Positions 1-35,304 of a stretch of DNA of 35,304 nucleotides are shown piece by piece. Location: positions 1-35,304 of the IMG/VR virus record IMGVR_UViG_3300035701_000143, one strand, 5' to 3'. Under the pieces are notes generated by a model that made no database searches, was not told the DNA's origin, and saw only the letters and a program-made list of their open reading frames with translations. Origin of the DNA: a virus. Position 1 is the stretch's first letter. Each line of letters begins with the position of its first letter. A program made the translations under genes and the position numbers.

Positions 1-2
1 TT

Positions 3-95
3 GCCCACTGGTGCGATGCGGGTCTCCCGACCGGCCCGAAGGGGCGCGGGCTGATACAGGCGTTTTGCACCGAGATGCTACTGAAAGGAGAATGA
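3..95 (+). CDS. 3' end of an unrecognised protein (partial)
   Basis: An open frame enters from the left edge and stops at TGA 93-95. The visible 30 residues (HWCDAGLPTGPKGRGLIQAF and onwards, ending MLLKGE) have a normal composition and no internal stop. The stop lies just after the SD of the next gene, the usual arrangement in this phage. No function can be given from so short a tail. The other two frames over this stretch look less protein-like, but the call rests on 93 bases only. Confidence 0.5.
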   Translation, partial: AHWCDAGLPTGPKGRGLIQAFCTEMLLKGE

Positions 96-97
96 TT

Positions 98-601
98 ATG
101 GGCTACAACACGGAGTTCGCGGGACAGTTTGACATCACACCGAGGCTGACGCTGGACCAGTACAACGAGCTGTGCGACCTGAATGAGGACTGCACCGGCA
201 AGAAGCGCAAGACTGACGCGCCGGACTCCTATTGTCAGTGGCGGCCATCGCGTGACGGCCTGCACCTGGAGTATGACGGCAACGAGAAGTTCTATGACTA
301 CGAAGAGTGGCTGCGGCATGTCATCGACCAGTACCTCAGGCCGTGGGGCATTGAGCTGACCGGATCCGTGGAATGGCGCGGTGATGACTTTGACGACCGG
401 GGCGTGCTATCCGTGGCCGGCGGTGTGGTTACCGCGCGCAAGATCGGGGCGTTCGAGATAGACGCGGCCGACAAGCTCAAGACCGCGCGCAACGCACTGA
501 AGGCCATCATCGAGTGGTGTGCCAAGGAGATGACGTCCGGCACGGGCTGCGGAGTCATTGACCTGGCGCAGGCCGCGCTGAAGACGATCGGCGATGACTG
601 A
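98..601 (+). CDS. Hypothetical phage protein, MGYNT-type N-terminus
   Basis: A 167-residue soluble protein beginning MGYNTEFAGQFDI. It resembles small phage and bacterial proteins that open with MGY(N/Y)T and a beta-strand; these are of unknown function. It is rich in acidic and aromatic residues (YDYEEWLRHVIDQYLRPWGIEL near residues 68-90) and has no membrane segment. The frame is open further upstream and has an ATG at 92, but the SD AAAGGAG at 84-90 abuts that codon. ATG 98 has a 7-nt spacing and is preferred. It is followed 26 nt later by another small gene. Existence is fairly sure; function is unknown. Confidence 0.75.
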   Translation: MGYNTEFAGQFDITPRLTLDQYNELCDLNEDCTGKKRKTDAPDSYCQWRPSRDGLHLEYDGNEKFYDYEEWLRHVIDQYLRPWGIELTGSVEWRGDDFDDRGVLSVAGGVVTARKIGAFEIDAADKLKTARNALKAIIEWCAKEMTSGTGCGVIDLAQAALKTIGDD

Positions 602-627
602 CTTGCTCTGTTCCAAGAGGAGCGGGG

Positions 628-843
628 ATGTTCCCTCCGTGTGATCTGGATGACGCCGATCTCGTGCCGAGCCGCACGCTCGACTGGCTCCTGCCGATCA
701 TCGAGATATACCTCGGCGACGGGCAGCGCCAGCGCGCGCTTTGTACGGTCCATGCGCTCATCGGCGACCGGGAGTTCCGGGGGCTGATGCTTGGGGCGGC
801 GACCGCCCTCCGCGAGGGGGGCGTGGCCGGCAATCTGCCGTGA
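628..843 (+). CDS. Small hypothetical protein (71 aa)
   Basis: A short acidic protein with a central helical stretch (TLDWLLPIIEIYLGDGQRQRAL) and a C-terminal alanine/glycine-rich helix. The ATG has a good purine-rich SD (AGAGGAG, about 616-622) at normal spacing. The gene sits 26 nt behind the preceding one, so they are probably co-transcribed. It is the last gene before a 530-nt non-coding gap. I recognise no family. Its size makes a chance frame possible, but SD and spacing favour a real gene. Confidence 0.55.
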   Translation: MFPPCDLDDADLVPSRTLDWLLPIIEIYLGDGQRQRALCTVHALIGDREFRGLMLGAATALREGGVAGNLP

Positions 844-848
844 TCATT

Positions 849-972
849 GCATAATATGCGCGCTGCGCAAATAGGTAACAGCCCGGTCCGCCGCGCTAGC
901 CGTAACTCTACGTGATTGCTGGCATTCCTGGATCGTGCGCACTATTTGCATAGTTCGCATATAAAGGTAACA
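849..972. promoter_or_regulatory. Non-coding AT-richer stretch with repeated and inverted motifs
   Basis: This is the first part of the 844-1374 gene-free gap. It contains an 11-nt palindrome GCATAATATGC at 849-859, the octamer GCAAATAG at 867-874 with its reverse complement CTATTTGC at 942-949, and the direct repeat AGGTAACA at 873-880 and 965-972. Both AGGTAACA copies follow related A/T-rich sequence (GCGCAAAT, CGCATATAA). Such paired motifs are typical of operator or origin regions, but nothing identifies the binding protein. The remainder of the gap up to 1046 is simply A+T-rich. Confidence 0.3.
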
Positions 973-1023
973 AGAGGCGCAGTGTCGCGGTATGACAAAT
1001 AACTGAAATCATTAATTAAATAA

Positions 1024-1052
1024 TTGGTACGGTATTTGCGATATATTATCCT
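1024..1052 (+). promoter_or_regulatory. Putative promoter before the structured RNA
   Basis: TTGGTA at 1024-1029 and TATCCT at 1047-1052 are separated by exactly 17 nt. The -10 box fits the TAnnnT pattern common in actinobacteria. The segment is the most A+T-rich of the neighbourhood (ATTAATTAAATAATTGG just upstream). A start about 7 nt after the -10 would fall at 1058-1060, next to the first hairpin of the structured region. Based on sequence only. Confidence 0.45.
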
Positions 1053-1055
1053 AAC

Positions 1056-1374
1056 GTCGCGGAATGGCGACGGACCGAGCGCCCAGGACGGCGTCGAAAG
1101 AGCTGGCGTGGTAGGGCACCCTTGTGGGTGAGACACCGCGAGCCGTAATGCGAGCATTGCCTGGTTGCTACCCCAGGATGAGAGACGCAGAGCACGGCAC
1201 AGACCGGGACAGCCGCAATGGCCCGGAGGCAGCAACGGTGCGGCCACACAAGGCATCGAGGTAGAGCGTCACGCTGACCATACCAGCGCGCGGGCGAGCC
1301 GGGCAACGCCTATGCACCCCGGCAACCTTGCAACCACGCGGGCTCGAGGCTGAGCCCGCTTAAAGGAGAATGCC
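1056..1374 (+). ncRNA. Candidate structured RNA or long structured 5' leader
   Basis: This ~310-nt stretch has no convincing reading frame but many perfect short stems: GTCGC/GCGAC (1056-1071), CACCC-TTGT-GGGTG (1117-1130), AATGC/GCATT (1147-1158), CCTGG/CCAGG (1160-1177), CCGGG/CCCGG (1204-1226), AGCG/CGCT (1265-1275) enclosed by GGTA/TACC (1260-1284), GCCGGG/CCCGGC (1298-1323), and an 8-bp stem GCGGGCTC/GAGCCCGC (1338-1359). GCCGT 1142-1146 and ACGGC 1194-1198 could close a multibranch loop around two of them. A promoter-like site lies immediately upstream. The last stem sits 2 nt before the AAAGGAG of the next gene, so it may be a leader that controls that gene, or its last stem may be a terminator. 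I cannot match it to a known RNA class. Confidence 0.4.
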
Positions 1375-1605
1375 ATGACGATCCGCGAGCTGATTCAGGA
1401 ACTGGAAGCGATGGCGCAGGCTGAGGACAACGCCGAGGGCGACGAGGCAATGGTTTACATTACGCGCCCGACGACGCGCGATCACTGGCACACGACGAAG
1501 GTCGAGCCGGCACAAGGTTGGCGTAATTGGCGTGGACGCAGGCATCTGCTGGATCGGAGACCCGTGCTACATCCTGCACAAGGACAAGTCGGCGCCGCTG
1601 GATGA
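1375..1605 (+). CDS. Small hypothetical phage protein, possibly frameshifted at its 3' end
   Basis: Starts at ATG with SD AAAGGAG 6 nt upstream. The N-terminal ~45 residues (MTIRELIQELEAMAQ, then an acidic linker and DEAMVYITRP) look like a small helical protein of a type frequent in actinophages. The last ~30 residues (from WRGRR) are Arg/Pro-rich and coincide with the start of the next real gene in another frame, so they look like shadow sequence. In the third frame a TAA at 1524-1526 would end the gene neatly before its neighbour, so a one-base indel may have extended it. No function can be assigned. Confidence 0.6.
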   Translation: MTIRELIQELEAMAQAEDNAEGDEAMVYITRPTTRDHWHTTKVEPAQGWRNWRGRRHLLDRRPVLHPAQGQVGAAG

Positions 1606-1849
1606 CAGCGACAGCTTCCCCGCCGGAGAGCTGGGGGAGAACTGGTCGCAGTTTTGTGACAAGCTGGGCGACGCCGTGGTCAAGCAGTTCAACTACCGCG
1701 CCGGTCACCCTGGCCTGGGTGTTTGCGTGTCGACAGGCTACGGGGACGGTGAGTACCCCGTGTACGTCGAGGTCAAACACGGGCGGGTCATGAGCGTGAC
1801 CGTGGACTTCAGCGAAGAAGATGAGGAGGATGACAATGAACACGATTGA
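1532..1849 (+). CDS. Hypothetical phage protein with GVDAGxCWIGDPCY motif
   Basis: The N-terminus VDAGICWIGDPCYIL resembles a group of small phage proteins of unknown function that open with a similar Gly-Asp-Pro-Cys-Tyr segment. The rest is a mixed alpha/beta chain ending in an acidic tail (DFSEEDEEDDNEHD). The likely start is GTG 1532, but its SD is poor. The frame is open upstream with the plausible extension KVGVIGVDAG, and an AAGG at 1514-1517 is well placed for a rare ATT start at 1526. It overlaps the preceding gene by 74 nt and the next by 14 nt. Start uncertain, gene likely. Confidence 0.65.
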   Translation: MDAGICWIGDPCYILHKDKSAPLDDSDSFPAGELGENWSQFCDKLGDAVVKQFNYRAGHPGLGVCVSTGYGDGEYPVYVEVKHGRVMSVTVDFSEEDEEDDNEHD

Positions 1850-2255
1850 AACCAGACCCATGGCGCCATCCGGCCTCATTCGTGAGGTCGCGCGGGTACA
1901 GAACATGCTGGAGGCCGCAGGCAACACCGTCGGCCCGGAGACCACGGTCGACGAGCTGGTGCACCTGGTCCACGAAGCGCAGCTCATGCTGAGAACGGCG
2001 CTCGGGCGGGAACAGATCCCCATGAACGCGATGCCTATCCTCACCATCAACGAGGCCGCCGCGCGCCTCGGTGCGACCGTGGCCCAGGTCCGCAAGGCGG
2101 TTTACCTTGGCCGCATTCAAGCGGTCAAGACCCCGGTCAGCGGATGGTGGGGCATCGCCACCGCCGAGGTGGAACGCTGCGTGGCCGATCGGTCCTGGCT
2201 GCACCCGCGCGGGCGGCCGTTCGGCACGCGCAAGGCCGGCACTCCCCGACAGTAA
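1836..2255 (+). CDS. Helix-turn-helix DNA-binding protein; possible small terminase or regulator
   Basis: A 139-residue protein. The segment LTINEAAARLGATVAQVRKAV (about residues 66-86) followed by a wing-like stretch (GRIQAVKTPVSGWWGI, then ATAEVERCVADR) is typical of excisionase/MerR-type winged helix-turn-helix domains. The N-terminal half is helical (VARVQNMLEAAGNT, ELVHLVHEAQLML) and may oligomerise. GGAGG at 1825-1829 is 6 nt from ATG 1836, which decides this start over ATG 1821 and 1830. The gene lies directly before a tandem repeat array and the large terminase gene. That position suits a small terminase binding repeated packaging sites, or a regulator of the late genes. The HTH is clear; the role is inference. 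Confidence 0.75.
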   Translation: MNTIETRPMAPSGLIREVARVQNMLEAAGNTVGPETTVDELVHLVHEAQLMLRTALGREQIPMNAMPILTINEAAARLGATVAQVRKAVYLGRIQAVKTPVSGWWGIATAEVERCVADRSWLHPRGRPFGTRKAGTPRQ

Positions 2256-2278
2256 CCTATCGACATCACAGTGATTCA

Positions 2279-2494
2279 TTCAAGTCACACCCCCCTTCAG
2301 CTCGTGTGGCCCAACGGCTCGATGAGCGCCGGTTCGCTTTCAAGTCACACCCCATCTTTGCTTTCAAGTCACACCCCATCTCGCTTTCAAGTCACACCCC
2401 ATCTTTGCTTTCAAGTCACACCCCATCTCGCTTTCAAGTCACACCCCATCTTTGCTTTCAAGTCACACCCCATCTCGCTTTCAAGTCACACCCC
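2279..2494. repeat. Compound tandem repeat: 8 copies of TTCAAGTCACACCCC
   Basis: The 15-mer TTCAAGTCACACCCC occurs at 2279, 2339, 2363, 2386, 2410, 2433, 2457 and 2480. After an isolated first copy, the other seven lie in tandem with starts spaced 24, 23, 24, 23, 24, 23 nt. The linkers alternate between ATCTTTGC and ATCTCGC, so the true unit is 47 bp. Copies in the array are identical, which suggests recent amplification or strong constraint. The 47-bp period is not a multiple of three and every frame gives only low-complexity peptide, so it is not a gene. It lies between an HTH protein gene and terL, so protein-binding sites (packaging, operator or origin iterons) are the natural guess. Confidence 0.9.
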
Positions 2495-2502
2495 CGATAT
2501 AG

Positions 2503-2548
2503 TCTTTAAGTCTTTGACTTTGACTCTAGGTTTTGACTTCGTCAAAAC
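2503..2548. repeat. Degenerate repeats and inverted repeat GTTTTGAC-TTC-GTCAAAAC
   Basis: Just after the array, CTTTAAGTC (2504-2512) looks like a decayed copy of the array's CTTTCAAGTC. TTTGACT occurs three times (2513, 2519, 2532). The last one is part of a perfect 8-bp inverted repeat with a 3-nt centre at 2530-2548. This A+T-rich segment stands out from the GC-rich flanks and may be an operator or part of a packaging or origin site. Confidence 0.6.
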
Positions 2549-2575
2549 ACCGCGCCGGAGCCGGCGCGGTTCTCA
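2549..2575. terminator. Perfect 10-bp GC hairpin, terminator-like
   Basis: ACCGCGCCGG (2549-2558) and CCGGCGCGGT (2561-2570) pair perfectly around AG. The rightward transcript continues TTCTC, a weak U-tract. The leftward reading gives GTGTTTTG after the stem. It could end transcription of the small upstream genes before terL, in either direction, or be a structural part of the packaging region. No clear polyU, so confidence is moderate. Confidence 0.45.
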
Positions 2576-2627
2576 ATCTGTTTCATGTCACCGGTGGGGG
2601 CAGGATCATGCCACGGCTCGCTTGCCC

Positions 2628-2656
2628 TTGACCCGGCCCGCCCCAGGTAGTAACCT
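2628..2656 (+). promoter_or_regulatory. Putative promoter for the terminase operon
   Basis: TTGACC at 2628-2633 and TAACCT at 2651-2656 are 17 nt apart; the -10 fits TAnnnT. The expected start point (2662-2664) coincides with ATG 2663 of the terminase gene, so the mRNA could be leaderless. The sequence after the -10 (GTGCACATG) resembles that after the promoter at 12037-12066 (GTGAACCATG). Sequence evidence only. Confidence 0.45.
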
Positions 2657-2662
2657 GTGCAC

Positions 2663-4132
2663 ATGATGCACACCTCGCCACAGCTGCCGGCAGCAGCAAT
2701 GGACCCCGCGACGGACTCCGACGACATACTCAGGAGGGCCGCGCGGGTTGACCCCAACGCTTTCATGGGGTACGTGTTCCGGGATGAGGAGCGCGGCCTC
2801 CCGATCATTCAGGCCCCGCACCATACCCGGTGGCAAGACCTCGTCAGCGACAACGATCGCGTCATCATCTGGTCGGCCGTGGAGCACGGCAAGAGCTTCC
2901 AGCTCACCGTCGGGCGCGTGCTGTGGGAGCTGGGCAGCGACTCCTCGATGCGTATTGCCATCGTCTCCAACACGTATGAGCAGTCCCAGAAGTTCCTGCG
3001 CGTGATCGCCAAGTACATCGAGTCCAGCCCGGAACTGCACGCCGTGTTCCCCGACCTGGCGCCGGGTGACGTGTGGTCCGGTGGGCAGCTTATCGTGAAG
3101 CGCGGCACCACATCGAAGGACCCCAGTGTGCAGTCGTTCGGCGTTCACGGCGCCGTGCTCGGCTCGCGTATCGACCGGCTCGTGTTGGACGACATTCTTG
3201 ACTATGAGAACTGCCGCACCGAGGCATCCCGCAAGGAGCTGGACGACTGGTACCACGCTTCGCTGGCGGGCCGTCTCACGGCCCGCGCCAAGGTGTGGGT
3301 GATCGGGACATCATGGCACCCCGACGACCTGTTGCACAAGCTGGCGGCGCAGGGCGGGTGGAGGATTATCAGCACGCCGTCGCTCACCGAGTCCGGGGAG
3401 CCGGCCTGGCCCGAGCGTTGGCCGCTCGCGCGAATCGAGGCGAAGCGCCTGGAGCTTGGCCCGCTGGAGTTCGCGCGGCAGATGATGTGCCAGGCGCGCG
3501 ACGACGCCGACTCCCGCTTCAGGCGCGAGTGGATCGACCGCTGCCTCGAGCTTGGTCGTGGACTCATGTTGTCACCCGGCCTCGACATTATTCCTCCGGG
3601 GTACAGGACATACACCGGTGTCGACCTTGCGGTGTCACGCAAGACGGCGGCCGATAAAACGTGTCTGTTCACCCTTGGTATCGGGGCCAAGCAGCAGCGG
3701 CAGGTGCTCAACATCGAGACGGGGCGCTGGGCCGGCCCGGAGATTGTCGCCCGCGTTGCGGACACCCACCGCCGGTACGGGTCTATTATATACGTTGAGG
3801 GCAACGCGGCGCAGGATTTCATCCGGCAGTTCACCACTGACCAGACCGCTGTGCCGGTAAAGTCGTTCGTCACGTCCGCCAAGAACAAGTGGAACCCGGA
3901 GTTTGGGGTGGAGAGCATTGCCGCTGAGATGGCGGCCGGCAAGTGGACCATTCCGAGTGGTGATGGCAAGAACCTGCACCCGGAGGTTGCCGCGTGGGTG
4001 ACTGAGATGCTATACTACGACCCGGCTGGCCACACAGGTGACCGCCTGATGGCAAGCTGGATCGCGCGGGAGGCCGCACGGCTGGGAACGCGCGTTGTCT
4101 CAAGTGGGCGTCTTGACCTGATGGCGAGGTGA
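2663..4132 (+). CDS. terL: Terminase large subunit
   Basis: ATP-driven DNA packaging motor and nuclease. Counting from GTG 2657 (two codons upstream), the N-terminal ATPase has an atypical P-loop WSAVEHGKS (72-80), a Walker B hydrophobic strand RLVLDDI (174-180) and a VIGTSWHPDD motif III (215-224). The C-terminal RNase H-fold nuclease has GVDLAV (Asp323), YVEGNAAQD (Glu381) and GDRLMASW (Asp462), so all acidic positions are present. At about 490 residues the length is normal. A weak AGGT at 2645-2648 would serve GTG 2657; the promoter geometry favours ATG 2663. The Walker A lacks the usual GxxxxGK glycines, as in several Terminase_6-type enzymes. Function is confident. Confidence 0.95.
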   Translation: MMHTSPQLPAAAMDPATDSDDILRRAARVDPNAFMGYVFRDEERGLPIIQAPHHTRWQDLVSDNDRVIIWSAVEHGKSFQLTVGRVLWELGSDSSMRIAIVSNTYEQSQKFLRVIAKYIESSPELHAVFPDLAPGDVWSGGQLIVKRGTTSKDPSVQSFGVHGAVLGSRIDRLVLDDILDYENCRTEASRKELDDWYHASLAGRLTARAKVWVIGTSWHPDDLLHKLAAQGGWRIISTPSLTESGEPAWPERWPLARIEAKRLELGPLEFARQMMCQARDDADSRFRREWIDRCLELGRGLMLSPGLDIIPPGYRTYTGVDLAVSRKTAADKTCLFTLGIGAKQQRQVLNIETGRWAGPEIVARVADTHRRYGSIIYVEGNAAQDFIRQFTTDQTAVPVKSFVTSAKNKWNPEFGVESIAAEMAAGKWTIPSGDGKNLHPEVAAWVTEMLYYDPAGHTGDRLMASWIAREAARLGTRVVSSGRLDLMAR

Positions 4133-4135
4133 CCA

Positions 4136-4501
4136 ATGGAAATGAGCGAGCAAGAACTGAAGCAGGCCGTCGAGCATGATGAGGCCAACAAGGCGGCGCA
4201 GGCCGGATCGCCGGATGCTGGCAAGAAGGCTGTGCTGTCGGTGAAGGAGCTGGTGGAGTACTGCGACAAGCAGACCGCCATTCTGGCAAAGCAACTGTCG
4301 CTTGACCTACTCGGCACGGCGGCGAGGATCGCCGCTGTCGCGCACGAGAATGTGCAGAGCCGCAATGTCGGCGGGGTGGACAAGATCGCGGCATCCGCCG
4401 GCGCGTTCATCAGGCTGGCCGAGCAGCTCGACATCATCGGCGACAAGGCGTACGTCCGCGCGTACGGCGTCAGTTCCGGTGAGGGCGGGGGCGCCAAGTG
4501 A
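4136..4501 (+). CDS. Small helical protein between terminase and portal
   Basis: A 121-residue, almost wholly alpha-helical protein (MSEQELKQAVEHDEANKA, LSVKELVEYCDKQTAILAKQ, GGVDKIAASAGAFIRLAEQL) with a Gly-rich tail. It starts 3 nt after the terL stop and its TGA overlaps the portal GTG, so the three are translationally linked. Position and helical make-up would allow a packaging accessory or small terminase, but no DNA-binding motif is seen. I do not recognise the family. Confidence 0.8.
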   Translation: MEMSEQELKQAVEHDEANKAAQAGSPDAGKKAVLSVKELVEYCDKQTAILAKQLSLDLLGTAARIAAVAHENVQSRNVGGVDKIAASAGAFIRLAEQLDIIGDKAYVRAYGVSSGEGGGAK

Positions 4502-6249
4502 GCAGCGGAACCCCACACCATCCTGATCGCGTTCGGTCGATGCTCAATGCGTTGGTCGCCAAGATCAAGGGGGGCAACGCCCCCCGCCAGATCGGCGGGC
4601 AGGCCGGCGTGGCGGACCTCGAGCGCATCATGCGCCTCGGCATGTCCCCGCGACAGCAACGCCTGAACCATCTCTATGCCTGGTACCGGTGCGGGCATTA
4701 CGAGGCCCGCAAGTTCGATTGGGATGGCAAAGAGGTGCTCGACCCCATAGAGCATGAGGTTGTCGCTACCAGCGGCTTCCTGCCCCCCGGTTTCGAGTCC
4801 GTCGCCAACCTGCCGCTTCGCTTCCGTCGGCCGGCCGCGCCCTACGGGCTGGTTAAGGTCATCGTCGATCGCTTCACCGCCATGCTGTTCAGCGAGCGTC
4901 AGCACCCTTATGTTTACGTCGACGACGACCCCGACACCAACGATTACATCGGTGCCATGATCCTTGCCGGGCGGCTGTGGCCGGCCATGCTGGTCGCGCG
5001 GCAGTACGGCGGCTCCACGGGCAGCGTGTGCATCGGGTTCCAGTTCATCGACGGCAAGCCGGTCATCGACGTGCATGATCCGCGATGGGTGACCCCTGAC
5101 TTCAAGGACCGCACGCACCATGAGCTTCGCGGGATTGAGATCCGCTATATGTATCCGCAGGACGAGCGCGATACGGGCACTGGGAAGTACGTGACCAACT
5201 GGTATTGGTACCGCCGAGTGATCGACGAGAAGAGTGACACGCTGTACGCCCCGGTTCTGGTCGGCAACGGCGAGGAGCCGGAGTGGTCGGCGGAGCGGAA
5301 GATCGACCACGGCTTCGGCTTCTGCCCCGCTGTGTGGGTCCAGAATCTCCCGGTCATAGACGACATCGACGGCGACCCGGACTGCCAGGGCGTGTTCGAC
5401 ATGATCGAGACCATGGACTCGCTGCTGTCGCAGGCCAATCGTGGCATCGTTGCGAACTGTGATCCGACCGTGGTTATATCGTCCGATGCGGAGATGGGCG
5501 AGATCAAGAAGGGCAGCGACAACGCCCTCAAGTTGCCGAACGGCTCGGCGACCTACATGGAGATCAGCGGCTCCGGCCCGAAGAGCGCGCTAGATCTGAA
5601 TGAGAGTCTGCGCAAGATGGTGCTGGAGGTGGCGCAGTGCGTCCTCGAGCCGCCGAACATGAGTGTGCGCAGCGCCACCGAGATTGAGCGCGTGTACTCC
5701 ACCATGCTCGCCAAGGCCGACATGCTGCGCGAGCAGTACGGCCAACGAGCCATCCTGCCGTTGTGCGAGCAGATGCTCGCCGCCGCGCGCATGCTGGGCA
5801 AGAACACGGAGACTGACGCGGAGGGCAACATAGTCCGGCAGGTGCTCACGCTACCCAAGCGTGTGACGCGGGATGCAGAGGGGACGCCCAAGTCCGAGGA
5901 TCGCGTGATCGGCGAGGGCACGGTCATCGGTCTGCGCTGGCCGCGCTACTTCCAGTACGCGCTTCCGGACATCGAGCTGGCGGCGCGCGCGGCGGGCACG
6001 GCGATGACCGGCAACATGATCGACCTTGAGAGCGCCATCCGGTTTGTCGCCGAGTACTTTGGGATCGCAGATGTGGGCGCGCTGACGACCAAGATGCTGG
6101 AGCAGCGCGAGTCGCAGGCTGCTCAGATGGGCGGTGGGTTGAAGGAACGGTTCGGCGGCGAGGAACCAATCCTGGGTGAGGAAGAAGAGACAGAGGAAAC
6201 GGCGCCCCCCGAAGAGGCTGAGTGGCACCCGGCGGCGCAAGACAGATAG
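4498..6249 (+). CDS. Portal protein
   Basis: A 583-residue protein with the layout of SPP1/HK97-type portals: an N-terminal basic region, an alpha/beta core (APYGLVKVIVDRFTAMLF, then a D-rich DDDPDTNDYIG and VDVHDPRWV-like strands), the helical stem region around FDMIETMDSLLSQANRG, and a long helical crown. It ends with a very acidic tail (EEEETEETAPPEE). It forms the dodecameric ring at the capsid vertex through which DNA passes and to which terminase docks. The GTG start overlaps the previous stop (GTGA). Position directly after terL supports the call. Confidence 0.88.
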   Translation: MSSGTPHHPDRVRSMLNALVAKIKGGNAPRQIGGQAGVADLERIMRLGMSPRQQRLNHLYAWYRCGHYEARKFDWDGKEVLDPIEHEVVATSGFLPPGFESVANLPLRFRRPAAPYGLVKVIVDRFTAMLFSERQHPYVYVDDDPDTNDYIGAMILAGRLWPAMLVARQYGGSTGSVCIGFQFIDGKPVIDVHDPRWVTPDFKDRTHHELRGIEIRYMYPQDERDTGTGKYVTNWYWYRRVIDEKSDTLYAPVLVGNGEEPEWSAERKIDHGFGFCPAVWVQNLPVIDDIDGDPDCQGVFDMIETMDSLLSQANRGIVANCDPTVVISSDAEMGEIKKGSDNALKLPNGSATYMEISGSGPKSALDLNESLRKMVLEVAQCVLEPPNMSVRSATEIERVYSTMLAKADMLREQYGQRAILPLCEQMLAAARMLGKNTETDAEGNIVRQVLTLPKRVTRDAEGTPKSEDRVIGEGTVIGLRWPRYFQYALPDIELAARAAGTAMTGNMIDLESAIRFVAEYFGIADVGALTTKMLEQRESQAAQMGGGLKERFGGEEPILGEEEETEETAPPEEAEWHPAAQDR

Positions 6250-6264
6250 TACGAGAGGTGAACC

Positions 6265-6771
6265 ATGTCAGACTACCGTCCTCAATTCCTGGCAATAGCT
6301 CGCGTGGCGTATGAGGCCGTGCGCGCCTACTGCGCGACCGCAGGCGAGCACCACATGCGCGAATGGGATGTGGCCCCGCCTTGGGTCCATGACGATTGGC
6401 ACGACCGCGTGTCCGACGCCATCCAGCCCGGCGCGACGCCGGGCCTCGTGCACTCGCGCTGGCGCGCGCGCGCGGAGGCTGCTGGCTGGAAGCGCGGCGA
6501 CATACACGCCCCGGATCGCTTGGAGCACCCGGCGCTCGTGGACTATCCCGAGCTGGCGCACAACGCGCGCGTGGAGTGGGAGGTTACCCTGGTGGTGGCA
6601 CGCACGCTCGCCGGCGAGATGCTCCCCGGCGTGCTGGACGCGCCGGCCAAGGCGCCTATCATCGATAGTGCGCAGGTGTCACAGGCCGATTCGGCGGAGC
6701 AGTCCGTTGCGCAGCTGGAGCCGTGCGATAATGAGGACAAGGGGAAACGCCACAAGGGGCGCAAGGGGTAG
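6265..6771 (+). CDS. RyR-domain protein
   Basis: A 168-residue protein. Residues ~8-115 match the pattern of the bacterial/phage single RyR (ryanodine receptor repeat) domain: YEAVRAYCATAG, W-x-APPW, a helix LVHSRWRARAEAAGWKRGD, then HPALVDYPELAHNARVEWE and a final helix VTLVVARTLAG. In eukaryotes such repeats decorate calcium channels; in phages the role is unknown, with ligand binding proposed. The C-terminus is charged (EDKGKRHKGRKG), which may bind nucleic acid. It lies between portal and other accessory genes, 15 nt after the portal stop, with ATG 6265 preceded by GAGAGGTG. Confidence 0.75.
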   Translation: MSDYRPQFLAIARVAYEAVRAYCATAGEHHMREWDVAPPWVHDDWHDRVSDAIQPGATPGLVHSRWRARAEAAGWKRGDIHAPDRLEHPALVDYPELAHNARVEWEVTLVVARTLAGEMLPGVLDAPAKAPIIDSAQVSQADSAEQSVAQLEPCDNEDKGKRHKGRKG

Positions 6772-6774
6772 CTT

Positions 6775-7242
6775 GTGGTCATCGCAATCGACTTTGACGG
6801 GGTGGTGGTGGACGCGCAGGCGTCGCATGACCTGTCCTCCCCGCTTACCCTGAAGGCCGGCGCCCGCGAGGGCCTGGAGTCGCTGAGGCGCGCCGGTCAC
6901 GTCCTGTTGCTGTACTCGGCGAGGGCCAATCTGGCGCAGCGTGAAGACCCGCAGCTGGACCCGCTGGTCCGTGCCGGCAAGCGCCGCGTGCGCTCGCAGA
7001 CCGCTGGCGAGCAGCGCGTCGCGGCTGAGGCCCGCTACCGGGCCATGCTGGACTTCATCGGCAGGGAGCTGCCCGGAGTGTTCGACGCGGTTGACGATGG
7101 CCGTCAAGGCAAGCCAATCGTGGATATATTCATTGATGACCATGCTGTCCGGCTCGGGCCGGGCGTGCTCGGCGTCGGCTGGCGTGGTATAACGGAGATG
7201 TATGGGCAGCCCGTCTACGGCGGGCGCAGAAGGAGCGCGTGA
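6775..7242 (+). CDS. HAD-like hydrolase domain protein
   Basis: A 155-residue single-domain protein. Motif I is IAIDFDGVVVD (Asp6, Asp8), motif II is the strand VLLLYSAR (Ser48), and a C-terminal KPIVDIFIDDHAVR carries Lys113 and the paired Asp121-Asp122 of motifs III/IV. All catalytic positions of a phosphatase-type HAD fold are therefore present, with a minimal cap. Possible substrates are nucleotides or phosphorylated ends, as with small phage 5'-nucleotidase-like or polynucleotide phosphatase proteins; none can be chosen from sequence. Start is GTG 6775 with AAGGGG 6 nt upstream. Its TGA overlaps the next ATG. Confidence 0.8.
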   Translation: MVIAIDFDGVVVDAQASHDLSSPLTLKAGAREGLESLRRAGHVLLLYSARANLAQREDPQLDPLVRAGKRRVRSQTAGEQRVAAEARYRAMLDFIGRELPGVFDAVDDGRQGKPIVDIFIDDHAVRLGPGVLGVGWRGITEMYGQPVYGGRRRSA

Positions 7243-7649
7243 TGGGGGATATCGTGGAGCTGGGTGCGAAGTTCAAGCAGAAGGTGCTTACTCCCACAGA
7301 GCTGCACCGCGCGGTCGCGTGGTCTGGCGGTGTCTGCGACAAGTGCGGTGGCATCCCCGTCGTGCGCGTGCGAGTGTTCGGCGAGGCTAAGGAGGTATGC
7401 CAGCGCTCGCCGGAGTTCGTGATGAAGCTGGCCGCGCAGAACGAAGGCACGATCCCCGTGGTGGACTTCAAGCAGGGCAAGTACATCCGCGTCAGCCAGG
7501 CGTACGCCTGCGCGAGCTGCAAGCAGGAGCTGATCCGCGAGGCCGCCAAGGCACCATCATGGTGCTGCGTTGAGGTAGATACCGGGCCGGACCCAACGAA
7601 CAAGATACAGGTGTCATCGGCAGCAATGCCTGCGGTCGGAGGTGGTTGA
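7242..7649 (+). CDS. Zinc-ribbon-like hypothetical protein
   Basis: A 135-residue protein with two CxxC pairs, Cys32-Cys35 (VCDKCGG) and Cys90-Cys93 (ACASCKQE), that could bind one zinc ion as a split ribbon, plus Cys108-Cys109. The middle is beta-rich and basic (VVRVRVFGEAKEVC). AAGGAG at 7230-7235 is 6 nt before ATG 7242, which decides this start over GTG 7239. It is embedded in the accessory cluster between portal and minor head protein. No further function is recognisable. Confidence 0.75.
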   Translation: MGDIVELGAKFKQKVLTPTELHRAVAWSGGVCDKCGGIPVVRVRVFGEAKEVCQRSPEFVMKLAAQNEGTIPVVDFKQGKYIRVSQAYACASCKQELIREAAKAPSWCCVEVDTGPDPTNKIQVSSAAMPAVGGG

Positions 7650-7652
7650 GCG

Positions 7653-8639
7653 ATGGCAGCAGCTATCCAAACTGGGCCGCGCGGCGGGCGCTACTACGAG
7701 ACGTCCGGCGGCAGGCGCGTGTACGTGCGCGGCGACGGCGGGCGCGGAGAGCGTCACGGCATCGAGCGCCTCGCGCGCGTGCGTGAGAAGCCGCGCGCCC
7801 ATCCGGCCACGCCGGCGCAGGAACCCGCAGTCGCGCCGGCCGCAGAGCATCCGCGCAGGATCGGGATGTCGTTCAAGACGGGCCTCGGCAAGGAGCTGGA
7901 GGACAAGGGCGTCGACGTCTACAGGTTCAGCGGCGATAAGCTGGACAGGATGACCGAGTCGCTGTTCGGTCGCGTGCTCACTGTCGAGGAGCTGGAGAAG
8001 TCCGTCCAGGTTCCCGAGGGCATGAGCGCCACGCTCCGGCATGTGATGGCGCAGGACCGCAGCGGCATCGACACCGAGCTGGGCATGAACGTCCACATGA
8101 CAATCCGCGACAGCGAGGGCCGCGAGATCGGCGACCTCGGGCGCACGTTCCGCAGGGACCCCGACACTGGCGAGACGCTGATGTATCTCGACCTGATCAA
8201 GCTCGACGACGACCAGCAGGGCACCGGAGCCGGCAAGATGATGACGCGCTCCATGCTGGAGTGGGCGCGCGACAACGGCGTCGCGCGCGTCGATCTGTCG
8301 GCGGAGTGGGTCGGCAAATACTACTGGGCGAGCTGCGGGTGGAACTGGGACGATAAGACGGCCGACAGGGTCGCCGGCGAGTTCGAGGAGTACCTCAAGG
8401 GGGCCGGCGTCGCCGAGCCGGTCGCGCGTGACACCGCAAGCAGGCTGAGCAGGCGCGCGAGCGACGTGGCGGCGGTGACGATCGGCGACAGGAAGATCGG
8501 CAAGGAGTTCCTCGCCGGCAAGAACGTCGGCGACTTCCGAGGGCCGAAGGGGTATGATGGGGCTGAGGGGTACCACGCGACGCTGCGCTTCGACGACCCC
8601 GTGGCGATGAGGACCGCGAAGGCGCGGCTTGGGATATGA
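7653..8639 (+). CDS. GNAT acetyltransferase-like protein with N-terminal RGG-YY tag
   Basis: A 328-residue protein. Residues 6-26 carry the tag QTGPRGGRYY...RRVYV that recurs in two neighbouring proteins. A low-complexity Pro/Ala linker (45-70) follows. Residues ~145-235 look like a GNAT fold: beta strands (NVHMTIRD, MYLDLIKLD), the acetyl-CoA loop QQGTGAGK (188-195), the helix MMTRSMLEWARDNG, a strand RVDLSAEWV and KYYWASCGWNW. The C-terminus has a conserved-looking RGPKGYDGAEGYHATLRF. If active it would transfer an acyl group to an unknown substrate. The tag suggests association with the head or packaged cargo; this is inference. Confidence 0.75.
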   Translation: MAAAIQTGPRGGRYYETSGGRRVYVRGDGGRGERHGIERLARVREKPRAHPATPAQEPAVAPAAEHPRRIGMSFKTGLGKELEDKGVDVYRFSGDKLDRMTESLFGRVLTVEELEKSVQVPEGMSATLRHVMAQDRSGIDTELGMNVHMTIRDSEGREIGDLGRTFRRDPDTGETLMYLDLIKLDDDQQGTGAGKMMTRSMLEWARDNGVARVDLSAEWVGKYYWASCGWNWDDKTADRVAGEFEEYLKGAGVAEPVARDTASRLSRRASDVAAVTIGDRKIGKEFLAGKNVGDFRGPKGYDGAEGYHATLRFDDPVAMRTAKARLGI

Positions 8640-8640
8640 C

Positions 8641-8829
8641 ATGGCAAACAGGATCGACGCGGCGGGCATGATGACGATGGAAGAGGACGACGCTGGCACC
8701 GGGCCGCAGCCGCTGAGGCTTAACTCGGACGGCTCGCTTCCCGACGAGTTTAGGCAGACCGAGCGCTCCCGCGCCATCGAGGCCGTGGCTGCGCGCGCGA
8801 AGAAGCGCGGCGAGAAGGCGACCCGATGA
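8641..8829 (+). CDS. Small hypothetical protein (62 aa)
   Basis: A 62-residue charged protein: acidic in the first half (MMTMEEDDAGTGP) and basic-helical in the second (RSRAIEAVAARAKKRGEKATR). ATG 8641 follows the previous TGA by 1 nt, and its own TGA overlaps the ATG of the HNH gene (ATGA), so it is translationally coupled on both sides. The frame extends to a TTG at 8629 inside the previous gene, which is less likely. No family recognised. Confidence 0.65.
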   Translation: MANRIDAAGMMTMEEDDAGTGPQPLRLNSDGSLPDEFRQTERSRAIEAVAARAKKRGEKATR

Positions 8830-9203
8830 CCGTCGACGCCCGCAAGCTCAAGAAGGTCGGCAACTCCAAGGAGCAGCGCGCGCTGATGAAGCAGCGCGCT
8901 GAGGCTGAGGACGCCGGCGCGACGCTGCGCAACGGCGGGTTCGGTGGGCTGTCGCCGTCGCTCGTCCTCGGCGTCATGCGCCGCGACGGTTTCGCGTGCA
9001 AGCGGTGCGGCGGGCAGGAGCAGCTCGGCGTTCACCACAAGGGCGGCATCGTCGACTCGGAGCGCATGTCCGCGCTCGGCCACAGGTCGGTGTTGGAGAA
9101 CCTGGTGACGCTGTGCGCGGAGTGCCACGGCGACATCCATGACGACGCGCGTGAGCGCGGGGTGGACTCGTCTCAGATCACGCCCGAGGGCGACAAGGAG
9201 TAG
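8826..9203 (+). CDS. HNH endonuclease
   Basis: A 125-residue protein with a complete HNH module: Cys58-x2-Cys61 (ACKRCGG), His70-His71 (LGVHHKGG), Asn92 (LENLVTLC), Cys97-x2-Cys100 and His101/His105 (CAECHGDIH). The N-terminus is lysine-rich and helical. Free-standing HNH nucleases near terminase genes can assist packaging, and others are homing endonucleases; this one lies well downstream of terL, within the accessory cluster. It overlaps the previous gene by 4 nt and so looks like a settled member of the operon. Confidence 0.85.
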   Translation: MTVDARKLKKVGNSKEQRALMKQRAEAEDAGATLRNGGFGGLSPSLVLGVMRRDGFACKRCGGQEQLGVHHKGGIVDSERMSALGHRSVLENLVTLCAECHGDIHDDARERGVDSSQITPEGDKE

Positions 9204-9206
9204 GTC

Positions 9207-10136
9207 ATGAGCAAGAGAAGAATCGCGGACATCTTGATGCAGGCGCGGCAAGCCAGGCAGGCGCGGGAGCGTGCGCCGATGACGAAATCAACTCCACTGC
9301 GCGTGCAGGTCCGCAAGGCCGACCAAAGGCGTGGCCGATTACGAGAGGAGGCATACGCCAAGGCGCAAAACTCGCATCCAGATGACGTTACTGAGGAGGA
9401 GTTCCGCAAGGCCGTCGAGCACGCGCGGGTGATCGGCGACGATGACAGCCTTCGCAAGTTCGATGATGCTGCGAATGAGAAGGCTGGCGTCGAGCGCTAT
9501 ACAGTCGCCGGGCGCGGCGGCGAGCCGACGCGTGTGTCCATCCCCGAGCGCGAATCCCCCGAGGACTCGCCGGACATCATCGGCAGCACGCGCAGCGGCA
9601 AGGCCATCCGCGCCGACTTTGACCATGAGGATCATTCCGACTTCACACCGCAGGACCATGACGACGCGGATAGGGTGCACAATGAGGTGGTTCGATCGGC
9701 GCGCGATGCCGGCGACTTCGATACATTGCAGGAGCATGCGATCCTTGGAGCGATGCATGGCGAGCTGTCACGCGCGCAAAATTATTTGGATATGCCGGGC
9801 GTGAAGGATGCGGGCGACAATCGCATGCGTGGTCATCGTGACCGTCTTGCGGCGGTCAGGAGCAAGGGAACGCGTGGATCGCCGGAGGCGATGAAGGAGT
9901 ACAAGAACATGAAGGTGGGGTTCGATGAGGCGCATGCGCGTATGAGGGCCGTCAAGGGCGCCGACGTCGAGAAGCGCGTGTCCGCGCCGCCGGCCGCGCG
10001 GCTGAAGCGCGTCAAGGATGAGGCGAAGAAGGCCCCGAAGGAGCGCGCCGAGAAGTCCATGCAGGTTGGTCCACGCGGCGGCAAGCACTACATTGCGCCG
10101 AGTGGCAAGAAGGTGTACATTGGCAGTAAGGGGTAG
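9207..10136 (+). CDS. Hypothetical head-region protein with C-terminal RGG-HY tag
   Basis: A 309-residue, highly charged protein with no membrane segment. A middle section contains an Asp/His-rich motif (DFDHEDHSDFTPQDHDDADR, about 131-150) followed by helices (TLQEHAILGAMHGELSRAQN). The last 25 residues carry the shared tag VGPRGGKHYIAPSGKKVYIG, preceded by a Lys/Ala/Arg-rich linker. Similar Asp/His-rich segments are known to me from C-terminal regions of phage minor head proteins, but their function is undefined. It precedes the Mu F-like gene by 3 nt. A structural or cargo role in the head is inferred. Confidence 0.7.
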   Translation: MSKRRIADILMQARQARQARERAPMTKSTPLRVQVRKADQRRGRLREEAYAKAQNSHPDDVTEEEFRKAVEHARVIGDDDSLRKFDDAANEKAGVERYTVAGRGGEPTRVSIPERESPEDSPDIIGSTRSGKAIRADFDHEDHSDFTPQDHDDADRVHNEVVRSARDAGDFDTLQEHAILGAMHGELSRAQNYLDMPGVKDAGDNRMRGHRDRLAAVRSKGTRGSPEAMKEYKNMKVGFDEAHARMRAVKGADVEKRVSAPPAARLKRVKDEAKKAPKERAEKSMQVGPRGGKHYIAPSGKKVYIGSKG

Positions 10137-10139
10137 ACT

Positions 10140-11087
10140 TTGGCATTGCGCATTCCCATCCCGTATCGCCGCACCCTCGAGGCCCATCGTGGCAGGCTTG
10201 ACCGCCTGATCGATAAACGCAGCATCGTCGGCCTGCGCCGCGTGTATCGCGACGCGCAGGCATCGCTTGTCGCCAAGCTGTCGAAGGTCGGGCGGCACGC
10301 CGACACGTTCACCGCGCACCAGCACCGCGCGATGCTGCTCCAGGCCCGGCAGGGCGTGAAGCTTATGCAGAAGCGTATGGCCGGGGAGATGGGGCAGGTC
10401 AGCATCGAGGCGGCGAGCGAGGGGCTGCACTCGCTGGCGAGCGAGGTGTCCGCGCTCGAGCGCGAGTTCACCGGTGCCGATATCGCGCTGCCGATCGATG
10501 AGGCCGGCAGGTTCCAGGGGATCATCAGCGGGCAGCGTGAATCGATGTTGCGCCTGCATGAGGAGAGCCTGGCGAACTACGGCGCGGCGGCCGTGCGCAA
10601 GATCGAGGACCAGCTCACGACCAGTCTGATGACCGGCGAGACGATGGGCGACGCGATGGATCGGCTCGTCGACGTGCTCGACGGCAACGAGTACAAGGCC
10701 GAGGAGATAGCGCGCACCGAGACAGCATTCGCGTTCAACGCCGCCTCTGCCGCTGGCATCGCCGAGTGCGCCGATGAGCTGCCGGGCCTGATGATGCGCT
10801 GGACCGAATACGTGGACGAGGAGACTGGCGAGGCGCTCGACGACCGCGTCGCTGAGGACAGCCTGTCGATGCATGGCCAGGTCGTCGCTCCCGGCGGAAG
10901 ATTCGTCATGCCACGCACGCTGCCCGACGGTACCGAGTTATCGAAGCGATCGCATCACCTCCTCGGCCGGACGTGGGAGTACCCTCCGAATCGCCCGAAC
11001 GACCGCAGCACGATCGTGCCATGGCGCAAGGAGTGGAGCGACCTGCCCGGCTGGCAGTGGAAGAATGGTAGGCGCGTTGAGCTGTAG
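10140..11087 (+). CDS. Minor head protein, Mu F-like / SPP1 gp7-like
   Basis: A 315-residue head morphogenesis protein. The N-terminal ~200 residues are helical. The characteristic motif IARTETAFAFNAASAAG (about 198-214) is followed by a WTEYVDEETGEALDDRV strand-turn, GQVVAPGGRFVMP and the closing WEYPPNRPNDRSTIVPW, which corresponds to the C-terminal PP-x-HPNCRC-like block of Mu F proteins, but without the cysteine. In other phages this family sits inside the capsid at the portal and is ejected or needed for DNA entry. Start is TTG 10140 with AAGGGG 6 nt upstream. Unlike many MuF proteins it has no C-terminal effector domain here; separate neighbours carry enzymatic domains. Confidence 0.85.
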   Translation: MALRIPIPYRRTLEAHRGRLDRLIDKRSIVGLRRVYRDAQASLVAKLSKVGRHADTFTAHQHRAMLLQARQGVKLMQKRMAGEMGQVSIEAASEGLHSLASEVSALEREFTGADIALPIDEAGRFQGIISGQRESMLRLHEESLANYGAAAVRKIEDQLTTSLMTGETMGDAMDRLVDVLDGNEYKAEEIARTETAFAFNAASAAGIAECADELPGLMMRWTEYVDEETGEALDDRVAEDSLSMHGQVVAPGGRFVMPRTLPDGTELSKRSHHLLGRTWEYPPNRPNDRSTIVPWRKEWSDLPGWQWKNGRRVEL

Positions 11088-11097
11088 GAGAATTATA

Positions 11098-11955
11098 ATG
11101 GCACAGCCGCTGGGAGTACACGCCGCTAGTACGTCGGTTAAGCCAGGAGACCGTGTGGAGGTTCCTGGCGTTGGTCGATTCATTGCAGAGCCTCCTGATA
11201 GCGATGACACCTTCCCGCCTGCAATCGCTTCATATCGTGATATTGGCGGTTGGTTGTTCTATACCGGACATGATGGATCGCAGGGGGTGATCGCTGGTTC
11301 TCGTGATACTCTTGAGCAGTGGAAGGAGCATGTTGATAGGCTGCCAAAGCGTTCAACTCCGCAATCGGAGGCGTGGGATGAATTCCGTCATGATGGCGGT
11401 GAGCGTATTGCGGGGGCAAGGCGTGCTGGCAAGGCAGTCGCTGATGCCTTCGGTCTCTCCAATGAGGTTGAGTTTCTTGTACAGGGGGTTGAGCCGACTT
11501 CCGGGGAGCACCTTAGTGACAGGGCGCGTGTTGTCAATGCACACACAGATGCGGTGCAGGAATATACGGGCGCGTTTTCCGGTCTCAAGATGCAGCAGGG
11601 GGCGCATACGGCCGCGCACGAGATGGCGCATCAAGCGTTCTCAAAGGACCCCGAGGCTGGGCACGCGGTCATGCGTGCTGTCAGGGAACACACCATTCGT
11701 CACGGCGCGCTCACGATGTATCATGCGATTTCCGGCAGCAGCCATGAGGGGTTGATGGAAGCGGCGGCGTTGTATGTGCTCGCGCCTCGTGAGATGGCAC
11801 AGCGCGCACCAGCCCTCTACGCTGCACTGCACCATTGGTTTGCTTCGGCCAGGGAGCGCTTTGCCAAGCCGTTGCAGACAGGGGTACGAGGCGGGCGATA
11901 TTATATGACGCCATCCGGCACGAAAGTATATATAAGGAGAAAGGGCGGTGCTTGA
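11098..11955 (+). CDS. HExxH metallopeptidase-like protein with C-terminal RGG-YY tag
   Basis: A 285-residue protein. TAAHEMAHQAF gives the zinc-binding HExxH (His174, Glu175, His178). A second helix HEGLMEAAALYVLAP supplies a candidate third ligand (Glu217 or Glu221), the spacing of gluzincin-type folds. The last ~25 residues carry the shared tag (LQTGVRGGRYYMTPSGTKVY). Start is ATG 11098 with TAGGAG 7 nt upstream; the frame is open further upstream but overlaps the minor head gene. Base use is visibly less GC-rich than in its neighbours, suggesting later acquisition. Possible roles are maturation of head proteins or an injected protease; neither can be shown from sequence. Confidence 0.75.
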   Translation: MAQPLGVHAASTSVKPGDRVEVPGVGRFIAEPPDSDDTFPPAIASYRDIGGWLFYTGHDGSQGVIAGSRDTLEQWKEHVDRLPKRSTPQSEAWDEFRHDGGERIAGARRAGKAVADAFGLSNEVEFLVQGVEPTSGEHLSDRARVVNAHTDAVQEYTGAFSGLKMQQGAHTAAHEMAHQAFSKDPEAGHAVMRAVREHTIRHGALTMYHAISGSSHEGLMEAAALYVLAPREMAQRAPALYAALHHWFASARERFAKPLQTGVRGGRYYMTPSGTKVYIRRKGGA

Positions 11956-12056
11956 CACGCGTTGTCCGCGTCTGGTGGTTGCGCTCCGCGTCGTCGCGTG
12001 TTACCCTCTCATTAGCGGTTGAGTTCGGCGCTCCCCTTGACACGCGATGTCAGCGT
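11951..12056. repeat. 21-bp direct repeat, operator-like, before the small-protein operon
   Basis: Two copies of a 21-mer beginning CTTGACACGCG (11951-11971 and 12036-12056) differ at two positions. Each contains a dyad: GACA-CGCGT-TGTC in the first and TGACA-CGCGA-TGTCA in the second. The first overlaps the stop of the metallopeptidase gene; the second covers the -35 box of the promoter at 12037. Paired palindromes 85 bp apart suit a looping or cooperative regulator. Confidence 0.6.
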
Positions 12057-12066
12057 GGCGTAGGAT
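12037..12066 (+). promoter_or_regulatory. Strong promoter-like site with operator-like dyad
   Basis: Perfect TTGACA (12037-12042), an 18-nt spacer and TAGGAT (12061-12066), which fits the actinobacterial TAGRRT form. The palindrome TGACA-N5-TGTCA (12038-12052) overlaps the -35 and spacer. A start 7 nt downstream would lie at 12073-12074, on the ATG of the next gene, so a leaderless mRNA is possible; AGGA within the -10 could also act as SD for read-through transcripts. Confidence 0.65.
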
Positions 12067-12073
12067 GTGAACC

Positions 12074-12301
12074 ATGGCAAGAGGAATCAACAACGTTGGC
12101 ATCCCACTTGACGAGCCGATCCTGGAGCGCCCCGGCGTCATCCACAAGGAGAACGGCTACTCGGGCAACGCGGCGAACATCGCGATCCCGCCCGAGCACC
12201 CGGAGCGCGCTGAGAAGGGCGACCTGGGCATGACGTACATCCCCGACTTCGAGCCGAGGCCGCTGTCGCATGGTGGCCTCCCGTTCGACATTAAGCGGTA
12301 G
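12074..12301 (+). CDS. Small protein 1 of a four-gene set with C-terminal Pro-Phe
   Basis: A 75-residue Pro/Gly-rich protein without hydrophobic core or membrane segment (ERPGVIHKENGYSGNAAN, IPPEHPERAEKGD). It ends GGLPFDIKR. The three following genes encode proteins of similar size and composition that also end with a Pro-Phe near the C-terminus, so I read them as a set. It is the first gene after the 12037 promoter. Position, between minor head genes and decoration/scaffold genes, suggests a virion component, but no family is recognised. Confidence 0.7.
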   Translation: MARGINNVGIPLDEPILERPGVIHKENGYSGNAANIAIPPEHPERAEKGDLGMTYIPDFEPRPLSHGGLPFDIKR

Positions 12302-12312
12302 AGGAGCAACGT

Positions 12313-12519
12313 ATGGCCACCAAAGGACCGGATGTCCCGCACAGAACACCGAGAAGTAGGGCCATTGACATCGGCACCGACCCGGCCGGCTTCACCGATT
12401 CCAAGTATGACCCGGTCGCCGGCACGCCTTCTGAGAAGGCCGGCGGTCACTACGTCGATCAGCCTCCGGCAGTCATTGGCGGCCCCGGCGTTGACGAGAA
12501 GCACCCCTTCAAGGAGTAG
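12313..12519 (+). CDS. Small protein 2 of the Pro-Phe set
   Basis: A 68-residue, probably disordered protein (TKGPDVPHRTPRSR, GGHYVDQPPAVIGGPG) ending DEKHPFKE. GAGGAG at 12301-12306 is 6 nt before ATG 12313. It shares with its neighbours the Gly/Pro/Asp-rich make-up and the terminal x-P-F block. No function recognised. Confidence 0.7.
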   Translation: MATKGPDVPHRTPRSRAIDIGTDPAGFTDSKYDPVAGTPSEKAGGHYVDQPPAVIGGPGVDEKHPFKE

Positions 12520-12523
12520 GATG

Positions 12524-12706
12524 ATGGACGACAAGAATTGTTGTGTCTACGAGAAGGCGGCCGAGGTCGGGCAGGACAAGCCGGTAAAGGATTTCACCGA
12601 GGTCTATGACCGGGACCACGGCAAGTACGCGGATACCGCCGGCGGCAAGCCGGTGGATGGCAGCTCCGGCCCGCTTCCCAACACCAAGAGCCCCTTCGGG
12701 GGCTGA
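12524..12706 (+). CDS. Small protein 3 of the Pro-Phe set
   Basis: A 60-residue acidic protein starting MDDKNCCVYEKAAEVGQDKP and ending NTKSPFGG. It has two adjacent cysteines near the N-terminus. AAGGAG at 12511-12516 gives 7-nt spacing to ATG 12524; ATG 12521 is possible. A KYADTAGGKPVDGSSGP stretch echoes the GGHYVDQPP region of the preceding protein. No function recognised. Confidence 0.68.
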   Translation: MDDKNCCVYEKAAEVGQDKPVKDFTEVYDRDHGKYADTAGGKPVDGSSGPLPNTKSPFGG

Positions 12707-12717
12707 ACGAGGACAGC

Positions 12718-12912
12718 ATGAGTCACCTTCCGAATCATGAAGAGTACGGCCCGCCCAAGAGCGGTTCCGACATCCAGAAGGACGTGGCCCAGGTGCACGA
12801 TGGCATCTATGGCACCTACAAGGATGACGTCGAGGGCGTCCCCGCCGACCAGCGTCTGCCGACCGTGCAGATGCCGAAGGGGCCGGACAAGATGCCCTTC
12901 GTGACCAAGTAG
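12718..12912 (+). CDS. Small protein 4 of the Pro-Phe set
   Basis: A 64-residue protein (MSHLPNHEEYGPPKSGSD, then a helix IQKDVAQVHDGIYGTYKDDV) ending PDKMPFVTK. It is the most helical of the four. GAGGA precedes the ATG at normal spacing, 11 nt after the previous stop. The recurring C-terminal Pro-Phe suggests a common docking or processing signal. No function recognised. Confidence 0.68.
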   Translation: MSHLPNHEEYGPPKSGSDIQKDVAQVHDGIYGTYKDDVEGVPADQRLPTVQMPKGPDKMPFVTK

Positions 12913-12919
12913 GGCGCCC

Positions 12920-13300
12920 ATGGCCGCGCAATTCACGCTCAATGGCAGTTACCAGTCGCTCCCTCTCGACGGTTCGCCGTCGTTCTCCGCCAGCATCATC
13001 GCGCAGATCAACGAGACGACAACCATTGGCAAGCAGGTCGCACAGACAATCGAGCTGGCCTCTGACTCACCGGAGGCCGTCGCGTTTGGCGATGTGGTTG
13101 GCGCGAGCGTGGTTGTGATTAAGGCCATAGGCGGCAAGATTCGTGTGCGCGTGACCAGCGCTGACGGATCGCAGCAGGCGGTGCCGTGCGACTCGTTCAT
13201 CATTCTGATGTCCGAGACCGTGCCGGTTACCGCGATCGATCTCACAAGAACAACTGGCGTCAACACGACCGTCCAGGTATTCCTCGGCGAAACGCCGTAA
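12920..13300 (+). CDS. Beta-rich structural protein
   Basis: A 126-residue protein made mainly of beta strands (QFTLNGSYQSLPLDG, SIIAQINETTTIGKQVAQTIELA, VVGASVVVIKAIGGKIRVRVTSA, PVTAIDLTRTTGVNTTVQVFL). Such small beta-sandwich proteins near the capsid genes are usually minor virion, head fibre or neck components. It starts 7 nt after the previous stop and is followed by the tandem decoration-like genes. Assignment is by composition and place only. Confidence 0.68.
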   Translation: MAAQFTLNGSYQSLPLDGSPSFSASIIAQINETTTIGKQVAQTIELASDSPEAVAFGDVVGASVVVIKAIGGKIRVRVTSADGSQQAVPCDSFIILMSETVPVTAIDLTRTTGVNTTVQVFLGETP

Positions 13301-13310
13301 GGAGGATTCA

Positions 13311-13742
13311 ATGACCGTAACCGCAACCGCCGCAGAGACCCTGAAATCCGTTCTCGACGAGGCGAACCCGAACAGGCTGGCCGACGCGCTCCGCAAGGTC
13401 GCCCTCGGCACCCTGCTGACCCCGGCCAAGCTCACGCTCACCGGGCTCACCGGCACCACGCACAACATCACCGACGCCGCGCACGGCAGCAACCCGGCCA
13501 TCCTCTCGGTCGTGTCGCTCCGGGCCACCGCCGCGACCACCGCCGCATCGGTCGGGTCGTATGCCGTTACCGACGCCGGCGGGACCGTGCTGTCGCCAAC
13601 TGCCAGCTCCAAGGTTGGTTTCGCCAAGCTGTCAGATGACGGCGCCACGCTGACCTTCGCCACCGGCGACGTGACCGCGTTCGTGCTGGAGTACATCCCG
13701 CGCTCGGCCAACGACATCACCGCCGCCTTCGCGCGCAGCTAA
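13311..13742 (+). CDS. Putative capsid decoration protein, copy 1
   Basis: A 143-residue protein with an N-terminal helix (AAETLKSVLDEANPNRLADA) and a beta-rich, Thr/Ala-rich body ending VLEYIPRSANDITAAFARS. The next gene is a clear paralogue: the first ~47 and last ~40 residues are mostly identical, while the middle differs. Size, abundance of Thr/Ala/Gly, tandem duplication and location just before scaffold and major capsid genes fit a head decoration or cement protein. GGAGG lies 5 nt before the ATG, a strong SD consistent with an abundant product. Role is inferred. Confidence 0.75.
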   Translation: MTVTATAAETLKSVLDEANPNRLADALRKVALGTLLTPAKLTLTGLTGTTHNITDAAHGSNPAILSVVSLRATAATTAASVGSYAVTDAGGTVLSPTASSKVGFAKLSDDGATLTFATGDVTAFVLEYIPRSANDITAAFARS

Positions 13743-13754
13743 CAGGAGGCTCCC

Positions 13755-14213
13755 ATGTCAGTGACCGCAACCGCCGCAGAGACGTTGAAGGTCGCGCTTG
13801 ATGAGGCGAATCCGAACAAGCTCGCGGATGCCCTGCGCAAGGTAGCCCTTGGCACCATCCTCGCACCGCTGAAGCGCACGTTCACCGGGCTCACCGGCGC
13901 ATCGTGCGATCTCACGGCGACGGACGGTGTGGGCGAAACCGCTGGTGCTGCCAACCCGAATCGTTTGGCCGCCCTGCGTATCAACACCCTCCGGGTGACC
14001 GGCGTGACAGCATCGACCGACATCGGCTCGTACGTGGCGAGCGATGCCGCAGGCACCGGGGTGACGGCCAATGACAGCGCGGTGGTCGGTATTGCCACCA
14101 TCAGCGATGACGGGAAGACGATCACGTTCCCCAATGGGGATGCGACCGACTTCGTGATTGAGTATATCCCGCGCCCGGCTGCGGACATGACAGCAGCCTT
14201 CGCGCGTAACTAG
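13755..14213 (+). CDS. Putative capsid decoration protein, copy 2
   Basis: A 152-residue paralogue of the preceding protein (AAETLKVALDEANPNKLADA at the start; VIEYIPRPAADMTAAFARN at the end). The centre is longer and includes ANPNRLAALRINT, reminiscent of the EANPNRLADAL segment in the N-terminal helix of copy 1. AGGAGG precedes the ATG. Two diverged copies could occupy different capsid positions, or one may be a variable surface-exposed version. Role inferred as for copy 1. Confidence 0.75.
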   Translation: MSVTATAAETLKVALDEANPNKLADALRKVALGTILAPLKRTFTGLTGASCDLTATDGVGETAGAANPNRLAALRINTLRVTGVTASTDIGSYVASDAAGTGVTANDSAVVGIATISDDGKTITFPNGDATDFVIEYIPRPAADMTAAFARN

Positions 14214-14218
14214 CAGTA

Positions 14219-14243
14219 GGACGTGAACCAACGCCGCACGTCC
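14219..14243 (+). terminator. Hairpin after the decoration genes
   Basis: GGACGTG (14219-14225) and CACGTCC (14237-14243) form a perfect 7-bp stem with an 11-nt loop, 6 nt after the stop codon. A second small hairpin CGTGC-ACGC-GCACG follows at about 14260-14273. There is no U-tract, so this could be an attenuating or mRNA-protecting structure rather than a full terminator. The rest of this 109-nt gap holds the SD of the scaffold gene. Confidence 0.4.
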
Positions 14244-14322
14244 CAAACTGTTGCCCTGTCGTGCACGCGCACGGCGGCGGTGAACAGCCGGATATGACCG
14301 GACGGGACCACAGGAGAAGACG

Positions 14323-15219
14323 ATGCCAGGCGAGATGACGACGATGAATCAGGCGGTGCAGCAGGCAGTGAACGCGGTGTCGCAGGCCACGATCCCAACC
14401 GGTGACCCTCGGGTAACCGCGACGGCTCAGCCCTCGGCACAGCAGACCCCGATGGCCATGCCGTTGGCCCCGACGCAGCAGCCGGTGCAGCAACAGGCCC
14501 AACAGCCGCAGGGCGAAACCGTGCCCCAAGGCATGCAGGTCCGGCCGGATGGGCAAGTGCAGGTGCTCTCGTCCACCGCTTACAAGCGCCTCAAGTCCGA
14601 GGCCCGCGAGCGCGGCAGGCGGGAGATGCTAAAGGAGTTGGGCTTCAGCTCCATGGAGGAGGCGAAAGCGGCCTTCGAGCGTGGCAAGCAGATTGCCCAG
14701 CAGCCGGCGCAGCAACAGGCGCAGCAGTCGATGCCGATCGCCCCGCAGGATGGCAATGCCGGTGCCCAGCAGGCCCAGCAGCAGAACTCGGCGGAGCGCC
14801 AGAAGTATCTGCACGACTATGAGCGTGAGGCGGAGAAGAACCGTCAGCTACAGGAGCAACTCGACGCACGTGACGCGGAGATGATCCTGCGTGAGACGGC
14901 GGTCCGCATGGGCATCAGCGACATCGACTACGCGATGACATTACTCAACCGCAAGATCGACAGCATGACGGACACCGAGCTGAAGTCGTTCGACGAGAAC
15001 GTGTTCTTCGAGTCGCTCAAGAAGGATCGGCCGTATCTGTTCCGCGAGACGACGCGACCTGCTAACACTGGTGTTGGCGGTGGCAACGCGCCGGCTCCGA
15101 TTGCCCCCGGCACTGCGCAGGCGGTGGTGTCGGCGAATGGAAGAATTGACGCGCGCAAGCTCACGCCCCAGCAGTTCCAGGAGCTGATGGCCGCGCGCGG
15201 GCTTAATCCAACCCTGTGA
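14323..15219 (+). CDS. Capsid scaffold protein
   Basis: A 298-residue protein with two Gln/Pro/Ala-rich regions (about 25-70 and 125-160), charged helices (YKRLKSEARERGRREMLKEL) and a predicted coiled coil (RQKYLHDYEREAEKNRQLQE, 162-181) followed by DARDAEMILRETAVRMGISD. The C-terminus DARKLTPQQFQELMAARGL is a short helical block. This build and the place directly before the major capsid gene are typical of scaffolding proteins, which guide procapsid assembly and then leave. No protease domain is evident here. AGGAG is 6 nt upstream of ATG 14323. Confidence 0.82.
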   Translation: MPGEMTTMNQAVQQAVNAVSQATIPTGDPRVTATAQPSAQQTPMAMPLAPTQQPVQQQAQQPQGETVPQGMQVRPDGQVQVLSSTAYKRLKSEARERGRREMLKELGFSSMEEAKAAFERGKQIAQQPAQQQAQQSMPIAPQDGNAGAQQAQQQNSAERQKYLHDYEREAEKNRQLQEQLDARDAEMILRETAVRMGISDIDYAMTLLNRKIDSMTDTELKSFDENVFFESLKKDRPYLFRETTRPANTGVGGGNAPAPIAPGTAQAVVSANGRIDARKLTPQQFQELMAARGLNPTL

Positions 15220-15226
15220 GCCGTGA

Positions 15227-15242
15227 CCGGCGGGGACGCCGG
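15227..15242 (+). other. Hairpin with GGGA tetraloop before the capsid gene
   Basis: CCGGCG-GGGA-CGCCGG is a perfect 6-bp stem closed by a GNRA-type loop, ending 11 nt before the GAGGAG of the major capsid gene. It may stabilise the capsid mRNA or serve as a processing point after the scaffold gene. Confidence 0.5.
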
Positions 15243-15265
15243 AAGCTCACTACGAGGAGATGACC

Positions 15266-16669
15266 ATGCCAGATTTCAGTACCATCATCCAGGCTCCGGA
15301 GATCCGCGCGATCGTCCAGGAGAACATTCTCGAGCGCAGCTTCCACGATTCGCTCTTCCCCCGGCTGTTGTTCCGTGGTGAGGCGACTCCGCAGGTGTGG
15401 CCGGCCAATGTCGGTGACACCATGGTCTTTACGGGTGTTGGGCTGATCAAGCCCAAGATGAAACCCCTGAAGCCCGGTCAGGACCCGGTGCCCTCGAGCG
15501 TCGCCTACGAGCAATGGACGGCGCAGCTCGAGCAGTACGCCGACACGCAGGACACGAACATGCCCACGAGCATCGTGGCCATCGCCAACCTGTTCCTGCG
15601 CAATGCGCACCAGCTCGGCCTCAGCGCCGGCCAGACCCTCAACCGCATCCCGCGCAACCGGCTGTATAACGCCGCCGAGAGCGGGTGGACCGTCACCGAC
15701 CAGTCTCAGAGCGGCGTCAACGTGCTGCGTGTGAAACACCTCAACGGCTTCACCCGTGCGCGTCGGCCTGACCTTGTGGCTGGCAGCCCAGTGCGGTTCG
15801 ACGCGGTGTCCGGCAACAACCCGTTGCCCGTCACCATCCTCACCACGGGCGGCGCTACGACACGTAACGTCATCGGTTTCAGCCCCGACACCGCTGGCGA
15901 TGAGATCGGCCCCGGAACCATCACCTTGAACGGCGCTCCAGTTACGGTCAACAACCGTGCCTACGTCTACAGCTCGGACCGCACGTACATCGTGCGCGTT
16001 GGCGGCGGCCTCCAGATTGACGACATCATCGGCACGGACATCCTGAAGCTCTCGGACATCCGTACCGCCGTCGCCCGGCTACGCCAGTCCAACGTTCCCG
16101 AGCAGCCCGATGGCCGCTTCCACTGCCATTTGGACCCGACGAGCGAGGCGCAGATCTTCGCCGACGACGAGTTCCAGCGGCTGCTCACCGCGCTGCCGGA
16201 CTACTACATGTACAAGCAGTTCACCATCGGTGAGCTGCTCGGTTGCGTGTTCTTCCGGAACAACGAGTGCCCGCTGCCCGAGACCGTTGAGGGCGGCGCG
16301 ACCGCGACGTACAGCCAGGACGACCCGTTCGCCGGCGAGCTGTATGCCAACGGTACGACAACTGGCGTGCGCGTCCACCGCGCCCTCTTCGTTGGGCAGG
16401 GTGGTCTGCACGAGTACTACCAAGACCTCACCGGGCTCATCACCGAGGCCGGCATGGTCGGCCGCGTTGCCGAGCCGCGCATCACCAACAACGGCATCGA
16501 AGTCTTCACCGAGCGCATCCAACTGATCCTCCGCGCCCCGCTCAACCGCCTCCAAGACCAGGTGAGCACGTCGTGGAAGTTCATCGGCGATTGGCCGGTG
16601 CGCACCGACGCGACCACGGGCGATGCTGCCCGCTACAAGCGCGTGTGCGTGATTCAACACGGCGAATGA
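15266..16669 (+). CDS. Major capsid protein
   Basis: A 467-residue protein with HK97-fold character, closest in feel to the N4 gp56-like group: an N-terminal arm (FSTIIQAPEIRAIVQENILE), a long spine-helix region (AYEQWTAQLEQYADTQDTNM, then IVAIANLFLRNAHQLGLS), a beta-rich insertion (residues ~180-250) and a C-terminal P-domain-like stretch ending WPVRTDATTGDAARYKRVCV. It forms the icosahedral shell. GAGGAG at 15254-15259 touches ATG 15260 but is 6 nt from ATG 15266, which decides the start. Scaffold upstream and connectors downstream support the call. Confidence 0.9.
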   Translation: MPDFSTIIQAPEIRAIVQENILERSFHDSLFPRLLFRGEATPQVWPANVGDTMVFTGVGLIKPKMKPLKPGQDPVPSSVAYEQWTAQLEQYADTQDTNMPTSIVAIANLFLRNAHQLGLSAGQTLNRIPRNRLYNAAESGWTVTDQSQSGVNVLRVKHLNGFTRARRPDLVAGSPVRFDAVSGNNPLPVTILTTGGATTRNVIGFSPDTAGDEIGPGTITLNGAPVTVNNRAYVYSSDRTYIVRVGGGLQIDDIIGTDILKLSDIRTAVARLRQSNVPEQPDGRFHCHLDPTSEAQIFADDEFQRLLTALPDYYMYKQFTIGELLGCVFFRNNECPLPETVEGGATATYSQDDPFAGELYANGTTTGVRVHRALFVGQGGLHEYYQDLTGLITEAGMVGRVAEPRITNNGIEVFTERIQLILRAPLNRLQDQVSTSWKFIGDWPVRTDATTGDAARYKRVCVIQHGE

Positions 16670-16701
16670 CGCTGGACCGATAGCTGACCCCGCTGCCCAG
16701 G

Positions 16702-16860
16702 CTCTCGTCCGCGAGAGGTGACGGGCGGCATCCAGTGGCGGATATTGGCACGGTCACCATGCCCGCCACACTCTGGCGGGCAACTCCCGACTTTGTCGTG
16801 GATCGCCCGCCTCCAATGTGGGGTGCGCGGCGGCATACCCTGACACCGTGGGTAACGGTG
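16702..16860 (+). terminator. Three hairpins behind the capsid gene
   Basis: The 224-nt gap after the capsid gene has no convincing gene but three perfect stems: CTCTCG-TCCG-CGAGAG (16702-16717), GCCCGCC/GGCGGGC (16761-16781, 7-nt loop) and CACCGT-GGGTA-ACGGTG (16844-16860). None has a U-tract. They probably lower read-through from the highly expressed capsid gene or protect its mRNA; GC-rich hosts often use such U-less terminators. Confidence 0.5.
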
Positions 16861-16893
16861 GATAGCCTGCCCGCCCCCACGCGAGGAACAGTC

Positions 16894-17196
16894 ATGGCGA
16901 AGGTCAAGAAACCCATCACGCCTGTCGATACGGAACCCGCGGAGATGAGCAAGCCGGATGCGCCCGAGGCGCCGGAGAGCGCGGCGGTGGCCCCCGTGGC
17001 CATGTCAGCGCCCGAGGCCCCGGCGCAGGGCATTCACCACCTGCGGGCGCGCGTGAAGCAGACCAAGAAGTTCTCGTTCCACGGGCAGATGTGCACCTGG
17101 CACTCCGGCGACGTTGTCGACCTGCTGCATTACGGGGTAGAGAGCATCGCGGAGTTCCAGAAGATGACCGGCGTCGAGCTGGAGCCGGCGGAGTAG
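16894..17196 (+). CDS. Hypothetical protein after capsid, possible neck or head component
   Basis: A 100-residue protein. The first half is a Pro/Ala/Glu-rich linker; the second half is a compact domain (HHLRARVKQTKKFSFHGQMC, then TWHSGDVVDLLHYGVESIAE) ending in an acidic tail. Small proteins with a KFSFHG-x5-GDVVDL pattern after capsid genes occur in many phages as uncharacterised head-tail region proteins. GAGGA 6 nt before ATG 16894 decides the start; the frame is open upstream through the hairpins but without an SD. Confidence 0.7.
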   Translation: MAKVKKPITPVDTEPAEMSKPDAPEAPESAAVAPVAMSAPEAPAQGIHHLRARVKQTKKFSFHGQMCTWHSGDVVDLLHYGVESIAEFQKMTGVELEPAE

Positions 17197-17207
17197 AATT
17201 TGAACGC

Positions 17208-17483
17208 TTGCGTTACCACGCGCCCGGTGCTGGGCTTACCCCCGAACAGGTGCGCCGGCTCAAATCACAGCCGTGTCATTATTGCGGAGGTAGGGCCGGC
17301 GAGATTGACCACATCATTGCTGTCGACAATGGTGGCGCGCACGATATATCCAATGTTGTCCCGTGTTGTCGCTCCTGTAACGCGAAGAAGTGGAAGTTCA
17401 CGCCCGAAGAATGGGAGCAGAGACGGGCATGCCTATTAGCGCGTCGGAGAGAGAAAGAATTCTCTACCATCTTGGATATTTAG
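17208..17483 (+). CDS. HNH endonuclease, probably a mobile insertion
   Basis: A ~91-residue protein with a full HNH site: CHYCGG (Cys23, Cys26 counted from TTG 17208), EIDHIIAVDNGG with the catalytic Asp-His, NVVPCCRSCNAKKW with Asn and the second CxxC. Typical of small free-standing homing HNH nucleases. No good start exists: TTG 17208 lacks a close SD (GGAG at 17190-17193 is 14 nt away) and GTG 17250 is alternative. It overlaps the next gene by 55 nt, which suggests it arrived between two older genes and is poorly expressed or coupled. Confidence 0.8.
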   Translation: MRYHAPGAGLTPEQVRRLKSQPCHYCGGRAGEIDHIIAVDNGGAHDISNVVPCCRSCNAKKWKFTPEEWEQRRACLLARRREKEFSTILDI

Positions 17484-17830
17484 CCGTGCAACCGGCGGCG
17501 TCGATCCAGTATGGCATCCCGCGCCCCATCCAGACCATGTTCCTCGTCGAGACGGCCATGAACAACCTGCTGGAAGTAGCCGTCGACAGGGTCCGACGCG
17601 TCCTGCAGATCATGGACGGGATCGAGAACAAGCTGGTGGACGCGCAGGACCGCCTGGCGGCGGACCAGCTCGGCGACCTGAAGATACGGGCCACCGAGCC
17701 GGATCAGCTCGAGGGTGAGTATCGCCGGTGGGGCTACCGGCTCGCGGATATACTCGGCGTGCCGATTTACGCTTACTCTACCAAGTACCGCAACGCCGGC
17801 GTCAGGGCGGGGTCAATCCCTGTGAGGTGA
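17429..17830 (+). CDS. Putative head-tail connector protein
   Basis: A 133-residue mostly helical protein (MPISASERERILYHLGYLAV, then TMFLVETAMNNLLEVAVDRV, then a coiled stretch RRVLQIMDGIENKLVDAQDR) with a C-terminal YRRWGYRLADILGVPIYAY block. Position after the capsid and before other completion proteins fits a connector or adaptor (gp6/gp15-like), which bridges portal and tail. ATG 17429 lies inside the HNH gene, with GGGAG at 17413-17417 as a distant SD. Function by position and helical content only. Confidence 0.68.
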   Translation: MPISASERERILYHLGYLAVQPAASIQYGIPRPIQTMFLVETAMNNLLEVAVDRVRRVLQIMDGIENKLVDAQDRLAADQLGDLKIRATEPDQLEGEYRRWGYRLADILGVPIYAYSTKYRNAGVRAGSIPVR

Positions 17831-17834
17831 CCCC

Positions 17835-18377
17835 ATGGCCGTCACGCCGCGCAAGTACACTGACCCTATCGCAGTCGACTCGTCTCGCACGCTCGGCCGC
17901 AAGCTGATCCCCACGGCCGATCTGATACGCGATCTTCATACTCGATTCGGGATGCGCCCGTACAAGATGCGCGTGGTCCGCGTGCGCTGGACCGGGGGCA
18001 AACGTGGTGTTGGCACACCGGATATCGAGAGCGCGCTGGACATCCTGCCGACCCCCAAGATCATGGACCTGGCCGGCCTCACCGAGATCGTGCATCCCGT
18101 TGGCCTGGACGAGGACGGCACCATCATGGTGACCGAGATCAGCGGCAGGTTCACCGACGAGGACCTGCGCTTCGCGCGGGCGGACGGTACGCCGCCCGGC
18201 CCCGACGAGGAGGTGTGGTACGAGATAGAGTTCCCCCGCCCCGACGGCAAGCCCGGCGACCTGCGGCGGTTCTACCTGCGGGCCGCGCCCATGTACTACG
18301 CCGACCGGTTCCAGTGGCAGATCAGGCTCGAGAAGGCGCACAGCGACCGCGCGCGCAACGGGGACTACAGGCAATGA
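17835..18377 (+). CDS. Putative head closure / neck protein
   Basis: A 180-residue alpha/beta protein (DLIRDLHTRFGMRPYKMRVV, VHPVGLDEDGTIMVTEISGR, EEVWYEIEFPRPDG, FYLRAAPMYYADRFQWQIRL). In other myoviruses this slot encodes a head-tail joining or stopper protein. It starts 4 nt after the previous stop, and its TGA overlaps the next ATG (ATGA). I see no diagnostic motif, so the role is inferred from order. Confidence 0.65.
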   Translation: MAVTPRKYTDPIAVDSSRTLGRKLIPTADLIRDLHTRFGMRPYKMRVVRVRWTGGKRGVGTPDIESALDILPTPKIMDLAGLTEIVHPVGLDEDGTIMVTEISGRFTDEDLRFARADGTPPGPDEEVWYEIEFPRPDGKPGDLRRFYLRAAPMYYADRFQWQIRLEKAHSDRARNGDYRQ

Positions 18378-18889
18378 CGGCTACGATCCGCATGAATCTG
18401 AGTGAGTGGCCGGCGCATCTAGCCAGGCTCGGCAAGGAGTTCATGCCGGCCGCCCATCGCGGGCTTCTTGACGGCGCGCAACGGTGCCTGCCGCTCATGG
18501 TACAGCGTACCGACAAGGCCCCGCCGGCGAGCCCGACCGGGCTGTTCGGCGCGGTGAACTTCGGGCACTACCGCAGAGCGTGGCGTGTCGACCAGCTGCC
18601 CAATGGTGCTATGGTCTACAATATGGCGCCATACGCTGGAGTGATTGAGTACGGCAGAAGGCCGGCGGCCGTGAGCAAGCAGGGCCTCAAACAGATTCAG
18701 CTATGGGCCAAGCGTAGGCATGGGTTAGATGACCGGGCGGCGCGTGCCGTGGCGTGGTCGATAGGGCAACGGCTCAGAACGAACCCGTTATGGCCTCGCC
18801 ATGTGATGACTGGTGCGCTTGGTCAGATGCGGCAGTTCGTGCGCGATGGCATATCGCGCGAGCTGGCGCGCGCCAAGGCACGTCCATGA
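18374..18889 (+). CDS. Tail completion protein, HK97 gp10-like
   Basis: A 171-residue basic protein with the hallmark of the HK97 gp10/neck family: a central strand-turn GAMVYNMAPYAGVIEYGRRP (about 76-95), preceded by YRRAWRVDQLPN and followed by helices carrying Arg/Lys (IQLWAKRRHGLDDRAARAVA). Such proteins join the tail to the connector. Its ATG overlaps the previous stop, and its own stop overlaps the next ATG. Confidence 0.8.
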   Translation: MTATIRMNLSEWPAHLARLGKEFMPAAHRGLLDGAQRCLPLMVQRTDKAPPASPTGLFGAVNFGHYRRAWRVDQLPNGAMVYNMAPYAGVIEYGRRPAAVSKQGLKQIQLWAKRRHGLDDRAARAVAWSIGQRLRTNPLWPRHVMTGALGQMRQFVRDGISRELARAKARP

Positions 18890-19509
18890 CAACCCTAACC
18901 ACGCTCGGCACCAAGCAGGCATACTCCGCCACCCGTGAATGCGATGCCAGGACGGCGATCACGCGCGGACTTGCCGAGTACCTCGAGGGGCTGACCGTAG
19001 ACTCCGTGGGCGGACGCCGCAATATGCTGCGCAAGGTGTACCAGACGTGGGCCGAGCCGGAGGATGAGGCCGTCTTCCCGTCAGCCGTGGTGCTGATGAG
19101 CGGATCGGCGTCCTATGACGCCAGCCGGTTCACTCCCGGCGTCGCCACCAGCGAGCAGTTGCCGCCTCCCGACAGCCGCTACGTGTCCGCCGTGGCTGAG
19201 ATGACCGGCGAGATCACCGTCGAGCTGTGGTGCAATGATCCAACCGCGCGGGCGGAGTTGACGGCTGCGCTCGAGGAGGCGTTGATCCCGTACGATGAGA
19301 TGTACGGGCTGATGCTGGACCTGCCGCACTACTACGGCGTGCGCGCGGTGTACGAGCTGAAATCGGTGCAGTACCCCGACAACGAGACCACGGCGATGCA
19401 GCGGTACCGCAAGGCGCTGCTCACGCTGTCGGCTCAGATGCCGGTCGTGAGGCTGCGCAGCTTCCCGCTTGCCAGGCCGCGCCCGGTTGTACAAGTGAAC
19501 GTTGTATGA
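18886..19509 (+). CDS. Putative tail terminator protein
   Basis: A 207-residue protein beginning with a Thr-rich strand, then a helix (CDARTAITRGLAEYLEGLTV), a beta-sheet with a conserved-looking EMTGEITVELWCNDPTARAE, a helix (LTAALEEALIPYDEMYGLML) and closing strands (GVRAVYELKSVQYPDNETTA). This alpha/beta order and the place just before the sheath are typical of tail terminators that cap the tail at the head end. Function inferred from layout and order. Confidence 0.7.
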   Translation: MTTLTTLGTKQAYSATRECDARTAITRGLAEYLEGLTVDSVGGRRNMLRKVYQTWAEPEDEAVFPSAVVLMSGSASYDASRFTPGVATSEQLPPPDSRYVSAVAEMTGEITVELWCNDPTARAELTAALEEALIPYDEMYGLMLDLPHYYGVRAVYELKSVQYPDNETTAMQRYRKALLTLSAQMPVVRLRSFPLARPRPVVQVNVV

Positions 19510-19512
19510 TAC

Positions 19513-19528
19513 TCTGACTCGTGTCAGA
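19513..19528 (+). other. Hairpin before the sheath gene
   Basis: TCTGAC-TCGT-GTCAGA is a perfect 6-bp stem with a 4-nt loop, directly followed by the SD TAGGAGG of the sheath gene. TATGAT at 19505-19510 would be a fair -10 box but no -35 is visible. A stem so close to the SD may tune sheath translation. Confidence 0.45.
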
Positions 19529-19540
19529 TAGGAGGCTCTC

Positions 19541-21529
19541 ATGCCCGGATTCATAAGGCGATTTCAGTACGTGCCAGGAACTGATGTCATCACGCAGATC
19601 GAGGGTGCGGTCATTGTCGACTTGCCCCCTCCAGGGTCCATCACCGGCTCCGGCGTGGGCACTGTCGGCGTGGTCGGCGAGTTCGCCGACATGACCTATG
19701 GCGTGGCTGTCGGCTCCAGCGGTGACGTGACCACCAAGCCGCAGCCCGTCGAGGTGTTCAGCTCACAGGACATGCTGTCGAAGGTCGGCGGGTTCGACGA
19801 GACGCTTGGCGACACAGGCATCAGCGGCGGCAACGGCTTCATCGCCGTGCGCAACAAGAAGTTCAGCCGGCTGGTCATCGCGCCCGTCAACCTGTGCTCG
19901 AGCAAGGGCGTGCGCATGTGGCGCGAGCTGCCCACGTGCAAGAGCACGACCGATCCGACGGCCGCCGTCATCCTCAGCGGCGCGGTTGTGGCGGCGGGGC
20001 GCGAGTTCAAGAGCGGGGCCAACCGGGTTCGTTCCGGCGCCAAGGCGCTGTTTACCGCGATCGGTGCGTACAAGCAGGCGGCCGATGGCTCGGTCACTGC
20101 CGCCGGCTCCTCCGGCCCTACGCAGTCGTTCACCTCGGCGACCGGCGCGTTCCTGACGTGTAAGAGCGGCGGCCCGGTGCAGAAGGGCGACCTGCTCGTG
20201 GTGGGCGTCATCGGCGGCGCCACCTTCTTCGGCGCCAATGCGGTGACGTACCGGGTGACCGCAGACGCGGTCAGCGCCACTGCGCTGCCCGTGGAGCTGC
20301 TCAGCGGCGCCAACTTCGACTGGTCCTCCGGAGCCGCATTGCCGTACCGTGTGCATCCGGCCAGCGATGGCGACACCGGCCTTCAGAATAAGGCGGCGGA
20401 CGTTGGCGGCTACTTGATCCCGGCTCGCCCGCTTGACGCCACCATCCCGGCTGATACGGTACTCACCCCGTCGCTGGTTCCCCCAGCGCCGACCGCGACG
20501 TCCTGGGACCCGTTGTCCGGCCTCTACATGCGCACCATCCCGACGACCGGGTTGGTGTACACCTCAACGATCCAGGCGCCGAACGCCGTCAGCGACGCCA
20601 CCATCGACGCGCTGTACTCGGCCGCCATCGACTCGTTGCTCACCGACGACCTGCCGGCGCGCGAGGTCAACATCGTCGTGGCCGCGCGGCAGAGTTCCGC
20701 GATTCGCACCAAGTGCAAGTCGCACGTGCTGAACGCCAGCACGCAGGGGGTTGGACGGACCACCGTCATCTCTCCGGCGCTCACCACGCTGACCACCTCC
20801 GCCGCCATCGCGGACTCCGATCCCGGCGTGGGTGGCAACCGCGACGAGCGCGTCGACTACACCTTCCCCGGCGCGCAAACGTTTGTGCCCGAGGCCGTGG
20901 GCTTCAGCCTGAAGGGCGCCGACGGCGCGCTGTACACCAACGGGCTGCTCGATACCGCCGCGCATATGTGGCTTGCGTCGGTGCTGTCGATCCTGCCGCC
21001 GGAGCGCAACCCCGGCCAGGCCGGCACGCCCGGTTCCGAGGTGCTGTCGAATGTGATCGCGATTCAGCGCGGGGTGTCCGGGCTTCAGCAGGCCGACTAC
21101 ATCCAGTACCGCGCCAAGGGCATCGTGGCCCTGCGCAACGACCGGACGGCCGGCTTCATCTTCCAGTCCGGCGTGACCACCTCGCTGACCAGCGGGCAGA
21201 AGAACATCAACCGCCGGCGCATGGCCGACTACATCGAGGACAGCCTCGCGCAGCGGTACGTCCAGTTCTCCAAGCAGCCGCTCACCAACGCCCTCAAGGA
21301 CACCATCGTTGGCGAGACCGACGCCTTCCTGGGTGGGCTGCTCTCGGTAAACAACCCGCCAGCGCAGCGCATCAATGGGTACATCATCGACGATAAGAGC
21401 GGCAACACGCCGAACACCGAGGCGCAGGGCATCTTCGTCGTCATCGCCAAGGTGCGCACGACCCCGACCGCCGACTTTATTGTTCTTCAGTGCGAAATCG
21501 GGGAAGCTGTTAAAGTTACGGCTACTTAG
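19541..21529 (+). CDS. Contractile tail sheath protein
   Basis: A 662-residue protein, the largest structural protein here. The N-terminus (GAVIVDLPPPGSITGSGVGT, VGVVGEFADMTYGVAV) and the C-terminal domain (GIVALRNDRTAGFIFQSGVT, INRRRMADYIEDSLAQRYVQ, then a long helix and a QCEIGEAVKV end strand) match sheath proteins of simple myoviruses. The middle is an extra beta-rich domain. Sheath subunits surround the tube and contract to drive it through the cell envelope. AGGAGG precedes the ATG. It marks the phage as a myovirus. Confidence 0.92.
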   Translation: MPGFIRRFQYVPGTDVITQIEGAVIVDLPPPGSITGSGVGTVGVVGEFADMTYGVAVGSSGDVTTKPQPVEVFSSQDMLSKVGGFDETLGDTGISGGNGFIAVRNKKFSRLVIAPVNLCSSKGVRMWRELPTCKSTTDPTAAVILSGAVVAAGREFKSGANRVRSGAKALFTAIGAYKQAADGSVTAAGSSGPTQSFTSATGAFLTCKSGGPVQKGDLLVVGVIGGATFFGANAVTYRVTADAVSATALPVELLSGANFDWSSGAALPYRVHPASDGDTGLQNKAADVGGYLIPARPLDATIPADTVLTPSLVPPAPTATSWDPLSGLYMRTIPTTGLVYTSTIQAPNAVSDATIDALYSAAIDSLLTDDLPAREVNIVVAARQSSAIRTKCKSHVLNASTQGVGRTTVISPALTTLTTSAAIADSDPGVGGNRDERVDYTFPGAQTFVPEAVGFSLKGADGALYTNGLLDTAAHMWLASVLSILPPERNPGQAGTPGSEVLSNVIAIQRGVSGLQQADYIQYRAKGIVALRNDRTAGFIFQSGVTTSLTSGQKNINRRRMADYIEDSLAQRYVQFSKQPLTNALKDTIVGETDAFLGGLLSVNNPPAQRINGYIIDDKSGNTPNTEAQGIFVVIAKVRTTPTADFIVLQCEIGEAVKVTAT

Positions 21530-21573
21530 CCTGCTCTATTTACCTGCTCTCCTATATTATGGTATGCTTCCAG

Positions 21574-21620
21574 AGCACGGTGCCGGATGTTCACCCTCCC
21601 CCCAGCCGGCGCCGTGCTTT
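21574..21620 (+). terminator. Terminator-like hairpin after the sheath gene
   Basis: AGCACGGTGCCGG (21574-21586) pairs with CCGGCGCCGTGCT (21606-21618) over 13 bp with one G-T pair and a 19-nt loop, then TTGCCC. It is the longest hairpin in the window and stands 45 nt after the sheath stop. The U-tract is minimal, as in GC-rich hosts. Confidence 0.6.
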
Positions 21621-21629
21621 GCCCGGAGC

Positions 21630-21658
21630 TTGACGTGCGCACTCTGGCGTGGCATACT
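21630..21658 (+). promoter_or_regulatory. Promoter-like site after the sheath terminator
   Basis: TTGACG (21630-21635) and CATACT (21653-21658) have an ideal 17-nt spacer. The segment shares TTGAC-n2-GCG and GCGTGGC with the promoter at 12037, with a 1-nt offset. It would start a transcript near 21665, reading into the candidate small RNA and on towards the tube gene. Confidence 0.6.
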
Positions 21659-21664
21659 TTCCTT

Positions 21665-21760
21665 GTGAACGCTTCACGCATGCGACAGGCTACCTCCCCC
21701 GCCTTCGCGTGCGGATAGGGCGCATCGCGGCTATCTCCTGATGCTGTGATGCGCCCTTTG
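21665..21760 (+). ncRNA. Candidate small RNA with C-rich, SD-complementary loops
   Basis: Between the promoter at 21630 and a strong hairpin lies a ~95-nt segment that folds fully: GTGAA-CGC-TTCAC (21665-21677); GCATGCG/CGCGTGC (21678-21712, one G-T pair) with inner AGGC/GCCT and the loop TACCTCCCCC; and a 9-bp stem GGGCGCATC/GATGCGCCC (21718-21726, 21748-21756) followed by TTTG, terminator-like. Loop 2 contains CCTCC and the third loop contains TATCTCCT, both complementary to SD sequences. TATCTCCT is the exact complement of AGGAGATA before the tube gene (about 22503-22510) and before the gene at 29914. It could instead be a mere leader. No known class recognised. Confidence 0.4.
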
Positions 21761-21780
21761 CATTAGGGGGTGTGAAGGAG

Positions 21781-22440
21781 CTACTGTTGCGCGAGTCGCT
21801 GCGATATGACCTGCTCGGGCGTGAGGCCGGCGGCAACATGCCGGAAGTACGTTCTCTGCGGCAGATTGACGAGCACGAGCCATTCACGCAGCGGCTTCTC
21901 GATACCATTCACGGTCAGTATGCGCCAGGCGCCTGGCCGTTCCTTCGGCTTACGCTGATTATTGTTTTGCTCCTCGCTGGTCGCCCATCGGCAATTCTCG
22001 GGGCAGTAGTTCCCGTCGTTGTCAATCCTGTCAATGCTGTGATACTTGGATGGGCGGCGCCCCATATCGGCCAGGAAATTCTCGTATGTTTGCCAGCGCT
22101 CGCAGACCGAGATGCCACGAGCGCCGTAGTAGGGGTAGTTGCAGTGGTTGGGATTGTTGCACCTCGACAGCATGGCGGCCCAAGTGCGATACTCGGGAGT
22201 CTCTTTGCTGTTACTGGCTTCACCATGCCTTCGACTTGCGACGCCAAGATTGCGGCCAAGCTCTCGGCGAAGGCATCCGCAGGAGTTGGACTTGCCGAGG
22301 CGCAGCACGGAGCCGGTGATTGTTGCTTCGTTGCCGCAGTCGCAATGGCAGCGCCACGCGGCCTTGCCACCTATGGATGGTGCTTCGTCAACCACGGTGA
22401 GTCTTCCGAATCGTTTACAGCGCATGTCAATTGGCAGCAT
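21781..22440 (-). CDS. HNH homing endonuclease (leftward)
   Basis: The only leftward gene: 219 residues. N-terminal zinc-ribbon-like part with RFGRLTVV, WRCHCDCGN and NSCGC. Middle nuclease core with YRTWAAMLSRCNNPNH, YYGARGISVCERW and the HNH signature KYHSIDRIDNDGNYCPENCR. C-terminal DNA-binding helices (EKPLREWLVLVNLPQRTYFR). This is a well-known free-standing phage homing endonuclease type. GGGAGG 6-7 nt before the ATG at 22440 decides the start. It is oriented against all neighbours and is less GC-rich, sitting between sheath and tube, so it is most likely a mobile intruder. Its expression would need a leftward promoter that I do not see clearly. Confidence 0.88.
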   Translation of the reverse strand: MLPIDMRCKRFGRLTVVDEAPSIGGKAAWRCHCDCGNEATITGSVLRLGKSNSCGCLRRELGRNLGVASRRHGEASNSKETPEYRTWAAMLSRCNNPNHCNYPYYGARGISVCERWQTYENFLADMGRRPSKYHSIDRIDNDGNYCPENCRWATSEEQNNNQRKPKERPGAWRILTVNGIEKPLREWLVLVNLPQRTYFRHVAAGLTPEQVISQRLAQQ

Positions 22441-22475
22441 GATGACCTCCCTCGGGCGGAATTGCCCGAACACCG

Positions 22476-22503
22476 CTACTATGCCATGAACGGCTATAGT
22501 AGT
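22476..22503 (+). other. Hairpin overlapping the tube gene leader
   Basis: CTACTATGCC and GGCTATAGTAG pair with a single bulged T around ATGAAC, ending directly before the SD ATAGGAGATA of the tube gene. It may modulate tube translation or separate leftward and rightward transcription units. Confidence 0.4.
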
Positions 22504-22517
22504 ATAGGAGATATGCT

Positions 22518-22949
22518 ATGAGTGGGCAAAGAATAAAGGGGCAAGAAGTTGAGGTACTGCTCGTCGTCGACGGCACGCCGCAGGACACGATCACCGATGT
22601 CAGGTCCTTCGAGGTCGCCGCGAAGCTGGAGATGAAGGAGGAGGGGTACCTCGGCGAGAAGACCAACCGCTACGACGAGATCTTCAACGGGCTGCGCGGA
22701 CGTATCGAGCTGCACTTCGAGAACCCCGACGTGTTCGATCTCATGTTCAGCATCATCGACCGCGCCAAGCGGCGCACGCCCGGCACGCAGATCAACATCA
22801 AGGCCACGCTCAACTTCCCCGGCGGGGACAAGAGCCTCGTGATGATTCATGATGCGTCCTTCGGCGAGATTCCGTTCAACTTCGCCGGCCGAAGTGAGTT
22901 CGGCACCGTGGGGCTCGACTTCCAAGCGAGCGACATCACGATGCTATAA
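22518..22949 (+). CDS. Tail tube protein
   Basis: A 143-residue beta-rich protein (GQRIKGQEVEVLLVVDGTPQ, VRSFEVAAKLEMKEEGYLGE, GRIELHFENPDVFDLM, FGTVGLDFQASDITML) with the typical layout of myovirus tube proteins: a hand-shaked beta-sandwich plus a helix with RYDEIFNG. It polymerises into the inner tube around the tape measure. In myoviruses it usually follows the sheath gene directly; here a 988-nt island separates them. SD AGGAGATA, ATG 22518. Confidence 0.88.
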   Translation: MSGQRIKGQEVEVLLVVDGTPQDTITDVRSFEVAAKLEMKEEGYLGEKTNRYDEIFNGLRGRIELHFENPDVFDLMFSIIDRAKRRTPGTQINIKATLNFPGGDKSLVMIHDASFGEIPFNFAGRSEFGTVGLDFQASDITML

Positions 22950-22981
22950 CCAGCGCGCGAGCGCGAAGATAGGGGGCTGTC

Positions 22982-23365
22982 ATGGGTGAACATCTTCAGA
23001 AGATGGCGGAATCCGCGAAGGTATCACGGCCGATGTACGAGTACACGATCCCGGAGTCGATGGGCGGCAAGGTGAAATCGGTCACGCTGATCGAGCTGAC
23101 GGCGCATGAGGAGCTTCAGGCCACCAAGCGCGCCGGCAGCGCCAACAACGCCATGTTCAAGCTGGCGTACGAGCTGGCCAAGCAGGCGTTGGTCGAGGTC
23201 AACGGCGAGAAGGTCGGGTTGGCCGACGGCTCCGTCGACACGGCGTTCGATAGCATGTCGCCGGGCGTGCGCAACCTCGTGCTCCAGGCGTACGCCGAGC
23301 TTCACTCGCCGCCCGAGGGCGCGGCCGAGGGTTTCAAGGCGAGCCGGAAGGTTCGGGTGGCATAA
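22982..23365 (+). CDS. Tail assembly chaperone, unshifted product (gpG-like)
   Basis: A 127-residue protein (MYEYTIPESMGGKVKSVTLI, LTAHEELQATKRAGSANNAM, FDSMSPGVRNLVLQAYAELH). Size, helical character and the place between tube and tape measure fit the first tail assembly chaperone, which coats the tape measure during tail building. The frame ends TAA 23363-23365. Upstream, at residues 117-118, lies the slippery heptamer G-GGT-TTC, so a fraction of ribosomes should shift to make a longer form. AGGGGGC before ATG 22982 serves as SD. Confidence 0.82.
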   Translation: MGEHLQKMAESAKVSRPMYEYTIPESMGGKVKSVTLIELTAHEELQATKRAGSANNAMFKLAYELAKQALVEVNGEKVGLADGSVDTAFDSMSPGVRNLVLQAYAELHSPPEGAAEGFKASRKVRVA

Positions 23366-23583
23366 GCCTGGCGTCCCTGACGCTGGCCTATGTCAAGACC
23401 GGGTCTCCGGCCGACTATGAGCGGGAGCTGTGGCGGCTGGTGGCGTTCCTCGGCAGGTACGGGCACCAGCCGGCAGACGTGACGATGGGCCTCTCCGCGT
23501 CGGCGCTCAAGGCGCTGGCCGCAGGCATCGCGGACATAATGCGCGAGGAGGCCGACGCCATGAAGCGAGAGGGCAATGGCTGA
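22982..23583 (+). CDS. Tail assembly chaperone, -1 frameshifted product (gpGT-like)
   Basis: The -1 frame is open from the slippery site to TGA 23581-23583 and encodes 82 further residues (QGEPEGSGG, then LASLTLAYVKTGSPADYERE, LWRLVAFLGRYGHQPADVTM, ending in a helix DIMREEADAMKREGNG). The extension has no good start codon and SD of its own, is clearly protein-like, and reaches exactly to the tape measure start (8-nt overlap). A shift at 23329-23335 would give a ~200-residue fusion. Lambda gpG/gpGT and many myoviruses use this arrangement to bring the chaperone to the tape measure and tail tube. Frameshifting is inferred from sequence, but all expected parts are present. Confidence 0.82.
23329..23335 (+). 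promoter_or_regulatory. -1 ribosomal frameshift slippery site GGGTTTC
   Basis: G-GGT-TTC fits the X-XXY-YYZ rule in the reading frame of the upstream chaperone (codons GGT 23330, TTC 23333). After a -1 slip the ribosome reads GGG-TTT-CAA and continues 82 codons. The zero-frame stop is 28 nt downstream. A stimulating structure is not obvious by eye. Confidence 0.75.
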
Positions 23584-25495
23584 GAACGTCCAGACCGATA
23601 TTGTCCAAACAGTATTCACCATGGTCGACAAGGTGACCGCGCCGCTGCGTTCCATGCAGGGCATGGCCAAGCAGGTGTCTGGCGCGTTCGACAAGGCGTC
23701 GGGCATGCTGGGCACGCTTGGCGTGGTTGGCGCGGCCGTCGCTGGCGGCCTATCGTTCAAGCACGCGGTCAAGGAGACCATGCACCTTCTGGACAACGTG
23801 AAGAAGGTGAAGGACATGACCGGCCTCGGGGCGGAGGAGGCCGGCGGCTTGCTTGACGCCATGGAGGGGATCGGCATCGCTGGCGAGCAGGGTGTCGGGG
23901 TGCTGACGCAGATGAGCCGTGTTGGCTACCGGATGGAGATGAGTATGAGCAGGGTGCACGGCTACTCCGGTGGCATGACCGGGCGGTTCCGGCAGCTGGG
24001 CATTGACATCAACAAGGGGCCGCAGGTTGCGCTCATGCGCATGGCCGAGCTGGCGAAGGAGAACAAGCTCAGCGTGCAGGACATGAACTCGCTGTTCCGC
24101 ATCGGCGGCGACCAGAGCCGGAAGTTCATGAACCTGCTCAAACAGGGGCCGGAGCACCTGCATGAGATGATCGAGGAGTTCAAGAAGTACGGCATCGCCA
24201 CGGAGGAGAACGTGGCGCTCAACGTGGAGATCGGGCAGCTCCAGCGCGACATCGCCGCGACGTGGGGCACCATGCAGATGGCCGTGGCCGTTCGGTTCCT
24301 GCCAGTCATCAAGTCCGCGTTGCTCTACGTCAAGGAGCACATAGGTGAGTGGACGGACACGGCGGTCAAGTTTGGGGAGACGCTTGGCAGATTCCTTCGT
24401 GAGCACATGACGTTGGTGGTTGGGATCGGCAAGGCGATGATGGTCAACTTCCTGCTCATGAAGGCCACCGGGTCCAGCATGGGTGGATGGGTCGGCAAGG
24501 GAGCCGGGATGGTCGGCGGCATGGTCGGCCCGATGCCGAAGAAGCTGGGCAGCGGCATTGTGGAGAGCCTCGAGTACGGGCTTCTACGCCCGGCGATCAG
24601 CGCCGGCACTAAGGTTGCCGACGCCGCCCGCGCGCCCATCACTGCTTGGCGGCGTATACATGGTATGTTGTCCCCAACCAGACTCTCTACGTTTAGCGCT
24701 GCCGGCACCGCCATTGCGGCGGTTCGCCCCGTTGGCGGGGTCTCGGGCGTGCTTCAGACCATTGGTGGGGTCTTCAACATGCGCACGTTCGGGGCGCCGC
24801 TGAAGCTGTTGTTCAATGTGGTCAACGGCATCTGGCGTCTCCGCCCCGTGCTGTTCGCCCTCGGGCGCATGGCGATGGTTGGCGGGGCGTTCGCGTTCCT
24901 GGCGGTGTTCGTGCTCGAGACGTTCAAGATGATCAAGGACAACGTGAACGGCATGCGCTACATTGTCGAGAACCTTTGGGCGGGTGTGCAGGCGCACTTA
25001 GACACCATTGTCGATTTGCTCGACGACCTGTTCGGGGGGCAGGGGGCGGTGCGTCAGTTCTTCGGTGACTTCATTCCCATGGTGTTCGCCGGACTGACCG
25101 ACGTGGTGAACGGGCTGTTCACCATGATCGAGGCGCTCATCATTCTGTTGCGCAACCTAAAGGACAACTTCGTTGAGACCATCACCTCCCCTCTGGCGTC
25201 CATGGCCGACGCCATGCACGAGGCCGAGGTGCGGCAGGCGTGGCGTCTCCAGCACAACGAGAGGCTCGGGCGCGAGCGCGCCGTCGCTGAGGTCGTGGCC
25301 AGCAGGCGCAGGGCGCCGGAGGAGCGCGAGCACCCGCCCATCTACGACTTCAGGGGCAGCAGGTTCGACATCACGCAGGAGTTCGCCGAGGGCTTCGACC
25401 CGGACCGTGTGGCGGTCGCCCTCAAGAACGACCTCGCCACGGTCGGCGAGCGCAAGCTCATGAGCGGCTTCTCCCCGCTCTACGCACTGAGGTGA
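23576..25495 (+). CDS. Tape measure protein
   Basis: A 639-residue protein, helical throughout, with a coiled N-terminal part (VTAPLRSMQGMAKQVSGAFD), hydrophobic glycine-rich stretches (LGTLGVVGAAVAGGL at ~50-64; GRMAMVGGAFAFLAVFVLET about 430-450; FADFIPMVFAGLTDVV-like region about 510) that could cross a membrane, and a Gly/Met-rich middle (GSSMGGWVGKGAGMVGGMVG). Position after the chaperones is diagnostic. It sets tail length; at about 1.5 A per residue the tail would be near 95 nm. It is ejected early in infection. Its start overlaps the frameshift product's stop. Confidence 0.88.
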   Translation: MAENVQTDIVQTVFTMVDKVTAPLRSMQGMAKQVSGAFDKASGMLGTLGVVGAAVAGGLSFKHAVKETMHLLDNVKKVKDMTGLGAEEAGGLLDAMEGIGIAGEQGVGVLTQMSRVGYRMEMSMSRVHGYSGGMTGRFRQLGIDINKGPQVALMRMAELAKENKLSVQDMNSLFRIGGDQSRKFMNLLKQGPEHLHEMIEEFKKYGIATEENVALNVEIGQLQRDIAATWGTMQMAVAVRFLPVIKSALLYVKEHIGEWTDTAVKFGETLGRFLREHMTLVVGIGKAMMVNFLLMKATGSSMGGWVGKGAGMVGGMVGPMPKKLGSGIVESLEYGLLRPAISAGTKVADAARAPITAWRRIHGMLSPTRLSTFSAAGTAIAAVRPVGGVSGVLQTIGGVFNMRTFGAPLKLLFNVVNGIWRLRPVLFALGRMAMVGGAFAFLAVFVLETFKMIKDNVNGMRYIVENLWAGVQAHLDTIVDLLDDLFGGQGAVRQFFGDFIPMVFAGLTDVVNGLFTMIEALIILLRNLKDNFVETITSPLASMADAMHEAEVRQAWRLQHNERLGRERAVAEVVASRRRAPEEREHPPIYDFRGSRFDITQEFAEGFDPDRVAVALKNDLATVGERKLMSGFSPLYALR

Positions 25496-25499
25496 TCAC

Positions 25500-26666
25500 G
25501 TGTCAGACGCCAGTTCCTTCATCATCAGCGAGCTGACCGGCCCGGAGCACAAACTGAAGCTCGTGGGGCGCGCACTGCCGTATCGACCGCTGGAGTTCGA
25601 TGGGGAGATGCGCGCGGAGTTCACATACTATCCGGGGAACCCGCAGGCCACTGTGCAGATGATCGGCCCGAAGGAGGGCGAGACCACCATCAACGGCATG
25701 TGGAAGGATCGGTTCATGAAGTCCATGACCGAGGGGTTGATACCGCTGCCGGTGTTCAACCCGCCCGGCAAGGCGCTGTACGACGGGTCGCAGGTGCCGG
25801 ACGTGTTGACGCTGGTCAAGATCGTGGACGGCTTTCGCCGGCGCGGGCAGTTGCTCGAGGTGAATTGGGACGAGCTGACGCGCAGGGGAGTGATGCTCAA
25901 CTTCCGGCACAAGTGGCTGCGCCGGGAGGACGTGGAGTGGGAGATCAAGTTCGGCTGGGTGTCGCAGGACGAGGAGATACCGCCGGTCGGCTTCGGGTTC
26001 GGGTCGTCGCTGCTCGATTTCATCAACGAGCTGGTGAACGCGCTGAACGATCTGATCTCGCTGGTCAGCGACTTCATCGACGCGATCAAGTCGACCATCG
26101 CCGCGTTCCGCAGCATAGTGAACCTCATAAACAACATCGTGGACTCCATCACCGAGCTGGTGTCATCCATGGTCGACCTGGCCAAGCAGGCGGTGAACCT
26201 CGTGCTCGCGCCGATACAGATCGCGCGCCAGTTCGTCGCCGGGTACCAGGCCATCAAGGATACGTGTCTCGGATTATGGGATGTGATCGGCTCCTTCCCC
26301 GCCAGGGCCGCCGCCGCCGCAGGCCCAGAGATTGCCGGCACCGTGACGCAGTCGGAGGTGGTGGATGCAGAGCGCAGGCAGCAGGCCGCGCGCAAGGCCG
26401 CGCGCAAGCTGGCCGCGCTGGCGGCGCAGCGGGCGCAGGAGGTGGAGGCACAGACCACGGACAGCAACGACGTGGCGCGGGAGACGGTCCACCAGGGCCA
26501 GGACCTGCGAGCGATCTCGAACCTTTACTATGGCACGCCAGACGAGTGGAAGCGCCTGGCCACGTACAACAGGATTAAGACCAGCTCGCCGCCGGCAGGC
26601 TCGGTCATACTAATCCCCCGGCTGGTGCAGCCGAGGACATCGCTGAGGGTGACCACACGTGGCTGA
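25500..26666 (+). CDS. Baseplate hub protein with C-terminal LysM-like domain
   Basis: A 388-residue protein. The N-terminal ~150 residues are beta-rich (LTGPEHKLKLVGRALPYRPL, FTYYPGNPQATVQMIGPKEG). The middle is a long amphipathic helical stretch (LLDFINELVNALNDLISLVS, IDAIKSTIAAFRSIVNLINN). Then come an Ala/Arg-rich linker and a LysM-like end: VHQGQDLRAISNLYYGTPDE, WKRLATYN and SVILIPR. In phages such as Mu, P2 and many actinophages, a LysM-bearing hub lies right after the tape measure and binds peptidoglycan during tube penetration. Start is GTG 25500 with GAGGTG upstream. Confidence 0.78.
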   Translation: MSDASSFIISELTGPEHKLKLVGRALPYRPLEFDGEMRAEFTYYPGNPQATVQMIGPKEGETTINGMWKDRFMKSMTEGLIPLPVFNPPGKALYDGSQVPDVLTLVKIVDGFRRRGQLLEVNWDELTRRGVMLNFRHKWLRREDVEWEIKFGWVSQDEEIPPVGFGFGSSLLDFINELVNALNDLISLVSDFIDAIKSTIAAFRSIVNLINNIVDSITELVSSMVDLAKQAVNLVLAPIQIARQFVAGYQAIKDTCLGLWDVIGSFPARAAAAAGPEIAGTVTQSEVVDAERRQQAARKAARKLAALAAQRAQEVEAQTTDSNDVARETVHQGQDLRAISNLYYGTPDEWKRLATYNRIKTSSPPAGSVILIPRLVQPRTSLRVTTRG

Positions 26667-28350
26667 TTTCTCCGAGGGGCGCTTCGGCGGCGTTTACTAC
26701 CCGAGCATGGTCTGCAACCTGCAGATGCGCTTCGACGAGGGGCTGACCCCGCTCGGCACGCCACAGAGCACCGATGATCTGGCGAAGGCCGGCGGCGGGG
26801 CGCCCGCCGTGGTTCCCGACCCGATCATACTCGGCATAGGCAAGGATAACCTCACGCAGGTCATGGGCATCGTGCCGCGCTCGTGCACCGTCGAGTTGCC
26901 GGGGTACAGGCAGGCTGGCACGTTCGGCTGCGAGTTCGAGTTCCGCGACCTGCCGCTCGATCCGCGCGTCATCCGGGCCATGGCGGTGCAGATCCACCTT
27001 GACGTGGTAAGCGCGTCCGACTGGGCGCGGGGCGTGACCGGCGATATGTCCGAGGGCGGCAGGCGCTCCAGCATACTCACGCCGTCCGACGACAACCTGC
27101 TCATACGCGGCGTGGCCGACGAGATCAGCACATCGTGGAACGATCATGGTGCCGTGGTGCATGTCGAGGGGCGTGACCTGCGCGGCATACTGCTCGACGC
27201 GCGCGTGTCGGCCGACGGGGTGTCGAAGCTCAATACCATGCAGACGATCGGCATCGTGGTGCAGGACCTTCTCGCGCTGCACCCGCAGAGCGCGGGGTTC
27301 GAGGTTGCCGTATATCCCCCCGAGTGGCCGGGTGGTTTGGTGCCGATACTGGGCAACATCACCGAATACACCAGGGTCAACAAGGACGCGGCGACCGGGG
27401 CAAAGACGCAGCAGGGGCGAGAGGGCGACGGGGACAAGCTGTCGTTCTGGGATGTGATCACCAAGTTCTGCTTCCTGTGCGGCGCTGTGCCCTACTTTGT
27501 CGGCAAGCAGCTACGCATCAGGCCGGCGCGGTCGCTGTACGACGCCGCCGGCGCGGAGAAGCGCCCGTTCGACCCCACCTTCCCGTACCCGTTCAAGGGC
27601 GGGCAGAAGCGCGCCGTGTCCCCACCCGACGTGACGAACCCGGAGCAGTTCGGGTACCGGCGCATGGTGTTCGGCCGTGACGTGTTGGAGATGAAGCTGG
27701 AGCGCAAACTGGGCGGCGTCAAGACCCCGGTGGTGCGCTGCGTCAGTGTGGACACCTCCGCCAAGGTGCGAGGTGCGCAACGTCTCTTGGTCGCCGAGTA
27801 TCCGCTGCCGGGGACTGCCGGGCGAACGACCAACATCGGACCGTCTGGCGAGGCGCCCATGACTGAGGCGCTGAACATACCCGTGGCCGGCGTGTCCAGC
27901 CAGGCAAGGCTCGCGCAGATTGCCCAGGACATCTACGAGGAGATCGCACGGGGGGAGATGGGTGGCAACATTACGACCAAGAGCTTGTCGTCATTCGGCG
28001 GCAGCAACGAGGACGCGGACCTGCTACGCCTACGCCCCGGCGACCCCGTCGAGCTGCGGGTGTGGTCGGCCGGATTCGAGTCGTTCCCGCCGCCGGTGTC
28101 CGAGCTGACCAATGATGCAAGCCGCTCATTCGAGGAGGCTGTGCAGGCGGTCGCCGATCGCGTAGGTGACGCCGCGTTGGCGCGCGTTTTGGTGGCCGCC
28201 AATCGCGGGCAGATATCACAGTTGCAGCAGACGTTCCGCGCGCACACCGTCCGGTTCTCGTGGGACAAGGATAGCGGCATAGGTGTCGAGTTCGACTTCC
28301 AGAACTACATCGAATCACGCAATGGCGCGGCGGCCGGCGGGGGTGGGTGA
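26659..28350 (+). CDS. Baseplate hub, gpD-like
   Basis: A 563-residue protein with features of the P2 gpD / Mu gp44 / T4 gp27 hub family: beta-barrel segments (CTVELPGYRQAGTFGCEFEF, DNLLIRGVADEISTSWNDHG, VHVEGRDLRGILLDARVS), a helix-rich FWDVITKFCFLCGAVPYF region, and the later LRIRPARSLYD and RLRPGDPVELRVWS strands. It forms the trimeric collar onto which the spike is mounted. GTG 26659 overlaps the previous stop by 8 nt. An FGGVYYPSMVCNLQ N-terminus and a Gly-rich C-terminus flank it. At 563 residues it is longer than P2 gpD. Confidence 0.8.
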   Translation: MADFSEGRFGGVYYPSMVCNLQMRFDEGLTPLGTPQSTDDLAKAGGGAPAVVPDPIILGIGKDNLTQVMGIVPRSCTVELPGYRQAGTFGCEFEFRDLPLDPRVIRAMAVQIHLDVVSASDWARGVTGDMSEGGRRSSILTPSDDNLLIRGVADEISTSWNDHGAVVHVEGRDLRGILLDARVSADGVSKLNTMQTIGIVVQDLLALHPQSAGFEVAVYPPEWPGGLVPILGNITEYTRVNKDAATGAKTQQGREGDGDKLSFWDVITKFCFLCGAVPYFVGKQLRIRPARSLYDAAGAEKRPFDPTFPYPFKGGQKRAVSPPDVTNPEQFGYRRMVFGRDVLEMKLERKLGGVKTPVVRCVSVDTSAKVRGAQRLLVAEYPLPGTAGRTTNIGPSGEAPMTEALNIPVAGVSSQARLAQIAQDIYEEIARGEMGGNITTKSLSSFGGSNEDADLLRLRPGDPVELRVWSAGFESFPPPVSELTNDASRSFEEAVQAVADRVGDAALARVLVAANRGQISQLQQTFRAHTVRFSWDKDSGIGVEFDFQNYIESRNGAAAGGGG

Positions 28351-29066
28351 TGCTGAACAGGACCCGCGTATCACGTGGCGTTGACACGCAACGGATCGGG
28401 GCCGCGCTGGCCCGTCCCGGCATGGACACCAGGACGTGGGTATCCCTGGCGATCGCGGCCGGTGACTCAGCGGTTGACCCGGCGGATGGCGTGTTCGTTG
28501 ACGTGGTGCTCCACCCGACCGGCGAGACGTTCACCGCGCGCGTGCCGGCAGTGTACTCTGGCAATGGCTGGGGCATCTACGCGCCGGTGTACAAGGACGA
28601 TGAGTTAGTGGTCGCCGTACCGTCCGGTGACGCCGCGCATGGCTGCGTGGTCATGGCGCGCCCGTGGAACGCGGCTGACCTGCCGCCGGCCGACGTGCTC
28701 AACGTGGCAAACCAGCAAGACCTCATCATCGTCGTGCAACCGGACAAGAACGTGCGCATCAGAACCTCTGGCGCGGGGCAGGTGTTTGTTGACAGCGCGG
28801 CCACGGTTACCGTCAACTGCCCGGATATCAGGCTGGGCGACATCGCGCCCACCGACTACGCTGCGCTCGCTCAGAAGGTGCTGACGGAGTTGCAGAACAT
28901 ACAGTCCTACATGGTACTGGTGGACACGGTACTGCGAACCACTCCGGTGCCCCCACAACCTCCGTCCGTACCGGATGTATTGTGGACGGCATTACAGGCA
29001 GCCATAACTGCTACGCCCTATCCGACTCCGAATCCGGTTGCCTGTGCAACCACGAAGGTGAAGTGA
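28350..29066 (+). CDS. Baseplate spike protein, gpV/Mu gp45-like
   Basis: A 238-residue protein. Residues ~45-110 form an OB-fold-like barrel (GVFVDVVLHPTGETFTARVP, WGIYAPVYKDDELVVAVPSG, GCVVMARPWN). Residues ~120-165 carry repeating short strands (DLIIVVQPDKNVRIRTSGAG, QVFVDSAATVTVNCPDIRLG), the start of a beta-helix spike. A helical/Pro-rich tail follows. The trimer makes the puncturing tip of the tail. ATG 28350 overlaps the previous stop (TGATG). There is no HxH iron-binding tip motif visible. Confidence 0.82.
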   Translation: MLNRTRVSRGVDTQRIGAALARPGMDTRTWVSLAIAAGDSAVDPADGVFVDVVLHPTGETFTARVPAVYSGNGWGIYAPVYKDDELVVAVPSGDAAHGCVVMARPWNAADLPPADVLNVANQQDLIIVVQPDKNVRIRTSGAGQVFVDSAATVTVNCPDIRLGDIAPTDYAALAQKVLTELQNIQSYMVLVDTVLRTTPVPPQPPSVPDVLWTALQAAITATPYPTPNPVACATTKVK

Positions 29067-29067
29067 C

Positions 29068-29904
29068 ATGACCCCGATCCTTGGCTGGGGCCTCGACCCC
29101 TACGGCACAGGGCCTTACGGCTCCTCGACAGCGGGCGTTGGCATCCATGTGGTATCGGCGCTGGCCATCAGCACGAACGAGGTGCAGGTCACGCTGTCCG
29201 GCAACGCTCGCCATCTGAGCCCGAACGGCGCCGGTGACGCGCTGAATCCGGCCACGTGGGCCGTGACCCGCGTGGATACGGCCGCCAACCTGCCGGTCGT
29301 GGCGGTCAGACCGGTCACGCCGGCCATCTACGCGCTGACCACCATCGATCCGTTCGGCCCATGCACCTCGCTGCATACGGTGCTCACCAACACGTTGGTG
29401 GATGCGGGCGGGTCGACGCTGGTGCCCCCGCGCACGGCCAGCTTCTACGGGGTGATCGACGCGTCACTGAACGAGAACCTGCTCATGGGCAAGAGCAGGT
29501 CAATCGCCGTGGACATCGACAACCCGCAGACGCCCAACGCCACGCCGGACACATCAGGCGGCACGTTAGTCATCAACTCGTCGGGCGATTACGACTCGGT
29601 GCAGGGCGCCGATCTCGTGAGGAAGCTGATCATTCGGCGATTGTCCACGAGGCCGGGCGAGTTCTTTCATTTGCCGACTTACGGGCTTGATCTGCCGGTC
29701 AAGGAGCCGATACACTCCGCCGATTTGGTGCAGCTGAAGGCGCAGATCGAGGCGCAGGTGCGGCGCGAGCCGGAGGTGCAGGACGTATCCGCGACCCTTG
29801 TCGCCACGTCTGATGGCGTGGTGACGGCCACGATTAAGGCCAGGCTGAAGACCGGGCTGCCCGTGACGGCCACAGTCCCGTTGAACGCGGTTGTTGCGCT
29901 ATAG
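29068..29904 (+). CDS. Baseplate wedge protein, N-terminal extension plus gp25/gpW-like domain
   Basis: A 278-residue protein. The C-terminal ~120 residues resemble the gp25/gpW domain (DYDSVQGADLVRKLIIRRLS, then PGEFFHLPTYGLDLPVKEPI, then QIEAQVRREPEVQDVSATLV): a short helical bundle with strands that starts sheath assembly at the baseplate. The N-terminal ~150 residues are a separate beta-rich, immunoglobulin-like part (VVSALAISTNEVQVTLSGNA, TWAVTRVDTAANLPVVAVRP). The usual gp25 is a ~130-residue stand-alone protein, so this is a fusion. It starts 1 nt after the spike stop. Confidence 0.78.
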   Translation: MTPILGWGLDPYGTGPYGSSTAGVGIHVVSALAISTNEVQVTLSGNARHLSPNGAGDALNPATWAVTRVDTAANLPVVAVRPVTPAIYALTTIDPFGPCTSLHTVLTNTLVDAGGSTLVPPRTASFYGVIDASLNENLLMGKSRSIAVDIDNPQTPNATPDTSGGTLVINSSGDYDSVQGADLVRKLIIRRLSTRPGEFFHLPTYGLDLPVKEPIHSADLVQLKAQIEAQVRREPEVQDVSATLVATSDGVVTATIKARLKTGLPVTATVPLNAVVAL

Positions 29905-29913
29905 GAGATAACG

Positions 29914-31128
29914 GTGCCAGATTTCCCCAAGTTCGGCGAGCTGTTCAGAGTAGGCAGAGACGAGGCGCTGGTGCGCAACGCCAAGATCAGCCGCGAGATG
30001 GTGGAGCGCGAAGGTACCGATGCGAACATATTGGTGGCGTCCTCCGCCGCCATGGCCGACGAGGTAAGCGGACAGCTGACCGATCTGGACGCAGCGCTGT
30101 TCCTCGACAGCGCGGTGGGGCAGGTACTTGACCGTTTGGTGTTCGACCGATACGGCATGACGCGCAAGCCGGCGGCGGCGGCCATCGGGTCAGCCAACTT
30201 CTACACGGCGACGGCGGCCCCGGCCACGTTCTCCATACCGCTCAACACGTTGCTTCAGACCGCCTCCGGCGTCCAGTACCTAACGAGCGAGTCGGCAGTG
30301 TACCCCGCCGGCTCCGCCGGACCGGTCGTTGTTGCCGTGCGCAGCGCCAAGGCTGGGGCGGATCAGGCGGCGAAGATAGGAACGATCACCAGCATCGCCG
30401 GGCAGATAAGCGGCTCGCCGGCTAACCTCACCGTGAGGAACACGTTGGCGACCACCGGCGCTGATGATGCCGAGCAGGACGATGCCCTTCGCGCGCGCGC
30501 GCGTAACTTCTTCGTCACTGCCCGCAGGGGGACAATGAAGGCGCTCGAGGCGGCGGCGCTCAACGTGCCGGGGGTCCGGCAGGCGGTCGCGTTCGAGTAC
30601 ATAGATGGCTTCGGCCGCCCGACAAGGTCGGTGCAACTAGTTGTGACCGACGCCTTCACCGAGCAGTTCGCTGACTACAGCACCGTCCCGCCGCTGTACC
30701 AAGCGCAGAGCCAGGCGATCTCCGCCAACGTGGTGCAGGCGCTCGCCGACGTGCGGCCGGCTGGCACGTACGTTAGGGTGTACGTGGCCAATGTGATCTT
30801 GCAACCGATGCAGCTCACCCTAGCGTTCACCGCCGGCGCGAACGTGAACGACAGCGCCCTCGCGGCGCGGGCGGCCGTGGTGGCGTACGTGAACGGGCTG
30901 GAGCCGGGCGCCACACTGAGCGCGTCCGCCATGTTGAGCAAGCTGCAAAACGTGGCTGGCCTGGCGTTCACGGGCGGCGAGCTTCTGTCCCCGGTCGGCG
31001 ACGTGGTTCCACAGCCGTTGCAGGTGATTCGGGCCAGCCTGGCGCTGGTGAGCGCGGTCGCGGCGCAGACGGACCAGCCAATCGTGACCGGGTCAAACCC
31101 CGACTCCTATGGGGCGGCCCTTGGGTAG
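29914..31128 (+). CDS. Baseplate J-like protein (wedge)
   Basis: A 404-residue protein with the P2 gpJ/T4 gp6 pattern: LFLDSAVGQVLDRLVFDRYG and MTRKPAAAAIGSANFYTATA, a strand region FSIPLNTLLQTASGVQYLTS, then DDALRARARNFFVTARRGTM and a helix TMKALEAAALNVPGVRQAVA followed by FEYIDGFGRPTRSVQLVVTD. These motifs are specific to Baseplate_J. It joins wedges into the baseplate ring. Start is GTG 29914 with AGGAGATA upstream, one of two SDs identical to the complement of the candidate small RNA loop. Confidence 0.88.
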   Translation: MPDFPKFGELFRVGRDEALVRNAKISREMVEREGTDANILVASSAAMADEVSGQLTDLDAALFLDSAVGQVLDRLVFDRYGMTRKPAAAAIGSANFYTATAAPATFSIPLNTLLQTASGVQYLTSESAVYPAGSAGPVVVAVRSAKAGADQAAKIGTITSIAGQISGSPANLTVRNTLATTGADDAEQDDALRARARNFFVTARRGTMKALEAAALNVPGVRQAVAFEYIDGFGRPTRSVQLVVTDAFTEQFADYSTVPPLYQAQSQAISANVVQALADVRPAGTYVRVYVANVILQPMQLTLAFTAGANVNDSALAARAAVVAYVNGLEPGATLSASAMLSKLQNVAGLAFTGGELLSPVGDVVPQPLQVIRASLALVSAVAAQTDQPIVTGSNPDSYGAALG

Positions 31129-31131
31129 ACC

Positions 31132-32547
31132 ATGCCACTGATACCGAATCCCATTGACCCCAAGACGCAGCAGGACTTCCTGGACCTGATGGACCGCCTG
31201 CTGCCATACGGGTACATAACGCCGTTGAAGCAAGGCGACGGGTATGAGATCGTGCAGGCGTTCGCCGCCATGCTCGCCCGCCTCTCGACCGCCGTGGCCA
31301 ACACCGGCAAGGACGCGCAGATCGCCACGGCCGGCGATGGGTCACGCGCCACGGCGACGATTGAGCTGTACAGGAACGCATTACCCGCGACCGGCCAGGC
31401 GCTCGCGGGACAGACAGGCAGCGCGGCGTCAATAGTTCCGGGCGCGGGCGTGGGGCAGATGCGCGTGTCCGGGCTGGCCAATATGTCGGCGGCCAGCGTC
31501 GGGCACCATCTGGTGCTCAGCAATACATCATCCCCCGGTAACACCGGCGGGTTCCCGATCTCCGCCTACGTCTCGCCGACGGTCGTCGACGTGACAAACT
31601 CCGGAGCGGCGGTGCCGGACGCCAACAATGGTTTCATTGCGTGGACTGAGGAGAACCGTGCTGTTACCGTCAAGGCCGGAACCGTGGTGACCACCGGTGC
31701 GACCAGCCGCGACTACACCACGGACGTTGACGTGCTGTTCTCCCCCACGGACCTTGGCCCGAAGGCCGTCACCGTCACGGCCATATCGCATGGCTACGAG
31801 TGGAATCAGCCGGGGCCGGTCACGACCGCAGACGGCACTGTGCTGCCGGGCGAGATTGATACCATCCGTACGCTGGTGGAGGACCCCCCATTGCTGGACA
31901 TCGGAATCCAGGTCAGGCAGACCGTGGCGGCCTCCGGGGGTGTTGACGCGTCCCTTGAGTCGCTTGGCGCTGATCGCGGGATTGAGCGCGGCTCCGGGGA
32001 GCAGTTGGAGAGGTACCGCAACCGCGTGCGCGCGCTGCCGGACACGGTGTCCATCAACGCCTTTGCCCGCACCATCATTGACATGCTTGCTCCATACGGT
32101 CTGGGCTACGAGTTGATCGAGGCTTATGATATAGCGTTTCAGACCATGTGGGACGGGCTGGCCTACACGCCGGCGGGGTCCGCGTACAACCCCAACCTGT
32201 TCGCGTATGACCTGCCGGATGAGGGGCCGTTCCGCGCCCGCTGGCTGGACATCAACAATATGTGGGGCGGGGTGATCGTGGTCGTGGAGGCATCACAGCC
32301 TATAGAGGATCACGGCATGGCATGGGATGACCCGGCCGTGATTACTGATGGCCTGCGCAGCCCGCTCACCGGGGGGTCGCGCGCGGTAAGTGCCTTTGAT
32401 GTGCCTGACTCGTTCGTTGGCTGGACGCTCGGGTGCTGGGATGGGCAGGATAACGCAAGGATTTCCCTGTACGATGGGATATGTGATACACTGCAAGCAA
32501 TCAAACCGGCGGGGGCTTCGGTCGCCGTCGTGGTGAGAGGGGTGTGA
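31132..32547 (+). CDS. Baseplate wedge/tail protein
   Basis: A 471-residue protein. The first ~110 residues are helical (DPKTQQDFLDLMDRLLPYGY, YEIVQAFAAMLARLSTAVAN), the middle (110-250) is beta-rich, and a region around 270-310 resembles baseplate J-type sequence (LESLGADRGIERGSGEQLER, YRNRVRALPDTVSINAFART). A C-terminal beta part follows. It stands 3 nt behind the J-like gene and precedes fibre genes, the place of gpI/Mu gp48-like or a second J-like wedge protein. Exact family not certain. Confidence 0.68.
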   Translation: MPLIPNPIDPKTQQDFLDLMDRLLPYGYITPLKQGDGYEIVQAFAAMLARLSTAVANTGKDAQIATAGDGSRATATIELYRNALPATGQALAGQTGSAASIVPGAGVGQMRVSGLANMSAASVGHHLVLSNTSSPGNTGGFPISAYVSPTVVDVTNSGAAVPDANNGFIAWTEENRAVTVKAGTVVTTGATSRDYTTDVDVLFSPTDLGPKAVTVTAISHGYEWNQPGPVTTADGTVLPGEIDTIRTLVEDPPLLDIGIQVRQTVAASGGVDASLESLGADRGIERGSGEQLERYRNRVRALPDTVSINAFARTIIDMLAPYGLGYELIEAYDIAFQTMWDGLAYTPAGSAYNPNLFAYDLPDEGPFRARWLDINNMWGGVIVVVEASQPIEDHGMAWDDPAVITDGLRSPLTGGSRAVSAFDVPDSFVGWTLGCWDGQDNARISLYDGICDTLQAIKPAGASVAVVVRGV

Positions 32548-32549
32548 CA

Positions 32550-33653
32550 ATGGCGAATGCCTTTTACCGTGAGATCATCAACCTGCTGGAGCGGCCGGTA
32601 TCCACCGACATCAACCAGGCGCAGAGCATGGTGCACCGCTCGCTGATGCTCGTGTTGCAGGAGATGCTGCGCGGGCGGGCCAGTGAGAGCGATGACTCGT
32701 TCACATTGCCGGCGAGTGGATTCCTTGGCGATGCCTTCCGGCTGCGTCCGTCAAGCCCGACCAGCATGGTGCTACGTCTGGTGCCCGGCCTTGGCGTCCT
32801 GTATCTGCCGGCGGACACGCCGACGGCGATCAACGGTGTCACCGGCCTGGATGACCTTAGTGTCACCAAACCGGTGCTGCTCGCAGCCGACCAGCTCATC
32901 ACAGTCCCGACAGCGGACCCATCGAATCCCCGCATCGACATCCTTGAGGTAAAACTGAATCGGGTTGTTGGCGGGTCAGAGGTGCGTGGCGTATTCAACG
33001 TGGCCACCAAGGTATTCGATCCCACGCTGGTGAGCAAACTACTGGGCTACACGCTGGACGGATCATTGACGATCAACGGCTCCGGCGCGCTGAACTACAA
33101 GACGGGCTCGCCCAACGTGTCACCGTCCCCGCCAGCCACGGACGCGGGGTACATCAAGATCGCCGAGGTGCGCGTGGGCACAGGCGTCACCGCACTGGAC
33201 CTGGACGTGGTCAACGACCAACGTATCATGGTGTGGCCGGGTAGCCAGGCACAGGTTGGCGCCAACTTCGTCATGCAAGGCACCGGATCGCTGAAGCCGG
33301 CCAACATGTATGTCAACGCGCCTCCGGGAATGAATGTACTTACAGTTGGGCAGAACTTGACCGGGCAGGTGGTTGACGTGTACATCATGTCCGGCGGTAA
33401 TTCGATGAAGGGATCATTCAGCCTGATGGCGGAACTCGCATCCTTCACCGGCCCGGTGCGCGCGTGGATGAGCAACTACGGCGTGGTGACGGTCGACTCG
33501 GCGTTGCAAACCGCGCTGGCTGGTGCGAACGCCAATCCCACGGCCAAGGTTGCAATCGGGCAGAAACTATACAAGGCCACGGTGAACTCATTGCCGGCGG
33601 ATAGTGGCACTAACTCTGTGCATTACGTGCTCAACGTTAATATGCGCATCTGA
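32550..33653 (+). CDS. Baseplate or tail fibre-associated protein
   Basis: A 367-residue protein. N-terminal helices (FYREIINLLERPVSTDINQA, MVHRSLMLVLQEMLRGRASE) are followed by strands (PRIDILEVKLNRVVGGSEVR, AGYIKIAEVRVGTGVTALDL, NDQRIMVWPG) and a beta-rich end. The PRIDILEVKL...YIKIAEVRV pattern is common in phage baseplate/fibre-linking and upper fibre proteins. Its order between wedge and fibre genes suits a fibre adaptor. GAGGGG upstream of ATG 32550 decides the start over GTG 32544. Confidence 0.68.
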   Translation: MANAFYREIINLLERPVSTDINQAQSMVHRSLMLVLQEMLRGRASESDDSFTLPASGFLGDAFRLRPSSPTSMVLRLVPGLGVLYLPADTPTAINGVTGLDDLSVTKPVLLAADQLITVPTADPSNPRIDILEVKLNRVVGGSEVRGVFNVATKVFDPTLVSKLLGYTLDGSLTINGSGALNYKTGSPNVSPSPPATDAGYIKIAEVRVGTGVTALDLDVVNDQRIMVWPGSQAQVGANFVMQGTGSLKPANMYVNAPPGMNVLTVGQNLTGQVVDVYIMSGGNSMKGSFSLMAELASFTGPVRAWMSNYGVVTVDSALQTALAGANANPTAKVAIGQKLYKATVNSLPADSGTNSVHYVLNVNMRI

Positions 33654-33665
33654 TGAGGTGAGGCC

Positions 33666-35304
33666 ATGCCGCAGGCATTGATCACGATCAACGGGCTGCC
33701 TGGCAGTGATGACAACCTGCCCATCGGCAACCTAGTCCAGCTCAATAACACGAACATAGGCGGGGAGCTGACTTACCAGTGGACAATCCTGGACCAGCCC
33801 CCCGGCGCGGTCGACTCGCTCTCCAACCCCGCGATCCAGAACCCCACATTCACCCCGACCAAGGAAGGCACGTACCTCCTGCGGCTGATCGTGAACCTCA
33901 GCCTGCCGGACGAGCAGCGCAACCAGGTGGTCGGCGCCGTGCGTCAGCTGAAGACGCTCGAGCGCATCCCGGCCGCAGGCGAGACCACCGAGGATGATGT
34001 GTCTGACGGCTGGGCCACGTCGACCAACTCTCTGTTCCGACGCATTGACCTTCAGCTGGCCGACCCCGGCACGGTGGTCGGTGTCAACACCAGTGGCGTG
34101 GTGCTATCTGCCGGCGATGTAGTTCGTGTGACCAGCATGGCGACGATCAAGCCCGGCCTGCCGGGGCAGGAGTACGTGCCGGGGTTCATCAAGGCACTGG
34201 CCACGTCGGGCGGTGACTTGGATGAGCTTCTTGGCTGTGTCGTGGGCAACCTGGCTGGAGCCACCACCATCGCCAACGGGGCGCTTGGCAAATTCAAGAT
34301 TTACGGCAGCATTCTCAACCTCGCACTGGGCGGCGCGGCGGTGGTTGGCGACACGGTGTACGTGAGCGACGCCGGCGTCGTGGCGCTCGCGGCTGGCACG
34401 TTCCGTCGCCGCTGTGGCTCCATCGGCGCGGTAGTCAGCAGTGGCATCTACGACGTATGGTTTGACGGTGTGGGCGGACAGGATATCACGCCGATCAGCG
34501 CGCCATATGTGATATATGGCAATCCTGGCACGCTGATGAACGCCAACCGCATAGACAGCGTCAGCCCGACTGGCGCAAACATCTTCCTTGGTCCGTACAC
34601 GTTCAAGAGCAACGCCGCATCGGTTGTCACGGTGGTGATGCGAAGGCACGGGGTATCCGGCGCTGATATACATCAGTGGCAGAATGAAACTGGCGGCGTG
34701 CTGGCACAGATGGAGGCCACCGGGGACCTGACCTTCATCAACAACGGCACGCAGCGCATACGCGATGCCATCAACCAGGCCGCGTCGGCGACCGTCGCCC
34801 CCGTGCGCGCGCGCAGGTTCAACGCCGGCGCGACGGCCAACCTCATCGCGGTGGAGGACGAGACTGGCGCGGTGCTGGCGTGGTTCGACAGCGCGGGGAA
34901 TCTTGACCTGAACGGCAAGTACCTGGAGCACGCCATCGCACGCGGCACGGGCGCGTCCGATCCGGTGCTGCGTGTGCGCAGGTTCAGCGCGCCGGCGACG
35001 GCGAACCTGGTGGAGGTGCAGAACGAGGCCGGCGCGGTGCTGTCACGGTTTGACAGCGCCGGCAACCTGGACATCAGCCAGAAGCGCATCTACAACGTTC
35101 CAGGGCCACTCACCACCAATGACGCGCCGCCGCGCGGGTATGTCGACACACATGACCCGACCAACTTGATCCAGAACAGCGACTTCCTGTGGGGGCAGCG
35201 GTTCGCCGGCCCCACGTTGTCGGCGGCGGTCCTGAACGCGCGCACGTTCCACTTTGACAGGTGGTCGGCGTGGGTGGGCGCGGCGGGCATGTCTGTCACG
35301 TTCC
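33666..35304 (+). CDS. Tail fibre protein (3' end outside the window)
   Basis: Open from ATG 33666 (SD GAGGTGAGG) to the window end, 546 codons so far. Residues ~1-85 form an Ig/PKD-like domain (ALITINGLPGSDDNLPIGNL, LTYQWTILDQPPGA, GTYLLRLIVNLSLPDEQ). A beta region follows. Repeating modules of about 40-60 residues then occur, each with a strand, (N/D)E(A/T)GAVL and FDSAGNLD: best at ~388-427 and ~440-470, with a weaker copy near 345-370 (QNETGGVLAQMEATGDLTF). These are typical of trimeric fibre shafts. PRGYVDTHDPTNLIQNSDFL and FHFDRWSAWVG open a receptor- or carbohydrate-binding-like tip. It likely binds the host surface. Confidence 0.82.
   Translation, partial: MPQALITINGLPGSDDNLPIGNLVQLNNTNIGGELTYQWTILDQPPGAVDSLSNPAIQNPTFTPTKEGTYLLRLIVNLSLPDEQRNQVVGAVRQLKTLERIPAAGETTEDDVSDGWATSTNSLFRRIDLQLADPGTVVGVNTSGVVLSAGDVVRVTSMATIKPGLPGQEYVPGFIKALATSGGDLDELLGCVVGNLAGATTIANGALGKFKIYGSILNLALGGAAVVGDTVYVSDAGVVALAAGTFRRRCGSIGAVVSSGIYDVWFDGVGGQDITPISAPYVIYGNPGTLMNANRIDSVSPTGANIFLGPYTFKSNAASVVTVVMRRHGVSGADIHQWQNETGGVLAQMEATGDLTFINNGTQRIRDAINQAASATVAPVRARRFNAGATANLIAVEDETGAVLAWFDSAGNLDLNGKYLEHAIARGTGASDPVLRVRRFSAPATANLVEVQNEAGAVLSRFDSAGNLDISQKRIYNVPGPLTTNDAPPRGYVDTHDPTNLIQNSDFLWGQRFAGPTLSAAVLNARTFHFDRWSAWVGAAGMSVTF

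Follow-up and report, generated by a model that had tools for sequence, protein, structure and literature searches.

Positions 2279–2570 of the virus DNA analysed here (the window; 35,304 nucleotides, IMG/VR record IMGVR_UViG_3300035701_000143) probably constitute an origin-like element bound by a phage initiator. We propose, from sequence comparison, that it is the late-region (oriR-type) twin of an origin that lies within the linker of an initiator gene (oriL-type). The architecture of the element, its homology to an element inside an initiator-like gene on a second contig (L017) and the recurrence of such pairs in two related phages (G009 and G025) are established at the sequence level. The transition of tailed phages from circle-to-circle replication to the concatemers packaged by terminase is poorly understood. 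The presence of an initiator-gene origin and a late twin, with iterons particular to each phage, in three members of an uncultivated family with contractile tails suggests a recurrent mechanism.

The gap before terL holds iterons, AT-rich DNA and two hairpins

Eight exact copies of TTCAAGTCACACCCC, starting at 2279, 2339, 2363, 2386, 2410, 2433, 2457 and 2480, lie in the 401-bp gap between an ORF encoding a helix-turn-helix (HTH) protein and the large terminase gene, terL (Table 1). Their spacings are 60, 24, 23, 24, 23, 24 and 23 nt. The array reported in a preliminary description of this DNA, seven cores at alternating distances of 24 and 23 nt plus one outlier 60 nt upstream, is thereby confirmed. 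TRF recovered the 47-bp unit in 3.4 copies with 100% match (2334–2494). When up to three mismatches to TTCAAGTCACACCCC were allowed, the window contained nine matches (0.77 expected), a number reached in none of 100 shuffles. The gap (2256–2656) has a G+C content of 54%. Since 47 bp is not divisible by 3, the array is read differently in each frame, and the gap is best taken as noncoding.

Table 1. Positions and strand of the element's parts and of the flanking genes in the window
Feature	Positions	Strand	Remarks
HTH (excisionase-like) ORF, 139 aa	1836–2255	+	phrog_66 E 1.9e-4; TIGR01764 E 5.5e-4; HTH_17 E 0.006 (Pfam and NCBIfam matches below curated cut-offs)
Outlying iteron TTCAAGTCACACCCC	2279–2293	+	Exact; lies 60 nt 5' of the cluster between unrelated flanks
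Cluster of seven iterons	2339–2494	+	24/23-nt alternation, giving a 47-bp higher-order unit
Segment identical to L017 4679–4730, 52 bp	2452–2503	+	Two iterons, spacer, CGATATAGT
AT-rich stretch, possible unwinding element	2495–2529	+	Low G+C
Hairpin 1, GTTTTGAC-TTC-GTCAAAAC	2530–2548	+	Perfect stem
Hairpin 2, ACCGCGCCG-GAGC-CGGCGCGGT	2549–2570	+	Perfect stem, abuts hairpin 1 without a gap
terL, large terminase	2657–4132	+	phrog_38 E 1e-67

The array is only the left half of the element, and the right half (2495–2570) had been missed in the preliminary description. Directly 3' of the last iteron, CGATATAGT leads into AT-rich DNA, which is followed by two abutting perfect hairpins. The G+C content is 35% across 2495–2548, and positions 2480–2539 are tied for the second-lowest 60-bp value in the 35-kb window (0.38 versus a mean of 0.64). 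As single-stranded DNA, the region 2495–2576 folds 6.5 sd better than shuffled sequences (z -6.5). The two hairpins are the sole abutting pair in the window (stems of at least 8, gap of at most 1), and first-order Markov simulations, 300 in all, produced no such pair. Folding gives stacked hairpins in each of the six elements compared.

BLAST with the array as query gave no relevant match among phages or plasmids, and the window contained no match to Rfam. Tandem copies of AGTCACACCCC in bacterial genomes were rejected as relatives of the array. They form unrelated sets (small contigs of Sphingomonadaceae, a Maricaulis element, dispersed repeats of Prevotellaceae/Bacteroidaceae and coding repeats), which we judge to be convergent. 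The small Sphingomonadaceae contigs L054, L056, L057, L060, L073 and L076 carry two TGTGACTCCTAGGAGTCACACCCC repeats with a 24-bp period, possibly plasmid iterons. Prevotellaceae MAGs contain a dispersed repeat family, present on many contigs, in which GTGTGAGTCACACCCC recurs at intervals of about 24 bp (L055, L061, L063–L066, L068–L070, L072, L075, L077, L078 and L080).

Elsewhere in the window, a noncoding region of about 530 bp (843–1375) contains the 60-mer with the lowest G+C content in the window (995–1054, 23%) as well as the words AATAGGTAACA and ATAAAGGTAACA, and may be an early promoter/operator or another cis element. This region has no Rfam match, and its part from 1055 to 1375 folds no better than shuffled sequences. 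Further, the segment 13300–14220 contains two adjacent, tandemly duplicated genes, with 67% identity at the DNA level over 483 bp.

A counterpart of the element lies within an initiator-like gene

An exact 15-mer scan of IMG/VR (2.9 million contigs) returned 11 stretches, and only L017 (contig IMGVR_UViG_3300035701_000218, 27,988 bp) has more than one copy. Positions 4679–4778 of L017 align to 2452–2553 of the window with 85.6% identity over 104 columns (E ~2e-26). The 52 identical base pairs within this alignment cover two iterons, the spacer and GATATAGT, whereas the next 78 alignment columns are 68% identical, which points to unequal constraint. Both arms of hairpin 1 have changed in L017 (GTCTTTGAC-TTC-GTCAAAGAC) with pairing kept, and the counterpart of hairpin 2 (ACCGCCG...CGGCGGT) likewise retains its pairing.

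The L017 element is located in the linker of a winged-helix initiator-like protein (516-aa ORF, 4003–5553), and a DnaB-like helicase gene follows directly downstream (5563–6930, 455 aa, phrog_19 E 1e-40). The two L017 iterons lie 23 nt apart and do not share a reading frame: the first encodes AFKSHP and the second LSSHTP. Those in the initiator gene of G025 (see below), 28 nt apart, also fall in different frames. Therefore, the repeat is conserved as DNA and not as peptide, with selection acting on the DNA. In the AlphaFold model of the L017 initiator (four homologues), an N-terminal winged-helix-like domain is joined to a helical C-terminal domain by a disordered linker (residues 145–306) that holds the element. 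As modelled, this domain layout is that of an O-type initiator. The L017 protein has no Pfam or PHROG assignment, and the initiator family lacks a curated replication annotation. One family member matches HTH_36 (E 6e-4), and a fold search with the initiator model yielded weak, generic winged helices alone (E of at least 0.03). L017 also encodes a recombination set of RecA-like, SbcC/D-like and gp32-like proteins. In another part of L017 (2024–2066), an operator-like 43-bp inverted repeat (88%; gcgcgctatgcgcaatgtgcgtataatgcacattgcgcatagcgc) lies upstream of a small HTH_17-like gene.

Homologues of the L017-type initiator and helicase are encoded by TerL relatives of the window (G006, G009, G011, G013 and G014), and the module is found in further contigs, including G023 and G025. 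AT-rich DNA and/or two to three strong hairpins occur at or just before the gene for the initiator C-terminal domain in G013, G018, G021 and G023. Two of these sites, L130 (G018, 8950–9174) and L136 (G023, 9040–9105), combine AT-rich DNA with two or three strong hairpins immediately 5' of that gene and are putative origins; the N-terminal domain of the initiator is missing there. The ORF for the DnaB-like helicase in L141/L142 (G025, G013) contains an apparent intein-like insertion after GDGK/GGGK (...CLAKGTPVLMYDGT...THNS).

Two relatives pair an initiator-gene copy with a late copy

In G009, a copy in the initiator gene (9853–9945) and a late copy (25570–25662) share 94% identity. The initiator-gene copy comprises the AT-rich stretch and two hairpins, with degenerate iterons (AATCAAACGT, AATCAAACAT). 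The late copy lies in a noncoding gap among the head genes with three exact AATCAAGTGT iterons (25501, 25553 and 25573), one of them an outlier 52 nt upstream, as in the window. The initiator gene of G025 (26213–24573, minus strand) carries two AATCAAAGTGGACTACATA iterons together with AT-rich DNA and hairpins (element at about 25573–25733). Its late copy (97477–97640) matches at 85% over 165 bp, has two exact AATCAAAGTGGACTACATA iterons and is situated in a gap without coding sequence, some 2.5 kb beyond terL. The place of the late copy thus differs from that in the window, where it is found upstream of terL, and the iteron sequences vary between the phages around a common core, WWTCAA(A)GT. 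The sample for pairing is small and amounts to three cases, one of which (window/L017) is split over two contigs. No second copy was detectable in the initiator-bearing genomes G006, G013, G014 and G023, which are whole or nearly whole.

These pairs strengthen one of the options in the preliminary description, iterons of an origin: the same succession of iterons, AT-rich stretch and hairpins is found in the L017 initiator-like gene beside a helicase gene, and two relatives carry it twice. The best reading of the sequences is that the window array represents a late copy with expanded iterons.

The late copy could instead be a non-functional remnant, that is, part of an initiator gene copied by recombination, with repeats later expanded by slippage. 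The 47-bp units are identical, so that the expansion is recent, and one frame of the window still resembles the L017 peptide AFKSHPISLSSHTPDIV. However, the lone iteron 60 nt 5' of the cluster is intact between unrelated flanks, and the hairpins have been kept through paired changes. In addition, the late iterons of G009 show greater regularity than their counterparts in the initiator gene, and three lineages that differ in iteron sequence all show the pairing. We regard a remnant as very improbable.

The late copies of the window, G009 and G025 (three of three) are co-oriented with terL or the late genes. This would also suit an operator array, through which a transcription factor, either the HTH protein or the initiator in a regulatory role, controls terL and the late genes. 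The array is intergenic and upstream of the late operon, and the HTH gene adjoins it. This earlier proposal agrees with the location and orientation of the array but leaves the conserved AT-rich stretch, the paired hairpins and the copy in the initiator gene unexplained. Further, no sigma-70-like promoter was found, and the HTH protein is absent from L017, G009 and G025. The operator array is a weak rival that we consider unlikely.

Multiplied iterons might also serve as a decoy that titrates the initiator of a competing phage by origin mimicry. Plasmid-borne fragments of the lambda origin do inhibit phage replication (PMC3349717). However, the same initiator family is present in the TerL relatives of the window, and the simplest reading is therefore that the sites are the phage's own. 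G009 and G025, moreover, hold both copies in one genome. We consider a decoy extremely unlikely.

Dispersed repeats in G004, G007, G008, G019 and G021 represent gene fragments, low-complexity DNA, short segments that flank small genes or terminal redundancy, and are not origin-like. A 214-bp segment of L024/G004 occurs twice, 5' of terL and within a late gene (4028–4241 and 21974–22187, 99% identity), and is a recent duplication of a gene fragment.

A different gene is the candidate for the small terminase

Because it lies 5' of terL, the array had been suggested to be a pac/cosB-like packaging element bound by the small terminase (TerS), with the HTH protein in that role. Tandem sites at fixed spacing do resemble TerS sites. 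However, the element resides within the initiator gene beside the helicase gene in L017, G009 and G025, far from terL, and no iteron-like array was found upstream of terL in other relatives, where the preliminary description had recommended looking for one. The excisionase-like HTH protein has no relatives in IMG/VR, and none in L017, G009, G025 or the other phages of the family. Another gene, whose product has an N-terminal HTH-like region, is conserved in many relatives, at distances from a few hundred bp to about 6 kb on the 5' side of terL (homologues include those in G002, G004, G006, G009, G019 and G021). Annotated in no library, it is by its position the TerS candidate of the family. 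A packaging site at the array is thus a very doubtful reading, and the assignment of the HTH protein as TerS is not upheld.

The TerS candidate also bears on the relation of the two contigs, as its L017 homologue (26318–27367; 39% identity to that of G004, E 1e-42) is near the right end of L017. L017 has no TerL, and the window, a 35-kb fragment, is without its own initiator, which would be encoded outside it. By tetranucleotide signature, L017 and the window are each other's best match (r 0.83) within the set of contigs compared. Together, the right-end family gene and this match suggest that L017 is probably the early half, and the window the late half, of the same phage type. The ends of the two contigs do not overlap, and one and the same genome is not implied. 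Since the window has no initiator of its own, we infer initiator binding from a different contig (L017).

Proposed role of the late copy

In the origin reading, the initiator, encoded outside the 35-kb fragment, would bind the iterons by its winged-helix domain, open the AT-rich stretch and load the phage DnaB-like helicase. Once filled, the late-region array could either fire as a second origin or stall an incoming fork. A stall at this site might lead to recombination-dependent synthesis of concatemers for packaging, as has been proposed for oriR of Bacillus phage SPP1. The RecA-like, SbcC/D-like and gp32-like proteins of L017 would suit such a mode.

More tentatively, the late copy may be a programmed replication-fork barrier, occupied by up to eight initiator molecules, that turns theta replication into the recombination-dependent formation of concatemers. 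It might be widespread in uncultivated contractile-tailed phages, with the size of the array tuning the switch. We put this forward as a conjecture more doubtful than probable. The elements of the window, G009 and G025 are compact objects for testing a replication switch. They also provide a search rule for origins in metagenomic phages: DNA of an initiator linker that recurs in a noncoding gap of the late region.

Comparison with known replication origins

Origins of the RSF1010 type (oriV) consist of iterons, an AT-rich region and ssi hairpins for a primase. The elements described here resemble them in the succession from iterons through an AT-rich part to paired hairpins. The likeness is one of part order, and RSF1010 is a plasmid.

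The origin of lambda lies inside gene O, where iterons and then an AT-rich stretch occupy the linker between the DNA-binding and the helicase-recruiting parts (PMC3349717). The L017 iterons and AT-rich stretch are placed similarly, in the initiator linker of the L017 model. The window element, in contrast, is noncoding and apart from any initiator gene, and its 47-bp period shifts the reading frame. A late-region twin of the lambda origin is not described in PMC3349717.

SPP1 has oriL in gene 38 and oriR in a noncoding late region; both contain direct repeats and an AT-rich region, and both are bound by the initiator gp38 (G38P) (PMC6316719, PMC3485210). That replication begins in theta mode at oriL and that a fork stalled at gp38-bound oriR triggers concatemer formation is a proposed model only (PMC3485210, PMC6316719). 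The present phages differ from SPP1 in several respects. No helicase-loader gene lies between the initiator and helicase genes of L017, whose ORFs are about 10 bp apart, although a loader may be encoded elsewhere. They are also set apart from SPP1 by the pair of abutting hairpins 3' of the AT-rich stretch, by the eight iterons of the window array with their higher-order period of 47 bp, and by a contractile tail (tail sheath). The twins are separated by 15.7 kb in G009 and about 72 kb in G025, compared with about 12–13 kb in SPP1. The likeness to SPP1, judged on its published layout, comprises an origin with direct repeats and an AT-rich region inside the initiator gene (L017, G009 and G025), a DnaB-family helicase gene beside that gene (L017) and a second copy in a noncoding late gap (the window relative to L017, G009 and G025).
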